Source: Beggiatoa leptomitoformis
Lineage (GTDB): Bacteria > Pseudomonadota > Gammaproteobacteria > Beggiatoales > Beggiatoaceae
NCBI RefSeq assembly: GCF_001305575.3
Contig: NZ_CP012373.2
Span: 1,178,001 to 1,242,000 of the forward strand
Reading direction: 5' to 3'
Length of the DNA stretch: 64,000 nt
The position numbers and the translations under genes were made by a program. The stretch's first letter is position 1, and each line of letters starts with the position of its first letter. The notes beneath the pieces are model-generated. The model was not told where the DNA came from. It ran no database searches and was given only the letters and a program-made list of their open reading frames with translations. Below are positions 1 to 64,000 of the stretch, one piece after another.

Positions 1-368
1 CCGTTAGCTGATTGGTATTAAGCCAAAGTACCGTCAAATTTGGCAAATGAGAAAAATCAGGGATGCTTCCCGTTAGCTGATTGGAATCAAGCCAAAGGTC
101 TGTCAAATTTGGCAAATGAGAAAAATCAGGGATGCCTCCCGTTAGCTGATTGGAATAAAGACTAAGGTATGTCAAATTTGGCAAATGAGAAAAATCAGGA
201 ATGCTTCCCGTTAGCTGATTTGCCCCAAGACTAAGGGTTGTCAAATTTGGCAAATGAGAAAAATCAGGGATGCTTCCCGTTAGCTGATTGGCATAAAGCC
301 AAAGTACCGTCAAATTTGGCAAATGAGAAAGATCAGGGATGCTTCCTGTTAGTTGATTTTTCTTAAGA
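1..368 (-). repeat. Tandem 69-bp repeats encoding 23-residue LRR units
   Basis: Five complete 69-bp units have boundaries at 1, 70, 139, 208 and 277, with a diverged first unit near 346-368. Framework bases are nearly identical between units. Differences cluster in the codons for the xLxLxxN strand: VLWLYAN, TLSLGAN, YLSLYSN, DLWLDSN and VLWLNTN in reading order. Confidence 0.95.
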
Positions 369-631
369 TAAATTGTTGTTACATGTCCCGAATCACAACT
401 TACTCCCACCCAACTGCAAGGCGTATTCGTTTCATTCCAGCCGTTATTATTTTCCCAATTATCGCCATTTGTGCTGTTGTATAACTGTAGTAAAGACTCA
501 CACTCAGCGGGTGGAATTTCAGTCACTGTACTACAATCCGTTGCTGCCCATGTAGATATTGGGATAAGCAAGACAATTATTTGACAAATAAATAAAAGCC
601 ACTTTAACTTTTTAGTAAAGATAAATTGCAT
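1..631 (-). CDS. Secreted plant-type leucine-rich-repeat protein, 5' part (C-terminus off the left edge)
   Basis: The frame is open from an ATG at 631 to the left edge with no stop, giving 210 codons. A hydrophobic signal peptide comes first (basic MQFIFTKKLK, then a long apolar stretch ending near TWAA). Next is an LRR N-terminal cap of the type LLQLYNSTNGDNW...NGW, followed by CSWVGVSC. Then come 23-residue repeats built on NQLTGSIPDFSHLPNLT. This is the consensus of plant-type (LxGxIP) LRRs, which form a curved solenoid used for protein binding; the protein should be exported or cell-surface. A weak ribosome site (AGGTG) lies about 8 bases before the ATG. The repeats differ almost only at the exposed beta-strand positions (see findings). 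Ligand and anchoring are unknown because the C-terminus is missing. Confidence 0.9.
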   Translation of the reverse strand, partial: MQFIFTKKLKWLLFICQIIVLLIPISTWAATDCSTVTEIPPAECESLLQLYNSTNGDNWENNNGWNETNTPCSWVGVSCDSGHVTTIYLKKNQLTGSIPDLSHLPNLTVLWLYANQLTGSIPDFSHLPNLTTLSLGANQLTGSIPDFSHLPNLTYLSLYSNQLTGGIPDFSHLPNLTDLWLDSNQLTGSIPDFSHLPNLTVLWLNTNQLT

Positions 632-999
632 AAACACACCTGTGTATAGTAATTAACTTGTTGTTTTAAATTATATTATACACAGCAGCATTATGCAAAA
701 AGAAGATCAATAAAAAACAAACAATTAGATAAAAATATTAACGCTTCTGTAATGCCTTATTTTCTTTGTGAAGTTTTGTCGAGTTAAGGACTAAAGCCAA
801 AATACCAGCTAATTAAAAATGTTAGCAAAGGTTTTATGCCGTGAAATTCACCGATTGTGGCAGACCTTTAACAGGGTAGAGTCAATGAAAGCAACCCCGC
901 GAGAGTTTACCCGCCGACTGTGCAAGTAGGCACTGAGCGGTATCATCACTGACTCGTTTGGAAAGCAGTCTTGGGCGTTTGGCGGTGTTGTCCATTTTA
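632..999. other. Intergenic region without a recognisable gene
   Basis: The part from 632 to about 840 is AT-rich and should hold the LRR gene promoter. The part from about 840 to 990 is visibly richer in G and C and has short stop-interrupted frames on both strands. It could be a decayed gene end or a structured RNA; I could not assign it. Confidence 0.4.
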
Positions 1000-1132
1000 A
1001 AGCCTGTCTGCAGCAGTATTTTTAGAATTACCAAATTTTTTTAGTATTTAAGAATAGGAAAAATAATATTTTTCTATTTTAAAATTTAAATTTTTGGTGA
1101 ATTTAAAAAATTCTGTTGCAGACAGGCTTTTT
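1000..1132. repeat. AT-rich element bounded by 17-bp inverted repeats
   Basis: AAGCCTGTCTGCAGCAG at 1000-1016 is matched by its reverse complement at 1113-1129 with one mismatch, and the AT-rich interior continues the symmetry imperfectly. The right end runs into a T-tract. It lies just downstream of prfB (minus strand), so it may work as a terminator, and it also looks like a MITE. Confidence 0.6.
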
Positions 1133-1206
1133 ATTTAGCCTTTTTTGGATTTTAGGCTTGCTCGGTTGAACAAATTTCTCAATACGTTGTCAGTGCTATT
1201 TTTTGT

Positions 1207-2302
1207 TTATAAACCACTTTTTAAGCTCGCTTCAATAAACTTGTCTAAGTCCCCGTCTAACACGGCTTGTGTATTGGCAACTTCTACATTGGTGCGCAAG
1301 TCTTTAATCCGTGATTGGTCTAGTACATACGACCGAATTTGACTTCCCCAACCTATATCGGCTTTGCTGTCTTCTAGGGCTTGTTGTGTCGAGCGTTTTT
1401 TCTGCATTTCTAGCTCATATAATTTGGCTTTGAGCTGTTTCATGGCAGAATCTTTGTTTTGATGTTGTGAGCGGTTATTTTGACACTGTACGACGGAATT
1501 CGTGGGTAAGTGGGTAATGCGCACGGCGGATTCGGTACGGTTGACGTGTTGTCCCCCCGCGCCGCTGGCACGATAGACATCAATGCGTAAATCGGCGGGA
1601 TTGATTTCTATATCAATATCATCGTCAATTTCGGGGGAAACGAATACAGCAGCAAAAGAGGTATGGCGACGATTACCTGAGTCAAAAGGAGATTTTCTAA
1701 CTAAGCGGTGTACGCCTGTTTCTGTGCGTAGCCAACCGTAGGCGTATTCGCCAATAATTTCAACCGTCGCACTCTTAATGCCTGCAACTTCGCCTGCGGA
1801 ACATTCCATTAATTCTGCTTTAAAACCGCGTTTTTCTGCCCAACGCAGGTACATACGTAATAGCATTTCTGCCCAGTCTTGGGCTTCTGTGCCACCAGAG
1901 CCTGATTGTATGTCTAAAAAGGCGTTATGTGCATCCATCTCGCCTGCAAACATGCGGTTAAATTCTAGTTTTGCAATTTGGGCTTCAATATTTTCTACAT
2001 CTTTTTGCACGGCATTTGCGGTGTTGATGTCATCTTCTGCATCGGCGAGTTCTAGCAGTTCTGTGTTGTCAGCAATGGCTTCAGTGAGGTGGTCTATGGT
2101 GTGGACAACATTTTCTAGGGCAACACGCTCACGTCCAAGTGATTGGGATTTATCATGATTATTCCAAATTTCAGGCTGTTCTAGTTCAAGACAAACTTCG
2201 ATTAGGCGTTCATGTTTGTATTCATAGTCAAAGATACCCCCTTAACGCATTTAAGCGTGCTTGCATATCTGCTAACTGGTTGTAAATTGCGTTGAGTTCC
2301 AT
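1207..2302 (-). CDS. prfB: Peptide chain release factor 2 (RF2), expressed by programmed +1 frameshift
   Basis: RF2 recognises UGA and UAA stop codons on the ribosome and triggers peptide release through its GGQ loop. The catalytic motif is visible as [15 protein letters not shown] in the second half. The 24-codon first frame starts at ATG 2302 and ends in CTT TGA C, preceded by AGGGGG. Skipping one base at 2230 joins it to the long frame, giving about 364 residues, matching the usual 365. The coding sequence is therefore complement(join(1207..2229, 2231..2302)). A conceptual start at 2010 would drop the N-terminal domain and should not be used. No lysS is seen downstream, so prfB appears monocistronic here, followed by the hairpin element at 1000-1132. 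Confidence 0.97.
2227..2242 (-). promoter_or_regulatory. RF2 autoregulatory +1 frameshift site
   Basis: On the minus strand the sequence reads AGGGGGTATCTTTGAC: an internal Shine-Dalgarno-like AGGGGG, slippery CTT, in-frame TGA stop, then C. This is the same arrangement as the classical RF2 site, where slow UGA decoding at low RF2 levels favours the shift. Confidence 0.97.
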
Positions 2303-2413
2303 TTTTTACCTTTAGGTATATTTTATAAAAAAGCCGTGATTCTACTAAAAAATAGTGTGGGTTAATAGTCTGCAATAGGCGTGTTAGTTTGCCCATTTTT
2401 TGTTTAAACGCTT

Positions 2414-3262
2414 TTAGGGTGTTTCAGGGCTTAACCATTCGACACGGTAGCGTCGATGCGGGTCTTGGGTGAGTGCGTTACAAAGGTGTGGGAGGATGGT
2501 TTTTAGTTTATCGTCTAGTTGCCATGGCGGGTTGATGATGATAAGACCACAGCCATTTAAACGTAGGTTGGTGTCGTCAGGATAGATGCAGAATTCTGTG
2601 GATAATATTTTAGGAATCCCTAATTCACGAATTTGTCGGTGAAAGGGGAGAATATCCGTATATTGTTTAATGGGATACCAAATGGCATAAGTCCCTGTTG
2701 CCCAGCGTTTATAAGCGATTTTGATGTGTTTGATGAGGTGGGTAAATTCATCAGGGGATTCAAAAGGGGGGTCTATCAGCACTAATCCACGTTTTTCTTT
2801 TGGCGGTAAAAAGGCTTTTAAGGCTTGATAACCATCCATATTATGCACAGCGACGTGTTTGTAAGATTTAAAAAGTTGTTTTAGGGCGTTTGCTGCTTCT
2901 TCGTGTAATTCTATATAGACAGCTCTGTCTTGTTCGCGGAGAAAGTGGTAGGCGATGAGGGGCGAACCGGGGTAGTAACGTATGCTTGCCGTCTCTTCAT
3001 TATAACTTTTTATAAGCTCTTGATAGACTTGTAGTAGTGGGTGGTCAATGGGGTTTTGTAATAGTTTTTCTATTCCATTTTGATACTCTAGGGTTTTTCG
3101 CGCTTCTTCTGCGTTTAAATCATATCCGCCAATGCCTGCATGGGTTTCTAAATAGCAAAAAGGGTTGGTTTTTTGTTGTAGGTGTTGGAGCAGTGCAATT
3201 AGGGTGATATGTTTAAATACGTCGGCGAAATTGCCTGCGTGGTAGCTATGACGGTAATTCAT
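2414..3262 (-). CDS. rlmJ: 23S rRNA (adenine(2030)-N(6))-methyltransferase RlmJ
   Basis: This 282-residue protein opens with MNYRHSYHAGNFADVFKH, the hallmark of RlmJ (former YhiR/ComJ family). It methylates N6 of A2030 in 23S rRNA using S-adenosylmethionine in the cytosol. The catalytic motif IV is LIDPPFE at about residues 163-169, where the family has DPPY or DPPF. The length matches the E. coli enzyme (280). It stands alone between prfB and a DUF805 gene in the same direction, with a 36-base gap upstream, so co-transcription with the DUF805 gene is possible. Confidence 0.95.
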   Translation of the reverse strand: MNYRHSYHAGNFADVFKHITLIALLQHLQQKTNPFCYLETHAGIGGYDLNAEEARKTLEYQNGIEKLLQNPIDHPLLQVYQELIKSYNEETASIRYYPGSPLIAYHFLREQDRAVYIELHEEAANALKQLFKSYKHVAVHNMDGYQALKAFLPPKEKRGLVLIDPPFESPDEFTHLIKHIKIAYKRWATGTYAIWYPIKQYTDILPFHRQIRELGIPKILSTEFCIYPDDTNLRLNGCGLIIINPPWQLDDKLKTILPHLCNALTQDPHRRYRVEWLSPETP

Positions 3263-3298
3263 GCAAATGGTAATCCTGTTAAACGCAATTGTTTGGCG

Positions 3299-3859
3299 TT
3301 AGTAATTCAAATTGTTGTGATAATATCCCGTATAGACGAGCAAACCCGCTATAGCGACAAGGAGTAGTAGGGGAAGGATAAAAGCAAGGTAAACACTGAG
3401 TGTATTGGGGGGTGGGGGATTGCCATATTGATTATTTGTCGCTGTACCGGGTACAAGAGTTAATACAACCCAGAAGACGGTGGATAGTAAGCTATTGAAT
3501 ATTTCAAGCTTGAAGTATGTTAAGAGAAAACTCAGGACTAAAAGACCAACTAGCCACCACCCTGATAAGTTCATATCATGTAAGCGTTGTATTACCCAAA
3601 TAAAATTGATACCCATCGCACCTACAACCAATATGATGAGAAGAAAAATAGGTTTTGTCTCAGATAAATAAGGCGATAAAATGACGGCAAAAACAAAAAT
3701 CAATACAGAACTGATAAGAATAAGCATGTGTGTATATGCAATATAACGCAGACGATTTAAACGTGTTGCAGAGTTAAATAGTTGCAGTTTTCCGTATTCT
3801 TCAGCAAAGGGTGTTTCTAAACTGGCTTGTGGGGCTTTATAAGGGTCTATGTGTGTCAT
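3299..3859 (-). CDS. DUF805-family inner-membrane protein
   Basis: About 186 residues with four to five membrane segments. The signature RLHDMNLSGWW sits near the middle, followed by LVPGTATNNQYGNPPP; both are typical of DUF805 membrane proteins (YhaH/YhaI type), whose function is unknown. The ATG at 3859 is preferred over the upstream TTG because conserved sequence begins near DPYKAP. The cytosolic N-terminal stretch before the first helix is about 45 residues, longer than in minimal DUF805 proteins. Confidence 0.8.
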   Translation of the reverse strand: MTHIDPYKAPQASLETPFAEEYGKLQLFNSATRLNRLRYIAYTHMLILISSVLIFVFAVILSPYLSETKPIFLLIILVVGAMGINFIWVIQRLHDMNLSGWWLVGLLVLSFLLTYFKLEIFNSLLSTVFWVVLTLVPGTATNNQYGNPPPPNTLSVYLAFILPLLLLVAIAGLLVYTGYYHNNLNY

Positions 3860-3962
3860 GATAACCAATATGTTGAATATACTGTGAGTTGTTGGGGGTT
3901 TAGATAAAAGTAGTTTTTTAATAAATACTTAGCTTCAGTTCTTATGTCCTATTATAGAAGGA

Positions 3963-3995
3963 GGGCATTTCATACAAATAGTCTGTATGATATGC
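3963..3995. repeat. Imperfect inverted repeat in a divergent promoter region
   Basis: GGCATTTCATAC and GTATGATATGCC form an 11-of-12 stem around a 9-base spacer. It lies between the divergent DUF805 and cheY genes. It could be an operator or an RNA hairpin in the cheY leader. Confidence 0.45.
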
Positions 3996-4051
3996 CTTTA
4001 ACCTAACCAGACAGCTTATTATTTTCAGTCAATCATAGCTTATTCAGTTAC

Positions 4052-4420
4052 ATGAAAATAACGCATATATTAATCAGTGATGACTCTACATCCATGCGAC
4101 AAATGTTAGCATTCACTTTAACACAAGCAAATTATAGTGTGACCGAAGCAGATGACGGTGAGCAGGCGTTAAGTCTTGCGAAAACGCATCCCTTTGATTT
4201 GGTGATTACTGACATTAATATGCCTAAATTAGACGGCTTGGCATTGGTACGTGAATTGCGTCTTTTACCAACTTATCAGTTTAAACCTATTTTATTATTA
4301 ACCACAGAAACTGACCCCGAGAAAAAACTTTTAGCAAAAACAAGTGGGGCTACGGGTTGGATTAATAAACCCTTCGACCCTGATAAACTTCTCGCGGCTA
4401 TCCGTCGGGTGTTAGGGTAA
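4052..4420 (+). CDS. cheY: CheY-like single-domain response regulator
   Basis: This 122-residue receiver domain has the acidic pair in LISDDSTSMRQ, the phospho-acceptor Asp in DLVITDINMP (about residue 54), and the conserved Lys in INKPF (about 107). It has no output domain. It is the first gene of a cheY-cheA-cheW operon, four bases before cheA, so the likely phosphodonor is that CheA. Whether it acts on a flagellar motor, type IV pili or gliding machinery cannot be told from sequence, as no motor genes are nearby. The ribosome site is weak. Confidence 0.9.
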   Translation: MKITHILISDDSTSMRQMLAFTLTQANYSVTEADDGEQALSLAKTHPFDLVITDINMPKLDGLALVRELRLLPTYQFKPILLLTTETDPEKKLLAKTSGATGWINKPFDPDKLLAAIRRVLG

Positions 4421-4424
4421 TATC

Positions 4425-6587
4425 ATGACAATAGACATGACTGAAGTGCGTCAATTGTTTTTCGAGGAGAGTTTTGAAAGCCTCGACACAATGGAGGCGA
4501 ACTTACTTGATTTAGATATTGGTGTTGTTGACCACGAACTCATTAACAGTATTTTCCGCGTTGCCCATTCTATTAAAGGGGGTGCGGGTATTTTTAAGTT
4601 TGAACAGGTTGTCCATTTTGCCCATATCGCAGAAACCTTGCTAGATAGTATGCGAAATAATCAACATTGGGTAACACAAGAAACAATAGATATATTATTA
4701 CAAGCCGTTGATATATTGCGCATGATGTTGACGCGCTTGAAAGAAAATGTACCTTGTAACGAAACAGATTTACAAGCCATTCAAGAGGCACAGCTTGGCT
4801 TAGAAAACATGTTAAAAGTGCCTTTACCTGCCTCAGAAAAAACCAATTCCCCCGCTAAAACGCCCAATACTGAACCCCCCGAAATTACAGAAGTTACGCC
4901 CCCAGATTTAAATAAGGGATGGCTTATTCTGTTTAAACCAAGTCCTGAACTGTTAAAAACAGGCAACGACCCGATTAATTTATTTCGGGAATTAGCAACG
5001 CTCGGGCAGTTAGATATTAAAGTCAATACCACAGAACTCCCAGACTTTAAAGAAATTGAACCACAACTATGTTACCTCAGTTGGACATTAACATTGTATG
5101 GAGATATTCCGCGCCAAGCCATTGATGAAATATTTGAATGGGTAGAAGGTGATTGCAGTTTAGAAATTACCCCTTTTCCTATTCAAGCAACGGAATCCCC
5201 CCCTATAATCGCAAGTTCCCCAATTATTGCAGCGTCAGCTTACCCCGCTGATACACAAGCATCAACACTGCCTACGAGCCTAGAATCGGAAGAAAATGAA
5301 GATTCGCCCGAACCTGAAAAAGCCAAGAAAAACCGCTGGGGAGACAATGGACGGAATAATGCGCAAACCAATGATAATTCTATCCGTGTCAGCATCGATA
5401 AAGTTGACGCATTGATTAATATGGTTGGTGAGTTAGTGATTACCCAATCCATGCTCGACCAAGTGGGTGATAACTTTGATATATCAAAACTTGCACAACT
5501 CCGTGATGGGCTTGCACAGTTAGAACGCAACACCCGAGAATTACAAGAAAGTGTCATGCGCATTCGCATGTTACCCATTAGTTATTCATTTAACCGTTTT
5601 CCTCGTTTAGTCCATGATTTAAGCGTACAACTCAACAAAAAAGTTGAATTAAAACTGACGGGTGAAAACACCGAGCTAGATAAAACCGTTTTAGAAAAAA
5701 TGAATGACCCGCTAGTGCATTTAGTGCGTAACGCGCTAGACCACGGCATAGAATCCCCCGCGCAACGCCTTGCGACGGGCAAACCTGAAACAGGTCTGCT
5801 CCATCTTCATGCCTATCATCAAAGCGGTAATATTGTTATCCAAATCAGTGATGATGGTGCGGGGTTTAATTTAGAAAAAATTCGTCTTAAAGCGGTTAAA
5901 CTAGGTTTACTTGACGCACAAGACATCCCTAACGCGGAAGAACTTTACGAATATATTTTTCATCCCGGCTTATCCACTAACGACCAAATTAATGACGTGT
6001 CGGGGCGAGGCGTAGGAATGGATGTTGTGAGGCGTAATATACGCACCTTGGGGGGAACTATTGATATTCGTTCCGAACACAACAAAGGAACAATTTTTAC
6101 TATTCGCCTCCCGCTAACCCTTGCTATTTTAGATGGACAACTGGTTAAAGTAGGACAAGAAATTTACATCCTATCCCTACTCTCCATCGTAGAATCACTA
6201 CATATTAATAAAAAACTAGTCAGCAGTTTGGCAGGACAAGCCGATGTTTATAAACTGCGTGATGAGTATATTCCTGTTGTTAGATTGCATAATCTTTTTA
6301 AAATTCAAACTGATATAACAGAGCTGGACAAAGGTTTATTAGTAATAGTGGAAGGAGAAGGACAAAAGATAGGCTTATTTGTAGATGAATTACTCTCACA
6401 ACAACAAATCGTCATTAAAAGTTTAGAAAGTAACTATAAACAAATAGAAGGCATTTCAGGCGCGACGATTTTAGGCAATGGGAGTGTTGCACTTATTATT
6501 GATATTGCTGGACTCATTCGCCTTTTCCACCAACAAACAGCGTTACCCCGTATTCGCCCGCGCATCGTGCAGGAGCTTGTAACATGA
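4425..6587 (+). CDS. cheA: Chemotaxis histidine kinase CheA
   Basis: A 720-residue class II histidine kinase. The N-terminal HPt domain carries the phospho-His in AHSIKGGAGIF (about residue 48). A Pro-rich linker leads to a middle region, a second low-complexity linker (about 255-300), then the P3 dimerisation helices. The ATPase N-box is VHLVRNALDHGIE, with G boxes DDGAGF and GRGVGMDVV. A CheW-like P5 regulatory domain closes the protein. It autophosphorylates with ATP in response to receptor signals and passes phosphate to CheY. Its stop overlaps the cheW start (ATGA), indicating translational coupling. No receptor, CheR or CheB gene is in the window. Confidence 0.95.
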   Translation: MTIDMTEVRQLFFEESFESLDTMEANLLDLDIGVVDHELINSIFRVAHSIKGGAGIFKFEQVVHFAHIAETLLDSMRNNQHWVTQETIDILLQAVDILRMMLTRLKENVPCNETDLQAIQEAQLGLENMLKVPLPASEKTNSPAKTPNTEPPEITEVTPPDLNKGWLILFKPSPELLKTGNDPINLFRELATLGQLDIKVNTTELPDFKEIEPQLCYLSWTLTLYGDIPRQAIDEIFEWVEGDCSLEITPFPIQATESPPIIASSPIIAASAYPADTQASTLPTSLESEENEDSPEPEKAKKNRWGDNGRNNAQTNDNSIRVSIDKVDALINMVGELVITQSMLDQVGDNFDISKLAQLRDGLAQLERNTRELQESVMRIRMLPISYSFNRFPRLVHDLSVQLNKKVELKLTGENTELDKTVLEKMNDPLVHLVRNALDHGIESPAQRLATGKPETGLLHLHAYHQSGNIVIQISDDGAGFNLEKIRLKAVKLGLLDAQDIPNAEELYEYIFHPGLSTNDQINDVSGRGVGMDVVRRNIRTLGGTIDIRSEHNKGTIFTIRLPLTLAILDGQLVKVGQEIYILSLLSIVESLHINKKLVSSLAGQADVYKLRDEYIPVVRLHNLFKIQTDITELDKGLLVIVEGEGQKIGLFVDELLSQQQIVIKSLESNYKQIEGISGATILGNGSVALIIDIAGLIRLFHQQTALPRIRPRIVQELVT

Positions 6588-7072
6588 ATGAAGATAAAAA
6601 ACAACTTGTCAATAAATATCTTACCTTCGTTCTAGCCACTGAAGAATATGCAGTGGACATTCTTCGTGTGCAAGAAATTAAAGGCTGGACAAAAGTCACC
6701 ACCATTCCAAATACACCAGATTATATTTGTGGAGTCATTAATTTACGTGGGTTGATTGTTCCTATCATTGACTTGCGCTTACGTTTTGGTTTAGCGCGTT
6801 TAGAATATGGCTTAATGACGGTAGTTGTTGTGCTTAAAGTGCTTTCTGCAGGACGAGAACGAACCATGGGCATTGTTGTTGATGCCGTGTCTGATGTCTA
6901 TGATATTTCTGACGAAGATATTAAGCCACCACCCGATTTTGGCAGTGTTATTAGCATTGAATTTATTAAAGGGCTTGCAACCGTTGGGGAAAAAATGGTG
7001 ATTATGTTAGATATAGATAAGCTCTTAAATTCCCAAGAATTAGCGGTTGTTGAAAATATTAATCATGCTTAA
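6584..7072 (+). CDS. cheW: Chemotaxis coupling protein CheW
   Basis: A 162-residue single CheW domain. Recognisable segments are FVLATEEYAVDILRVQEI, CGVINLRGLIVPIIDLRLRFG and MGIVVDAVSDV, all typical of the SH3-like fold. CheW bridges chemoreceptors to the P5 domain of CheA in membrane arrays. It overlaps the cheA stop by four bases and is the last gene of the operon. The length is standard. Confidence 0.94.
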   Translation: MNEDKKQLVNKYLTFVLATEEYAVDILRVQEIKGWTKVTTIPNTPDYICGVINLRGLIVPIIDLRLRFGLARLEYGLMTVVVVLKVLSAGRERTMGIVVDAVSDVYDISDEDIKPPPDFGSVISIEFIKGLATVGEKMVIMLDIDKLLNSQELAVVENINHA

Positions 7073-7411
7073 CACATAAGCCTGTCTGTCGCGGTTGGTG
7101 CGCAAACTGCTCCCTGCCGCGTGTTGTGTCAGTTCTCTCTCATGCGTCAGCATTTCCTAATATCAACGCAACACCCAAGACGCAATCTTTTTAGTATTCA
7201 TAGTGATATAAATGCTAAACTCAATCTTAATTCTTAAAGTCCAATGATTTCCACTATTAAATACGACACCATCATTTTTACTGCTTATCGCAAGCGTCTA
7301 ACAAGCCAATTTTTTCAAACTAATTCTAAAAATAAAAGAATCTATTTTAACCCAGCAATATTTATATAAAACAACATTATATATTAATCTGCTTTTATAC
7401 CCGTTGAGAAC
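7073..7411. other. Intergenic region, no gene seen
   Basis: About 340 bases between cheW and pilS. I see no conserved reading frame, hairpin terminator or tRNA. It becomes AT-rich near 7200-7400 and should contain the pilS promoter. Confidence 0.5.
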
Positions 7412-9037
7412 ATGTTGACAAACACGTTAGATGTAAACACAGACATCCTAGAGACTGAAAGTTCCCCTGATTGGAGTGCTTTATATCTCTTTAATTTTTA
7501 TCGCCTAACACTTGCAACCCTATTTGTCATTACCTTCATAACCGATGTTGCACCCAGCTTTTTAGGTCGTTATAACGAAGCCCTGTTTCTAATTGCCGCA
7601 TGGCTATATTTAGGGTTTTCCCTCGCTTGCCTGTTCATGACAGACTACCGCTATCCTTCCTTTAACCTGCAAGTGCTGGGACAAATTCCACTTGATATTT
7701 TACTGATTACCCTTCTTATGCATACCAGTGGTGGGGTTAGCAGTGGTATGGGAATGTTATTAGTCGTTGCCGTTGCAGGGGGGAGTTTACTCTCCGAAGG
7801 GCGCACCGCTTTTTTCTTTGCCGCCATTGCAAGCCTGTCCGTATTAGGACACGTGGTTTATGCCGATACATTTAACTGGTTTCAAACCACCAGCTACACA
7901 CACGCAAGTATGCTAGGGATAACTTTTTTTGCCACTGCTTTTTCAGCTTATACACTGGCTAAACGTGTTAAAATTAGCGAAGCACTAGCCCGTCAACGGG
8001 GGCTACATGTGCAATATTTGGCGCAGCTAAACGCTGAAATTGTCCAACACATACAATCAGGCATTCTTGTTGTTGATGTCGTTGAACGCATTCGTTTATT
8101 TAACGAAGCAACCATGCGCTTATTATCATTGTCAGAAGACCCGTTCGGGCGAACACTCGCAGCAGTCGCACCAGAATTGGCAAAACAATTTAATCACTGG
8201 CAAATCAAAAGAGTAAACACCTCACAGGTTTTTCGTCCCTTACGGGGAGAGGCTGAAATCATCGCAACCTTTACCTATTTAAATCGCGGCGAATCCTACA
8301 GTGTTTTAATCGTATTAGATGATGCAACCTTGACCACCCGTCGGGCACAACAATTAAAACTGGCTGCATTAGGACGGCTTACCGCCAGTATTGCACATGA
8401 AATTCGCAATCCACTAGGGGCAATTAGCCAAGCGGGGCAACTGTTGGCAGAATCCGTGCATTTAAACGCCAGCGATACCCGCTTAGTACAAATCGTTGTT
8501 TCACAAGCCCAACGGGTAAATACCATTATTGAAAATATCTTACAACTCAGTCGACGCGAAACCAATACGCAACAATTCGCGCTGGATGTCTGGGTGTTAG
8601 AATTCATAGAAGAATATCGCGGACAGCATGGATTAACAGAAAGTAAACTCGCATTGCTGATTGATAAACAACCCTTGTTTGTCTATTTTGACCCCACACA
8701 ACTGTATCAAGTTGTGAGTAATTTATGTGACAACGGCTTGCGTTATAGCCAACATGACCCCTTATTAACCTTACATTTAGGATTTACGGAAGACTCCAAA
8801 CGTCCCTATTTAGAAATCATCGACACAGGTAAAGGAATGCCTGAAGAGATTGCCACACAGATTTTTGAACCTTTTTTTACCACTGAAATTAAAGGGACAG
8901 GATTAGGACTTTATTTAGCACGGGAAATTTGTGAGGCGAATCAGGCTTCTTTACAGGTAGTAAGTAACAGCCTAACAGGCTGTTGTTTTCGTATTTTATT
9001 GACCAATCACGCAGACAATCCCCATCTTATCACATGA
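7412..9037 (+). CDS. pilS: PilS-like membrane sensor histidine kinase
   Basis: A 541-residue kinase. About six hydrophobic segments fill residues 25-190. A PAS-like region follows (about 205-300, starting at AEIVQHIQSGILVVD). The HisKA domain carries the phospho-His in SIAHEIRNPLGAISQ, and the ATPase domain shows NLCDNGLRYS, DTGKGM and KGTGLGLYLA. This order and length match PilS, which controls type IV pilin transcription. It is followed 64 bases later by a PilR-like sigma-54 activator, the usual partner. No pilA is adjacent, so the regulated target is inferred. AtoS- or ZraS-type kinases are alternatives but lack the six-helix input domain. Confidence 0.8.
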   Translation: MLTNTLDVNTDILETESSPDWSALYLFNFYRLTLATLFVITFITDVAPSFLGRYNEALFLIAAWLYLGFSLACLFMTDYRYPSFNLQVLGQIPLDILLITLLMHTSGGVSSGMGMLLVVAVAGGSLLSEGRTAFFFAAIASLSVLGHVVYADTFNWFQTTSYTHASMLGITFFATAFSAYTLAKRVKISEALARQRGLHVQYLAQLNAEIVQHIQSGILVVDVVERIRLFNEATMRLLSLSEDPFGRTLAAVAPELAKQFNHWQIKRVNTSQVFRPLRGEAEIIATFTYLNRGESYSVLIVLDDATLTTRRAQQLKLAALGRLTASIAHEIRNPLGAISQAGQLLAESVHLNASDTRLVQIVVSQAQRVNTIIENILQLSRRETNTQQFALDVWVLEFIEEYRGQHGLTESKLALLIDKQPLFVYFDPTQLYQVVSNLCDNGLRYSQHDPLLTLHLGFTEDSKRPYLEIIDTGKGMPEEIATQIFEPFFTTEIKGTGLGLYLAREICEANQASLQVVSNSLTGCCFRILLTNHADNPHLIT

Positions 9038-9101
9038 AATCCTCAACATAGATGCCTTAAAGTTGTCTAGTCCCTGTAATAACTAAACATTGAGAAAAAC
9101 T

Positions 9102-10472
9102 ATGTCATGTCCGAAATGTCTTGTTGTTGACGATGAGCCAATTATTCTTGAACTCTCAGCACAGACGCTAAGCTCTATGAATATTGATTGTGTCGGTGCT
9201 GGTTCATTTGCTGAAGCATGTGAATATTTAAAAACACAGATGTTTGATTTATGTTTGACAGACATGCACTTACCTGATGGTAATGGCATTGATTTGGTAA
9301 CACTGATTCAGCAAGAATATAGTAATACACCTGTCGCCATGATCACTGCTTTTGGTAGTGTAGAATCTGCGGTACAGGCATTAAAAGCAGGCGCGTTTGA
9401 TTTTGTAACCAAACCTGTGGATATTAAAGCCTTGCGGGTTTTAGTCAGTACCGCGCTTAAATTATCAGAAAAACATGAAGATAGTTTTTCTTCTCTCGTT
9501 GGAGAATCTTGCGCGATTCAATCTTTGCGCGTAAAAATTGCCAAACTTGCCCGCAGTCAAGCACCTGTTTATATTCGTGGAGAATCTGGCGTGGGTAAAG
9601 AAGTGGTCGCCCGTTTGATACATACGCAAGGTGCAAGAGCAAGTAAGTCTTTTGTCCCTGTTAATTGCGGCGCAATTCCAACCGAATTGATGGAAAGCGA
9701 GTTTTTCGGGCATAAAAAGGGCAGTTTTACAGGTGCGAACACCGATAAACCCGGTTTATTTCAAACAGCACAGGGCGGAACATTGTTTCTTGATGAGGTT
9801 GCTGATTTACCGCTGCACATGCAGGTCAAATTATTGCGTGTTATTCAAGAAAAACAAATGCGTCCTGTGGGTGCGGCGAAAGAAATTTCTGTTGATGTGC
9901 GAATTCTTAGCGCAACCCATCGCGATTTAGCGGATTTAGTTAAGCAAGGCAAATTTCGCCAAGATTTGTTTTATCGGATTAATGTAATTGAAATTAATGT
10001 TCCACCGTTGCGGGAACGTATAGAAGACATTCCCTTATTAGTTGAGCGGATTTTGCAAAAGCTCACGGATAATGGGGGAAAAACGGATTTACGTCTATCA
10101 TCTGAGGCAATGACCTTTTTGCAAAGCTATCATTTTCCGGGAAATGTCCGTGAATTGGAAAATATTTTAGAGCGTGCCATGACCTTATGCGAAGGTAATA
10201 TCATTCAACTTGATGATTTACAATTACCGACGATAAAAGATGATATCGAAATGACGGAAGAAGATTATGGCACATGGGTAAATGTGTCATCGACAGAAGC
10301 CCACGCCGAAGGACTAGACCCTTTATTAGAAGATGTAGAAAAAGAACGCATTATGAAGGCATTGGAAAAGACCAGAGGGAATAAAACCCATGCTGCAAAG
10401 TTGTTAGGAATTAGTTTTGGTGCGTTGCGTTATCGCTTAACAAAATTCAATTTGCGGTTCAATTCTGACTAA
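9102..10472 (+). CDS. pilR: PilR-like sigma-54-dependent response regulator
   Basis: About 456 residues. The receiver has VVDDEPIIL, phospho-Asp in LCLTDMHLP and Lys in FVTKPVD. The AAA+ domain shows Walker A GESGVGKE, the sigma-54-contact loop GSFTGAN, Walker B LFLDEVADL and the arginine-finger region. The Fis-type helix-turn-helix is at the C-terminus (NKTHAAKLLGISFGALRYR). ATG 9102 is favoured over the upstream TTG 9090. It opens sigma-54 promoters after phosphorylation by the PilS-like kinase directly upstream. A rho-independent terminator follows at 10553. Confidence 0.87.
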   Translation: MSCPKCLVVDDEPIILELSAQTLSSMNIDCVGAGSFAEACEYLKTQMFDLCLTDMHLPDGNGIDLVTLIQQEYSNTPVAMITAFGSVESAVQALKAGAFDFVTKPVDIKALRVLVSTALKLSEKHEDSFSSLVGESCAIQSLRVKIAKLARSQAPVYIRGESGVGKEVVARLIHTQGARASKSFVPVNCGAIPTELMESEFFGHKKGSFTGANTDKPGLFQTAQGGTLFLDEVADLPLHMQVKLLRVIQEKQMRPVGAAKEISVDVRILSATHRDLADLVKQGKFRQDLFYRINVIEINVPPLRERIEDIPLLVERILQKLTDNGGKTDLRLSSEAMTFLQSYHFPGNVRELENILERAMTLCEGNIIQLDDLQLPTIKDDIEMTEEDYGTWVNVSSTEAHAEGLDPLLEDVEKERIMKALEKTRGNKTHAAKLLGISFGALRYRLTKFNLRFNSD

Positions 10473-10552
10473 ATACCGTAAATAATAGCCAGCTTTTGAA
10501 TTTAAAGCTTTTTTAAGATAACAGTCGTATGGTCAAACGCAAATAAACGTAA

Positions 10553-10587
10553 GGTGTATGAGTAATCATGTCATACACCGTTTTTTT
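10553..10587 (+). terminator. Rho-independent terminator after pilR
   Basis: GGTGTATGA (10553-10561) pairs perfectly with TCATACACC (10571-10579) across a 9-base loop, followed by a run of seven T. Confidence 0.9.
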
Positions 10588-10740
10588 GTCCGAATTAGTA
10601 TTCTTGGACTATGCTGATGCAGATGGGCTTTGATTTTGTATGTAAGAAAATGAATAACAAGGCTTTAAATGATGCTATCCATATTACTTTTGCAAGTGGT
10701 CTCCTTTTAAAACCACAAGTCCAATAGGATTTGTAATGCG

Positions 10741-12003
10741 ATGACAACACCGACTGAAACACCCCCCGCCCCACCTCCCGCCATTAAGGCGTTTACCGCC
10801 GCCGTCTATGAATCTCCCGTTAAAAATATTTATTTTATTAAAGGCTTAGTTTCCGAAAAATTTGAATTATATGGTGAAGATTTAATCGGCTTATTAATAG
10901 ATATTCAAGCAGATTCATTTGCTTATTATTATAAAAATGCGGGGTTAGGCACGTTAGAAGCACAACATCAGTTAGCCTTGATGTATGCCTTGGGAAAAGG
11001 GGTTGACTTAGATGAAAAAAAAGCAGTTTATTGGTTTCGGGAGGCCGCACAACGAGGACATTATCGCGGACAGTATAATCTGGCGGTGCTTTGTTATCGG
11101 GGTCGCGGTTTGCCAAAAGATGATGAACAAGCTTTATATTGGTTGCGCAAATCAGCTGCTCAAGATACTCCTGAAGCCCATAATTTATTAGGGATTTTTT
11201 CTTGCTTAGGACGTGGTGTTGCTGTTGATAGCCGACAAGCCGTTGAGTGTTTTGAAAAAGCGGCACAGCAAGGGCATAAATATGGGCGTTTCAATTTGGC
11301 TATGATGTATAAAAATGGTTTTGGCTTTACATCGGCAGATGAAGCACATGCGTTTAATAATTTTCTGCGTGCAGGCGAATTAGGAATTGCAGAAGCCCAA
11401 AATCAAGTTGGTGTGGGTTATAGCTACGGCATTGGTGTTGCCGTTAATAAAGCACGTGCTGTAGAGTGGTATCGTAAGGCGGCTGAACAAGGGCATATTC
11501 GTGGACAGTATAATTTAGCGGCGGTGTATGAATTTGGTTTAGGTGGTGTAGAGGCTGACGATAAAAATGCGATGGAGTGGTATCGTAAAGCCGCTAATGC
11601 AGAAGACCGTGATGCACAATATCATTTAGGCGTGTTTTATCTGAATGGACGCGGGGGATTACGAAAACATCCTGAAGAAGCAGAAAAGTGGTTACTGAAA
11701 GCGGCAGCGCAGGATATTGTAGAAGCACAGTTGTGCCTAGCTAATTTGTATGCAACGGGAAGTGGTAATGTTGCACAAGATTATGAGCAGTCTTTACATT
11801 ATTATACCTTGGCAGCAGAGCGAGGACATAAAGAAGCCCAGTTTAAATTGGGCTTAATTTATGAGTATGGGAATAGCTCTGTTGCAAAAGATTATAAATT
11901 AGCTAAACAGTGGTATCAAAAAGCCAGCGCACAGGGACACGGTGAGGCAAAAATCAACTTATGGTGGATACAGTGGTTAAAATGGTTATTACCTTATGTA
12001 TAG
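10741..12003 (+). CDS. Sel1-like (TPR) repeat protein
   Basis: A 420-residue protein made of about nine 36-residue Sel1-like repeats. They are recognisable from recurring patterns such as AQHQLALMYALGKGV, KAVYWFREAAQRGH and AMEWYRKAANAED. These alpha-alpha hairpins form a solenoid for protein-protein interaction. There is no signal peptide or membrane segment; the N-terminus is Pro/Thr-rich. The C-terminal end (NLWWIQWLKWLLPYV) is hydrophobic and could touch the membrane. A ribosome site (AGGAT) lies upstream. Binding partner and role are unknown; it sits alone between pilR and a STAS gene. Confidence 0.88.
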   Translation: MTTPTETPPAPPPAIKAFTAAVYESPVKNIYFIKGLVSEKFELYGEDLIGLLIDIQADSFAYYYKNAGLGTLEAQHQLALMYALGKGVDLDEKKAVYWFREAAQRGHYRGQYNLAVLCYRGRGLPKDDEQALYWLRKSAAQDTPEAHNLLGIFSCLGRGVAVDSRQAVECFEKAAQQGHKYGRFNLAMMYKNGFGFTSADEAHAFNNFLRAGELGIAEAQNQVGVGYSYGIGVAVNKARAVEWYRKAAEQGHIRGQYNLAAVYEFGLGGVEADDKNAMEWYRKAANAEDRDAQYHLGVFYLNGRGGLRKHPEEAEKWLLKAAAQDIVEAQLCLANLYATGSGNVAQDYEQSLHYYTLAAERGHKEAQFKLGLIYEYGNSSVAKDYKLAKQWYQKASAQGHGEAKINLWWIQWLKWLLPYV

Positions 12004-12057
12004 CTGTCATTTTTATGACAGTTTATAAGTCTTAATATTCCAGTAACCCGCACCATC

Positions 12058-12408
12058 TTATTGTAAAGAGAGCTGAAAACCGGGCAATACCCGTTTGATA
12101 TTGGTCAGCATTCTGTCTTGCCATGTTACTTCGCGTAAGCCATGAACAATAACGTGGGTCTGATTTTTGCGTTCCATCTGCATTAAAAACTTAGATAAGG
12201 TATTAATCCCAGAGCTATTTAATAACTCTAAAGCGCGTAAATCAATCGTAATTTTTGGTAAATCTTTTTCCGCAAGTTCGTTGAGCATCTCTAAAATGGG
12301 CATATAGGCTTTGCTATCTTGCAACTGTAACTTGCCTTGAAAGGTGATTGTGCCTGTAAACACATTACTTTCAACGCGGTAATCTTCAGCTCTTATTTTT
12401 CTAAACAT
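12058..12408 (-). CDS. STAS-domain protein (anti-sigma-factor-antagonist-like)
   Basis: A 116-residue single STAS domain. The core ITIDLRALELLNSSGINTLSKFL matches the SpoIIAA/RsbV region whose Ser is phosphorylated in partner-switch systems. The start at 12408 is chosen because GGAGAACACAAC lies immediately upstream; the longer frame to 12477 has no such site. It is closely similar in the LNSSGIN-LSKFM segment to the STAS protein at the right edge of the window (63687), suggesting paralogues. No partner kinase or phosphatase is adjacent; it is divergent from the PAS-GGDEF gene. Confidence 0.82.
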   Translation of the reverse strand: MFRKIRAEDYRVESNVFTGTITFQGKLQLQDSKAYMPILEMLNELAEKDLPKITIDLRALELLNSSGINTLSKFLMQMERKNQTHVIVHGLREVTWQDRMLTNIKRVLPGFQLSLQ

Positions 12409-12588
12409 GTTGTGTTCTCCTGTGATGTAATGAATTAAACACATTATTGTTTTCCAATATAGCAGGAAGTGTGCCACGATAAGGCTAACCCAACGTTTAT
12501 CGTTATTTCGGCTGATTAATTATTTCTCTTTATTATGTTTAATTGATGACTAAGGCTATATAACGGTAACTTTTTTTCTTACTAAATA

Positions 12589-14952
12589 ATGGTAGAACGG
12601 TTAATGAGCGCGTTACATGACCATCAACAGCCTTTACAGAATATAATCAACACACTATATGAAGGGCTTTTAGTCTATGACCAGACAGGTATGATTGTCG
12701 CCTGCAATTCACAAATAACCACATTATTAGCAGTAAAAGCAGAAGATTTGTTAGACCAGTCTATATTTCCCTTAACGTGTATTTGGGAAAATGGCGCGGA
12801 AGTTAGCATGGCGGATTTTCCTGCAATGATTGCTTTACAAACCCAACAGGCGTGTCATCACAAAGTAATGGGCATTTATCGCCCTGATGACCAACTCGTT
12901 TGGGTATTGGTTAATGCACAGTTATTTGCAGAACAAGGTGTTATCTGTACATTTACAGATATTACAACATACATTCAACAAGGAGAAATGTTATCCACGA
13001 AATTACATTTTTTCTCTTTACTCTTTGATAATACTAATGTTGGTATTGCAGTTACTGATATCCAAGGACACTTTGTCTATCTCAATACGACTTTTTGCGA
13101 GTTATTTGGCTATCGTTTTGAAGAACTTATTCACCAACCGTTTACCCAATTGCTAACGCCTGAATTACACACCAAAGCCATGCAATGGCATGTCAGATTT
13201 CTGACAAATGCGGCTAGTAATAGCGGACACTGGCCTTTACAACATCGGGATAAACACCTCTTACGTCATCACATTGGAGAAAGTCAACTAGTTGATGATA
13301 AAGGGCATTTATTTAAAGTCACTACAATTACCAATTTACAACATTATTATCAACACAATACATTGATTTTACCTGATTTATCTCATTATTCTATATGGTT
13401 ACCGCATTTATTGCTGTCTTTATCGACAACCCTACTTAGCATAGATAAACGGGGAATTTTAGCTTTTGCACAAGGTCAACATTTAGATATTTTGGGCATT
13501 AGTCCCGAACAAGTAGAACAACCGATTTTTAAAACCAGCAAACAAATCGCACGCTTCGCACCACAAATTAAACAAACCTTATCAGGCGAGCAGCTACAAG
13601 AAACTTTTCAACAAGATAATCGGGTTTTTACCCTGCACTTTTTGCCGCTGATGGATTTAGATTTTTGTGTGGGTTTATTAATTTTATTACAAGAGGTTAC
13701 AGAACAACATCGCCTTTCAACCCGGGTAAAAACCCTTAGCCAAGAAACCCATTTATTAACTGCACACACAGAACTGGCGTTATTAACAACGCAAGAAAAC
13801 CAAATTACACGGGTGAATCCGCGTTGTGAAAACCTGTTTGGTTATAGCCAAGTTGAACTACTGACCTTTCCTGTTACACAACTTTTTGTAAATAAACATG
13901 ATTATGAATACATAAAACATCTGATTGCCGAAAAAAACTTTGAATATCAGCCCCGCCAATGGCTACGCCGTAAAGATGACTCCGTATTTTATGGCCATAT
14001 TCATCTGCAACCTGTTCAATCTCAAAAAGTATTATGGTTAATAGAAGACCTGACACGGCAACAACAAACCCAAGAAGCCTTAGCCGTTAGTGAAATTATT
14101 TGGGCAAATAGCGATGATGCCTTTTTACTCCTAGATGCGGAATTTAGAATATTGCGGGCTAATCCTGCTACCCGCTATTTTACGGGTTATTTTGAAGCCG
14201 AATTACAAGAGCTTTTCCTACAAGATTTACAAGTGGAATGGTTAGATACGCAAATTAACGAACAAATAACCAGCGCGTTACAACAAGCCAAATATTGGCA
14301 GGGGATGGTCTGGCAACGACATAAGCACGGCGGTGTTTATCAATGTCGTTTAACAATTCAACCCTATCAACCGTCTTCATTACCAGAACGCCGTTATGTG
14401 GTGTTACTTAATCAACTACATAATCAAAACGCCGCGCTACATGACCCTTTAACACAACTGGCAAATCGCCGTTTGTTTTGTCATAACTTAACAAAAATAC
14501 TGACTTTAGCTAAAAGAAACAACAAACACTTTGCCTTATTACTCATTAATCTCGATATGATGGCAGATATTAATCAACAATATGGTCATGTATTAGGCGA
14601 TAAATTTTTGCAATATTTAGGCAATAGCTTTGCAGAAACCTTACGCCACAGTGATTTGGTTGCTCGTTATGATGGTGCGCAATTTATTGTTGCACTTGGA
14701 GAAATATCTGAACCACAACATGCGGGTTTGGTGGGTGAAATGTTACTATTTAAAGCAACACAACCCATGGTCTTTGAAGATTGCACGCTACAAACCAAAG
14801 CCAGTATTGGCATTGTTGTTTATCCACAAGATACAGGAGAGATTGAAGAATTATTGACAATGGTTGAACTGGCTACCCAACAAGCGCGACAGGTTGGTGG
14901 TGACCAATGTCTATTTTACAACCTAGATTTACAGGCACTACATAAAGCCTAA
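12589..14952 (+). CDS. Multi-PAS protein with a degenerate GGDEF domain
   Basis: A 787-residue soluble protein. Several PAS-type sensor regions occupy about residues 10-620 (for example LLFDNTNVGIAVTDIQGHFVYLN and FGYRFEELI). The C-terminal GGDEF domain begins at DPLTQLANRRLF. The active-site motif reads DGAQF instead of GGDEF, so cyclase activity is unlikely. The inhibitory site RxxD (RHSD) is retained at the canonical five-residue spacing before it, so the domain could still bind c-di-GMP as a receptor. There is no EAL domain. It is divergent from the STAS gene, about 180 bases apart. The sensed signal is unknown. Confidence 0.82.
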   Translation: MVERLMSALHDHQQPLQNIINTLYEGLLVYDQTGMIVACNSQITTLLAVKAEDLLDQSIFPLTCIWENGAEVSMADFPAMIALQTQQACHHKVMGIYRPDDQLVWVLVNAQLFAEQGVICTFTDITTYIQQGEMLSTKLHFFSLLFDNTNVGIAVTDIQGHFVYLNTTFCELFGYRFEELIHQPFTQLLTPELHTKAMQWHVRFLTNAASNSGHWPLQHRDKHLLRHHIGESQLVDDKGHLFKVTTITNLQHYYQHNTLILPDLSHYSIWLPHLLLSLSTTLLSIDKRGILAFAQGQHLDILGISPEQVEQPIFKTSKQIARFAPQIKQTLSGEQLQETFQQDNRVFTLHFLPLMDLDFCVGLLILLQEVTEQHRLSTRVKTLSQETHLLTAHTELALLTTQENQITRVNPRCENLFGYSQVELLTFPVTQLFVNKHDYEYIKHLIAEKNFEYQPRQWLRRKDDSVFYGHIHLQPVQSQKVLWLIEDLTRQQQTQEALAVSEIIWANSDDAFLLLDAEFRILRANPATRYFTGYFEAELQELFLQDLQVEWLDTQINEQITSALQQAKYWQGMVWQRHKHGGVYQCRLTIQPYQPSSLPERRYVVLLNQLHNQNAALHDPLTQLANRRLFCHNLTKILTLAKRNNKHFALLLINLDMMADINQQYGHVLGDKFLQYLGNSFAETLRHSDLVARYDGAQFIVALGEISEPQHAGLVGEMLLFKATQPMVFEDCTLQTKASIGIVVYPQDTGEIEELLTMVELATQQARQVGGDQCLFYNLDLQALHKA

Positions 14953-15252
14953 AAACCGCAGTTTTAGACTGGAAATGCTGATGAGTTAAATAAAAAAATC
15001 ACTGTGTTTTCAAAACTCGCCACGTCAAAATAAGCTAATGTCATTAGACTTCTTGCAGCCGTGTGCAAGCAAGATGAACAACGTATAACACCGCTTCAAG
15101 CGGTGGTATTCGTACAGCATTACTATTGAAAAAACAATTTTATCCACAAAATACCAACTATACTGTTATACGACTTAGTGCAATAAATCGATTTATCAAA
15201 TTATCAAATCGGTTTTCATCTTAATTTTTTCTTAAAATAGAGTTATTTACAA
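14953..15252. other. Intergenic region carrying a REP-like hairpin
   Basis: About 300 bases between the PAS-GGDEF gene and the MFS gene. Besides the hairpin at 15081-15113 and AT-rich promoter-like sequence near 15150-15240 I see nothing coding. Confidence 0.5.
15081..15113. repeat. REP-like dispersed hairpin, copy 1
   Basis: The inverted repeat contains ACACCGCTT-C-AAGCGGTGG as a stem with flanking ACGTAT/ATTCGT arms. Related hairpins occur at 43526, 47450 and 52116, all intergenic. Confidence 0.7.
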
Positions 15253-16494
15253 ATGCAAACGCCTTCCATTTCAGAAAGGGCATTGATAATAATTGTTTTT
15301 GCAATTCAATTTGTCAATATTGTTGATTTTATGATGGTTATGCCATTAGGGGCAGATTTTGCCAAAGATTTAGCCATTGATACAGCACACATTGGGATTA
15401 TTGGCGGTAGTTATACGATTGGTGCGGCAATTTCTGCCATTATCAGCGCATTTTTTCTTGACCGTTTTGACCGACGTACCGCTGTTTTTTACGCCATGAT
15501 AGGGTTAATCATGGCGACAGCCTTTTGTACATTGGCAACTAATTTAATTGAATTGGTTACGATGCGTGTTATTGCTGGTATTTTTGCAGGTCCTTTGTCT
15601 TCTCTCGTTATTGCAATGGTCATTGATGTCATTCCCGCAGAACGGCGAGGGCAAGCAATGGGCTTAGTGATTAGTTCTTTTTCTATTTCAGCCGTGTTAG
15701 GTGTTCCACTAGGTTTAGAGTTGGCGCGAATTGGTGGCTGGCAAGCTCCTTTTTTAGCCATTGCAATGGTGAGTTTGCTTGTTGTCATCGCAACATTATG
15801 GTTTTTACCACCCATGCGTGACCATTTTTCAGCCGTACAACACACCTCACAAAAAACCCGAATGTTACGTTTTTTTACCCGCCCTGATGCACTGCTGGCT
15901 TACTCATTAACAGCACTTTCTATGTTGGGCGGATTTTTAATCATTCCCAATATTTCCGCATACGTACAGTTTAATTTGCATTATCCACGAGAAGCATTAA
16001 GTCTTTTATATTTAGCAGGTGGTACTGTTAGCTTTATTGCAATGCAACTAGCTGGGCGTTGGACAGACCGTTACGGCAGTTTTATGGTTATCTTGGGGGC
16101 AAGTTTACTGTTGACATTCGTTTTACTATTTGGATTTACGGTAGAAACCGTGTTTTTACCGGTTACCATTATTTTTGCAGGTTTTATGCTTGCCATGTCC
16201 TTACGTAGCGTTGCTATTACCGTCATCATCGCGAAAGTGCCAGATGGGTCTGAACGGGCGGGATTTATGGCGGTCAATGCGGCTGTACAACATTTAGCCA
16301 GTGCAATAGGCGGAATGCTCTCTGCGGTACTCTTACAATCACAAGCGAATGGTATGTTAATAGGTATGTGGCAAGTTGGTCTTTTATCCATTATAACGAC
16401 CTTAATATTACCCATATTATTTTGGATTTTAGAAAGTCGGCTAAATAGACAATCTATTGTTATTCCAACAGAATTAGCGTTAAATGAACGTTAA
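15253..16494 (+). CDS. Major facilitator superfamily transporter
   Basis: A 413-residue membrane protein with about 12 hydrophobic helices. The loop-2/3 motif appears as FFLDRFDRRTAVFY and the first helix carries FVNIVDFMMVMPLG, as in the drug:H+ antiporter / AraJ-like branch of MFS. It probably exports a small molecule using the proton gradient, but the substrate cannot be assigned from sequence. There is no adjacent regulator. The start ATG at 15253 lies directly before the first helix. Confidence 0.88.
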   Translation: MQTPSISERALIIIVFAIQFVNIVDFMMVMPLGADFAKDLAIDTAHIGIIGGSYTIGAAISAIISAFFLDRFDRRTAVFYAMIGLIMATAFCTLATNLIELVTMRVIAGIFAGPLSSLVIAMVIDVIPAERRGQAMGLVISSFSISAVLGVPLGLELARIGGWQAPFLAIAMVSLLVVIATLWFLPPMRDHFSAVQHTSQKTRMLRFFTRPDALLAYSLTALSMLGGFLIIPNISAYVQFNLHYPREALSLLYLAGGTVSFIAMQLAGRWTDRYGSFMVILGASLLLTFVLLFGFTVETVFLPVTIIFAGFMLAMSLRSVAITVIIAKVPDGSERAGFMAVNAAVQHLASAIGGMLSAVLLQSQANGMLIGMWQVGLLSIITTLILPILFWILESRLNRQSIVIPTELALNER

Positions 16495-16553
16495 AAATAA
16501 ATGTAAAAACGGTTTGAATGAGACCTTTCAAAATTGACCGATTTTATTGCAAG

Positions 16554-16723
16554 TATAGCTAACGCAACTTAAAAAGCAGCTTAATGTAGGGTGGAATAGC
16601 GTAGCGTATTCCACCATAAAACGCCAAAAATAGCTGAGTTTATGCAGAAAGCTTGCACTGTTGTGGAATACGGCTTGCGCCTATTCCACCCTGCAATAAT
16701 CATTTTAAAGTGCGTTAGCTATA
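16554..16723. repeat. MITE-like nested palindrome
   Basis: Outer arms TATAGCTAACGCAACTT (16554) and AAAGTGCGTTAGCTATA (ending 16723) are near-perfect inverted repeats. Inside lie GTAGGGTGGAATAGCG...TATTCCACC and its inverted partner ending TATTCCACCCTGC. There is no coding capacity. The size, about 170 bp, suits a miniature inverted-repeat element. Confidence 0.8.
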
Positions 16724-16761
16724 GTTCTTTCTGCCACTGGAAATTTTGGTTCAGACAAAAT

Positions 16762-16794
16762 AAAAAAGGACGGTTTTGCAACCGTCCTTTTTTT
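16762..16794 (-). terminator. Bidirectional rho-independent terminator after acnB
   Basis: AAAAAAGGACGGTT and AACCGTCCTTTTTT pair around TTGC. A/T tracts on both sides let it work on either strand; it lies directly downstream of acnB (minus strand). Confidence 0.9.
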
Positions 16795-16830
16795 ATTCAG
16801 CCAGACACGATGTATTGTGTCTTTCCATCC

Positions 16831-19410
16831 TTACGCCGCAGCGATAGGAATGACTTTACCCGCAGCAATAACATTATTTGCTGCTGCTTGATATTCCGCG
16901 ATTTGATGGAAATTCAAGTAGCGATAAATATTATCGGCTAAGGGTTTAATCTTGTTAGTGTAAGTCATGTACTCTTCTACGCTGGGTAATTTCCCTAAAC
17001 GCGCCGCAACAGCGGCTAATTCCGCAGAAGCTAAGTACACATTTGCCCCTTTACCTAAACGGTCAGGGAAGTTACGAGTAGAGGTAGAAACGACGGTAGA
17101 GTTGTCCGCAACCCGTGCTTGATTACCCATGCACAATGAACAACCGGGCATTTCCATCCGCGCGCCCGCTTTACCGAAAATGGAATAATAACCTTCTTCG
17201 GTTAATTGATGTTGATCCATGCGAGTAGGCGGAGAAATCCACAAACGAACAGGTACTTGTCCATTGGCTTCTTCAAAGACTTTACCCGCAGCGCGATAAT
17301 GTCCAATATTGGTCATGCAAGAACCGATAAAGACTTCATCAATCTTTGTACCCGCGACAGCGGATAAGGTTTTTACATCATCAGGGTCATTGGGGCAGGC
17401 TAATAAAGGTTCTTTAACTTCGTTTAAGTCGATTTCAATGACCGCTGCGTATTCAGCATCGGCATCAGGTTGTAATAAGCTTGGGTTAGCTAACCAACCT
17501 TCCATATTCTTAATACGACGTTCTAAAGTGCGTGGGTCGCCGTAACCATTAGCAATCATCCAACGTAACAGGGTGATGTTAGAAGTCAGATATTCGATAA
17601 TGGGTTCTTTGTTTAAATGCACAGTACATGCACTGGCAGAACGTTCAGCAGAGGCATCTGCTAATTCAAATGCTTGTTCAACCTTCAGGTTGGGCAAACC
17701 TTCAATTTCTAAGATACGACCTGAGAAAATGTTTTTCTTACCTTGTTTGGCGACGGTTAATAAGCCTTTTTGAATCGCTGCGTAAGGAATCGCATTGACT
17801 AAGTCGCGCAAAGTAATACCGGGTTGCATTTCACCTTTGAAACGCACTAAAACCGATTCAGGCATTTCTAAGGGCATTACACCAATGGCGGCGGCAAAGG
17901 CAACCAAGCCAGAACCTGCGGGGAAGCTGATACCAATGGGGAAACGGGTGTGAGAATCACCCCCTGTACCAACAGTATCAGGCATAATCATGCGATTTAA
18001 CCATGAGTGAATAATGCCATCACCGGGACGTAAGGCAACACCACCACGGGTTTGCATAAAGTCAGGTAATTCATGTTGTAATCTAACATCAACAGGCTTG
18101 GGATAGGCGGCCGTGTGGCAGAAGCTCTGCATGACCAAATCGGCTGAAAAGCCTAAGCAGGCGAGTTCTTTCAGCTCGTCGCGGGTCATCCCACCAGTGG
18201 TATCTTGTGAACCAACGGTGGTTGTCTTAGGCTCGCAATATGTACCGGGGCGAACACCAGTCACACCACAGGCTTGACCAACCATTTTTTGTGCTAAAGA
18301 GTAGCCTTTACCTGTGTCTTGAGGAGCAACAGGGCGAATGAATAAATCAGACGCACTTAAGCCTAAAGTTTTACGGGCATTATCGGTTAAACCACGACCA
18401 ATGATTAAGGGAATACGACCACCTGCACGGACTTCGTCTGGCATACTGCTAGGACGTAAGTCGAAAGTGCTGACCACTTCGCCTTTTTCGTTGGTAATTT
18501 TGCCTTCATAAGGATAAATCGTGATAACGTCGCCGTTTTCTAATTTGGAAACATCGCATTCAATAGGCAATGCGCCTGAATCTTCTGCGGTGTTAAAGAA
18601 AATAGGGGCAATTTTACCGCCTAAAATCACGCCACCTTGACGTTTATTAGGAACGAAGGGAATATCTTTGCCTAAGTGCCATAACACGGAGTTAATAGCG
18701 GATTTACGGGATGAACCTGTACCAACCACGTCGCCTACATAAGCAATGTCATGACCTTTTTTCTTCAAATCTGTGATGATTTCGAAGGCATTAGGCATTT
18801 TAATTTTTAACATTTCGGTGGCATGTAATGGGATGTCAGGGCGACTCCATGCAGCACCAGCGGGGGATAAGTCATCGGTATTGGTTTCACCGGGGACTTT
18901 GAGAACGGTAACGGTCCAGCTTTTGGGTAATTCGGACTTGACTTTGAACCATTCGCCTTCTGCCCAAGCGGCTAAGACTTGTTTTGCAGCGGCGTTAGTT
19001 TTGGCTTTCTCAACGACATCGTGATAAGCATCAAACATCAATAAAGTATGAGATAAGGCTTGAACAGCGAGCGGGGCTAACGTGGCATCATCTAATAAAC
19101 CGATTAAAGGTTGGACGTTATAACCACCTAACATCGTGCCTAACAATTCAGTTGCGCGTTCACGGGAAATCAGGGGACTTTTAGCCGTTCCTTTGGCGAT
19201 ATCTGCTAAAAAACCAGCTTTAACATAAGCGGCTTGGTCAACACCGGGGGGAACACGATTGGTCAATAAGTCAACTAAGTTACTTTCTTCACCTTTTGGG
19301 GGATTCTTTAACAGTTCCACCAATGCCGCTACTTGCTCGGCATTCAGGGGTAAAGGCGGTAAACCTTGGCTGGCACGTTCTGCGACATGTTGTCTATAGG
19401 CTTCTAACAC
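16831..19410 (-). CDS. acnB: Aconitate hydratase B
   Basis: About 859 residues, the length of AcnB (865 in E. coli). It interconverts citrate and isocitrate in the TCA cycle with a [4Fe-4S] cluster. The N-terminal HEAT-like domain starts [17 protein letters not shown], followed by the swivel domain ([12 protein letters not shown] region) and the catalytic domains. Cluster-ligating cysteines lie in [10 protein letters not shown] and in [16 protein letters not shown] at 19410 is chosen because GAGGATAAATAAC precedes it and homologues begin at this residue; an upstream TTG would add nine unconserved residues. It is monocistronic, with a terminator at 16762. Confidence 0.97.
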
Positions 19411-19789
19411 GTTATTTATCCTCACTGCTATCAACAAGTAATATACGGATTTAGCGACAATGCTAAAACTGACATATTATACGCTTTATATTGAGTATAA
19501 GATATATTTATATGAGTACGTCCAGATTAAGGACACGTATATAGAAATGGGGGTATTAACAGCGTTTTAAACCATTTAAAAAATACGGTTAACTGTTTGT
19601 CAGTGTAAATTTGTCCACACGGTATTTTGTCGAAAGTTAAACGCTAGATAAATCAAGATGAATAAATCTACAATTAAAAAAGTCTTTGCTTCAAAAATCG
19701 CCAAGCATGGATTTTGACTTTTTCTTAACTGCCAAGTAAACTGAAAACAATGTTATTTTATTTTTTGCTAAAAACTTCTTTTATTCATT
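19411..19789. other. Divergent promoter region between acnB and the copper operon
   Basis: About 380 AT-rich bases with no coding frame. It must hold the acnB promoter (minus) and the copper-operon promoter (plus; candidate at 19714). I do not see a clear CueR or CopR box. Confidence 0.5.
19714..19742 (+). promoter_or_regulatory. Candidate sigma-70 promoter for the copper-resistance operon
   Basis: TTGACT (19714-19719) and TAAACT (19737-19742) are separated by 17 bases, about 48 bases before the first start codon. The -35 box is strong and the -10 box moderate. Confidence 0.4.
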
Positions 19790-20152
19790 ATGTTAAAAAA
19801 GCAGGTTAGCTATTTGCTGATGTTGGCGTTAGTCGTTGTGACAATGCCCGCGTTTGCTATGCCTATAAAACATAATGTTCATGCTTGTTCTGCTGTAGAA
19901 ATGCAGGTAATGCACGGTACACATCACGCACATCATGCGGCTGTAGCAGAAAAAACGACGTGTTCCATAAAACCCCCTTGTTGTGAAAAAAACTGTCAAT
20001 GTGCTGCGGGTCTTTGTCATACCGTACAATTTTTGAATTTCCATACAATTCCTTCATTTTCTGCTTTTTCTGCTGCGAAATATGATTATCTCGCATTAGC
20101 GAAATTCCCCGCTAAACTGATTGCACAAATAGAACGCCCTCCTAAAGTTTAA
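19790..20152 (+). CDS. Small secreted Cys/His-rich protein, CopL-like
   Basis: 120 residues with a clear Sec signal peptide (MLKKQVSYLL, cleavage likely after AFA near residue 23). The mature part is rich in His and Cys: GTHHAHHAAV, then CSIKPPCCEKNCQCAAGLCH. It ends in ERPPKV, an ending often seen in small copper-locus proteins (DUF2946/CopL-type). It lies 84 bases before copA in the same direction. The metal-ligand density and context suggest a periplasmic copper-binding or copper-sensing role; this is inference, and the family assignment is only moderately sure. Confidence 0.7.
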   Translation: MLKKQVSYLLMLALVVVTMPAFAMPIKHNVHACSAVEMQVMHGTHHAHHAAVAEKTTCSIKPPCCEKNCQCAAGLCHTVQFLNFHTIPSFSAFSAAKYDYLALAKFPAKLIAQIERPPKV

Positions 20153-20236
20153 CCCATTAGTTTTTATAAAATTTAGTGAAATACTTTTATTATATAAAGT
20201 GTTTTCCCAACCATTTTGTAATTAGGGTTCAAACGC

Positions 20237-22264
20237 ATGAAAAAATTACTTCTCATGGCGATGCTGACAAGTCTTTGCTTGTTCACGCCATTCGCTATTG
20301 CCAACACAACCGAATATACGCTAAGTATTGCGCGCCTTCCTGTTAATTTTACAGGGAATACCGTTGATAAAATTACGATTAATGGCTCAATTCCGGGGCC
20401 TACTCTGCATTTTACTGAGGGCGATGATGCCGTTATTCATGTCACTAATAAAATGCAAGAAGAAACCTCTGTGCATTGGCATGGTTTGCTATTACCCGGT
20501 GCAATGGATGGTGTTCCCGGTTTAAATGGTTTCTCGGGCATTAAGCCTAATGAAACCTTTACTTATCGGTTTAAAATTCGCCAAAGCGGAACATATTGGT
20601 ATCACTCGCACAGTATGGGACAAGAGCAAGACGGACATTATGGTGCAATTGTTATCAGTCCTAAAGAAGCTGAACCTATTCAAGCAGACCGCGATTATGT
20701 GGTGATGTTTTCTGATTATAGCGATGAAGAATCCAGCAGTATTTTGGCAAATTTAAAAATGTCATCAGACTACTACCAATATGCCCGACGGACAGTAGGC
20801 GATTTTTGGGCAGATGCGAGCAAGCAAGGTGCAAGTAAAGCCTTTAATGAAGCGAAAATGTGGGCAGAAATGCGGATGTTACCGACGGATTTATCAGATG
20901 TTTCTGGCTATATGTTTTTAGTGAATGGTAAAAATATCGAACAAAACTGGACAGGGTTATTTAAAGCGGGCGAGCGGGTACGCTTACGGTTTATTAATGC
21001 GTCTGCTATGTCGTTTTATGATGTGCGTATTCCACATTTAACCATGACAGTCGTAGCGGCTGATGGGCAACCTGTTGAGCCTGTTACTGTTAATGAGTTT
21101 CGTTTTGGCATTGCAGAAACATACGATGTCATTGTCTCACCCACAGAAGATATTGCTTACACAATTGTTGCAGAAGCCCTAGACCGCACAGGGTTTGCAC
21201 TAGGAACACTTGCCCCGCGTGAAGGAATGCGCGGTGAAACGCCAACCCATCGCCCACGGGCTTTATTGACAATGGCTGATATGGGCATGAGTCATGGCGA
21301 ATCGTCAGCACATGAAGGTCATCAAACCAATAGCACCACATCCACAGAAGACCATGCAGGTATGGCAATGGATCATGCTGCAATGGGGCATTCCATGCCA
21401 ATGGATGGCATGTCAATGGATTCAGCAACGGACTATGAAACAGGCGTTAAAGGCAGTGGTTGGGCGCAGGCGGGAACACCTGAAGGTGATAAAGCACTTA
21501 GTTATAAAGATTTGCGTTATTTAGGGACACAAACAGATACCCGTAGTCCAGAACGTGAAATTGAAGTCCGTTTAGGCGGGAACATGGAACGCTATATATG
21601 GACAATGAATGGAAAGAAATATGAAAAAGCTGAACCTATTCAATTAGCTTATGGTGAACGTGTCCGCCTAAAATTTATCAATGACACCATGATGGCGCAT
21701 CCGATGCATTTGCACGGCATGTTTGTGCAATTAGAAAATGGACAACCTGCGGAAAAATTGCCGAATAAACATACGGTAATTGTTGCTCCCGGTGATAGTT
21801 ATTCTGTCCTATTAACAGCCGATGAAGCAGGTGAATGGGCGTTTCACTGCCATTTACTCTATCACATGGCAACAGGCATGATGAATGAAATCGTGGTCGC
21901 AAAATTAGACCCTTCCAACGTTCCTCCCATGCACCATAACATGAGCAATATGGAACACGCTGACCATGAAATGAAGTCAACCTCAGCACCCATGCAACAT
22001 GACATGAGCAACATGGAACATGCCGACCATGAAATGAAGTCAACCTCAGCACCCATGCAACATGACATGAGCAATATGGAACATGCCGACCATGAAATGA
22101 AGTCAACTTCAGCACCCATGCAACATGACATGAGCAACATGGAACATGCCGACCATGAAATGAAGTCAACCTCAGCACCTATGCAACATGACATGAGTAA
22201 TATGGAACATGCTCAAGATAAATCCACCAAACCTACAACCAAGGCGGAAAAACATGCGCACTAA
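20237..22264 (+). CDS. copA: Copper resistance multicopper oxidase CopA
   Basis: A 675-residue periplasmic multicopper oxidase that oxidises or sequesters Cu(I). It has a signal peptide (MKKLLLMAML..., cleavage near AIA-NT) without the twin-arginine motif usual in CopA, so export may be by Sec. Copper sites are HWHG (about 80-83), WYHSHS (about 124), HPMHLHG and the type-1/type-3 motif HCHLLYHMATGM. A Met/His-rich stretch lies in the middle (MSHGESSAHEGH to MDGMSMDS). The C-terminus carries about five 21-residue Met/His/Asp repeats. The stop overlaps the copB start by 11 bases, so the two are translationally coupled. Confidence 0.94.
   Translation: MKKLLLMAMLTSLCLFTPFAIANTTEYTLSIARLPVNFTGNTVDKITINGSIPGPTLHFTEGDDAVIHVTNKMQEETSVHWHGLLLPGAMDGVPGLNGFSGIKPNETFTYRFKIRQSGTYWYHSHSMGQEQDGHYGAIVISPKEAEPIQADRDYVVMFSDYSDEESSSILANLKMSSDYYQYARRTVGDFWADASKQGASKAFNEAKMWAEMRMLPTDLSDVSGYMFLVNGKNIEQNWTGLFKAGERVRLRFINASAMSFYDVRIPHLTMTVVAADGQPVEPVTVNEFRFGIAETYDVIVSPTEDIAYTIVAEALDRTGFALGTLAPREGMRGETPTHRPRALLTMADMGMSHGESSAHEGHQTNSTTSTEDHAGMAMDHAAMGHSMPMDGMSMDSATDYETGVKGSGWAQAGTPEGDKALSYKDLRYLGTQTDTRSPEREIEVRLGGNMERYIWTMNGKKYEKAEPIQLAYGERVRLKFINDTMMAHPMHLHGMFVQLENGQPAEKLPNKHTVIVAPGDSYSVLLTADEAGEWAFHCHLLYHMATGMMNEIVVAKLDPSNVPPMHHNMSNMEHADHEMKSTSAPMQHDMSNMEHADHEMKSTSAPMQHDMSNMEHADHEMKSTSAPMQHDMSNMEHADHEMKSTSAPMQHDMSNMEHAQDKSTKPTTKAEKHAH
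21929..22219 (+). repeat. 63-bp tandem repeats encoding Met/His-rich copper-binding units in CopA
   Basis: Units begin at 21929, 21992, 22055, 22118 and 22181 with a period of 63 bases. Each encodes MQHDMSNMEHADHEMKSTS plus two residues. Units are almost identical at DNA level, indicating recent expansion. MxxHDM-type spacing gives many thioether and imidazole ligands. Confidence 0.95.
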
Positions 22265-22967
22265 TCTTTCTATGTTATTCCTCTTATCATTCGCCTTCTC
22301 CACCCCCTGCATTGCTGACGAAACGCATAGCATGGAACATGGCGCACAGATTTTTCATGCGTTTAACCTAGATGTTGGGGGTGGTTTAAGTCGTAATGAT
22401 GGCACGGCAAATTGGGATTTTGACGGCTGGATAGGTACAGACGAACACAAGCTCTGGCTAAAAAGTGAAGGCGAATATACCAACAGTAAAACTGAAAAAT
22501 CCGAGTTTTACGCCCTGTATAGCTATAACCTCAGTACATTCTGGGATATACAAGCAGGCGTGCGCTATGACACACAACCCAACCCACTCACCTATGCAAC
22601 ACTCGGATTTAAAGGCTTAGCCCCTTATTTTCTGGAAACGACAGCACATCTATTTGCGAGTGAAGATGGGGATATAAGCGCGCGTTTAGGGCAAGAAACA
22701 GATTTTCTCCTCACACAACGCCTTATCGCTCAACCCTATTGGGAAGCAAATCTATTCGCCCAAGATGTTCACGCACAACACAAAGGTTCAGGACTATCCA
22801 CAGCCGAAATAGGGGGACAACTGCGCTATGAAATCACCCGCAAATTTGCCCCTTATATTGAGGTAAAATATGAACGCAAGTTTGGCGACACTGCCAACTT
22901 TGCTGAACGTCACGGTGAACAAACCGATGCGGTTATTGGCACGCTTGGGTTGCGCTTGATGTTTTAA
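22254..22967 (+). CDS. copB: Copper resistance outer-membrane protein CopB
   Basis: About 237 residues. The signal peptide MRTNLSMLFLLSFAF precedes a short Met/His segment (HSMEHGAQ) and the CopB beta-barrel domain. Alternating strands such as WDIQAGVRYDTQPNPLTY and the final aromatic-type ending GLRLMF suit outer-membrane insertion. The start at 22254 is chosen over an upstream frame because the signal peptide begins there; it overlaps copA by 11 bases. CopB works with CopA in periplasmic copper tolerance. A hairpin follows at 22981. Confidence 0.92.
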   Translation: MRTNLSMLFLLSFAFSTPCIADETHSMEHGAQIFHAFNLDVGGGLSRNDGTANWDFDGWIGTDEHKLWLKSEGEYTNSKTEKSEFYALYSYNLSTFWDIQAGVRYDTQPNPLTYATLGFKGLAPYFLETTAHLFASEDGDISARLGQETDFLLTQRLIAQPYWEANLFAQDVHAQHKGSGLSTAEIGGQLRYEITRKFAPYIEVKYERKFGDTANFAERHGEQTDAVIGTLGLRLMF

Positions 22968-22980
22968 ACCCTCATTTGAA

Positions 22981-23015
22981 GATAGGTGCAAATTCATACG
23001 CACCTATCCTATTTT
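22981..23015 (+). terminator. Hairpin terminator after copB
   Basis: GATAGGTGC (22981-22989) and GCACCTATC (23000-23008) form a perfect 9-bp stem with a 10-base loop, followed by a short T-rich tail. Confidence 0.65.
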
Positions 23016-23045
23016 CCCCACCAAGCTGATGGCAGAGAAATTACA

Positions 23046-23723
23046 GTGACCGCTAAACAACGACATATTACCCATGTTATCTATGATATGGATGGCGTGC
23101 TGCTAGATACCGAACCCTTTTATACCGAAGTTACCCAACAAATAGTGCAACAACACGGTAAAACCTTCACATGGGCGTTAAAATCCCAAATGATGGGGCG
23201 TAAACCACTTGATGCAGCAAAAATTTTAGTAGATGCGTTAGAACTACCCATTACGGCTGAAGAATACCTAATCTCGCGTGAACCCTTGCTTGATGCACTC
23301 TTTCTGACTGCGCAACCGCTACAAGGTGCGCAAACCTTAACACGCCATTTACATCAACAAGGAATTCCCCAAGCCGTAGCAACCAGTACACCACACGCCA
23401 AATTTTTATTAAAAACTCATGCACATCAAACATGGTTTACCGTTTTTAACACGATTATTACGGGCGATAATATTGCGGTTAAACAGGGTAAACCTGCACC
23501 TGATATTTTTCTAGCCGCTGCCAACGCGCTACAAGCAGACCCCGCCCACTGTCTGGTTTTTGAAGATGCTTTAGTCGGTGTAGAAGCCGCAAAAGCCGCA
23601 GGTATGCACGTTGTCGCCATTCCCGCGCTTGCTTTAGACAAAACCCTATTTGCCACCGCTGATGCGGTTTTAAATCAAATGGGTGAATTTCGCCCTGAAT
23701 TATGGGGATTACCTGCTTTTTAA
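23046..23723 (+). CDS. HAD-superfamily phosphatase (subfamily IA)
   Basis: About 225 residues. Motif I is YDMDGVLLDTEP with the nucleophile and acid Asp pair. Motif II is the Thr/Ser in AVATSTPHAKF, motif III the Lys in KQGKPAPDIFLAA, and motif IV FEDALVGVEAAKAAGM. A helical cap follows motif I. The arrangement resembles pseudouridine-5'-phosphatase / beta-phosphoglucomutase-like HADs; the exact substrate is not determinable. The GTG at 23046 is preferred because GGCAGAGAAATTACA precedes it. The gene converges on the ABC permease with the 115-bp repeat array between. Confidence 0.85.
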   Translation: MTAKQRHITHVIYDMDGVLLDTEPFYTEVTQQIVQQHGKTFTWALKSQMMGRKPLDAAKILVDALELPITAEEYLISREPLLDALFLTAQPLQGAQTLTRHLHQQGIPQAVATSTPHAKFLLKTHAHQTWFTVFNTIITGDNIAVKQGKPAPDIFLAAANALQADPAHCLVFEDALVGVEAAKAAGMHVVAIPALALDKTLFATADAVLNQMGEFRPELWGLPAF

Positions 23724-23730
23724 TAATTAT

Positions 23731-24305
23731 CTGAACCGCAATTCACTCAATTTCCGCAATTAACACAATTTAAAGATAATTATTTTTATCTTTTTGTATT
23801 AATTAAGGTAATTATGTTAATTATGCGAATTGCGGTTCAGACTGTCTGAACCGCAATTCACTCAATTTCCGCAATTAACATAATTTAAAGACAATTATTT
23901 TTATCTTTTTGTATTAATTAAGGTAATTATGTTAATTATGCGAATTGCGGTTCAGACTGTCTGAACTACAATTCACTCAATTTCCGCAATTAACACAATT
24001 TAAAGACAATTATTTTTATCTTTTTGTATTAATTAAGATAATTATGTTAATTATGCGAATTGTGGTTCAGACTGTCTGAACCACAATTCACTCAATTTCC
24101 GCAATTAACATAATTTAAAGATAATTATTTTTATCTTTTCGTATTAATTTGGGTAACTGTGTTAATTATGCGAATTGCGGTTCAGACTGTCTGAACCGCA
24201 ATTTACTCAATTTCCGCAATTAACACAATTTAAAGACAATTATTTTTATCTTTTTGTATTAATTAAGATAATTATGTTAATTATGCGAATTGCGGTTCAG
24301 ACAAT
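23731..24305. repeat. Five tandem 115-bp palindromic repeats
   Basis: Units start at 23731, 23846, 23961, 24076 and 24191. Each runs from CTGAACCGCAATTC to GAATTGCGGTTCAG with an inner AAAGATAA/TTATCTTT hairpin. Unit junctions form 33-bp palindromes (16-bp arms around one T), such as 23827-23859. The array fills the whole gap between two convergent genes and ends at the permease stop codon. Confidence 0.95.
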
Positions 24306-26794
24306 CAAACTTGTCGCAACGTCATCAATGGTGGTTTATGCAATACAGTTCGTGTTCCCAATAATCCCGCAAGTCCCACGCCTAACGCCCCGCCAATAAT
24401 CCCAATTAACCATAAAATAGGATTAAAACTGTAAGGTAGCTCAAAAATTTGTACCGCTAAAATCCAACCGATAAGGCTTGCAACACTAGCCGCTAATAAT
24501 CCTGCTAATCCCCCTAATATACTGAATTCAGAGAGTAAACCCATTAAAATTTGACGGCGCGTTGCACCCAATGTTCGCAATATCGCACTTTCATATAAAC
24601 GCTCTTCATAAGTTGCTGACAAAGCAGCATATAAAACCATAATGCCTGACAATAACGTAAAGAGAAATACGTATTGAATGCCCAATACAGCCCTGTCCAT
24701 TAAGATACGTACTTGTTGCATAATGACGTTTAAATCAAATACCGTTACGCCATTAAATAATTTTGCTAATTCAGGGATTAAGTGGCTTCGTTCAGACGAT
24801 AAATAAAAACTGGTCACATAAGTGTGTGCTAACGTTTCTGTCGTGTCAGGACTGCCCAACACAAAAAAATTAACATTAAAGGTATCCCATTTTACCCGTC
24901 GTAAACTGGTAACTGTTGCCTCTATCTCTTGCCCCCCAACACTAAAACGCAAAACATCACCCAACTTTACGCCCATATCTTTGGCAAAATCTTCCTCGAC
25001 AGATAATTCTTTAGTCGCACTATCGTGTTTGAAAACCCCGTCGATGATTTCATTATCTTTAGGCAAGGTTGCCGCGCTGGATAAGTTAAATGTACGTTCT
25101 GCAAAACGGCGGGCGCGGTCACTTTCATAATTTTCAGCAACCACAGGATTCCCATTAATCGCTACAAAGCGTCCAACAGCCATTGGATAAATACCGCTAG
25201 TACTAAGATGTTGTGCATCTAAATGGGCTTTTAGCGGTTCAACTTGGTCAGGTTGAATATTGACGATGAAATAATTTGGCGTACCTTCAGGTAAATTCTG
25301 TTGCCAAGCATTAAGCAAATCTACCCGAACGACGGCTAGTAAGAGCAATGCCATAATTCCCAAGCCAAAAGCAGTTAATTGAATACTACTGGCTTGCAAA
25401 CGGCGGGTTAAATTGCTCAGTCCAAATCGCCATGTCATCCCAACATTATCCCGCAATCCACGCAAGCTATAGACTAAACCGTAAGCAACACCACTCAGTA
25501 ACACGAGGGTCAGCAAGACACCTGCAATTAGCCAACCTGCCATTTTTATATCCCCTGCTTGCCAAAGTAACAGACTAATCATAGCGACACTGGCTAATCC
25601 TAATACTTGGCGAACACGTGGCGGTGTCGCGTTAAGTTCGTGACGTAACACGCGCAACGGCGGAACGGCGTGAATGCGTAAAATCGGCGGAAGGGCGAAA
25701 CCAAAAAGGGTAATAAATCCAACGGCAACCCCCATAAATAGCGGGTTTAAGCTGGCAGTGGGTAAGCCTGCACTACTGGGTACAAAACTTGCCAATAATG
25801 TGGCTAGTACTGTTTGAGCTAACCACCCCATTAAACAGCCTAAACCACTGGCAAGTAAGCCTAAACTGAACATTCGCCATAAATAAATATGCATAATCAA
25901 CCGTTGTGACGCACCCAAACAACGCATAATAGCACTGGTATCTGCTTGTTTATCTGCAAAATGACGCGCCGCAACGGCTATTGCTGCCCCTGCTAAAATA
26001 ACGGCAACCAACGCAGCTAATCCTAAAAACTGTTCAGAACGACGTAAGGCAATGTTAAATTGTGGGTTATTATCTTCAACCCCTTTTATCATCTGGTTGT
26101 CTTTTAATTGTGGTGTAAGCCATGCGCGATAGTTTGCAACAGCATTCGCCTCACCCGCTATCAATAATTGATAATTAACCCGACTGCCAACACCAATAAG
26201 CCCTGTATCAGCAACATCGGCAATATTCAGTAAAACACGTGGCGCAAGTTGGAGAAATAAACCTGAGCGGTCGGGTTCATAAGTCACCACTTTTTCAATA
26301 CTAAAGCTTGAATGCCCTAAAGGCAGACTGTCGCCCATTTTTAGGTTTAATTGCGCCAGTAAACGCGCATCAATCCAAACTTTGCCACGTGCAGGTATAT
26401 CCTGAGCAACTCTATCGGTATCAAATGCGTTATCTGCAATACGTAATTCTCCGCGCAAAGGGTAGCCCGCACTCACCGCTTTCAGTGAGACCAGCACAGT
26501 ATCTTCTTCTTGAACAATAACCGTGGGAAAACTAAGGACAGTTGCCGTTTTTAACTGTTGCTGATGGGCAGCGTCTTGATAAGTATCAGGTAAGGCAGAC
26601 TCAGAATTAACGCGCACATCCGCGCCTAACATGTCCGCTGCTTGGTTTGCCATCACTTGATAAACACGGTCAGTAAAAAAGCCAACGGAAGTAACGGCAG
26701 TCACGGCAACTAATAGCGCGAGGGCAAGAATGCGTAATTCAGTCGTGCGCCAATCACGGGGCAGGCTGCGGAGTGCCAATTTCAAGGCTTGCAT
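24305..26794 (-). CDS. ybbP: ABC transporter permease of the FtsX/MacB type (YbbP-like)
   Basis: About 829 residues. One helix at the N-terminus is followed by a large periplasmic domain, then groups of helices, a second periplasmic domain and three C-terminal helices (two FtsX repeats). This is the layout of YbbP/DUF214 permeases. The segment ATYEERLYESAILRTLGATRRQI is the typical FtsX coupling region. ATG 26794 is chosen because AGGAGTTTTTAT precedes it. It lies 10 bases after the stop of the ATPase gene. In E. coli the same pair lies beside tesA, as here. A role in moving lipophilic molecules or supporting an envelope enzyme is suggested for the family but unproven. Confidence 0.9.
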   Translation of the reverse strand: MQALKLALRSLPRDWRTTELRILALALLVAVTAVTSVGFFTDRVYQVMANQAADMLGADVRVNSESALPDTYQDAAHQQQLKTATVLSFPTVIVQEEDTVLVSLKAVSAGYPLRGELRIADNAFDTDRVAQDIPARGKVWIDARLLAQLNLKMGDSLPLGHSSFSIEKVVTYEPDRSGLFLQLAPRVLLNIADVADTGLIGVGSRVNYQLLIAGEANAVANYRAWLTPQLKDNQMIKGVEDNNPQFNIALRRSEQFLGLAALVAVILAGAAIAVAARHFADKQADTSAIMRCLGASQRLIMHIYLWRMFSLGLLASGLGCLMGWLAQTVLATLLASFVPSSAGLPTASLNPLFMGVAVGFITLFGFALPPILRIHAVPPLRVLRHELNATPPRVRQVLGLASVAMISLLLWQAGDIKMAGWLIAGVLLTLVLLSGVAYGLVYSLRGLRDNVGMTWRFGLSNLTRRLQASSIQLTAFGLGIMALLLLAVVRVDLLNAWQQNLPEGTPNYFIVNIQPDQVEPLKAHLDAQHLSTSGIYPMAVGRFVAINGNPVVAENYESDRARRFAERTFNLSSAATLPKDNEIIDGVFKHDSATKELSVEEDFAKDMGVKLGDVLRFSVGGQEIEATVTSLRRVKWDTFNVNFFVLGSPDTTETLAHTYVTSFYLSSERSHLIPELAKLFNGVTVFDLNVIMQQVRILMDRAVLGIQYVFLFTLLSGIMVLYAALSATYEERLYESAILRTLGATRRQILMGLLSEFSILGGLAGLLAASVASLIGWILAVQIFELPYSFNPILWLIGIIGGALGVGLAGLLGTRTVLHKPPLMTLRQV

Positions 26795-26804
26795 ATAAAA
26801 ACTC

Positions 26805-27506
26805 CTAATGTTGGCGGGGCGCATCTTGCACAATTTTACCGCTATCTAAGGTATAACGGCGGTCACATTGGTTTGCGAGTTCAGTATCATGGGTGACTAA
26901 TACCAATGCAGTGCCTTGTTCTGCACGCAATTTAAACAACAATTCAATAATGCGTTGCCCTGTTGCTTGGTCAAGATTACCCGTGGGTTCATCAGCAAAT
27001 AAGATTTGCGGTTGTCCTGCAAATGCCCGCGCGACAGCAACGCGCTGTTGCTCTCCCCCCGATAGCTGTTGCGGGGTATGGTGTAAACGATGCGTTAACC
27101 CCACTTGTTCTAGTAAATTTATCGCACTGGTTTTAGCGCGGGTATCACCTGCTAACTCTAAAGGCAACATTACGTTTTCTAAAGCCGTTAATCCTTGCAA
27201 CAAATGGAAAGACTGAAATACAAAACCCACTTTACCCGCACGCAATTGGGCGCGTCCGTCTTCATCCATTTGATTTAAAGGTGTTCCTAATAAAACCACT
27301 TCCCCCGTGCTGGGGTTGTCTAAACCAGCCAATAATCCCAACAGGGTTGATTTACCAGACCCTGACGCGCCCACAATGGCAACGGCTTCCCCTTGTTGAA
27401 TGTGTAAATCAACCGCACTTAACAAGGTCAAAATCCCCTCGGGTGCATTGACTTGTTTACTCACTTGTTCTGCTTTCACAACTATATTTGAGGAATCTAT
27501 CATCAT
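26805..27506 (-). CDS. ybbA: ABC transporter ATP-binding protein (YbbA-like, LolD family)
   Basis: A 233-residue ATPase. Walker A is VGASGSGKSTLL, the signature is QLSGGEQQRVAVARA, and Walker B is ILFADEPTGNLD, followed by the H-loop His in LVLVTHD. The length and sequence fit the MacB/LolD/YbbA group that pairs with FtsX-type permeases. Two adjacent ATG codons (27506 and 27503) could start it; AGG upstream fits 27506. Its start overlaps the start codon of the divergent tesA, so each gene's ribosome site lies inside the other gene. Confidence 0.92.
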   Translation of the reverse strand: MMIDSSNIVVKAEQVSKQVNAPEGILTLLSAVDLHIQQGEAVAIVGASGSGKSTLLGLLAGLDNPSTGEVVLLGTPLNQMDEDGRAQLRAGKVGFVFQSFHLLQGLTALENVMLPLELAGDTRAKTSAINLLEQVGLTHRLHHTPQQLSGGEQQRVAVARAFAGQPQILFADEPTGNLDQATGQRIIELLFKLRAEQGTALVLVTHDTELANQCDRRYTLDSGKIVQDAPRQH

Positions 27507-28128
27507 GTTAAAAAACCTATTGTTTTGTCTCGTACTCCTATTATGGGGGGGATTTGTACAGGCAAAAACCCCCGTATTATTGGTTGTCGGCGATAGTTTA
27601 AGCGCGGGCTATGGCATTAACCCTGAACAGGGCTGGGTTTATTTATTAAAAAATCGGCTAGAAACCAGTGATAAATACCAACAATGGCAAGTTATTAATG
27701 CAAGTATTAGCGGTGACACAACCAGCGGTGGACGGGCGCGATTATCCGCCTTGTTAGACACGCATAAACCCCGTGTGATCATTCTGGAGTTAGGCGGAAA
27801 TGACGGATTACGAGGCTTAAATTTAAAAGAAATGCGCGAAAATTTACGCATAATGATAGAAAAAAGCCAAGCGGCAGGTGCAAGCGTTATCTTATTTGGC
27901 ATGAAAATCCCGCCTAATTATGGCGAAGCTTATACACAACGCTTTGAAGCGGTTTTTCAAACCTTAGCAACAACTTATAAATTAGTATTTGTGCCTTTTT
28001 TCTTAGAAGGTGTTGCGGGTAATCCTGAGATGATACAAGCGGATGGCATTCATCCTATTGCCGACGTGCAGGGAAAATTGTTAGATAATGTATGGGATAC
28101 GATTAAACCCGTATTAACAACAGAGTAA
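27505..28128 (+). CDS. tesA: Arylesterase / acyl-CoA thioesterase TesA (GDSL family)
   Basis: About 207 residues with a signal peptide (MLKNLLFCLVLLLWGGF, cleavage near VQA), so periplasmic like E. coli TesA. SGNH-hydrolase blocks are visible: VVGDSLSAGYG (nucleophile Ser), the Gly block ASISGDT, LGGNDGLRG (Asn) and DGIHP (catalytic Asp and His). It hydrolyses acyl thioesters and esters. GAGGA about 10 bases upstream supports the start at 27505. It is divergent from and overlapping with ybbA, a pairing kept across gammaproteobacteria. Confidence 0.94.
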   Translation: MLKNLLFCLVLLLWGGFVQAKTPVLLVVGDSLSAGYGINPEQGWVYLLKNRLETSDKYQQWQVINASISGDTTSGGRARLSALLDTHKPRVIILELGGNDGLRGLNLKEMRENLRIMIEKSQAAGASVILFGMKIPPNYGEAYTQRFEAVFQTLATTYKLVFVPFFLEGVAGNPEMIQADGIHPIADVQGKLLDNVWDTIKPVLTTE

Positions 28129-28281
28129 AATGGACTGAATTAAACCGTATAAAATTGACCGAATTTAACGCCAATAATTCTGTTAATCCTGATTCAGACT
28201 GTCTTGAGAACACCCGTTTACAAAATCCCCTATTTTGTACATCCTGTCATAAATTTATCCCGCCTAACGGATTACGATGTT

Positions 28282-29004
28282 ATGTTAGAACTTTATGGTT
28301 TATCTGCTTTTTTAACTGGTTTACTTGGCTCTGTGCATTGTGTTGGCATGTGTGGCGGTATTGTTGGCGCGCTAACCATGGGTTTACCCGCAACAACACA
28401 TCAATCTCCATTACGTCTTTTTCCCTATTTACTCACCTATAATTTAGGTCGTTTAAGTAGTTACATGTTATCGGGCGCGTTGGTTGGTTTCTTAGGGGGA
28501 CAATTTACCGAAATTTTGCCACAACCGCATTTAATAGGTATGGCAATTTCTGGTATTTTCATGATTATTTTAGGTTTGTATCTGGGGGGTTGGTGGCAAT
28601 TTTTAAGCCTGTTAGAAAAACAAGGAGCGAAACTGTGGCGAAAAATACAACCCTTTAGTCGCTATTTCCTACCTGTTAAAAACCCGCTACAAGCATTAGG
28701 ATTAGGCATTATTTGGGGATGGTTGCCCTGTGGATTGGTTTACACGGCGTTAATGATAGCCTTAGCCTCTGGTAGCGCGTGGGAAGGCAGTTTATTGATG
28801 CTCGCTTTTGGACTTGGCACATTGCCGATGTTACTCACGATGGGCGCGACAACTGCATGGTTAAATCGGCTAACCCGTCACATTGCCGTCAGACGAGGGA
28901 TAGGCTTATTGGTTATAATATTTGGAGTTTATACGCTGTCTGGTTTCGCCCATCCTATACGATATGGTATTCATGGGACGAATATGTGCTACTACAACGA
29001 ATAG
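28282..29004 (+). CDS. TauE/SafE-like membrane protein (HCxGMCGG family)
   Basis: About 240 residues with six or so helices. The signature GLLGSVHCVGMCGGIVGAL at the N-terminus and GLGIIWGWLPCGLVYTAL in the second half define the family annotated as sulfite exporter TauE/SafE or UreH-domain, related to DsbD-type transmembrane domains. Homologues often lie in cytochrome-oxidase and copper-insertion loci, and the conserved Cys/His may handle metal or thiol redox. ATG 28282 is selected because the signature follows closely; longer in-frame extensions look non-conserved. Confidence 0.8.
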   Translation: MLELYGLSAFLTGLLGSVHCVGMCGGIVGALTMGLPATTHQSPLRLFPYLLTYNLGRLSSYMLSGALVGFLGGQFTEILPQPHLIGMAISGIFMIILGLYLGGWWQFLSLLEKQGAKLWRKIQPFSRYFLPVKNPLQALGLGIIWGWLPCGLVYTALMIALASGSAWEGSLLMLAFGLGTLPMLLTMGATTAWLNRLTRHIAVRRGIGLLVIIFGVYTLSGFAHPIRYGIHGTNMCYYNE

Positions 29005-29014
29005 AAGAAATATT

Positions 29015-29770
29015 ATGTTTTGGCGTGTTTTTTTAGAATTCGTTTTATTTTTTGGGGCGGTGAGTTTAGCGGTTTTCTTCGCGCTTGGTTTTTTTCGTTA
29101 TCTTTTTAGTGTTACTACCTCATCATCACCACCACCCCAAATTGAATCATCAGGAAATTTACAAAATTTATCGTTAAACGATAATATGTTACAAGAATTA
29201 ACAGGGGTTAAATCCTTACATTACCTTCAGCAAAATAAAGAATTAACATTTTTTGGTGTTTTCGCGGGGATAAGCCTCGTTTTAACCAGTAGCTGTTTTG
29301 TAGTGCTGGATAATAATGTGGCTTTAGCCACTTTTATAATGGTAATTCTGACACTGATTGGGATTGGAGCGATATTTTTTTATCGACAACAACATCGCCA
29401 AAAACGGTATAGACATTTATTCGCTTTATTACAAGAAGTGGATAACTTTAATAATACTATCAAAAATATCTACGTATTAGACCAATTACAAGCAGCGGGT
29501 AATCCTGTTAATTTAAGTGAACGTGATGCCATTTTAGAAGCCTTGACTATTATTCGCGTTGAATTAGTCCGTGCATTAACGACAGAAAAAATTCTCCGTG
29601 AAAATCCTACGTTTAATCCAGAACAGTTTCACTGTGATTTAAGCACTTTACATGCGTTACAAGTGAATAAGGAAACCAGCGAATATGGCAAATTATTGGA
29701 TATTGCCTTGCAAGTGGGTTTAAGCGTGCATGACAAAATGCGTGCATTTATTCAAGAAAGGCATGTTTGA
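29015..29770 (+). CDS. Uncharacterised membrane protein
   Basis: About 251 residues that I do not recognise. An N-terminal helix (FLEFVLFFGAVSLAVFFALGFF) is followed by a short Ser/Pro-rich linker, two adjacent helices near 90-140, then a largely helical, charged cytosolic domain. It starts 10 bases after the TauE/SafE-like gene, with AGAAG upstream, so the two are probably co-transcribed. No catalytic motif is visible. Confidence 0.65.
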   Translation: MFWRVFLEFVLFFGAVSLAVFFALGFFRYLFSVTTSSSPPPQIESSGNLQNLSLNDNMLQELTGVKSLHYLQQNKELTFFGVFAGISLVLTSSCFVVLDNNVALATFIMVILTLIGIGAIFFYRQQHRQKRYRHLFALLQEVDNFNNTIKNIYVLDQLQAAGNPVNLSERDAILEALTIIRVELVRALTTEKILRENPTFNPEQFHCDLSTLHALQVNKETSEYGKLLDIALQVGLSVHDKMRAFIQERHV

Positions 29771-29811
29771 TGCGTTTTTCAGCTTGAAGATAAACGGGTT
29801 CTCCTATTTTT

Positions 29812-29850
29812 ATCATAGAGATAGCCTTACCCTTATCTCTATGATTTGTT
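29812..29850. terminator. Hairpin between convergent genes
   Basis: ATCATAGAGATA (29812-29823) and TATCTCTATGAT (29834-29845) form a perfect 12-bp stem with a 10-base loop. The T-tail is poor, so termination is likely but not certain. Confidence 0.65.
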
Positions 29851-29868
29851 ACTTATATAAGAAAAGAT

Positions 29869-30888
29869 TTACTGATTACTGAGCCGTTTAGCAAAAGAAA
29901 TAGCATAGGCAGGTGAGCGGAAGCGCAAAATGGGGTCATTACTGGCGGCAATACCATCGCTCATAACTAAGGGGTCATAATTGACTTTTTCACAATCCGC
30001 GCCTTTTTGTGGCATCGCGTTGGTAATGGTCAATGTCCCTACATTGATTTTTTCCCGTTCATCAGGCCATGCAATACTCGGGTTGTCTTCAACATCACCC
30101 GCTACACCTATGGTAACAATCATATTCCAGTGTGCAGGTGCTTGTTTGACCTGCTCAATTAAGGTTTGTTCTAAAAAATCTGTCGGTGCGGACTTTAACA
30201 TATCATCCGACAAAGGTTTTTCCCCTGCTTTGGGAACAAATTGCCAACGGACTAGCGTTGTTTTATCGGCTTTGTTGATAAATTTAAAGGTATGAATTCC
30301 CCAAAAAGAGCTATTTGCATAACTGCTTGGCGGGTTATGGCTGGCTAAAAAAGCCCCTTGAGCGGCACTATCAGGATGACTGGCTTTAAACGCCTTGATT
30401 TTTTCAGGATCAGGTTTGCCCGTAGTAGGGTCAGGTTGAGCCGCTTGAATAGCATCAAAAAAAGTTTGCGGTTGTGCTGCGCCAAAAATGGGCGTATTTA
30501 ACATGGTCATGTGTTGTAAGCCACCCGCTGGCAATTTAAATTCCAACGCCATTCCGCGAGGGCTTTTTGCAGTATCGGGTGCATGAGGATTACCCCCTGC
30601 TAAAGAAAAGCGAGCAACAACAGGAATTTTCTCGCCTGAAAACAGCGCAGAACGCGAATAAGGCTCGGCAACAGCAGGGATTCCCACAAACTCCCCCACA
30701 GCACAAACCCCTTTTGTATGATTACGGCGTTCCCCTTGAGTAACCCCGAATGTTTTTTCTATCGCTTGTACAACTTGTTCAGGTGTAACGGTGCTGGTTT
30801 TTGCCTCATCGGCAATACAGACAGAGAAAGGGCTAACAAATAAAACACTAATGAATAGGGAAGGCATTAAAGATTGTTTGATTAACAT
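29869..30888 (-). CDS. Periplasmic catalase-family heme protein (SrpA-like mini-catalase)
   Basis: 339 residues, much shorter than classical catalases (about 480). A signal peptide (MLIKQSLMPSLFISVLFVS...) points to the periplasm. The distal His is in GERRNHTKGVCAVGEF, the distal Asn region in the FGAAQPQTFFDAIQA neighbourhood, and the C-terminal RFRSPAYAISFAKR carries the probable proximal heme Tyr. The family (catalase-related peroxidase, SrpA/YdbL-type) uses heme for peroxide-dependent oxidation. No partner cytochrome b561 gene, common beside this family, is adjacent. Confidence 0.88.
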   Translation of the reverse strand: MLIKQSLMPSLFISVLFVSPFSVCIADEAKTSTVTPEQVVQAIEKTFGVTQGERRNHTKGVCAVGEFVGIPAVAEPYSRSALFSGEKIPVVARFSLAGGNPHAPDTAKSPRGMALEFKLPAGGLQHMTMLNTPIFGAAQPQTFFDAIQAAQPDPTTGKPDPEKIKAFKASHPDSAAQGAFLASHNPPSSYANSSFWGIHTFKFINKADKTTLVRWQFVPKAGEKPLSDDMLKSAPTDFLEQTLIEQVKQAPAHWNMIVTIGVAGDVEDNPSIAWPDEREKINVGTLTITNAMPQKGADCEKVNYDPLVMSDGIAASNDPILRFRSPAYAISFAKRLSNQ

Positions 30889-31211
30889 CTTATTTTTCCT
30901 AATATAATGTAGTGATGTGCGTTAATTGTAGCATGTTTAAAGGTGGACATTGCATCGCAATGCTAGGGTAGCGATGGTTAAACTTGGAGACTCACCACCG
31001 CCAATGCTAAAAAAGCGGGCATCTGTAATATTAGCCTTAGCTAAATCATTGACTACAAAGTTAATCATGTACGTAGCACTACAAGGTTAAAAGATAAATC
31101 CCTATATTACCTTAAACAACCAATCATCCTAACCATTATTAGCATTAAACGCCAAGCGATGTTGTAAGCATTATCACTAATTTCACAATAATATCATTAT
31201 GATACTAGACG
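30889..31211. other. Intergenic region, no supported gene
   Basis: About 320 bases upstream of the catalase-like gene and downstream of yejB. A 43-codon minus-strand frame at 30937-31068 lacks a ribosome site. I see no yejE or yejF sequence here. Confidence 0.45.
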
Positions 31212-32324
31212 CTAATTTTCCCGCTTTTCAAAATCAATTCGCGGGTCTATCAAGATATACATCAAATCGCCGATTAAATTTAACAATAAACCCAATAAAG
31301 TAAACATATACAATGAACCAAACATAATTGGATAATCACGATTTATCGTTGCTTCATAACCCAATAAACCCAAGCCATCCAATGAAAAAACCATTTCAAT
31401 CAACAAAGACCCTGTAAACAAAATTCCAATAAAAGCACTCGGAAAGCCTGCGATGACAATTAACATCGCATTACGAAACACATGCCCATATAACACGCGC
31501 CATTCCGTTAAACCTTTTGCCCGTGCAGTCATCACATATTGTTTGTTAATTTCATCTAAAAACGAATTTTTTGTGAGCATCGTCAACCCTGCGAATCCAC
31601 CGATTAACATGGCTAATACAGGCAAAGTAATATGCCACAAATAATCCGTTATTTTGTCAAAAACACCCAATTCAGACCAATTTTCTGAAGTTAAGCCCTT
31701 TAACGGAAACCAGTCAAAAAATGAACCCCCAGCAAACAAGACAATTAATAACACCGCAAATAAAAAACTCGGAATTGCATAACCTAAGATGATTACGCCA
31801 CTTGTCCACACATCAAATGCAGTTCCATCGCGCACAGCTTTTGCAATCCCCAAAGGAATGGAAATCAAATAAACCAATAAAGTCGTCCATAATCCCAAAG
31901 AAATTGAAACGGGCATTTTTTCTAAAATTAAACTAATGACAGACTGGTCTCGATAAAAACTACTTCCGAAATCAAACACTAAATAACTACCCAACATTTG
32001 AAAAAAGCGCGTATAAATGGGCTGATCAAAATGATACATCTGTTCAATTTCTTTAATAATATAAGGCGGTAAACCTTGTGCACCTCGATACTTACTATTT
32101 GTCGTTTCTGAGGTACTCACAGTAATAGAACTGTTTTGTATCGTATCGCTTTGTACCCCCCCCCCAAATCGGGCGGTAGAACTGCGCAATGTGCCTTCTA
32201 ATTGTGAAATCGTTCGCTCAACAGGCCCACCCGGAGCGGTTTGAATGATAAAAAAATTAATCACCATAATTCCCAGTAACGTCGGGATTATTAATAATAA
32301 ACGACGAATAATATAAGCCGTCAT
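31212..32324 (-). CDS. yejB: ABC transporter permease YejB-like (microcin C / oligopeptide type)
   Basis: A 370-residue binding-protein-dependent permease with about six helices. The N-terminus [20 protein letters not shown] and [10 protein letters not shown] are characteristic of YejB. The EAA loop is visible as [20 protein letters not shown] before the last helices. An inserted periplasmic region after helix 1 (about 40-110) is as in YejB. Normally it is encoded with yejA, yejE and yejF for peptide uptake; none of those is adjacent here, so the rest must be elsewhere or lost. Confidence 0.88.
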
Positions 32325-32454
32325 AATTCAATGCTCACTGAATAAGTTATTTAATCTAATGGGAGTATCCCCAAAGTAGTGTCTGCAAAGTGAAATCATC
32401 TATAATACAGTTTGTTTTGCTTTATTTCCCCTGATGAAAAAAGAGGTTGCAACG

Positions 32455-32676
32455 ATGGCAGAAAAAACGCCAAAACAAAGATATATCGTAATCATGGATA
32501 GCAGTAGCGTGGGGATTACGAAATCGGTTAATTTAATGGTCAATCAAATCAATACCAAAATTACAGAAGGCTATATTCCACATGGTAATTTGGTGGCCGT
32601 TGCCGATGATGACGGTAATCCTAGTTTTTTCCAACCGATGATTTTACGCGCCCCTACCCCACCAGCAAGCAAATAA
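32455..32676 (+). CDS. Small DUF1737-like protein
   Basis: 73 residues, soluble. The pattern VNLMVNQINTKITEGYIPHGNLVAV, predicted helix then strand, matches the DUF1737 fold (an N-terminal strand, a helix with xxKIxEGW, then GG/GN strand). Function is unknown. ATG 32455 with AGAGGTTGCAACG upstream is clearly better than the frame's first ATG at 32434. It precedes ligA by about 90 bases. Confidence 0.7.
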   Translation: MAEKTPKQRYIVIMDSSSVGITKSVNLMVNQINTKITEGYIPHGNLVAVADDDGNPSFFQPMILRAPTPPASK

Positions 32677-34794
<2,118 letters not shown>

Positions 34795-34942
34795 ACAGGA
34801 TAAATACCAAAAGTGTCTGAATTAGGACTCACAAATATTTGAAAAATTCGTGATGCTTGATTCAGACCACTTGCAATATAATATATTGAATATATTTGTT
34901 TTATGATAGCTGTATGGAAAAATGTTCACTGGAGATTGTTGC

Positions 34943-37453
34943 ATGACAATTACAACTTTCAATACTCGTCGTTTATATAGGATTTATCTTATTGCACTGA
35001 GTTTTGTTACCTTATTATTCATGCTAGAACAATTTCTTATTTATCGGGTAGATTATCACTTTAACCGTCTACAACTCATTAATATTGCTGGACGACAACG
35101 CATGTTAGTAGAAAAAATTAATAAATCTATGTTGGCGGTGAAAGTTTCTCCTACTGATGAGAAACGTCAATATTATTTGGCTCAATTGCGTTATTCGCTG
35201 AAAGAATGGTCAGAAGTACATAAAAGGCTTAAATATGGCGATGATATTAAAGAGTTGTTTTCTAGTTTAAATAGTCCAGAAATTCAACAATACTTTATTG
35301 AAATAGAGGATAGTTATCAATTAATTTATCAGTCTAGTTTAACTTTTTTAGCTTTATTTAGGCAAAATAGTGTTGAGGGAGCATTTCCACCAAGAGCAGA
35401 TGTATTAATGTGGACAATATTAGATAATACACCCAAGTTTATAGATAAAATGGATTTAATTACAAGAACATATTCAGATAATTTAGTCAAGCAATCACAC
35501 CAATTACAATTAATTAATAGTTTATTAATTTTTATCAATTTGAGTATTTTAATTTGGTTAGCAAAGTATTTATTTTACCCAACATTACGCAAAGTTGAAC
35601 AAACACTTATTGCTTTACAATATAGTGAACAATGTTATAAAGAAATTGCTGAATCGCTTGAACAATCTGAAATACACTTTTCTGCATTAGCGGTACGACA
35701 AAAAGCCATTATGGATAACGTTTTAAATGGCATTATTACCATCAATACAGCAGGTATTATTGATTCCTTTAATAAATCTGCCGAAAAAATCTTTGCCTAT
35801 TCTGAAGCAGATGTTTTAGGGAAAAATATTAATTGTCTTATGCCTGAACCTTATAAAGAAGCACATGATGGATATTTACGTCGATATTTACAAACAAATG
35901 AAGCCCGTATCATTGGCATAGGACGGGATGTTTTTGGTAGGCGCAAAGATGGTTCAACGTTTCCTTTACATTTGGGTCTCAGTGTTGTTGAAATTAATGG
36001 TGAGAAAATATTTATTGGGATTGTACAAGATATTACTGAAGCAAAGCATATTGAGCTAGAATTAAAACAAAGCAAAGAGCAGGCAGAACGTGCAAATTTA
36101 GCAAAGAGTGCCTTTTTAGCAAATATGAGTCATGAATTACGTACTCCCCTAAATGGCATTTTAGGTTATACACAGTTATTAAATCGGGATAAATCACTAA
36201 CCGATAAGCAAAGAGAAAGCATAGGTATTATTAACCGAAGTGGTCAACATTTATTAAACCTTATCAATGATGTTCTTGATTTATCAAAAATTGAAGCGGA
36301 TAGGCTGGAGTTAATACCAAAAAATGTAATTTTATTACCTTTTTTGTATGAAACCGTTGAATTATTACAGATGCAGGCGCAACAGAAAAATATTATTTTA
36401 CGGATTGAATTGGGAACAAATTTGCCTGATGTTGTTTACGTCGATGAAAAACGCCTCCGCCAAATCATCTTAAATTTACTGAGTAACGCGGTAAAGTTTA
36501 CCCAACGAGGTGAGGTTGTTTTTAGCGTTATTCAATCAGATATAGGTGTTCAATTTGCTGTACAGGATACAGGACGTGGAATTGCAGAAAAGGATTTAGC
36601 AACACTATTCAAGCCATTTCAACAAGTTGGTGATTTATTGGTAGAGGTAGAAGGAACGGGGTTAGGACTCGCGATTAGCTACCGCTTAGTAGAAAAAATG
36701 GGCGGACAATTAAAAGTTATCAGTACGTTAATGAGTGGTAGCCGTTTTTGGTTTGATATTCCCTTACCTATTGTGCAGCAACAAACCATACGCACGGAAA
36801 CAGCGACCGAATCAACAACGATTATTGGTATCGTAGGACAGCCACCTACCTTATTAGTTGTTGATAATGTCCTTGAAAATCGGTCGTTTCTAACCATGAT
36901 ATTACGCGATATCGGTTTTACTGTTTTGGAGGCAGATAATGGGCAAGCAGCACTGTCTTTGTTAGCAACACAGACACCTGATGCATTATTAACCGATTTA
37001 CGTATGCCTATTATGAATGGTGTTGAATTAATAAAGAATATTCGTCAAGAGCCATTATTACACAGTATGGTTATTATCGCCATGTCTGCCAGTATTGCTA
37101 AACAGCAGTCTGATTATCTCACGCTTGGTTGCTCTGCCTTTCTTGCCAAGCCAATTCAATTAGATAGCTTATTTAGGTTGTTACAAGAACATCTGGGTGT
37201 ACAGTGGATTTATGCAGAAAAGCCCCGACAACAAGCCCCGATTACGTGCATCTTACAAACAGAGCAAATAAATCGTTTGTTGGACTATGTCAAATGTGGC
37301 AAAGTGCGTGCGGTTTTAACTTATGTGGACGAGTTAGCCAAACAAGATACGCAGTTTAGCGATTTTAGGGATAAAGTTAAGCTATTAGCCCAACAGTTCG
37401 ATATGGATAAATTAGCCGCATTGGTCCGTTTGTACAGTTCATCAGATAATTAA
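34943..37453 (+). CDS. Hybrid sensor histidine kinase with PilJ/NarX-type input, PAS and receiver
   Basis: About 836 residues. Helix 1 is followed by a periplasmic domain beginning LINIAGRQRMLVEKI, the PilJ/NarX-type P-box, then helix 2 near 200-220. The PAS domain (about 260-380) has the FixL-like end FGRRKDGSTFPLHL. HisKA carries the phospho-His in NMSHELRTPLNGIL; the ATPase shows NLLSNAVKFT, DTGRGI and GTGLGLAIS. The receiver at 650-760 has LLTDLRMP but VVDNV in place of the usual VDDx. GGAGATTGTTGC supports ATG 34943. It lies just upstream of lutB. NarX-like P-boxes sense nitrate or nitrite in some proteins; the ligand here is unknown. Confidence 0.87.
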   Translation: MTITTFNTRRLYRIYLIALSFVTLLFMLEQFLIYRVDYHFNRLQLINIAGRQRMLVEKINKSMLAVKVSPTDEKRQYYLAQLRYSLKEWSEVHKRLKYGDDIKELFSSLNSPEIQQYFIEIEDSYQLIYQSSLTFLALFRQNSVEGAFPPRADVLMWTILDNTPKFIDKMDLITRTYSDNLVKQSHQLQLINSLLIFINLSILIWLAKYLFYPTLRKVEQTLIALQYSEQCYKEIAESLEQSEIHFSALAVRQKAIMDNVLNGIITINTAGIIDSFNKSAEKIFAYSEADVLGKNINCLMPEPYKEAHDGYLRRYLQTNEARIIGIGRDVFGRRKDGSTFPLHLGLSVVEINGEKIFIGIVQDITEAKHIELELKQSKEQAERANLAKSAFLANMSHELRTPLNGILGYTQLLNRDKSLTDKQRESIGIINRSGQHLLNLINDVLDLSKIEADRLELIPKNVILLPFLYETVELLQMQAQQKNIILRIELGTNLPDVVYVDEKRLRQIILNLLSNAVKFTQRGEVVFSVIQSDIGVQFAVQDTGRGIAEKDLATLFKPFQQVGDLLVEVEGTGLGLAISYRLVEKMGGQLKVISTLMSGSRFWFDIPLPIVQQQTIRTETATESTTIIGIVGQPPTLLVVDNVLENRSFLTMILRDIGFTVLEADNGQAALSLLATQTPDALLTDLRMPIMNGVELIKNIRQEPLLHSMVIIAMSASIAKQQSDYLTLGCSAFLAKPIQLDSLFRLLQEHLGVQWIYAEKPRQQAPITCILQTEQINRLLDYVKCGKVRAVLTYVDELAKQDTQFSDFRDKVKLLAQQFDMDKLAALVRLYSSSDN

Positions 37454-37531
37454 CCTAGTTAGAATAACCGCTTCTAGTGTCCGTCATTGATTTAGACAAG
37501 CAACTAGATTGGATCGAGGAGTCCTTCTACA

Positions 37532-38959
37532 ATGCAATCCCAATCTCATGATTTTAAACAGCGAGCTACCGTTGCCTTACAAGATGTTCAATTGCAAAAG
37601 GCAATGGCAAACGCCAAAACAGGATTTATCGATAAACGGCGTAATGCCGTGCAAGCCCTACCAGAATTTGAAGCCTTGCGCACACGGGCAAAAGAGATTA
37701 AGGAGCATACCTTAAGCCATTTAGATTTTTACCTAGAACAGTTTGAAAAACAAGTTATTGCCAGTGGTGGACAAGTGCATTGGGCAGATACCGCCGAAAC
37801 AGCACGCACTATCATTGTTAAGCTCTGTCAACAAGCCAATGCCAAAGTGATTACTAAGGGTAAATCCATGATTGGTGAAGAAATCGCCATTAATGAAGCC
37901 CTAGAAGCGAATCATTTTGAAGTCGTAGAAACGGATTTGGGTGAATATATTATTCAACTTGCCAAAGAACCGCCTAGCCATATCATCGCGCCTGCCGTGC
38001 ATAAAACCCGTGAACAAATTACCGAGTTATTTCATCAACATCACCAACAGTATGGTTTAACTGAAAAGCAAACTGAGCGTGCTGCGTTAGTAAATGAAGC
38101 CCGTCAAGTCTTGCGGAAAAAATACCTTGCGGCAGATGTGGGTATTACTGGTGCAAATTTTCTTGTCGCAGAAACAGGCTCTACGGTCATTGTAACGAAT
38201 GAGGGGAATGGGGATTTAACCAATTGCTTACCGCGTGTGCATATTGTCACTGCTAGTATTGATAAGGTTATCCCAACCCTAGAAGACATGACAACTATCA
38301 TTCGTTTGCTAGGTCGTAGTGCTACAGGGCAAGAAATGACGGCCTACACCACCTTGACAACGGGTATAAAACAAACGGGTGATTTAAGTGGTGTTTCTGA
38401 ATTTCATGTAGTGTTATTAGACAACGGACGCTCACGCATGTTGGGCAATGAATTTCATGACATGTTGCGCTGTATTCGATGTGGTGCGTGTTTAAACCAT
38501 TGTCCTGTTTATGGTTCTATTGGCGGTCATGCTTATGGTTGGGTTTATCCCGGACCTATGGGGTCGGTTTTAACCCCCATTATGCTGGGTTTGCAAGAAG
38601 CGGGGGATTTACCCAATGCCTGCACGCTGAATGGACGCTGTCAACAAGTCTGCCCAATGAGCATTCCTTTACCCACTATGTTACGCCACCACCGCATTCG
38701 TCAGTTTAAACAAGGATTAGTTCATGGTCGCACCCGCTGGGCATTGCAACTGTGGGTATTTTTTGCCAAACATCCCGTTTTGTATCAACTAAGCACGGCA
38801 ACAAAAGCACGGTTATTAGGATGGTTAGGCAAAAAACGCGGTTATTTTAGCCATTTACCTTTTGCCTCTGCATGGACAGCGACACGCGATATGCCCGCCC
38901 CACAAGGGGAAACATTTATGGCACAGTGGAAACGCTTAAATAAGGGGTTAAACAAATGA
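37532..38959 (+). CDS. lutB: LutB/LldF-type iron-sulfur protein of L-lactate utilisation
   Basis: 475 residues. The N-terminal LUD domain (about 60-300) includes SMIGEEIAINEALE and GVTGANFLVAETG-type sequence. The ferredoxin-like part has CIRCGACLNHCPVY and then CTLNGRCQQVCP, where the usual second Cys of the second cluster is Asn, so that cluster may have fewer Cys ligands. LutABC together oxidise L-lactate to pyruvate in the cytosol. A good ribosome site (GAGGAG) precedes it. lutC overlaps the stop by four bases; no lutA is seen upstream. Confidence 0.92.
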   Translation: MQSQSHDFKQRATVALQDVQLQKAMANAKTGFIDKRRNAVQALPEFEALRTRAKEIKEHTLSHLDFYLEQFEKQVIASGGQVHWADTAETARTIIVKLCQQANAKVITKGKSMIGEEIAINEALEANHFEVVETDLGEYIIQLAKEPPSHIIAPAVHKTREQITELFHQHHQQYGLTEKQTERAALVNEARQVLRKKYLAADVGITGANFLVAETGSTVIVTNEGNGDLTNCLPRVHIVTASIDKVIPTLEDMTTIIRLLGRSATGQEMTAYTTLTTGIKQTGDLSGVSEFHVVLLDNGRSRMLGNEFHDMLRCIRCGACLNHCPVYGSIGGHAYGWVYPGPMGSVLTPIMLGLQEAGDLPNACTLNGRCQQVCPMSIPLPTMLRHHRIRQFKQGLVHGRTRWALQLWVFFAKHPVLYQLSTATKARLLGWLGKKRGYFSHLPFASAWTATRDMPAPQGETFMAQWKRLNKGLNK

Positions 38960-39606
38960 CAGACACACGCCAGACTATTTTTAATCAAATTCGCCAATCA
39001 CTAGGACGGCAAGAATCCGTTAACGAGCTAACCCGTCAACATTTAGAAGCGCGATTACAACAGCATACGATACATGAACAACCTGCATTAAATTTGTCTT
39101 TGTTAGATAAGTTTATTTACCAAGTAGAAAAAGTAGCGGGAACGTGTGAACAGGTAGAACAGTTGAGCGATGTACCTGCTTGTCTTATGCGCTATTTACA
39201 CACGCAACAACTACCAACAAGCGTTGTGATGGACCGCCATTTAAAAGAATTAGCGTGGTCATCTGCGTTGACTGTTGCGTATCGTTCAGCCCAAATTGAC
39301 GATTTAGTCAGTGTAACCCATGCTTTTGCAGGTGTTGCGGAAACAGGCAGCATAGTGATGTTATCAAGTCCTGAAAGTCCAACAACCCTAAATTTCTTAC
39401 CCGATGTCCATATTGTTATTTTATCTCGTGCCGATTTACTTCCCCATATTGAATCTGTTTGGGAAAAATTACGTCACACAAATAAAGCAATACCGCGCAC
39501 GGTCAACTTTATTACAGGCCCTTCTCGTACAGCCGATATTGAACAAACTATCCAGCTTGGGGCGCATGGTCCAAGACGATTACATATCATCCTAGTTCAC
39601 GAATAG
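38956..39606 (+). CDS. lutC: LutC/YkgG family LUD-domain protein
   Basis: 216 residues, a single LUD domain. AGVAETGSIVMLSSPESPTTLNFLPDVHIV and TGPSRTADIEQTIQLGAHGPR are typical LutC blocks. It starts within the lutB stop (ATGA), showing translational coupling, and works with LutA and LutB in lactate oxidation; its own catalytic role is unclear in the family. It is the last gene of the pair. Confidence 0.92.
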   Translation: MTDTRQTIFNQIRQSLGRQESVNELTRQHLEARLQQHTIHEQPALNLSLLDKFIYQVEKVAGTCEQVEQLSDVPACLMRYLHTQQLPTSVVMDRHLKELAWSSALTVAYRSAQIDDLVSVTHAFAGVAETGSIVMLSSPESPTTLNFLPDVHIVILSRADLLPHIESVWEKLRHTNKAIPRTVNFITGPSRTADIEQTIQLGAHGPRRLHIILVHE

Positions 39607-40039
39607 CGATAAATAATTCTGGGGTGGAATAACACCTATAGAAAAAAGCCGTTTGAAAAAGGCGAGTTGAGGAGGATTTAATCCATTATCAAGACAAATT
39701 CCCTCAATTCTGCTTTTTTATGCTCATGACATAGCAAACGCCCAAACATTAATGCGCAATGTCCTATCTTTTCTCACATTATCAACCGCTTTATTGCATG
39801 TTTCCTACGACAAATTCTGATTGATTTAGCACTATCTTTGTTTAAAAAAGACTTATCCTTACTACGTCATTACCCAAATTCCTACTTGCCTACAAATTGA
39901 GTCGCATGATTTTAGACTGAGGATTACACTGTACATTGGTAGCATGAGCCATGACGATTCGCTATTATAGCAATGAAAATCGCATGGATATTTCTAAAAA
40001 ACCACACTTCATGCCCCCCATCCAAAGGAGAATGGAACA
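39607..40039. other. Intergenic region, no gene seen
   Basis: About 430 AT-rich bases with only very short frames. A strong ribosome site (AAAGGAG) for the next gene is at its right end. No terminator hairpin is obvious after lutC. Confidence 0.45.
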
Positions 40040-40411
40040 ATGAGCAAAACCGTGTTAGTTGTTGATGATGAACCTAATATTTTATTGTCACTAGAATTTC
40101 TCATGAAACAGGCGAATTACAGCGTTCGTACTGCAAGAGATGGTGACGAAGCCTTAAAAGCGGTAGAAACCGCCCCACCTGATTTAATCCTCCTTGATGT
40201 CAACATGCCAAAAAAAAGTGGCTATCAAGTCTGTGAAATTATTCGCGCAAATCCTGCTTGGAAAACAATTCGTATCGTCATGTTGACCGCAAAAGGGCGT
40301 GATATTGAACGAGAAAAAGGACTTGCATTAGGGGCAGACGAATATATTACAAAACCATTCGCCACCCAAGAAGTTGTTGATAAAGTTAAAGAACTATTGG
40401 CGGTAGTATGA
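40040..40411 (+). CDS. Single-domain response regulator coupled to the sensor-exonuclease gene
   Basis: A 123-residue receiver domain with [15 protein letters not shown] (acidic pair), phospho-Asp in [14 protein letters not shown] and Lys in [10 protein letters not shown]. It has no output domain. AAAGGAGAATGGAACA gives a strong ribosome site. Its stop overlaps the start of the next gene by four bases (ATGA), so both are made together and likely act together. The partner has a kinase-like region lacking the phospho-His, so the phosphodonor for this receiver is uncertain. Confidence 0.9.
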
Positions 40412-42498
40412 GCGCGAGAACTCAATTTTGGTTAGGTTTTTTCGCCGCTATCAGCGTTAATCTAGCAATTTTTGTGGGTGGCTGGTTCTTATTGCTCGAT
40501 AAAATTGTTGATACTGACCAACGTAATGCCTTTGAAGGCTTTTTAGCCGTTGGTGGATTTGCCAGTTTTTCAGTGTTGGCAATTGTGTGGATGTCTTTGG
40601 ATAATAAACTTTTTTTTCCCTTGCAATGGATTATTCGTGGCATAGAAATTATGCTACATAGTAACCCTTCGCATAAACTGGAATTAAATCGTTTTCACCT
40701 GCTGACTGACCTTGCTAAAGTCGTGCAAGCATTAGGAGATAGGCATCACAAAACCCGCATGGAACTAGCACAAACGGTTGCAAGCAGTGCTATCAAAATG
40801 GAAACGCAAAAATTGCGTTTAGAAACTATTTTGCGCGATTTAGACAGCGGTGTCATTGTCTGTGATAATCAAGGACGTGTCGTGCTTTATAATCCTGCTG
40901 CACTGCATATTTTAGGCAATCATGCAGCCCTTGGTTTGGGGCGTTCTATTTATGAACTGTTCGCCCGCGCGCCTGTAGAACATACCTTAGAAATGTTACG
41001 GTTACGCACCAGTCGTGATAAACACACAAAACAAGAAGGTGAATTTGTCTGTAGCGCACAAGATACGAATAGCCTATATCATTGTCGCCTAGCCCGTTCT
41101 ATTGAACAAGGAACAGAAACAGGCTTTGTCTTGGCTTTTAACGACGTTACGCACCGTTTAGAGTCATTACAACAACGCGAACACCAATTACAACACCTGA
41201 TTGATGACTACCGTAGTCCCCTCGCCAATTTACGCGCAGCGGCGGAAACACTAACGAACCATACCAACATGGAGCAAATCACCCGCCATGCGTTTTACAA
41301 TATCATTGTTCAAGAAAGTACTCGACTTAGCCATTATTTAGAAAATATCGCTAAAGAATCTCAAGTACTTGCCAGTAATCAATGGTCTATGGCCGATGTC
41401 TATTCTGACGATATAATAAACTGTATTATCAATAAATTAGATAAAAGTAAACGGATTATCTTAACACCGATTGGCACACCACTATGGTTACATGTAGATG
41501 GTTATGCCTTAATTCTATTACTCACACACTTAGTGAATAAAATTGTTGATTATCTGGATGTTAAAGAAATCACGATAGAACCGCTAATGGGTAATCGACG
41601 CGTGTATCTGGATATTATTTGGCAAGGACAACCCGTTTCTGACACCGTATTGGATGTATGGACGCGAGAAACCCTTCCGAATGCAATGGGTGCGAAAACG
41701 GTACGCGAAATTCTTAATATTCATGATAGCGATTTGTGGAGTCAACCGCATCGTCTTCAACAAGCCGCACTGTTACGGTTGCCATTACCAGCTTCTCGTC
41801 GTCAATGGGAACAACCGCGAGAAACCCTTGCGCCTCGCCCTGAGTTTTATGACTTTCAATTGCCTGAAAATTTACTGGGCGATATGGCAGACCGTCCATT
41901 ATCTTCATTAGAATTTGTTGTTTTTGATACAGAAACAACCGGTTTAAGACCTTCTGAAGGGGACGAAATTATTTCAATTGCAGGCGTGCGTGTGGTTAAC
42001 GGACGGATTTTGAGCGGAGAAGCCTTTCAATATCTAGTCAATCCCAATAAATCCATTCCTAAAGCCTCCATTCGTTTTCATGGTATCACCGATGAAATGG
42101 TTAAAGATAAACCCACAATTCAAAGTGTGTTACCTAAGTTTAAAACGTTTGCGGGTGATGCCGTTTTGGTCGGACATAATGTCGCGTTTGATATGAAATT
42201 TTTGAGTATGAAAGAAAGCTCGACAGGCATTCGGTTTACTAATCCCGTGTTGGATACTTTATTAATTTCGGGCTATCTCCATCCACATACAGAAAATCAT
42301 TACTTAGACAGTATTGCGGAACGCTTAGGTGTGGATATTAGCGGGCGGCACACTGCCATTGGTGATGCGTTGGCAACCGCTGAAGTTTTTTTGCGCCTGT
42401 TAGACTTACTTATCGCGCGTGGAATAACCACGTTAGGGCAAGCCGTTAGTGCGTCGGAAGAGTTAGTTGCGGTAAAAAAACAACAGGCGAAATTTTAA
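40408..42498 (+). CDS. Membrane PAS / pseudo-histidine-kinase / DnaQ-type exonuclease fusion
   Basis: A 696-residue protein. Two helices (about 9-30 and 45-65) anchor it, followed by a HAMP-like linker and a PAS domain (about 135-250; [21 protein letters not shown]). A HisKA-like segment reads [19 protein letters not shown], with no His at the phosphorylation position, and the ATPase-like part lacks clear N and G boxes. From about residue 500 lies a DEDDh 3'-5' exonuclease of the DnaQ/PolC family: [21 protein letters not shown] and [17 protein letters not shown] carry the acidic and His active-site residues. It overlaps the receiver gene. The substrate (DNA, RNA or nucleotide) is unknown. Confidence 0.87.
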
Positions 42499-42511
42499 TA
42501 AGGAACATATT

Positions 42512-43498
42512 GTGAAAATCATTTTTCTGAGTGTGTTTTTATGGTTATGTAGTGCAGCAAGTATGGCTGAATCCCTGTTTTTTCAGGATGAGCCTTCATT
42601 GGTAAATGCCTTAAAAACGGTACAAACCACTCAGAAAAAAGGGGTATTTCTCTTTATTGAATCTGCTGCCCATTGTCCGCTGTGTAACTATATGCAGGCT
42701 ATTGTTTTTCCAGAAAAAACTGTTACTGATTTTTATCAGCAACATTTCGTGAGCGTATTACTGAATGCGGATAGTCAAACAGCAATAATTGACTTTTCAG
42801 GAAAATCCAGCACTCAACAAATCCTTACTAAACAATTAAATATAGAAAATAAACCGTTACCCCTTGCGCTATTTTTTAATCCACAAGGGGATTTACTTTA
42901 TACTTTTCAAGGTATCAGTCAACAACCTGAGGAATTTCTTTGGTTAGGGGAATATATCAGTACGGAAGCGTATCAACAGTATTCTTTCACCGATTATAAA
43001 CAAGCCCGCTATGCGAGCAATCCACCAAAAAAAGTAGATAGCCAAGCCTTTTTTGATGTGACTTTTGGCGATTTGCAAGCAGAGTTAGAAACAGCTAAAA
43101 AACAGGGAAAGCAAGGGATTATGCTGTTTTTTGAGATGGATGGCTGTCCTTTTTGTAAGCGAATGCGTGAAACGATTTTTACTCAAGCCACCGTACAGGC
43201 TTTTTATAAAAAACACTTTTTAATTTTCCCGATTGATATTTTGGGCGATATAGAACTAACCGATTTTCAAGGTAATCTTGTCAGCAGTAAGGTGTTTAGC
43301 CAAACAACAAATCGAGTTCGCAGTACACCTGTTATCATTTTTTATAGCGTAGAGGGTGAGCCGTTATATCGATTTATGGGCATAACAGAAGATGCACAAA
43401 CGTTTTTATGGCTAGCCGATTATGTATTGTCGGGTGAGTATCAACGTCAACCCTTTAAAGCTTATCAACAAGTTAGACGTAAAATGTCTTCTGAATAA
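42512..43498 (+). CDS. Secreted protein with two thioredoxin-like domains
   Basis: 328 residues with a signal peptide (MKIIFLSVFLWLCSAASMA-ES). Two related thioredoxin-fold halves each carry CxxC: AAHCPLCNYMQ in the first and MDGCPFCKRMRET in the second. Each is followed by a region like PLALFFNPQGDLLYTFQG / TPVIIFYSVEGEPLYRFMG with the cis-Pro area. This resembles SoxW/DUF255-type thioredoxins that reduce periplasmic disulfides. The GTG at 42512 is supported by AAGGAAC. It follows the sensor-exonuclease gene by 13 bases and could be in the same transcript. Confidence 0.82.
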   Translation: MKIIFLSVFLWLCSAASMAESLFFQDEPSLVNALKTVQTTQKKGVFLFIESAAHCPLCNYMQAIVFPEKTVTDFYQQHFVSVLLNADSQTAIIDFSGKSSTQQILTKQLNIENKPLPLALFFNPQGDLLYTFQGISQQPEEFLWLGEYISTEAYQQYSFTDYKQARYASNPPKKVDSQAFFDVTFGDLQAELETAKKQGKQGIMLFFEMDGCPFCKRMRETIFTQATVQAFYKKHFLIFPIDILGDIELTDFQGNLVSSKVFSQTTNRVRSTPVIIFYSVEGEPLYRFMGITEDAQTFLWLADYVLSGEYQRQPFKAYQQVRRKMSSE

Positions 43499-43525
43499 TA
43501 GGGTTAAACCAATTATAAAAGCAGT

Positions 43526-43559
43526 ACGGATAACACCCCTTATTAGCAGTGGTATCCGT
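43526..43559. repeat. REP-like dispersed hairpin, copy 2
   Basis: ACGGATAACACC pairs imperfectly with GTGGTATCCGT around CCTTATTAGCA. It lies between the convergent thioredoxin-like gene and pqqB and may also terminate transcription. Confidence 0.65.
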
Positions 43560-43574
43560 TAGTTTGCCTTAGCC

Positions 43575-44489
43575 TTATAAAATAATATCCATCCCATCTT
43601 CAGCAACTTCAATATGATGTGCGGTTAGTTCCGCCCGTTCTGCTGAGTCTTCGATTAAAATTGGATTGGTATTATTGATGTGAATTAAAATCTTACGGGG
43701 TTTTGATAGGGTATCTAAAAAGGCTATCATGCCATCTTCACCCGATTGGGGTAAATGTCCAATTTCCCGCGCGCGTTTTGTAGCAACCCCTGTATGGATT
43801 AATTCGTCTTCGTGCCAAAATGTTCCATCAACCAAGACACAATCTGTTTTTTGCAAATAAGGCAGTACATGCGCCTCAATCGCACCCAGTCCCGGTGCAT
43901 AAAACACGCTTTTCTGGGTTTGCAAGTCTTCAATATAAACCCCAATATTATCACCAAGATGTGGTTGGTCACGGTGGGGTGAGTAAGGCGGAGCTTTACT
44001 GGATAAGGCAATCGCGGTAAAGCGTAAATGGTTAATCTCAGGAATAGTAAAGGATTGTTCATCAATCGGAACAGTATGGCGATTAACGCCGCCATTCCAA
44101 TGCGTTAGCATATTAAAAATAGGAAATCCTGTCGTTAAATCCTGATAAACCATATCGGTACAATAAACGTTTAACGGCATTCCCTCGCGCAACATTAATA
44201 AACCCGTTGTGTGGTCTATTTGGCTGTCAACAAAAATAATCGCGCTAATCCCTGTATCTCTTAATGTTCTTGCTGGCTGAATGTCAGGAAAGCTTAGGAG
44301 TTGTGCGCGAATATCAGGCGAGGTATTGAATAATACCCAGTGTTCATTATCGGTACTCACCGCAATAGAGGATTGAGTACGTGGTTTTGCGTGTAGTGTT
44401 CCTTCTCGTACACCTTTAGAATTCTTATAGTTACAATTCCATTGTGGAAAACCACCACCCGCAGCAGAGCCTAGAATGTGTATGCGCAT
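43575..44489 (-). CDS. pqqB: Pyrroloquinoline quinone biosynthesis protein PqqB
   Basis: 304 residues, the usual PqqB length. The start [19 protein letters not shown] is diagnostic. The metallo-beta-lactamase-like metal motif appears as [13 protein letters not shown], with HINNTNPI near the C-terminus. PqqB hydroxylates a glutamate-tyrosine-derived intermediate in PQQ synthesis. pqqA lies 104 bases upstream. The usual next genes, pqqC, pqqD and pqqE, are not downstream: a convergent thioredoxin-like gene ends there. Confidence 0.96.
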
Positions 44490-44593
44490 AAGTTGAGTTT
44501 GCTATGTTGTGAGAGCTGCTTGCAGCAAAAAGAAGGGTGTTTCTAGCGGGGAATCCGTGCATATCAGGTGATATACACGGTTACAGACGATTA

Positions 44594-44665
44594 TTAACGG
44601 TTGGCAATATACATGGTTACTTCAAAGCCAAAACGCATTTCGGTATAAGCAGGTTTTGTCCACAT
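44594..44665 (-). CDS. pqqA: PQQ precursor peptide PqqA
   Basis: A 23-residue peptide starting [13 protein letters not shown] and ending EVTMYIANR. The Glu and Tyr in E-V-T-M-Y are the two residues cross-linked by PqqE to build PQQ. A very strong ribosome site (GGAGGAATTTACT) precedes the ATG at 44665, fitting high expression of the precursor. It is the leader gene of the pqqA-pqqB pair. Confidence 0.97.
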
Positions 44666-44978
44666 AGTAAATTCCTCCAGTAGGGTTTACAAAATTAACG
44701 TTTTCGGAAATAAGCATTATTCCCGTGTGTCATTATTAGCAGAATATATGCCAGTCTTTTGCTGACTTATAATACATTGATTTATCTGCTACAGTTTTAA
44801 GTATGATGCTTTTTTCAGCGTTTTTTGCGGATGAATTCACAAAATGTGGCTGTAAAGAAACAAATGACGTAAACAAACTGTGTCAAAAGTATAAGGGATA
44901 GGTTGTTATTAGCCAAGTATTAAAAAAGGAGGGGTATAGATAAAAGTGCTAAGTGAGGAGATTTAATGATGAAACAAA
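44666..44978. other. Intergenic region between tRNA-Ser and pqqA
   Basis: About 310 AT-rich bases. It should contain the pqqA promoter on the minus strand. No other feature is recognised. Confidence 0.5.
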
Positions 44979-45070
44979 TGGCGGAAAGGGTGGGATTCGA
45001 ACCCACGGAAGGCTTTAAGTCCTTCAACGGTTTTCAAGACCGTCGCATTCAACCGCTCTGCCACCTTTCC
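44979..45070 (-). tRNA. tRNA-Ser (anticodon UGA)
   Basis: On the minus strand GGAAAGG begins the acceptor stem, which pairs with CCTTTCC, followed by discriminator G and an encoded CCA. The anticodon loop is CTTGAAA (UGA). A long variable arm (about GAAGGACTTAAAGCCTTC) and GGTTCGAATCC T-loop are present. Length is 92 bases, normal for tRNA-Ser. Confidence 0.97.
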
Positions 45071-45221
45071 AAAAACGATATTGAACGCGCATTATCGCGT
45101 AATTATAGCGAGAGTTCAAGACCCGCTCCAAATTTTCAGATAAATACGCTAAAACCCTGTATTCAGTATAGGTTTATCTTTACAATTGCATTTGTAAACA
45201 GGGGAATTATTTAGTTTTTTC

Positions 45222-45755
45222 TTATGGTGTCACTATATCCCCAACGCGTAAAAGATTTGCGTCAATACGTAAACCGACCCCTTTTGAGAGGTCGGGGTTA
45301 ATAAAAAAACGGACCTTGTTATCGCGGATATAAAATTCAATCATACCACCTAAATGAATAAAATCTTTAATATCACTAACGGTAAGAATGGGGGAATGTT
45401 GAATAAGGGTTAAAATACTGTCCAGTTCGGCTGATTCTGATTTAGCAATAAAAAGAATATGACAACCGAGTATATTTTTTTGTTGATTGATATATAAGGC
45501 TTCAATGGGTAATCCGTTGACTGTTTCATTGGCAACCGCTAAGTCTAGCGATTTTCCAAATGGATTTTCACCAAAAACACAGATTTTAAAGGTGTTTGTC
45601 GTCAGTGCCTCAGTTGTCCACTCTATAAAGCTACTGTAACGGAAGAGGTACATGGCTTTTAGCTGTGATTCACTTAGACTGAGGTCACCCGCGTAAAGCA
45701 TATTTGTATAGCTCAAACACAATAGCAGGATAGAAAAATAATGCTTATGTAACAC
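45222..45755 (-). CDS. YfiR-family periplasmic protein (DUF4154)
   Basis: About 177 residues with a signal peptide (MLHKHYFSILLLCLSYT..., cleavage near YAG). Family blocks are ESQLKAMYLFRYSSFIEW, FKICVFGENPFGKSL, GCHILFIAKSE and IEFYIRDNKVRFFINPDLSK. In Pseudomonas, YfiR restrains the membrane diguanylate cyclase YfiN; here no yfiN or yfiB is adjacent, so the partner is elsewhere. GTG at 45755 is chosen since AGAGG lies nine bases upstream, whereas the ATG at 45764 is too close to that site. Confidence 0.85.
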   Translation of the reverse strand: MLHKHYFSILLLCLSYTNMLYAGDLSLSESQLKAMYLFRYSSFIEWTTEALTTNTFKICVFGENPFGKSLDLAVANETVNGLPIEALYINQQKNILGCHILFIAKSESAELDSILTLIQHSPILTVSDIKDFIHLGGMIEFYIRDNKVRFFINPDLSKGVGLRIDANLLRVGDIVTP

Positions 45756-45764
45756 TAAGAGCAT

Positions 45765-46419
45765 CCTCTTTAAAAGCAGGGGATAGGAAAGTAAGTGGTT
45801 TTATTACGGTATTCTATTTTTATGCAGAATAACAATATTTTATTAGTGGTGCTAAACAATGATGGAATACTCTTTCTCTAAATTCTATTCATAACTGGAT
45901 ATAGAACATAAAAAATTGCAACCATTTGTTTGGCGCATTAGTTGAGCAGCCTTATTATTGACATTTAATAATGTATCCGTATAGGTTACGCAATGAAATA
46001 TAACCAAAGTCATTATTTTGTAAAAAATAAAAGATGAATGGTACAGTAACAGCATTAGAGAAAATGAGTCCTTATTCAAATAGTCTGAACGATGCAGCGT
46101 GAGCAATTGTCATATTGCTTTGATGCCATGCGTTATCAATTCAAAAATAGCGATAACTGGGCTGACCTTCCTAAAAGACTTTCTATTTTTCACCGGTATT
46201 ATTGATGAACTAAGGGAAGACAAATTTTGTGCCAGTTAAAACGATAATGCTTTAGAAAATTCCACACGGGTTCGGTATAGACAACCCAAAAAATAATCGG
46301 CTAAAACGCAACACAAGTGTTTTAATTTTCCCCTCTCATTCCTATTTACTCTATATGATGCTTTAAAAATCTTTGCATAAAACGTGTTTTTTCACATATT
46401 ACTGCTACGAGCTTCTTGT
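45765..46419. other. Long intergenic region without a supported gene
   Basis: About 650 bases between the YfiR-like gene and the MoxR gene. A minus-strand frame at 45885-46106 has no ribosome site or recognisable motif. It is possibly decayed sequence plus promoters. Confidence 0.4.
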
Positions 46420-47373
46420 ATGACTTCAAACTCACCGAAAACTGCTTTACCCGTTGCACACTATCAATCTTTATTAGACAAAGTTATTCAACAAATTAAC
46501 CAAATTATTTTAGGAAAAGAACAACAAATTCGCTTAGTACTAACCTGTTTAATGGCTAAAGGACATGTCTTATTAGAAGATGTGCCGGGTGTTGGTAAAA
46601 CCACACTGGCACATGTCTTGGCGAAAAGTTTAGGATTAAATTTTCAACGCATTCAATTTACAAGTGATTTATTACCAGCCGATATTATTGGCGTATCCAT
46701 TTACAACAAAGAATCAGAACAATTTCAATTTCATATTGGCCCTGTTTTTACCCAGATGTTATTAGCAGATGAAGTCAACCGTGCTACCCCTAAAACACAA
46801 AGTGCTTTACTTGAAGCAATGGAAGAACAACAAGTTACCGTAGAAGGGGAAACACATCCGTTGCCGATTCCCTTTTTTGTACTCGCTACTCAAAATCCCT
46901 TACATCAAATCGGTACATTTCCCCTCCCTGAATCACAGCTTGACCGTTTTATGATGCGTTTAGAATTAGGTTATCCTGATAAAGAGGCTGAACGGGCATT
47001 ATTAAAAGGGCGTGACCGCCGTGAGATGATTGACGATTTACCCGCAGCACTGGATATACAAGATATTTTAGACCTTCAAAAAGCCGTGCCACAGGTACAC
47101 ATTTCTGACGCACTGATTGATTACATACAAGCTATTTTAGAATTCACTCGCCAATCTGCCCGTTATCGTTTAGGACTATCACCCCGTGCGGGACTTACCC
47201 TTGTTCATAGTGCGCAAGCATGGGCATTAATGCATGGGCGTGATCATGTATTACCCGATGATGTACAAGCGGTTTTAGGGGGCGTTATTGGGCATCGCCT
47301 AATGAGTGGATCGGAAGAACAAGGGATGCAAGGGTTAATTGAACATCTTATTGAATCTGTTCCCATTCCATAA
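46420..47373 (+). CDS. MoxR-family AAA+ ATPase
   Basis: About 317 residues. Walker A is LEDVPGVGKTTLAHVLA, Walker B LLADEVNRATPKTQSALLE, sensor 1 FVLATQNP and the arginine region LPESQLDRFMMRL. A helical lid follows. MoxR ATPases act as chaperones that mature metalloenzymes or secreted complexes, usually with DUF58 and VWA-domain genes downstream. None of these is next to this gene, so it looks like an orphan. ATG 46420 is preferred because the preceding 12 residues are not conserved. Confidence 0.92.
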   Translation: MTSNSPKTALPVAHYQSLLDKVIQQINQIILGKEQQIRLVLTCLMAKGHVLLEDVPGVGKTTLAHVLAKSLGLNFQRIQFTSDLLPADIIGVSIYNKESEQFQFHIGPVFTQMLLADEVNRATPKTQSALLEAMEEQQVTVEGETHPLPIPFFVLATQNPLHQIGTFPLPESQLDRFMMRLELGYPDKEAERALLKGRDRREMIDDLPAALDIQDILDLQKAVPQVHISDALIDYIQAILEFTRQSARYRLGLSPRAGLTLVHSAQAWALMHGRDHVLPDDVQAVLGGVIGHRLMSGSEEQGMQGLIEHLIESVPIP

Positions 47374-47773
47374 ATAAAATGACTATTTTTGGCAAATTCC
47401 CCCATCCCTTCCGCCAATAAACTGCGTGCAAAAAATAAAGAAAGACAATGGATAGCACCAGTTTAAGCGGTGCTATCCGCGCAATGCCCATCTATCAATT
47501 TAGTAAACATTGTATTTATCAAACCTAATTGCTTTTTTAGCATGTCTCATTTCCCCTCTAATTTAGCCCTTCTACAGAACCGCTAAAATGACAGAATCGT
47601 GACAATTCGCCTGTTTATCTAGGTATCCCCACCATTGAAAAAAACAAGTTTTAGAAATGTATCAAACCGTTATAATACTGATAATTTATACATATAAAGT
47701 GGATTAAAGGCATTGGCATAACCTCTGCTATGTCGCTATTGTGTAAACCATTCAGCAGGAGAATTTTAAGCAA
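47374..47773. other. Intergenic region with a REP-like hairpin and the nrdB promoter
   Basis: Apart from the hairpin at 47450 and a TATAAT at 47671-47676 that could be a -10 element for nrdB, nothing is recognised. I could not find a clear NrdR box. Confidence 0.45.
47450..47478. repeat. REP-like dispersed hairpin, copy 3
   Basis: GGATAGCACCAGTTTAAGCGGTGCTATCC: the arms GGATAGCACC and GGTGCTATCC are exact inverted repeats. It lies in the gap between the MoxR gene and nrdB. Confidence 0.75.
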
Positions 47774-49069
47774 ATGTTAGATTTTGACGAACCCAGCAAC
47801 GGTGACGAATCCCCACTGTTACGCAAATTAAGTGTTGCTCACAGCAAAACGGCCTACAAAAATAATAGCTTTTCTGGCATAGCAGAATCCCGCCAGACGG
47901 CGGATTACAAAGCGACTAAACCCGTGATGACGGCGAGTAAATCTATGGGCAAAGAATCTGCCATTGAAGAAATAACACCCACTACCGAAAAACATCGGGT
48001 TATTTTCCCTATGTCTGCAAGCCTTGCACCCGTGAGTATAGGAGCGCGCCGCCCTGATGCGGACAGCGTGAAAATCATAGGCGGTCAAGGTTATGACGTG
48101 CGTCAACCCGTACCGTTAAAATACCCCAATATCAGACAGCACTTTCTAAATGCCCGTAATAATTTTTGGACACCTAACGACATTGCAATGGGTGACGATA
48201 AAATGCAATGGAATACGGGAAAATTGACGGAAGAAGAAACGTGGATGTTCAAGTGCAACATCTCCTATTTGACCGCCTCAGATAATCTAGTACCCGATAA
48301 TTTAGACAATGCGATTCTTGCGCAAATTACAGCGAATGAAATGCGGCAATACTTGCGTTGGCAGATGGCAGAAGAAGCGAATCACATTGAATCCTATTTC
48401 TTTATATTAGAGTCATTCGGTTTAGATGTAGAAGGACAAGGGCAAATATTCAATTTATACCAACAAGTACCTGAATTAACAGCTAAGTTGAATTGGAATT
48501 TAACCTTTACGAATAACGTGGTTAGTTGTGGCGCACCCTTTGGTTCACCTGAAGCGAACCGCGCATTATTAGAAGATTTAATCAGTTACTACATTTTTGA
48601 ATACTTATTTTTCCCGTTAGGCTTCTCACAAGTATTCGCCTTAGCCCGTCAAGGTAAACTCAGAAACACCGCGCAACAATACCAATATATTTGGCGTGAT
48701 GAAAACCTACATGCCATTAACGGACGCTGGTTAATCCGACAAATCATCAAAGAAAACCCAGCATTATGGGATAAGTCTATGCGTGAGCGCGCCCGTGCTA
48801 TTATCAATGAAGCGGTGATATTAGAAACGAACTTTGGCAAAGCAACCATGCCAAATGGCGGTATTCCCGGATTATCCTTAAAGTCCTATACCGACTACGC
48901 CCGCCTAATGGCAAACAATATTTGCCAAGCACTGGGATTAGAATTGCTCTTTGATATTAAAGAACATCCTATGGCGTGGTTGTCTGAGTATGAAATGAAA
49001 CAGGAAGTCAATTTTTTTGAGGGGCGGGTACGCGATTATAGAGTTGGCAGTGATTTAAAGTGGGAATAA
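47774..49069 (+). CDS. nrdB: Ribonucleotide reductase beta (R2) subunit, class I
   Basis: 431 residues; about 110 residues at the N-terminus precede the ferritin-like R2 fold. Metal-ligand candidates are the Asp in LTASDNLVPDN, Glu and His in EEANHIESY, Glu in YYIFEYLFF, and Glu/His in WRDENLHAIN. A Tyr follows the first His at the +4 position, matching the radical Tyr of class Ia R2 rather than the Phe of class Ic. R2 makes the radical used by NrdA to reduce ribonucleotides. No nrdA is adjacent. CAGGAGAATTTTAAGCAA supplies a strong ribosome site. A terminator follows. Confidence 0.9.
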   Translation: MLDFDEPSNGDESPLLRKLSVAHSKTAYKNNSFSGIAESRQTADYKATKPVMTASKSMGKESAIEEITPTTEKHRVIFPMSASLAPVSIGARRPDADSVKIIGGQGYDVRQPVPLKYPNIRQHFLNARNNFWTPNDIAMGDDKMQWNTGKLTEEETWMFKCNISYLTASDNLVPDNLDNAILAQITANEMRQYLRWQMAEEANHIESYFFILESFGLDVEGQGQIFNLYQQVPELTAKLNWNLTFTNNVVSCGAPFGSPEANRALLEDLISYYIFEYLFFPLGFSQVFALARQGKLRNTAQQYQYIWRDENLHAINGRWLIRQIIKENPALWDKSMRERARAIINEAVILETNFGKATMPNGGIPGLSLKSYTDYARLMANNICQALGLELLFDIKEHPMAWLSEYEMKQEVNFFEGRVRDYRVGSDLKWE

Positions 49070-49104
49070 TATGTAATTAACCTAAAATAATCCCTTTTCA
49101 CTAT

Positions 49105-49146
49105 AAAAGTACCTGTTAGTGTTTACCATCTAACAGGTACTTTTTA
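49105..49146 (+). terminator. Rho-independent terminator after nrdB
   Basis: AAAAGTACCTGTTAG (49105-49119) pairs with CTAACAGGTACTTTT (49130-49144) around a 10-base loop, with a T run on the right. Confidence 0.92.
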
Positions 49147-49334
49147 CTTACCTACTCCACTAGCCCGTGTTCATCAGCTATTTTAAAAAATAAAAAAGCA
49201 ATACTGTGTTGCACGCATATCTTAAAAATCATCATTACTCTATTATTAGAACCAGTGTAAGAGCAGGATTCTCTAGCACAGGCTTAGTAATAACGCCCCC
49301 TTAAGTTATTACGTTTCTTTTTTGAGTAATTAAC

Positions 49335-49682
49335 ATGAATATCAAAAAATTAGCTGCACTTGTTTGTTTATTACCGCTTGCATTATCTGCACAACTTGCC
49401 TTTGCCGTACAATACACAATCACGAATGATTCAGGTGTGGTTATTGACGAATTGTATCTTGCTGCCAGCGAAACCAAAGATTGGGGGCATGATATTTTAG
49501 GACAAGATACATTGGATAACGGTGCAACGGTGGAAATTTTATTTGATCACGATGATGATCGTTGCATGTGGGATTTAGCCATTAAAGATACTGCTGGCAA
49601 TCAAATTATGTGGTACAACTTTGATTTATGTAAATACAGTAAGTTGACGTTAAAACCCGATGGTGTCGCTAGTTACGAGTAA
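49335..49682 (+). CDS. Small secreted protein of unknown function
   Basis: 115 residues with a clear signal peptide (MNIKKLAALVCLLPLALSAQ, cleavage near AFA). The mature part is a small beta-rich domain: YTITNDSGVVIDELYLA, KDWGHDILG, then RCMWDLAIKDTAGNQIMWYNFDLC, with two Cys probably forming a disulfide. Similar small periplasmic proteins are common in proteobacteria and sometimes carry a misleading argininosuccinate lyase label. No enzyme motif is visible. A terminator follows at 49701. Confidence 0.75.
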   Translation: MNIKKLAALVCLLPLALSAQLAFAVQYTITNDSGVVIDELYLAASETKDWGHDILGQDTLDNGATVEILFDHDDDRCMWDLAIKDTAGNQIMWYNFDLCKYSKLTLKPDGVASYE

Positions 49683-49700
49683 TTTAGTTCGTGTTCTAGT

Positions 49701-49735
49701 AAAAAACCTCGTCATGCAAATGGCGAGGTTTTTTA
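49701..49735 (+). terminator. Rho-independent terminator
   Basis: AAAAAACCTCG (49701-49711) and CGAGGTTTTTT (49724-49734) form a perfect stem with a T-tail; A/T tracts on both sides allow bidirectional use. Confidence 0.92.
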
Positions 49736-49751
49736 TTGTCCAGATGATGCT

Positions 49752-49979
49752 AACACGGTGAAACGCATCGGTGAGCCGTTAAATATAGTAACCATATTTT
49801 AAAAAGAGGATAAGAAATGACCTATTCAACAGATTTCCGTAAAAAAGTATTGCTCGTTACCAAGTTTCACTTGGTAATGCCTATTCGCCAAGCGGAGCTT
49901 GCAAGGCAGGCATTACCAAGCAGAGCTTGGTAACGAGCAAATTCCAACACGGTGAAACGCATTAGTGAACCGTTAAATA
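49752..49979 (+). mobile_element. Remnant of an IS630-like transposase with an inserted palindrome
   Basis: An ATG at 49817 after GAGGATAAGAA begins MTYSTDFRKKVL, which looks like the N-terminus of IS630-family transposases, and then stops being transposase-like. A palindrome (TTGCTCGTTACCAAG to CTTGGTAACGAGCAA, 49850-49940) interrupts it. The two sides carry near-identical 34-base direct repeats starting AACACGGTGAAACGCAT at 49752 and 49946. Confidence 0.6.
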
Positions 49980-50002
49980 ATGCGCTACTGAATGTAAGTT
50001 AC

Positions 50003-50641
50003 TTAACGATAAAGTTGATATTGCTGAATAATTTCTAACACTGGTAAGGGGATTAAATAACTAGGGTCACGTCCTTGAGCAACTAAGGTGCGTATTTGTG
50101 TTGCCGAAATGGTTAATGCAGGAATTTCTTCTACCAAAATTTTACCCGCCAAACGCGTATGAATATCTACCGTATTATTAACCTGATGGGTTACAAGAAA
50201 ATCGTGCATACGGTGTGACATGGGCAATAACGTACCGGGACGGCGCACGACAACCAAGTGAGCCAATTCAATTATTGATTCCCATGCCTGCCAAGTCGGC
50301 AATCCAATAAACGCATCCATCCCAAGAATCAAACACAAAGGATTATTCGGATATTCATTACGTAAGCTACGTAATGTATCTACTGTATAAGAGAAGCCTT
50401 GTCGTTTTAACTCTCTATCATCCGCAATTAACCCGCTAACACCCGCAACGGCTGCTTGTACCATCGCAAAACGTAATTCAGCACCAACCGTTGGTTTTTC
50501 TCGGTGCGGTGGATTCGCCGCAGGTACTAGATGTACTTGCGCAAAAGACAATCGTTCATACAATTCTAACGCTAAACGCAAATGTCCATGATGAATAGGG
50601 TTAAATGTTCCCCCTAACATGCCAACTGGTCGTGCTGTCAT
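50003..50641 (-). CDS. nadD: Nicotinate-nucleotide adenylyltransferase NadD
   Basis: About 212 residues. The nucleotidyl-transferase signature is GMLGGTFNPIHHGHLRLAL and the second is ISATQIRTLVAQGRDPSYLIP. It adenylates nicotinate mononucleotide to deamido-NAD in the cytosol. ATG 50641 is taken in place of an upstream TTG. It follows proA by 21 bases in the same direction, so proA-nadD is an operon; holA lies further upstream as in many gammaproteobacteria. rsfS, often next, is not found downstream. Confidence 0.95.
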   Translation of the reverse strand: MTARPVGMLGGTFNPIHHGHLRLALELYERLSFAQVHLVPAANPPHREKPTVGAELRFAMVQAAVAGVSGLIADDRELKRQGFSYTVDTLRSLRNEYPNNPLCLILGMDAFIGLPTWQAWESIIELAHLVVVRRPGTLLPMSHRMHDFLVTHQVNNTVDIHTRLAGKILVEEIPALTISATQIRTLVAQGRDPSYLIPLPVLEIIQQYQLYR

Positions 50642-50662
50642 ACAAATCAACTCATTAATCTG

Positions 50663-51919
50663 TTATAGACGAATATGCCCATCGCCGAAAACAATATATT
50701 TTTGTGAGGTTAAGCCCTCTAGTCCAACAGGACCACGTGCATGAAATTTATCTGTGCTGATACCAATTTCTGCACCTAATCCATATTCAAAGCCATCCGC
50801 AAAACGGGTAGATGCGTTAATTATCACGGAACTAGAATCAACCTCACGGAGAAAACGCTGTGCTTTTGTCCAGTTTTCCGTCACGATGGCATCGGTATGT
50901 TGCGAACTATATTGGCGAATATGCGCCAGCGCGCTATCAATATTAGGCACAATACGGATTGATAAAATAGGCGCGAGATATTCCGTATGCCAATCTTCTT
51001 CCGTTGCGGGAGTGATACCCGTTATTAAGGCTTGTGTCGCAGGGCAACCGCGCAATTCGACACCTGATGCCAAATATTTTTCTGCCAATAATGGCAAAAC
51101 CCGTTGTGCAATCCGTTCTGCAACCAGCAAGGTTTCCATCGTGTTACAAGTTCCATAACGATGCGTTTTTGCGTTATATGCAATAGCAACAGCTTTATCT
51201 ATATCCGCTTCATCATCAATATACACATGGCAAATACCATCTAAATGTTTGATAACAGGCACACGGGCTTCTTGACTAATCCGTTCAATAAGGCTTTTTC
51301 CGCCACGTGGAATAATCACATCCACATATTGCGTCATTTTAATCAACTCGCCAACGGCTGCACGATCTGTTGTTTCTATGACTTGCACAGCCGTGCGGGG
51401 TAAATTCGCCACGACCAACCCCGCATGAATACACTGTGCAATAGCCTGATTAGAATGCGCCGCCTCAGAACCACCGCGTAAAATGGTTGCATTGCCCGAT
51501 TTTAAACAAAGAGAAGCAGCATCAAGCGTCACATTGGGACGGGATTCATAAATCATCCCAACGACTCCCAATGGCACACGCATTTTGCCAACTTGTATGC
51601 CCGTAGGACGATAGTGCATATTGCTGATTTCCCCAATGGGGTCAGGCAGGGCAATGATTTGTTGTACGCCTTCAATCATGGACGCAATACGAGCGGGATT
51701 AATGGTTAAACGTTCTAATAATGCACTGTCTAACCCTTTTTCTTGCCCATTCGCTACGTCTTTTTCATTAGCAGAAAGCAATTGGTCTTGCCGTTTTTCT
51801 ATTTGTTCTGCAATCATCGCTAACGCTTGATTTTTCATCGCAGTGCTGGCTTTTGCCAAAAAAACTGAAGCATCGCGTGCTTGTTCACCAATGCGTAACA
51901 TATCCGCTTGTAAGCTCAT
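50663..51919 (-). CDS. proA: Gamma-glutamyl phosphate reductase ProA
   Basis: 418 residues, standard length. It reduces gamma-glutamyl phosphate with NADPH to glutamate semialdehyde in proline synthesis. Visible blocks are [40 protein letters not shown] and the catalytic Cys in [14 protein letters not shown]. It is upstream of nadD. A MITE-like element and a REP-like hairpin lie between it and holA. proB is not adjacent. Confidence 0.97.
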
Positions 51920-51975
51920 ACAATTTCCTCAAACAACCCTATAAAACTAATCTATGATGTAAAAGATTGCCTAAA

Positions 51976-52087
51976 TTAACCTGAGTTCGGGATAAGAAAT
52001 TCTCGTTCCCACGCTCTGGCGTGGGAACGAGATAAACCAATTAAATTTATTAATTTTTCCCTATTTCTTATCCCGAACTCAGGTTAA
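51976..52087. mobile_element. 112-bp MITE-like element with 24-bp terminal inverted repeats
   Basis: TTAACCTGAGTTCGGGATAA begins the left arm (51976-51999) and its exact reverse complement ends the element (52064-52087). A second hairpin is nested inside: CTCGTTCCCACG/CGTGGGAACGAG near 52001-52032. There is no coding capacity. It lies between proA and holA. Confidence 0.88.
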
Positions 52088-52115
52088 ATTAGAACCCGCA
52101 GAACAACAAGAAGAC

Positions 52116-52144
52116 GGATACCACCGCTTAAAGTGATGGTATCC
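52116..52144. repeat. REP-like dispersed hairpin, copy 4
   Basis: GGATACCACCGCTT-AAAGTGATGGTATCC forms an imperfect stem related to the copies at 15081, 43526 and 47450. Confidence 0.7.
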
Positions 52145-52191
52145 ATTCTGCTCTTGCGTTTATTCTGGAAATTCTGCTTCAGATAACTTTT

Positions 52192-53208
52192 TTATAACGT
52201 AACACCTGATATTTGCACGCTTAAACGCAATAATTCATCCCACACATTACCCACGGCTGCCCCTTTAATCATACGGTCTATCATGACACTCTGTTGCAAA
52301 AAACGTTGCCATTTCTTTACTGAATAGCGTTTTGTTGCTTTTTGTATTATTGCTTGTCGTTGTTGCCAAACACGAAAGGTGCGAAAAACTTGGTCTGCCC
52401 GTTGTCCACTTTGTAGCGCGTAACTAACTTGACATAAAAGACGAATATCTTTATTCAACGCCCATAAAATCAACACAGGGTCATAACCTTCTGCTTTCAA
52501 CCCTTGTAACTGTCGCACACAACGGGCTGTTTCCCCATTCAGTACCGTATCGACCCAGTCAAAGATTTCAAACCGCGCACTGTCAGCAACGGCATCCATT
52601 ACTTGTTCAACATCAATAATCTGCCCTTGTCCATGTAATAGCTTTAATTTTTCGATTTCTTGCGCACAAGCTAATAAATGTCCTTCTGAACGTTCCGCAA
52701 TCATTTGAATGGCATCACTTGTTGCTTGCAATCCACAAGCACTTAAGCGTTGATTTATCCAAGCGGGTAACTCTGCTAATTCTAAGGGGAAAACTTGCAC
52801 AATAACGCTTTTTTCCTCAACGGCTGTAAACCACTTCGTTTTTTGCTTTTGACTATCCAATTTGTCCGCGGTCATCAGTAAAACGGTATCTGGTGGAAGA
52901 TTAGCTAAATAGCTGCTTAAGGCTTTTGTGCCTGCATCATTTGGCGTTTTACTGCCCATTTGCACTTCTAACAATCGCCGTGTTGCAAATAAAGATAAAC
53001 TGCTGGCTTCTTGTTCAAGATTTTTCCAATCAAACCCTGTATCTACAACCATCACAACCCGTTCACTAAATCCTTGCTGGCGGGCAAATTGACGCAATAA
53101 ATCGCTACATTCCATTAACTGCAAGGGTTCATCCCCTGTAATTAAATAAACGGCAGAAAGACCTTGTTTTTGCAAATGATTGGTAAGCTGGGAGGGTTTA
53201 ATACGCAT
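52192..53208 (-). CDS. holA: DNA polymerase III delta subunit HolA
   Basis: 338 residues (E. coli 343). The N-terminus MRIKPSQLTNHLQKQGLSAVYLITGDEPLQLMEC matches the delta subunit, which opens the beta clamp as part of the clamp loader. Further blocks are FDWKNLEQEASSLSLFATRRLLEVQ and the C-terminal collar domain. It is preceded by a small DUF6489 gene and followed, after MITE sequences, by proA and nadD. lptE, often upstream, is absent from the window. Confidence 0.93.
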   Translation of the reverse strand: MRIKPSQLTNHLQKQGLSAVYLITGDEPLQLMECSDLLRQFARQQGFSERVVMVVDTGFDWKNLEQEASSLSLFATRRLLEVQMGSKTPNDAGTKALSSYLANLPPDTVLLMTADKLDSQKQKTKWFTAVEEKSVIVQVFPLELAELPAWINQRLSACGLQATSDAIQMIAERSEGHLLACAQEIEKLKLLHGQGQIIDVEQVMDAVADSARFEIFDWVDTVLNGETARCVRQLQGLKAEGYDPVLILWALNKDIRLLCQVSYALQSGQRADQVFRTFRVWQQRQAIIQKATKRYSVKKWQRFLQQSVMIDRMIKGAAVGNVWDELLRLSVQISGVTL

Positions 53209-53253
53209 ACAGTTTACAGACTATAGAAAATAATGGCTAAACACTTGCTTAAT

Positions 53254-53508
53254 CTAGTCTTTTTTATCATGACTGGAAGACACACCCATCATAGCTTGCC
53301 AAAAGGTTTTTTGTAGCGTACTTAATGATTGTAAATGTTCTGGTAAAAAAGGTTTCATTAACGTTGCGGGGTCAAAACCATCCATTCCTGCAGACATATT
53401 TTTACGAATAATTTCCAACATTTCATTTTGCAAAGGTTCAAGATCAGGCAAGCCAAAAAAACTTCTTAATTCTTGAGGGGTCGCTTCAACATCTACTTTA
53501 ATTTTCAT
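53254..53508 (-). CDS. Small DUF6489-type protein
   Basis: 84 residues, soluble and mostly helical. MKIKVDVEATPQELRSFFGLPD followed by MLEIIRKNMSAGMDGFDPATLMKPFLPEHLQSL resembles the DUF6489 family found in marine and sulfur proteobacteria, in which the TPQELRxFFGLPD segment is conserved. Function is unknown. It lies 45 bases upstream of holA in the same direction and may be co-transcribed. Confidence 0.75.
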   Translation of the reverse strand: MKIKVDVEATPQELRSFFGLPDLEPLQNEMLEIIRKNMSAGMDGFDPATLMKPFLPEHLQSLSTLQKTFWQAMMGVSSSHDKKD

Positions 53509-53840
53509 GATTATTGACTCTGGTTAGTTGTATTTTATTTGCTAGTAATGGGCATAAAAACTAATGAGCAGTGTACCGTTTTAAGGAAAAATATGTAATG
53601 GGTTGATGGGCAACAATCACCCAAAAAAGCTCAAAAGTGGTGCATTTTGGTATAAAAATTGCGCTATTCTTGGACAAATTCGGAACTGTATCAATCTACA
53701 CATCTGAACGTAATATAGTGACAACATATCAAAACGGGTGGAGATGCGAGTAATATACTTAGCTTCTTGCTTATTAACAGCTATCGCTTTATGCTTAAGT
53801 GCAGACGATACGCTTAATTTAACTTAATAAAATTAAAAAG
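53509..53840. other. Intergenic region upstream of the MASE1 gene
   Basis: AT-rich; the minus-strand promoter of the DUF6489 gene and the plus-strand promoter of the MASE1 gene must lie here. It contains a short leader-like frame at 53744. Confidence 0.45.
53744..53827 (+). CDS. Possible 27-residue leader peptide (weak)
   Basis: ATG at 53744 opens MRVIYLASCLLTAIALCLSA, a signal-peptide-like stretch, with a stop 13 bases before the MASE1 gene. GGTGGAG is directly adjacent to the ATG, closer than usual. It could be a leader peptide, a decayed secreted protein or chance. Confidence 0.25.
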   Translation: MRVIYLASCLLTAIALCLSADDTLNLT

Positions 53841-55247
53841 ATGCATAAATACTCCTCAACTGCCTTACATGAAAAATGGAATAGTGGGCTTGCTTACTTG
53901 TTCCAAATTATTTTACTCGCAGCGGTTTATTTTGCAGCGGCACATGTAGGCTTTTTTCTTGGCATATTAAAAGGAGTAATGCCTGTCTTTTTACCCGCAG
54001 GTATTGCATTAGCAGCATTGTGGTTGTTTGGAATTCGTTTGTGGCCTGGCATTATTTTAGGGTTATTTCTAACCAAATTTGATGGATTGCGTGCATACGA
54101 ACTGTCGATTTTTTCTATCCTCTTTTTTCAAGCAATTGGTGCAACAATCCAAGCCGTTTTAAGTGTTTGGCTACTGAAATATTTTGATTTTCATGATAAG
54201 TTTAATCGTGTCCGTGATGTGTTCAGTTTCGGCACAGTTACTTTTTTTATCGCGCCGCTGATTGGCTCTGCTATTTATGCAATTGCCTTTTATATTCAAG
54301 AATTTCCCTTTATTGGTGGGTTATTTCAAAACCCCTCCCAATTTTTAAGTTATCGTGACCAAATCGTCATAACAACCGTTCTAAACGATGGTATTGGAAT
54401 GTTTGTTATGACAGCAACGCTGCTGGTATGGCGACAATTACCTGATAATTTATCTAGTTATTTAACTCCCCAACGTTGTTTTGAAGCCCTTTTACTTTTA
54501 AGCATTCTCGTTAGCGTCTGTGTGTTAAGTTTAGATGTTGAACAAGCACAACAACGTCAATTATTTTTATACATGATTTTGCCCTTTGTGATTTGGGCGG
54601 CAACCCGTTTTGAACAACACGGTGCAACCCTTGCCGCATCACTTGTCGCATCTATGTTACTTGTGGGTAGCTTAGAGTTAGAAAAAGCCCCTGGATACCG
54701 CGACATGGTGTATTTATTCTCAGAAATCAGCTTTATTGGAATCACAGCATTTACAGGATTTATTGTGGCTGTTGCATTTAGTGAGCGACGATTAGCCATT
54801 GAAAATGCACAACGAGAACGTGATTGGGCTATTACAACCCTACATTCTATTGGGGATGCGGTTATCACAACTGACCAACATGCACGCGTAACATTTATTA
54901 ATCCGCAAGCTGAAGAGCTGTTAAGCTGGGCGCATAAACAAATTATTAATCGGCATATTTCAGAAGTATTTCAAGTACGTGCCTTAGACGAGTTGGGTGG
55001 AAAACAAGAAAATCCTGTAGAACGCTGTTTACGCGGTGTGCATACCCCCCCCCATCGGAGTTTTTTAACGAATCGGCTCAATGAAGAAATTATTATTGAA
55101 AATTCCGTTTCCCCTATTCGTGATCAATATGGACGACATGTTGAAGGTGTTGTCATTGTTTTTCATGATGTTTCTAAAGAGCGACATTTACGCGAATTGT
55201 CTTCTGTACAAAGTAATCAAGATACCTTAGAGCCTGTCATCAAATAA
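53841..55247 (+). pseudogene. MASE1-PAS-GGDEF-EAL protein, 5' part, interrupted by an IS element
   Basis: The N-terminal 463 codons encode a MASE1 membrane sensor domain (about eight helices, residues 15-300; FLPAGIALAALWLFGIRLWPG is typical) and a PAS domain (about 325-450, HSIGDAVITTDQHARVTFINP). The frame runs into the IS element at 55230, adding EPVIK before a stop. Removing the element and one TA copy restores a single 893-codon frame into the GGDEF domain at 56083. In the disrupted state only a membrane sensor without output is made. The intact protein would have controlled c-di-GMP levels. Confidence 0.9.
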
Positions 55248-55261
55248 GAAGGGTTAAAGGT

Positions 55262-55594
55262 TCAAGCTAAAAGAATCAAGGTAGAAGCCAAATAAACCCC
55301 ACTTAAGAAATTCCTAGCGCGTTTATCATATCGTGTAGCTATAGCGCGGTATTGCTTTAATTTACCAAAGAAATGCTCGATTAAATAACGTGCCTTATAA
55401 AGGACTTTATCATAATAAGGTGGATTTAAACGATTTTTCCTGAACGGAATCACAGGTTCTATGCCTTGCTGTTTTAAAACATCTCTAACCCGTTCATCTG
55501 CATCATAAGCCTTATCAGCCAATAAAGCGTTTGCCTTTATCTGAGGAATAAGAGCATCAGCCCCCTCAAGGTCGCTTGCCTGTCCCGCAGTCAA
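55262..55594 (-). CDS. IS5-family transposase, C-terminal frame (orfB)
   Basis: 110 residues opening [16 protein letters not shown] after the frameshift region. It contains the later DDE catalytic part: the second Asp lies in [14 protein letters not shown] and the Glu region in [23 protein letters not shown]. It has no good start of its own and should be made as a fusion with orfA by a -1 shift on a run of nine T at about 55593-55601. Confidence 0.92.
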
Positions 55595-56010
55595 AAAAAA
55601 AGGGTCGGATTGCCCAGTGCGTCAACAACGGAGTTAATCTTGGTACTTAAACCCCCTGCGCTACGTCCAATGGCTTCATCTGCGCCACCACCACTACTAT
55701 GTTGATGCGCTCTAACTATTGTGCTGTCTATCATGGCATATTCATTATCGGCATCGGCACTTAGTATCTTGAAAACACGTTCCCAGACACCTTTCTTAGA
55801 CCAACGACTGAAGCGGGTATGGACGACACGGAAATCACCAAAGCGTTCGGGGAGGTCGCGCCAAGGAATGCCACTGCGATAACGGAATAGAACAGCATCA
55901 ATAAACAAGCGGTTATCTTTAGCCGTCATCCCGACATGTCCTTTACGCCCAGGGAGTAGCGGTTCTAGTTTTGACCATTGTTCATCGGTTAAGGCATAGC
56001 GACGACTCAT
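55591..56010 (-). CDS. IS5-family transposase, N-terminal frame (orfA)
   Basis: About 139 residues starting [21 protein letters not shown], typical of IS427-group transposases, with [23 protein letters not shown] (DUF4096-like helix-turn-helix region) and [18 protein letters not shown] carrying the first catalytic Asp. ATG 56010 is preferred to the upstream ATG at 56076 inside the terminal repeat. The frame ends at a TGA after the T run, where slippage to orfB is expected (NPTLFF then LTAGQ). Confidence 0.93.
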
Positions 56011-56082
56011 TGTTTTATCCTTGGCGATATCTGGGTATATGATTATAATATAACATTTTTTACTATTTGATGACACGCCCTA

Positions 56083-57375
56083 ACAGGACTTTTTAACCGT
56101 CAAGAATTTGAATATCGCTTGAGTGCGCTTGTTACACAAGCAAAAACTGAAAGCACTTCACATACTTTCTTATACTTAGATATAGATCAGTTCACACAAT
56201 TAATTGAAATATATGGGCAACCTGCGGCTGATATATTACTGCAACAATTTGCAACGGCATTACAAAAACGAATTCGCAACGGTGATATTTTTGCACGGAT
56301 AACCCGTGACCAATTTGCTATCTTATTGAAAAATTGTCCGATTGAATGGGCTGAAAATGTTGCCGATTCGTTTTTAAAAGAAATTCGTGAATGTCGTTTT
56401 ATTTTAGATGATAAGCCATTAAGTCTTACGGCCAGCATTGGCGCGATTACTATTAATGCGCAAACGGAAAAAAATCCTACTGCATTGATTGAGCGCGCAG
56501 AACTTGCTTGCTACGCGGCAAAAGAAGAAGGCTCAAACCGTGTGTATGTACATATTGGCAGTGACCAAAAATTGCGCAGCTTACGCCAACATGAAACACA
56601 ATGGTCAAATCAGGTACGACGGGCGATTGCTGAAAATCAATTACAACTATATAGCCAACAAATTACACCGATTGACCATTCCATCAGTAACGGCTCTTGC
56701 TATGAAATATTAGTACGGTTACGCACAGACAAGAATGAATTGATATTACCCCAACAATTTTTACCCGTTGCAGAACGCTATAGTTTTATGGGACATGTTG
56801 ACCGTTGGGTGATTAGCCAAGTTTTTGCCCATTTAGCAGAACGTCCTTTAGATAGAGTAGATGATGAATATATAGGCATTAACTTGTCGATTATGACATT
56901 GAATGACAATAGTTTTATACATTTTATGCAGGAACAATTAACCCATTTAACTGTTGCACCTGCAACCATCTGTTTCGAATTGAATGAAATGGAGATTTTG
57001 ACAACACTGGATAAATCCAGCTATTTTATTCAAACCTTGCATGAAATGGGATTTAGTTTTGCCCTAGACCGTTTTGGCAGTGGTATTGCCTCATTTGACT
57101 ATTTAAAGCGACAACTCCCTGTACAATATCTAAAATTAGATGGCAGATTAATCAAAAATATGGAGTCTGATATGTTGGCACGGCATATTATTAAAGCCAT
57201 TGCCCAAATTGCCCAAACAATGGGGATTAAAACTATCGCCCCTTATGTAGAAAATGATGTTTTATTACAACTGATTAGCGCGACCAGTGTCGACTATCTT
57301 CAAGGGTTCGCCATCGCTAAACCTGAGCCGTTGAAAATATATGCGATTTCTAATATAACCAGTAAAATTATGTAA
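56083..57375 (+). pseudogene. GGDEF-EAL 3' part of the IS-interrupted c-di-GMP protein
   Basis: Continues the MASE1-PAS gene as LTGLFNRQEFEYRLS. The GGDEF motif is degenerate (TRDQF), but the inhibitory RxxD site (RNGD) is kept five residues before it. The EAL domain keeps most phosphodiesterase residues: YEILVRL, INLSIMTLN, ELNEMEIL, LDRFGSG, KLDGRLI and YLQGFAIAKP. The gene would therefore have been mainly a c-di-GMP phosphodiesterase. The fragment could start at TTG 56119, but no good ribosome site is seen, so expression after insertion is doubtful. Confidence 0.88.
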
Positions 57376-57436
57376 AAACGCAAGCAAGCATTTTTTGCTT
57401 TATATTTTATGATTCGTAATCAATTCAACTTATAAT

Positions 57437-58129
57437 ATGGCTTTCTCTTTTTCTGCTTCGTCTCGTCGTGATTGGTCAATATTACATGTTGCCTTGATTG
57501 TATTTGGAATCGGTTTATGTATCAGTGTTGCCATGTTACTCAGTTGTTATTGGTATTTACAGTCAGTAACAGTACAACTTAACAAGGAAAAGCATGGGCT
57601 TGCTGTAACAAAAGAAACTCGTGACACACTAGCCAATACCCTTAATCAGCTTCAACCTGAAGATTATCAATTTTTTAATCAGCTCACGACTGCAAAATTT
57701 TACGAGATAAAAGCACAAGCCAATAGTGAAGAGATTCAAATTCAATCATTGTTATTAAACTCCCAGTTTAATGAACATATTCAAGGTTTAATCGGTAAAA
57801 TCCAAGATGTTCAAGGAACAATTAAAAATACAGAAGCGGTTCCTTATTCCCCTCTTTTTTTAAAACCACCAAAAGATAAAAAAGATTTTTTTCTCTTTAA
57901 AACCCGTTATACCCTCAATATAAACATAATCCATGAGCTTGATCTGCTAGACTTATTAGAGCAGATACAACAAGATGTTCCTACAGGATTATTTAATTTA
58001 GCGGGTTGTCAAATAAATCGGCTGGTTACAAATCCACAGATTGATTACCCTTTAAAAGCAAATTTTACCGCAACTTGTGTTATGTATTGGTACACCCTGT
58101 ATATTGAACGGGAAAAAGGGGATTTATGA
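57437..58129 (+). CDS. PilO/GspM-like pilus assembly protein (tentative)
   Basis: 230 residues. One helix (about 16-40, LHVALIVFGIGLCISVAMLL) is followed by a coiled-coil segment (VQLNKEKHGLAVTKETRDTLANTLNQL) and a small alpha/beta domain. This is the layout of PilO, GspM or MshJ inner-membrane alignment proteins of type IV pilus and type II secretion machines. Sequence similarity is weak, so the call rests on architecture and on the prepilin genes downstream. Its stop overlaps the next start by four bases. It is the first gene of a five-gene operon. Confidence 0.6.
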   Translation: MAFSFSASSRRDWSILHVALIVFGIGLCISVAMLLSCYWYLQSVTVQLNKEKHGLAVTKETRDTLANTLNQLQPEDYQFFNQLTTAKFYEIKAQANSEEIQIQSLLLNSQFNEHIQGLIGKIQDVQGTIKNTEAVPYSPLFLKPPKDKKDFFLFKTRYTLNINIIHELDLLDLLEQIQQDVPTGLFNLAGCQINRLVTNPQIDYPLKANFTATCVMYWYTLYIEREKGDL

Positions 58130-58698
58130 TGCGTTATTTCTCATTAGCTATTTTGGCTATTTTTTTTACTTCCCCTGTTTTTGCCACAGAAAAACTATTG
58201 CGTTTATTTACTACGGCTGAGGAACGACAGGCATTAAATCATGTTCGTGAACATCCAGAACCCTTTTTACAACAAAAGATTATTGATGATAAAGAGCAGA
58301 CCGAATTGCCCCCGCCTGAGATTACTTTTAATGGTTTTGTTAAACGGCATGGCGTGATTACCACAACATGGGTGAATGGTATGACGCTAAAAGTCTTGCC
58401 ACAGGTAGGATTTACTGCACAACTATCCACAACACAAAAACAGCCTGATTTATTGGTTGCGTTACCAAAAGAAAATAATGAAAAACAAATATTTAACTTG
58501 AAAGTTGGGCAAGTATTAAATACACAGAAAAACATGGCAACAGAACGTTATTTGCTCACAGATAAATCGTCTGCATCTGTAAGCGATGCGGCTGCTACGC
58601 TTAAAAACCATACATCAAATACACCACCGCCTACGAACAATATACAAGCTAACACGAATCCCCCCTCAAATAGCCATTCCATAAAAGCCAAAAAATAG
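58126..58698 (+). CDS. Periplasmic GspC/MshK-like protein of the pilus-like operon
   Basis: 190 residues with a signal peptide (MMRYFSLAILAIFFTSPVFA). ITFNGFVKRHGVITTTWVNGMTL recalls the beta-rich homology region of PilP, GspC or MshK proteins (FxGFVxRxxGxxTxWVNG), which link inner-membrane and outer-membrane parts. The C-terminus is low-complexity (Thr/Asn/Pro-rich). It overlaps the upstream gene by four bases. No function is proven for this subgroup. Confidence 0.6.
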   Translation: MMRYFSLAILAIFFTSPVFATEKLLRLFTTAEERQALNHVREHPEPFLQQKIIDDKEQTELPPPEITFNGFVKRHGVITTTWVNGMTLKVLPQVGFTAQLSTTQKQPDLLVALPKENNEKQIFNLKVGQVLNTQKNMATERYLLTDKSSASVSDAAATLKNHTSNTPPPTNNIQANTNPPSNSHSIKAKK

Positions 58699-58706
58699 CA
58701 GGTGTT

Positions 58707-60077
58707 ATGAATAAATCCCGTCATACCCAAACTGGTGTTGTGTTATTGCTTACCTTATTGTTAATGATTGTGATTGGAACATCTTTTTTTCTCGCCAAAT
58801 TTAATGCGGTTGATGTACGAATTGCACGACAAGCACAAACGGTTAAAGCCCTAGCACAGGCAAAAGAAGCATTATTGGGGTATGCACTTAGTTATTATGA
58901 TAGTAAAGATAAACCCGAAGGATTAGGACGGTTTGGGTTTTTGCCTTGTCCTGATACAAATGCAATTAGTGGTGAAGGAACAGACTGTGGTAATTATTCG
59001 GGCATACAAAAAGATAGCTCAGAAATAGGTAGGTTTCCTTGGCGCACGTTAGGGATTTCTCCGCTAAGAGATGGTGATGGGGAATGTCTTTGGTATGCCG
59101 TGTCTGGTACTTATAAAAACGCAAAAGAGGGTATTAGAACGGCAATGTTAAATGAAGATAGCAATGGTTTTTTTGAAGTCATAACGCCAAATGCTACAAC
59201 GGGAACAATTGCGACCGACCGTGCAGTTGCCGTCATTATTGCACCACACCGTGCATTGACAGGACAACAAAGAACACCTGTGGCTAGTACAGCTATTTGT
59301 GGTGGAAATTATGAGGTTACAAAATATATAGAATCCATCGTGGATGTGGCTAACTTTGCAAAAACAGCCAATAAAATAGAAAAATTTAATGAAGCAGGCA
59401 ATGATAGGATTATCTATATTACCCGACAGGAATTATTTAATTTAATTCATAAAAGACGTGATTTTAGTAAAACAATGGAATGTTTAACACAAATAGTAAC
59501 GCAATGTATCGCCATTTATGGCAGAAATAATATGTCAGCTACACCTGATGATAAACGCCTACCCTTTGCTACTCCTATTGATTTATCTAATTTATATGCT
59601 GATGATGCAGCCTATCTTGCTCAAAATGAATTATTAAAGGGACGATTACCCAATACAACCAGCATACAGGAATTAATTAAAACTTGTCCATTAGAACAAA
59701 TTTCACTTTCTACGGTGGATAGTTGTGATAATACGGCGATAAAGCCCAGCAATTTGGTTTTAAACCAAGACCCTGCAAAAACTATTTTTATCACTTTATG
59801 GCAAAATTGGAAAGACCATATATTTTATATGGTTGCCGAAAATTATAAACCAACCGCAACGCTGCCTATTCCTCCCTGTGATGCTACAAATTGTATTAAC
59901 AGTCTTTATGCCGCGAAAATCACTTTTGCAGGTCAATCTTTAACAGGACAAACACGTACAACCGCATTATTAGACGCGATAGATACAAAAAAAGATGTGA
60001 CTAATTACATAGAGGGAACAAATGATGTCAGTTTTTGTATAAAAGAAGATTTAACTGTTGAAAAATGTTCTCCTTAA
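58707..60077 (+). CDS. Large prepilin-like protein (PilX-type leader)
   Basis: 456 residues. The leader ends TQTG, then VVLLLTLLLMIVIGTSFF, a prepilin-like helix without the usual Glu at +5, as in PilX/GspK-type minor pilins. A conserved block follows: AKEALLGYALSYYDSK ... GFLPCPDTN, shared with the two downstream proteins. The rest is a large globular domain with many Cys, probably exposed at a pilus tip or surface. It overlaps the next gene by 13 bases. Confidence 0.72.
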   Translation: MNKSRHTQTGVVLLLTLLLMIVIGTSFFLAKFNAVDVRIARQAQTVKALAQAKEALLGYALSYYDSKDKPEGLGRFGFLPCPDTNAISGEGTDCGNYSGIQKDSSEIGRFPWRTLGISPLRDGDGECLWYAVSGTYKNAKEGIRTAMLNEDSNGFFEVITPNATTGTIATDRAVAVIIAPHRALTGQQRTPVASTAICGGNYEVTKYIESIVDVANFAKTANKIEKFNEAGNDRIIYITRQELFNLIHKRRDFSKTMECLTQIVTQCIAIYGRNNMSATPDDKRLPFATPIDLSNLYADDAAYLAQNELLKGRLPNTTSIQELIKTCPLEQISLSTVDSCDNTAIKPSNLVLNQDPAKTIFITLWQNWKDHIFYMVAENYKPTATLPIPPCDATNCINSLYAAKITFAGQSLTGQTRTTALLDAIDTKKDVTNYIEGTNDVSFCIKEDLTVEKCSP

Positions 60078-60772
60078 GAAATTCATCACCGTGTCAACGA
60101 GGATTTACGCTGTTGGAGTTAGCTATTTTCATCGTGGCATTATCTTTTTTATTATCAGGTGTTTTAATGCCCTTGACGGTACAGATACAACAACAACGTA
60201 TCCGTGAAACACAAAATCGGTTAGAAACCATTCAAGAAGCCTTAATCGGTTTTGTATTGATAAATGGCTATTTTCCTTGTCCTGATACCGATTTTAACGG
60301 CATGGAGAATAGAAGTTCAACAGGTTTAACCTGTACAAAAATAGAGGGTTATATTCCCTATGCACAACTGGGTGTTGAGGGAAAAGATGCATGGAATAAT
60401 CCTATCCGTTTTCGCACCCGTAATCGTTACGCACAAAATAGCGGTATTGATTTTAGTTCGCCCAGTGATTTAGTGATTAGGCGATTAAATAACGAACAAC
60501 TAACGAACACAACGGATTCTAACGTATTAGCCATTATTTATTCATGTGGTAAAAACGGCAGACCCGATCCTACACCTGAAAGTGATTTAGAAAAAACCAA
60601 CGATGCTGATGGTATCACTGAAGCAAGTATGACCTGCAAAAATAACGGCAATAATGAAGAAAACTATATTGCAGATAGTTTTAACACAGAATTTGATGAT
60701 ATTGTTATCTGGATTTCAAAGGAAACAATGATTTATCGTCTTACACAGGCGGGAAAATATGGTGCAAAATAA
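60065..60772 (+). CDS. Type IV prepilin-like protein, second of three
   Basis: 235 residues. The prepilin peptidase site is CQRG before FTLLELAIFIVALSFLLSG, with Glu at +5. Then come ETIQEALIGFVLINGYFPCPDTD and a beta-rich domain with IWISKE near its end. It should be processed by a PilD-type peptidase and inserted into a pilus or pseudopilus. It overlaps both neighbours, so translation is coupled. Confidence 0.8.
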   Translation: MFSLRNSSPCQRGFTLLELAIFIVALSFLLSGVLMPLTVQIQQQRIRETQNRLETIQEALIGFVLINGYFPCPDTDFNGMENRSSTGLTCTKIEGYIPYAQLGVEGKDAWNNPIRFRTRNRYAQNSGIDFSSPSDLVIRRLNNEQLTNTTDSNVLAIIYSCGKNGRPDPTPESDLEKTNDADGITEASMTCKNNGNNEENYIADSFNTEFDDIVIWISKETMIYRLTQAGKYGAK

Positions 60773-61382
60773 AGAACGAGGCTTCAGCATTCTCGAACTT
60801 GCAATGGTTGTATTTATTATCGCACTGTTAGCAGGCAGTTTATTAATCCCCTTAAGTACAAGAATTAATCAGCAATATATTCAAAATACCCAAAAATCCC
60901 TAGAAGAAGCAAAAGAGGCTTTATTAGGTTATGCGGTGATTAATGGACGTTTCCCTTGTCCTGCATTAGCCGATGGAAAAGCCAATAGTACATTGTGTAA
61001 TAGCGAAGGGTTTATCCCTTGGGTTGAATTGGGTGTGGGGCGTTATGATGGGTGGGGTAAAACGTTACGTTATCGTGTAGATAAAACGTTTATGATTGAT
61101 GAAGCTGAAATAAAAGATAAACAAATGAAAGGCACTAGCGGATTCACTATTAAAACAATAGATAATTCAAGTCTTGCAAGCAGTGACGTGATTGTTGCCA
61201 TTTTATTTTCAACAGGAAAAAATGGTAAGGCTGACAACACGAATCTAATCGGGGGTAGCAACACGAATTATACGCAAGATACTCAAAATTCTGCACAAAA
61301 CTTTGACGATATGCTTATTTGGATTTCTAACAGTATGTTAGCCAGTCGCTGGGTGATGAGTGGGCGCACCATTACAGATTAA
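60759..61382 (+). CDS. Type IV prepilin-like protein, third of three
   Basis: 207 residues. The cleavage site is KERG before FSILELAMVVFIIALLAGSLL, with Glu at +5, followed by EEAKEALLGYAVINGRFPCPALAD and WVELGVGRYDGWGKTLRYR. It is clearly paralogous to the preceding protein. The C-terminal MLIWISNSMLASRWVMSG is conserved within the set. Its stop codon overlaps the stop of the convergent receiver gene (shared TTAA). Confidence 0.8.
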   Translation: MVQNKERGFSILELAMVVFIIALLAGSLLIPLSTRINQQYIQNTQKSLEEAKEALLGYAVINGRFPCPALADGKANSTLCNSEGFIPWVELGVGRYDGWGKTLRYRVDKTFMIDEAEIKDKQMKGTSGFTIKTIDNSSLASSDVIVAILFSTGKNGKADNTNLIGGSNTNYTQDTQNSAQNFDDMLIWISNSMLASRWVMSGRTITD

Positions 61383-61795
61383 GCATGTAAATCATGACAA
61401 CGTGCTGTTGCAAGCTCTAATGCTTGAATTAACAATTCTTTGCGCACAGGTTTAGCAATATAATCATTCATCCCTGCTTCTAAACAGGCTTCTCTATCGC
61501 CTTTCATAGCGTTTGCGGTCATAGCAATAATCCATGGTGATTGTGGCGGTAAAAATTCTGTGCGAATTTGGCGGGTTGCCGTCAAACCATCCATTTCTGG
61601 CATTTGAATATCCATTAAAACAATATTATAAAAATGCTGCCGCAATGTCGTTAGGGCTTCTAAACCATTATTAACAACATCCGCTTCATAACCCAATTTT
61701 TTCAACAATAACAAGGCTACCTTTTGATTAGTTGGGTTATCTTCCACTAATAAAATGCGTAATGCAGTAGCATTTTTTGCTGTTGACTCATTCAT
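61379..61795 (-). CDS. Single-domain response regulator
   Basis: A 138-residue receiver with LLVEDNPTNQKVALLLLKKLG, phospho-Asp in [21 protein letters not shown] and Lys in DYIAKPVRKE. It is strikingly similar to the last receiver of the hybrid kinase just upstream, suggesting duplication. It lies 31 bases after that kinase gene and probably takes phosphate from it. It has no output domain. Confidence 0.9.
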   Translation of the reverse strand: MNESTAKNATALRILLVEDNPTNQKVALLLLKKLGYEADVVNNGLEALTTLRQHFYNIVLMDIQMPEMDGLTATRQIRTEFLPPQSPWIIAMTANAMKGDREACLEAGMNDYIAKPVRKELLIQALELATARCHDLHA

Positions 61796-61826
61796 TCTCG
61801 TTTGCCTGTTTCTAATAAACGGAGCA

Positions 61827-63608
61827 TTACTTTTTGCTTGGGATATTTTGTAAAACCGCTTCTAAGGTTTCTCTGCGAATAGGTTTGCTGATGTAGTCGT
61901 TCATTCCTGCGGCCAAACACATTTCACGGTCACCTTGCATAGCATTTGCCGTCATTGCAATCACCCAAGGGCGTTCTTCTGGGGGGAAAGTACCCATAAT
62001 GTGTTTGGTTGCGGTTAAACCATCCATTTCTGGCATTTGCACATCCATAAAAACGACATCATAAGGTTGTCTTTTTAAGAAAGTCAGCACTTCTATCCCA
62101 TTATTGGCAATATCTACATCGTAACCCAGTTTTTTCAGCATGATACTAGCGACTTTCTGATTGGTTAAATTATCTTCAGCCAATAAAATCCGTAACTCAT
62201 TAATAGATGTGGATGTAGGCTGTGGCATTTCAATAATGGTATTAACCGATGATGCTACAATGTCAACTTTAGGTAAAAGTGCTTGTAACAAAACAGAATA
62301 TAAACGAGCGGGTTTTAATGGTTTGGTCAATGTAGAATAAGTCTGCCCCTCTCTACTGGGTAAATAAGCGGTTGCTAAAACAATAATGGGGCATGTCGCA
62401 CGTTGATAAATACTACTTAATTTTGTAAGACGAGAAATATCTTCTTCATTAGGCAGATGTACATCTAATAAAATCGCGTGCCATTCTGTATTACTTCTCA
62501 ATAAATCATGGAATTTTGAAAGTTCTTCTATTTCAACTGTTTCCATCCCCCAGTATTTCACTTGCTTTCTTAACACTTCTCGATTACTGGGATATTGGCT
62601 ACAAACAAGCAATCGTTTGTTAATCAGCGTGGGGTGCGTGGTATATAAATAAGGATAAGGATTATCTAAGCTGGTTTGTACTTGAATAGTAAAATGAAAA
62701 GTAGAGCCATTATTTTCTACGCTTTCTACCCACACATTCCCCCCCATCAATAAACTTAAACTTTTACTAATGGTTAAGCCCAATCCTGTACCGCCATGTT
62801 TGCGGGTTGTGGAACTGTCAATTTGAGTAAAGGGTTGAAACAAACGATGCAAGCGTGATGAAGGAATGCCAATGCCTGTATCTTTAATAGCAAAATGAAT
62901 TGTTTCAGGTGGTGTTAGGTGTTCTTCTGTTGTTTTTATGGGAAATTCATTATTTGGAAAATAAGGCGGAAAATCTGGAATCTCTTTATCAACAATAACT
63001 TTTACTTCCCCTGTTTCAGTAAACTTTACAGAATTACTAAGCATATTCAATAAGATTTGACGAATACGTGTCACATCGCCAACCACAATAACGGGGACAT
63101 CATCACTAATTTGATAAACAAGGTTAAGATTTTTAGTAACCGCAACGCTTGAGACTAACCCGAGCGCGTTTTCTACACATAACCGCAAATCTAAAGGACG
63201 ACATTCTAATTCCAAGCGTCCTGCTTCAATCTTAGAAAAGTCTAAAATATCATTAATCAGCGTTAAAAGCGTTTCCCCACTGGTACGAATGGTATTGAGA
63301 TAGTCCAGTTGTTCTGCATTTAAAGCGGTATCTTGCAGAATGGCAGACATGCCTATCACCGCATTTAAAGGCGTGCGGATTTCATGACTCATATTAGCAA
63401 GAAACTCAGACTTGGCTCGAGTTGCTTCTTCGGCAACTTCTCGGGCGGCAAGCAGTTCGTTTTCTATTGCATCAGCATGTTCTGTCGTTGTCTCAAGCAG
63501 AATTTCTAAATCCACCTTTTGCATTAATAAGTCGGCAATACTATCTTGTAGCCGCTGTACTTCTGCTAATAAGGCTTCTTTAGTCCACTCTTCCACTGTT
63601 GTTGACAT
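61827..63608 (-). CDS. Hybrid histidine kinase with two receivers, one degenerate
   Basis: 593 residues with no membrane segment. A coiled coil (about 10-70) leads into HisKA with phospho-His in [15 protein letters not shown]. The ATPase has [16 protein letters not shown] and [10 protein letters not shown]. The first receiver-like domain (about 330-450) starts [10 protein letters not shown], lacking the acidic pair, though it keeps LLDVHLPN and TKPLKP. The second (about 470-590) is complete: [23 protein letters not shown] and YISKPIR. It sits between a STAS gene and a receiver gene on the same strand. The coiled coil may receive signals from a soluble partner. Confidence 0.9.
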
Positions 63609-63686
63609 TCTATCAACTCGTACTGTTAGGTTATTTGATCAATAGCATTGATTATGGATGATGCAATCATGGAGTAAATAAAGTAT

Positions 63687-64000
63687 TTATTCCCACTCCA
63701 TTAAGAGGCTAGGCATCAAGCGTTGCAAATTTTTTAATGATTTACCTTGCCACGGAATCTTTTTAGAGCCGAGCAATACAACTTGAATATCTGGTTTTTG
63801 TCGCATTTTAATCATAAATTTAGAAAGTACGTTAATACCAGAGCTATTTAAAAATTCTAACTGCCGAAGATTTAACGTAATACTCGGTGGATTTTGTGCC
63901 GCAACTGCATCTAGTAATTGTACAACAGGGGCATACTCTTCCATTCCACTTAAACGGAAAGACCCTTGACAAACAACAGTGGAATTAACACTGTCATATT
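63687..64000 (-). CDS. STAS-domain protein, N-terminus beyond the right edge
   Basis: The open frame continues to the window edge (upstream residues read DSVNSTVVCQGSFRLSG), so the internal ATG at 63944 is not the start. The STAS core ITLNLRQLEFLNSSGINVLSKFM contains the likely phosphorylatable Ser. It is paralogous to the STAS protein at 12058. It lies 78 bases upstream of the hybrid kinase and is probably part of the same signalling module. Confidence 0.82.
   Translation of the reverse strand, partial: YDSVNSTVVCQGSFRLSGMEEYAPVVQLLDAVAAQNPPSITLNLRQLEFLNSSGINVLSKFMIKMRQKPDIQVVLLGSKKIPWQGKSLKNLQRLMPSLLMEWE

Follow-up and report, generated by a model that had tools for sequence, protein, structure and literature searches.

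Two-component systems are usually considered to act through transcription, cyclic-di-nucleotide turnover or protein docking. CbrA carries no fused receiver and its regulator CbrB is a transcription factor of the NtrC type; DivL of Caulobacter has a tyrosine at the position of the phosphorylated histidine. As far as the available parts of the respective articles go, CbrA/CbrB is described as an SLC5-histidine kinase system with the idea of a transceptor and without mention of an exonuclease partner (PMC13022988), and DivL as a pseudo-histidine kinase read by the response regulator DivK, the loss of which accompanies truncation of the kinase part of DivL (PMC9430884). The CrbS/CrbR system pairs a hybrid kinase, CrbS, with a regulator of the LuxR type, CrbR (PMC9100948, available part). 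ErdR of such a system binds the promoter of pp_0354 in Pseudomonas putida, which encodes a CBS protein and forms one operon with the RNase_T gene pp_0353; this stand-alone exonuclease matters for growth on pyruvate, not on acetate, and in P. aeruginosa the CBS/RNase_T exonuclease operon adjoins actP (PMC9927547, available part).

Here, a receiver gene and a membrane exonuclease gene from Beggiatoa leptomitoformis, located in a stretch of 64,000 nucleotides (the window), are compared with these systems. With CrbS/CrbR (MxtR/ErdR; Vibrio, Pseudomonas) they share an SLC5-fused kinase, the acetate/pyruvate theme and a CBS and RNase_T exonuclease operon, which is among the CrbS/R targets; the CBS protein pp_0354 is presumably of the DUF294 type. 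The fusion of SLC5 (SSF) to a kinase was found with a weak match, a hybrid kinase and a LuxR-type regulator were not. In contrast to CrbS/CrbR, the kinase here lacks a fused receiver and the regulator a DNA-binding domain, and the exonuclease sits anchored in the membrane, fused to a PAS domain and a pseudokinase. The SLC5-histidine kinase and the transceptor idea also recall CbrA/CbrB, but in place of the NtrC-type CbrB the regulator is a receiver alone. Similar to DivL/DivK, a pseudokinase and a single-domain regulator are both present and adjacent, whereas DivL acts on the kinase CckA and the proteins described here show Asp or Glu at the His column and a putative nuclease output. Fold and all five catalytic residues are those of the DnaQ/PolC DEDDh exonucleases, but the domain forms the C-terminal part of a membrane protein of signalling type, not of a polymerase. 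PRK09145-type 3'-5' exonucleases are likewise gene neighbors of CBS-DUF294. The one in the genome of the window (L100:6268-6843) matched NF006601 with E 4.7e-50 and 169.9 bits, below the cut-off of 189; it is short (191 amino acids), without a visible membrane or PAS part, and its catalytic motifs look degraded in this genome (G000) as well as in G001.

Results and Discussion

On the forward strand of the window, two open reading frames at 40040–40411 (123 amino acids) and 40408–42498 (696 amino acids) share an ATGA at 40408, as stated in the original prediction of a receiver coupled to a sensor-like exonuclease. In Pfam the first product matches Response_reg (E 4.5e-30) and consists of the receiver domain alone, without a DNA-binding domain. 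The DD pair, the phospho-Asp, the Thr/Ser and the Lys of response regulators are all present (D9, D10, D53, T83, K105), and the DD, LLD, MLTA and KPF blocks are conserved to at least 90% in 46 sequences, its own included. A promoter/terminator scan found promoter-like sites to be rarer than in shuffled sequences (6 vs. 11.3).

The 696-residue protein starts with two transmembrane helices joined by a short loop, residues 5–31 (40420–40500; Kyte-Doolittle peak 2.13, segment of about 5–34 by hydropathy, model helix 3–30) and 41–64 (40528–40599; peak 1.96, model helix 36–84). They are followed by a PAS domain at residues 147–248 (40846–41151; PAS_9, E 2.8e-8), a DHp-like helical hairpin at 248–323 (41149–41376) and a CA (HATPase)-like domain at 329–462 (41392–41793), which lacks N-box and glycine boxes and was placed by predicted secondary structure and superposition on 1ysr. 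A conserved RPEFYDF linker at 477–483 (41836–41856), in which R477 and D482 are invariant and the remaining five positions at least 90% conserved in 40 sequences, precedes the DEDDh exonuclease domain at 504–661 (41917–42390; RNase_T, E 5.9e-40). AF2 modeling of the whole protein gave a pLDDT of 82.3, whereas the placement of the domains relative to each other is unsure because of a pTM of only 0.43. The architecture recurs at 31–85% identity in many families, which rules out a fusion artefact or chance. Some of the relatives are encoded by named species in culture, such as Terasakiella pusilla. The view that this is not a standard two-component design is thus borne out for the anatomy and the conserved arrangement.

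A thioredoxin-like gene downstream had also been suspected to belong to the unit. It is real, encoding a two-domain protein at 42512–43498 on the same strand, 13 bases behind the exonuclease gene, but as a rule the unit does without it: tblastn covering 28 loci in 23 genomes, some of the loci having short flanks, located it only in the same-genus genomes G000 and G001, and it is therefore ruled out as a core member beyond the genus. As a side observation, most relatives match at about residues 54–285, and the counterpart in G000 (L101) is a 738-residue frame followed by a regulator-like frame of 457 residues. By their opening residues both frames look like an ordinary sensor-kinase pair.

The predicted loss of the phospho-His was verified in an alignment whose column placement was checked against a true kinase from the window. 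At column 266 the window's own protein has Asp (41203–41205), and among 40 aligned sequences Glu occurs 29 times, Asp 5, Arg 3, Gln 2, Pro once and His never. The ATP-binding residues of the N, G1 and G2 boxes, invariant in six true kinases, were not found in the aligned pseudokinase region. Pfam analysis of the 696-residue protein returned HisKA at E 0.11 only and no HATPase_c. A kinase fold is nevertheless recognized: AF2 of residues 246–470 alone gave a pLDDT of 85.7, the Foldseek and VIA-align matches are histidine kinases, RetS structures and the DivL structure 4q20 being among those from Foldseek, and hhalign of 32 sequences (the window's included) against 6 true kinases identified the DHp-CA fold with 98.7% probability over 206 columns. 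By sequence, 4i5s was matched to profile positions 50–463 (E 1.1e-16). The CA domain of PrrB (1ysr) was superimposed with Z 15.2 and an rmsd of 2.7 over 130 residues; rmsd values were 7.8–16.6 Å for the whole region and about 3 Å for the CA part alone.

Two alignments were used, A1 with 40 of 48 extracted proteins (without L122, L125, L137, L131, L135, L138, L030 and L032) and A2 with 32 of these 40 (without L139, L140, L141, L145, L028, L029, L031 and L033). When the A2 pseudokinase profile was searched against eight genomes, the SLC5-kinase was in all eight the best kinase after the exonuclease protein itself, and in G000 and G001 it was the sole other match (E ≤ 0.01). By this sequence kinship the pseudokinase resembles a degenerate copy of the DHp-CA body of the transceptor kinase.

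The exonuclease motifs are complete as predicted. None of D507, E509, D595, H648 and D653 varies in an alignment of 40 sequences that contains the window's own, and these D-x-E, D and H-x4-D residues lie on an RNase H-like fold characteristic of DEDDh enzymes. Judged from the sequences, the catalytic and the phospho-acceptor residues are intact. Proofreading exonucleases of the PolC/epsilon type are close (2p1j, E 4.2e-48; the PolC exonuclease 9qpc, Z 25), and the likeliest substrate would be single-stranded 3' ends of RNA or DNA. This proximity could also fit an ordinary housekeeping DNA or RNA nuclease that is membrane-anchored by chance, with the gene cluster reflecting co-expression only. 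We regard this as very unlikely, because the fusion with transmembrane, PAS and pseudokinase parts is retained over several families, the linker motif is nearly invariant and single-chain exonuclease-CBS-DUF294 fusions (L217, L218, L219) point towards a dedicated role. A defence role was rejected since PADLOC yielded just generic DEDDh and candidate matches. Likewise, a nuclease for DNA as food was discarded, as the P. putida analogue showed no effect according to its authors (PMC9927547, available part).

The homologue survey revealed a context that had been missed: across Pseudomonadota the conserved pair is accompanied by an SLC5-kinase, a CBS-DUF294 nucleotidyltransferase and acetate/monocarboxylate permeases. 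The protein is not an isolated sensor, its pseudokinase being kin to such an SLC5-kinase. In 398 Pseudomonadota genomes, the window's included, the exonuclease was found in 42 at E ≤ 1e-70, some matches being partial (e.g. G115 and G218, residues 325–695), and a close kinase (at least 50% identity) in 34, 30 of which also contain the exonuclease (Fisher p 3.7e-31, ignoring relatedness). In 23 of these 30 both genes lie within 1.5 kb on one contig. These two cut-offs, as well as that of 20 DHp bits used below, were picked after viewing the lists. Complete clusters of permease (ActP/DUF485 or DUF4212/SSF), DUF294, SLC5-kinase, receiver and exonuclease occur at L108, L156, L159, L163, L164 and L167, with every gene on one strand at L159, L164 and L167.

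The window's genome encodes its SLC5-type histidine kinase (C1:3123250-3125994, 915 amino acids) 1.9 Mb away from the pair. It comprises SSF, HisKA and HATPase_c and no receiver domain, SSF being weak but above the cut-off (23.4 vs. 22.8 bits). In the related kinase L222 SSF falls below it (21.9 bits), and in L108 and L026 it was not matched at E ≤ 0.001; a STAC model between SLC5 and kinase was absent among the domain-library matches. Among 57 relatives, the own genome included, six have an SLC5-kinase at no less than 56% identity, five of them with adjacent receiver and full-length exonuclease. In the sixth, G049, the receiver adjoins the kinase, beside an acetate-CoA ligase, and an exonuclease-DUF294 fusion is found about 5 kb away. 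The receiver also adjoins the SLC5-kinase in all three fetched genomes without the exonuclease at E ≤ 1e-30 (G300, G410, G143). This receiver is very probably the cognate receiver of the SLC5-kinase. Kinase, DUF294 and permease were all absent nearby in 13 of 55 loci, the window included, some flanking stretches being shortened by contig ends (2, 2 and 4 stretches in three sets). In G107, G151 and G159, assemblies of 200–350 contigs, receiver and exonuclease occur without a kinase at E ≤ 1e-60; in G014, with exonuclease and an unlinked receiver relative, a kinase was not found. As far as gene association can tell, the pair is part of a conserved bacterial signalling module of acetate uptake.

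An adjacent receiver is absent in Thermodesulfobacteriota (L035–L038), in L205–L209 and in the Magnetospirillum-type loci L028–L033, and with so many homologues lacking it the receiver is not required for the basic function of the exonuclease. The Thermodesulfobacteriota proteins are shorter PAS-exonucleases beside DUF294 without detectable pseudokinase or receiver (L037: PAS_8 and RNase_T), and L205–L209, from five genomes of family f74, are PAS-exonuclease frames of the same kind with 467–512 residues beside DUF294 and SSF genes. Such shorter forms would suit an autonomous sensing exonuclease whose nuclease activity depends solely on its N-terminal membrane/PAS region, with pseudokinase and receiver as secondary additions useful in some lineages only. 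However, both additions, the receiver with its phosphorylation residues, are kept across many families, and this explanation appears quite improbable to us.

Presence of the receiver is correlated with the DHp hairpin. With the DHp profile, 43 of 46 exonuclease genes with an upstream receiver score at least 20 bits, compared to 2 of 25 without (Fisher p 2.6e-13, ignoring relatedness); reduced to seven independent pairs, four are concordant, none discordant and three tied (p = 0.125). Three receiver-bearing genes fall below the cut-off (L165, L169, L211) and four barely clear it with 22.6–24.1 bits (L168, L170, L171, L172). A score under 20 bits is no proof of absence, as L210, L212, L213 and L173 retain a long, diverged stretch. 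Built from A2, the profile leans against the receiver-less Magnetospirillum clade that A2 leaves out, yet the DHp gap in four aligned members of this clade is visible in the alignment regardless. The apparent loss in L141/L216 (G202) is unreliable, since its DHp part reads scrambled, probably by a frameshift. Due to differing cut-offs, the receiver relative of L162 (38.7%) is present in this tally and absent in the neighborhood tally.

Taken together, we assign a probability of roughly 0.6 to the receiver/exonuclease pair being the downstream half of an SLC5-transceptor two-component pathway. The SLC5/histidine-kinase fusion, of CbrA/CrbS architecture, would sense acetate or a related monocarboxylate and phosphorylate the stand-alone receiver. 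Having no output domain of its own, the latter would use the membrane exonuclease as output partner: the phospho-receiver, or the transceptor itself, may dock on the pseudokinase and, via the conserved RPEFYDF linker, alter the activity of the membrane-held DEDDh 3'-5' exonuclease, with the PAS domain as a putative second input. The exonuclease could then act with the nearby CBS-DUF294 nucleotidyltransferase, probably tuning uptake or use of acetate or pyruvate. Signal, phosphotransfer, docking, direction of control and substrate are all inferred here. This pathway is supported by the likeness of pseudokinase and SLC5-kinase in 8/8 genomes, by the co-occurrence (30/34) and adjacency (23/30) of kinase and exonuclease, by the receiver staying with the kinase in genomes without exonuclease and in G049, by the complete gene clusters, by the DHp hairpin tracking the upstream receiver, by the conserved residues of receiver and exonuclease, by the P. 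putida operon under ErdR with its pyruvate phenotype and by DivL/DivK as a precedent for combining a pseudokinase with a single-domain regulator. Against it count the distance of 1.9 Mb in the window's genome, the four genomes without a detected kinase, the 13 loci without associated genes, the many homologues lacking an adjacent receiver and the weakening of the receiver–DHp correlation in independent pairs.

Part of this evidence also fits a heterodimer, for which the RetS-GacS mechanism is the precedent. There, the pseudokinase would form a four-helix DHp bundle jointly with the SLC5-kinase. This would hold the exonuclease at the transceptor and either dampen or enhance the kinase, and the receiver would act elsewhere. 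The resemblance to that very kinase, the adjoining genes and the RetS structures among the Foldseek matches agree with this, as does the receiver lying with the kinase where the exonuclease was not found, since it must have another role there. In the window, however, it is the receiver gene that is coupled to the exonuclease gene, and G000 keeps these two together with the kinase far off, so that we consider a heterodimer unlikely.

Conclusion

On the downstream-half reading, a nuclease in place of a gene switch may be under the direct control of nutrient sensing. As a tentative and rather doubtful extension, the phospho-receiver-switched exonuclease might be the eraser to DUF294 as writer, with nucleotides being reversibly attached to a permease, to a regulator or to the 3' end of an RNA so as to set acetate/pyruvate flux; the existence of single-chain exonuclease-CBS-DUF294 fusions supports this part. 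A two-component system with exonuclease output was not among the literature matches listed, judged by title and start of abstract and of mostly open-access scope, which makes this a weak absence. If true, the writer–eraser reading would represent an output class of two-component systems, an exonuclease, and a circuit, both absent from the literature matches listed. Coupled to a receiver through an inactive derivative of the cognate kinase, the exonuclease would give nutrient signals a new and immediate route of action that bypasses transcription factors. For the exonuclease/CBS pair in the acetate switch of Pseudomonas, so far unexplained and with a pyruvate phenotype that lacks a mechanism, the proposed wiring also offers a concrete and testable reading.

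Results and Discussion

The stop of the receiver gene (40040-40411, 123 aa) overlaps the start of the gene for the 696-aa exonuclease (ATGA at 40408). In the latter protein two hydrophobic segments, at about residues 5-34 and 41-64 with a short loop between them, are followed by a long helix and a PAS domain (residues 147-248, Pfam), and an RNase_T exonuclease domain was assigned to residues 504-661 (Pfam E 5.9e-40). The part between these domains gave almost no Pfam match (HisKA 258-314, E 0.11). Residues D507, E509, D595, H648 and D653 of the exonuclease domain are invariant in 40 of 40 aligned sequences; within the same alignment, the linker RPEFYDF (477-483) has two invariant positions and five that reach 90% or more. 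The closest solved fold is the PolC exonuclease (Z 25, 32% identity, residues 485-693), with E. coli epsilon matching at a Z of about 21, and the closest NCBIfam models, DEDD exonucleases and PolC, score under their cut-offs. Nucleic-acid 3' ends may be the substrate, at about even odds. Full-length relatives among the 57 relatives are found in the same-genus G001 (85%), G015 (60%), G019 (59%), G014 (52%) and G050 (34%); named genomes with relatives comprise Competibacteraceae, Terasakiella, Rhodospirillales, Magnetospirillum, Limnobacter and a Rhodobacteraceae MAG. A match at E <= 1e-70 occurs in 42 of 398 Pseudomonadota genomes, own genome included. The receiver-exonuclease pair is real, conserved and unusual; the core of the original prediction, a possible signal-controlled nuclease, is upheld and a probable pathway can now be added.

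The phospho-His column was located at residue 266; a true kinase encoded in the window served to check this placement. In 40 aligned sequences, including that of the window, this column holds Glu (29), Asp (5) or other residues (6), and His in none; the N-box and glycine-box residues, invariant in six true kinases, are absent from the aligned pseudokinase region. In the AF2 prediction a helical hairpin of DHp type precedes an alpha/beta sandwich that resembles a CA domain, with unsure domain placement (full-model pTM 0.43). Foldseek returned WalK as top match of the whole model (E 2.5e-21) and LvrB and HK853 for residues 246-470 alone; on the latter part VIA-align superposed 130 residues of the PrrB CA domain with an rmsd of 2.7 (Z 15.2). 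Among the sequence-only matches of the family profile are the VicK-like kinase 4i5s (E 1.1e-16, profile positions 50-463) and ThkA 3a0r (E 4.3e-11). Since His is missing at residue 266, the N and glycine boxes are gone and the fold matches are kinases, the earlier guess of a dead kinase was correct: the region is a kinase body without catalytic residues.

Searched with the pseudokinase profile, 8 of 8 genomes gave the exonuclease first and the SLC5-kinase, a histidine kinase fused to an SLC5 (SSF) transporter domain, second (E 9e-10 to 1.1e-15); of the candidates scored, no other kinase ranked above it. In B. leptomitoformis (G000) and G001 it was the sole further match at E <= 0.01. The simplest reading of these profile scores is that the exonuclease would carry a dead copy of the SLC5-kinase DHp-CA, so that the shared receiver would gain a docking surface. 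The kinase probably transfers phosphate to the receiver. We put the probability that docking of the receiver on the pseudokinase is the switch at about one half; the main rival holds that the pseudokinase forms a heterodimer with the kinase instead of docking the receiver.

With receivers counted as upstream at 38% identity or more and a DHp profile cut-off of 20 bits, the hairpin was recognized in 43 of 46 exonuclease genes with an upstream receiver, four of these reaching only 22.6-24.1 bits, and in 2 of 25 without one. Four aligned members of a Magnetospirillum-type clade without receiver have lost about 15 hairpin residues; two genomes of this clade hold a second cluster elsewhere with receiver, exonuclease and kinase. 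L214 and L215, loci from two genomes of one genus, have neither receiver nor DHp; congeneric relatives have both. Seven independent pairs on the tree (4 concordant, 0 discordant, 3 tied, p = 0.125) are suggestive, not proof, of a joint loss. PMC9430884 reports the same kind of co-loss in the DivL/DivK system, between the regulator DivK and DivL's pseudokinase part.

Kinases at 56% identity or more were found in 6 of the 57 relatives' genomes (G000, G001, G015, G019, G049, G050), and two further genomes gave matches at 36-41%. Within family f1 (36 genomes) the kinase occurs in exactly those four that have receiver and exonuclease; in G014 the exonuclease is present, the receiver is not adjacent and the kinase was not found. 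Across the 398 genomes, 42 hold the exonuclease, 34 a close kinase and 30 both, at a distance of <=1.5 kb in 23 of the 30. Among the 12 exonuclease genomes without a close kinase, G139 has a kinase fragment, G315, G291, G330 and G439 have distant kinases (44-46%), and G107, G115, G151, G159, G202, G218 and G323 gave no kinase at E <= 1e-60. The kinase occurs without exonuclease in G143, G300, G410 and G414; at the three of these four loci examined, a receiver relative lies directly before it (G143, G300, G410; 60, 48 and 49% identity). In G049, kinase and receiver adjoin acetate-CoA ligase. The receiver thus goes together with the kinase, whereas the exonuclease seems to be an optional third member. 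Receiver and SLC5-kinase pairs with no exonuclease nearby lie at L220:7154-10593, L221:6901-10289 and L222:2265-5669.

A recurrent module brings receiver and exonuclease together with a roughly 900-aa kinase that has an SLC5 domain, a CBS-DUF294 nucleotidyltransferase and a permease of one of two types, ActP (accompanied by DUF485) or SSF (accompanied by DUF4212). The SSF match of the kinases is weak (G000 23.4 bits at a cut-off of 22.8; L024 31.7), and those of L108 and L026 gave none at E <= 0.001. At least one of kinase, DUF294 and permease lies within 9 kb at 42 of 55 exonuclease loci, short contigs included (19, 36 and 24 loci, respectively); all three are missing within this distance at 13, including the window and its near relatives L021, L022, L105 and L106. 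In G000 the parts are dispersed over the genome: SLC5-kinase at C1:3123250-3125994, ActP near 3332400-3334100, SSF/DUF4212 near 630400-632800 and DUF294 at about 1406800-1408700.

Of 38 DUF294 matches among the relatives (E <= 1e-19), at least 19 lie <=2 kb from one of the exonuclease matches listed, and a pattern scan found an exonuclease-like first motif at 13 of 30 of these DUF294 loci, G000 and G001 included. RNase_T, CBS and DUF294 form a single chain at L217:4503-6617, L218:4037-6148 and L219:6549-8783; L217 and L219 also have genes for SSF and DUF4212 in the vicinity. In L174, CBS-DUF294 is fused to a stretch 28% like the exonuclease, with no RNase_T match. Beside CBS-DUF294 in G000 stands a short PRK09145-like exonuclease (L100:6268-6843, G000:C1 about 1406267-1406842; NF006601 E 4.7e-50). 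Its catalytic motifs and those of its G001 counterpart (L185) look degraded, with E-C-E as motif I; the pattern scan did not find motif III in G001, and a match in G000 was discounted as it sits at the extreme C-terminus. The membrane exonuclease of both genomes is intact, unlike the short one, which it perhaps relieves. A role as nucleotidylation eraser is unlikely. In Thermodesulfobacteriota, an isochorismatase-like gene (L037:6658-7206, L038:3574-4122) lies between an SSF-type permease and a short PAS-exonuclease (Pfam: L037 copy).

In P. putida, according to excerpts of PMC9927547, pp_0354 (CBS-domain protein) and pp_0353 (RNase_T) form one operon whose pp_0354 promoter is bound by ErdR. 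Deletion of either gene leaves acetate growth normal, whereas growth on pyruvate depends to an important degree on pp_0353. Its precise role is called unclear by the authors, who raise mRNA decay as a possibility. From this work, ActP and the acetate-CoA ligase we infer a signal of acetate type. Directly upstream of the receiver, 37532-39606 encodes an LutB/LldF-type L-lactate oxidation iron-sulfur protein and a LUD-domain protein, another monocarboxylate theme; judged by ORF opening residues, these genes are not upstream in G001. A hybrid sensor kinase (PilJ-type N-terminal domain, PAS, kinase, receiver; 34922-37453) showed no tie to the pair, and a YfiR/HmsC-like periplasmic protein (DUF4154, 45222-45764) is encoded not far from pqqB (43575-44489).

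Excerpts of earlier work describe LuxR-type regulators serving CrbS/R and RpuS/R (PMC9100948), treat CbrA (PMC13022988) and report, from P. fluorescens, a protein that combines a nucleotidyltransferase domain with CBS and cAMP-binding domains (PMC5715377, the available text of which holds no word beginning 'nuclease'). PMC5436829 contained none of the terms looked for. Among the matches listed in the literature searched for a two-component output that is an exonuclease, no description of this combination was found. SLC5-kinase two-component systems and DivL-type pseudokinases are already known; the present variant of them would have an exonuclease as its output.
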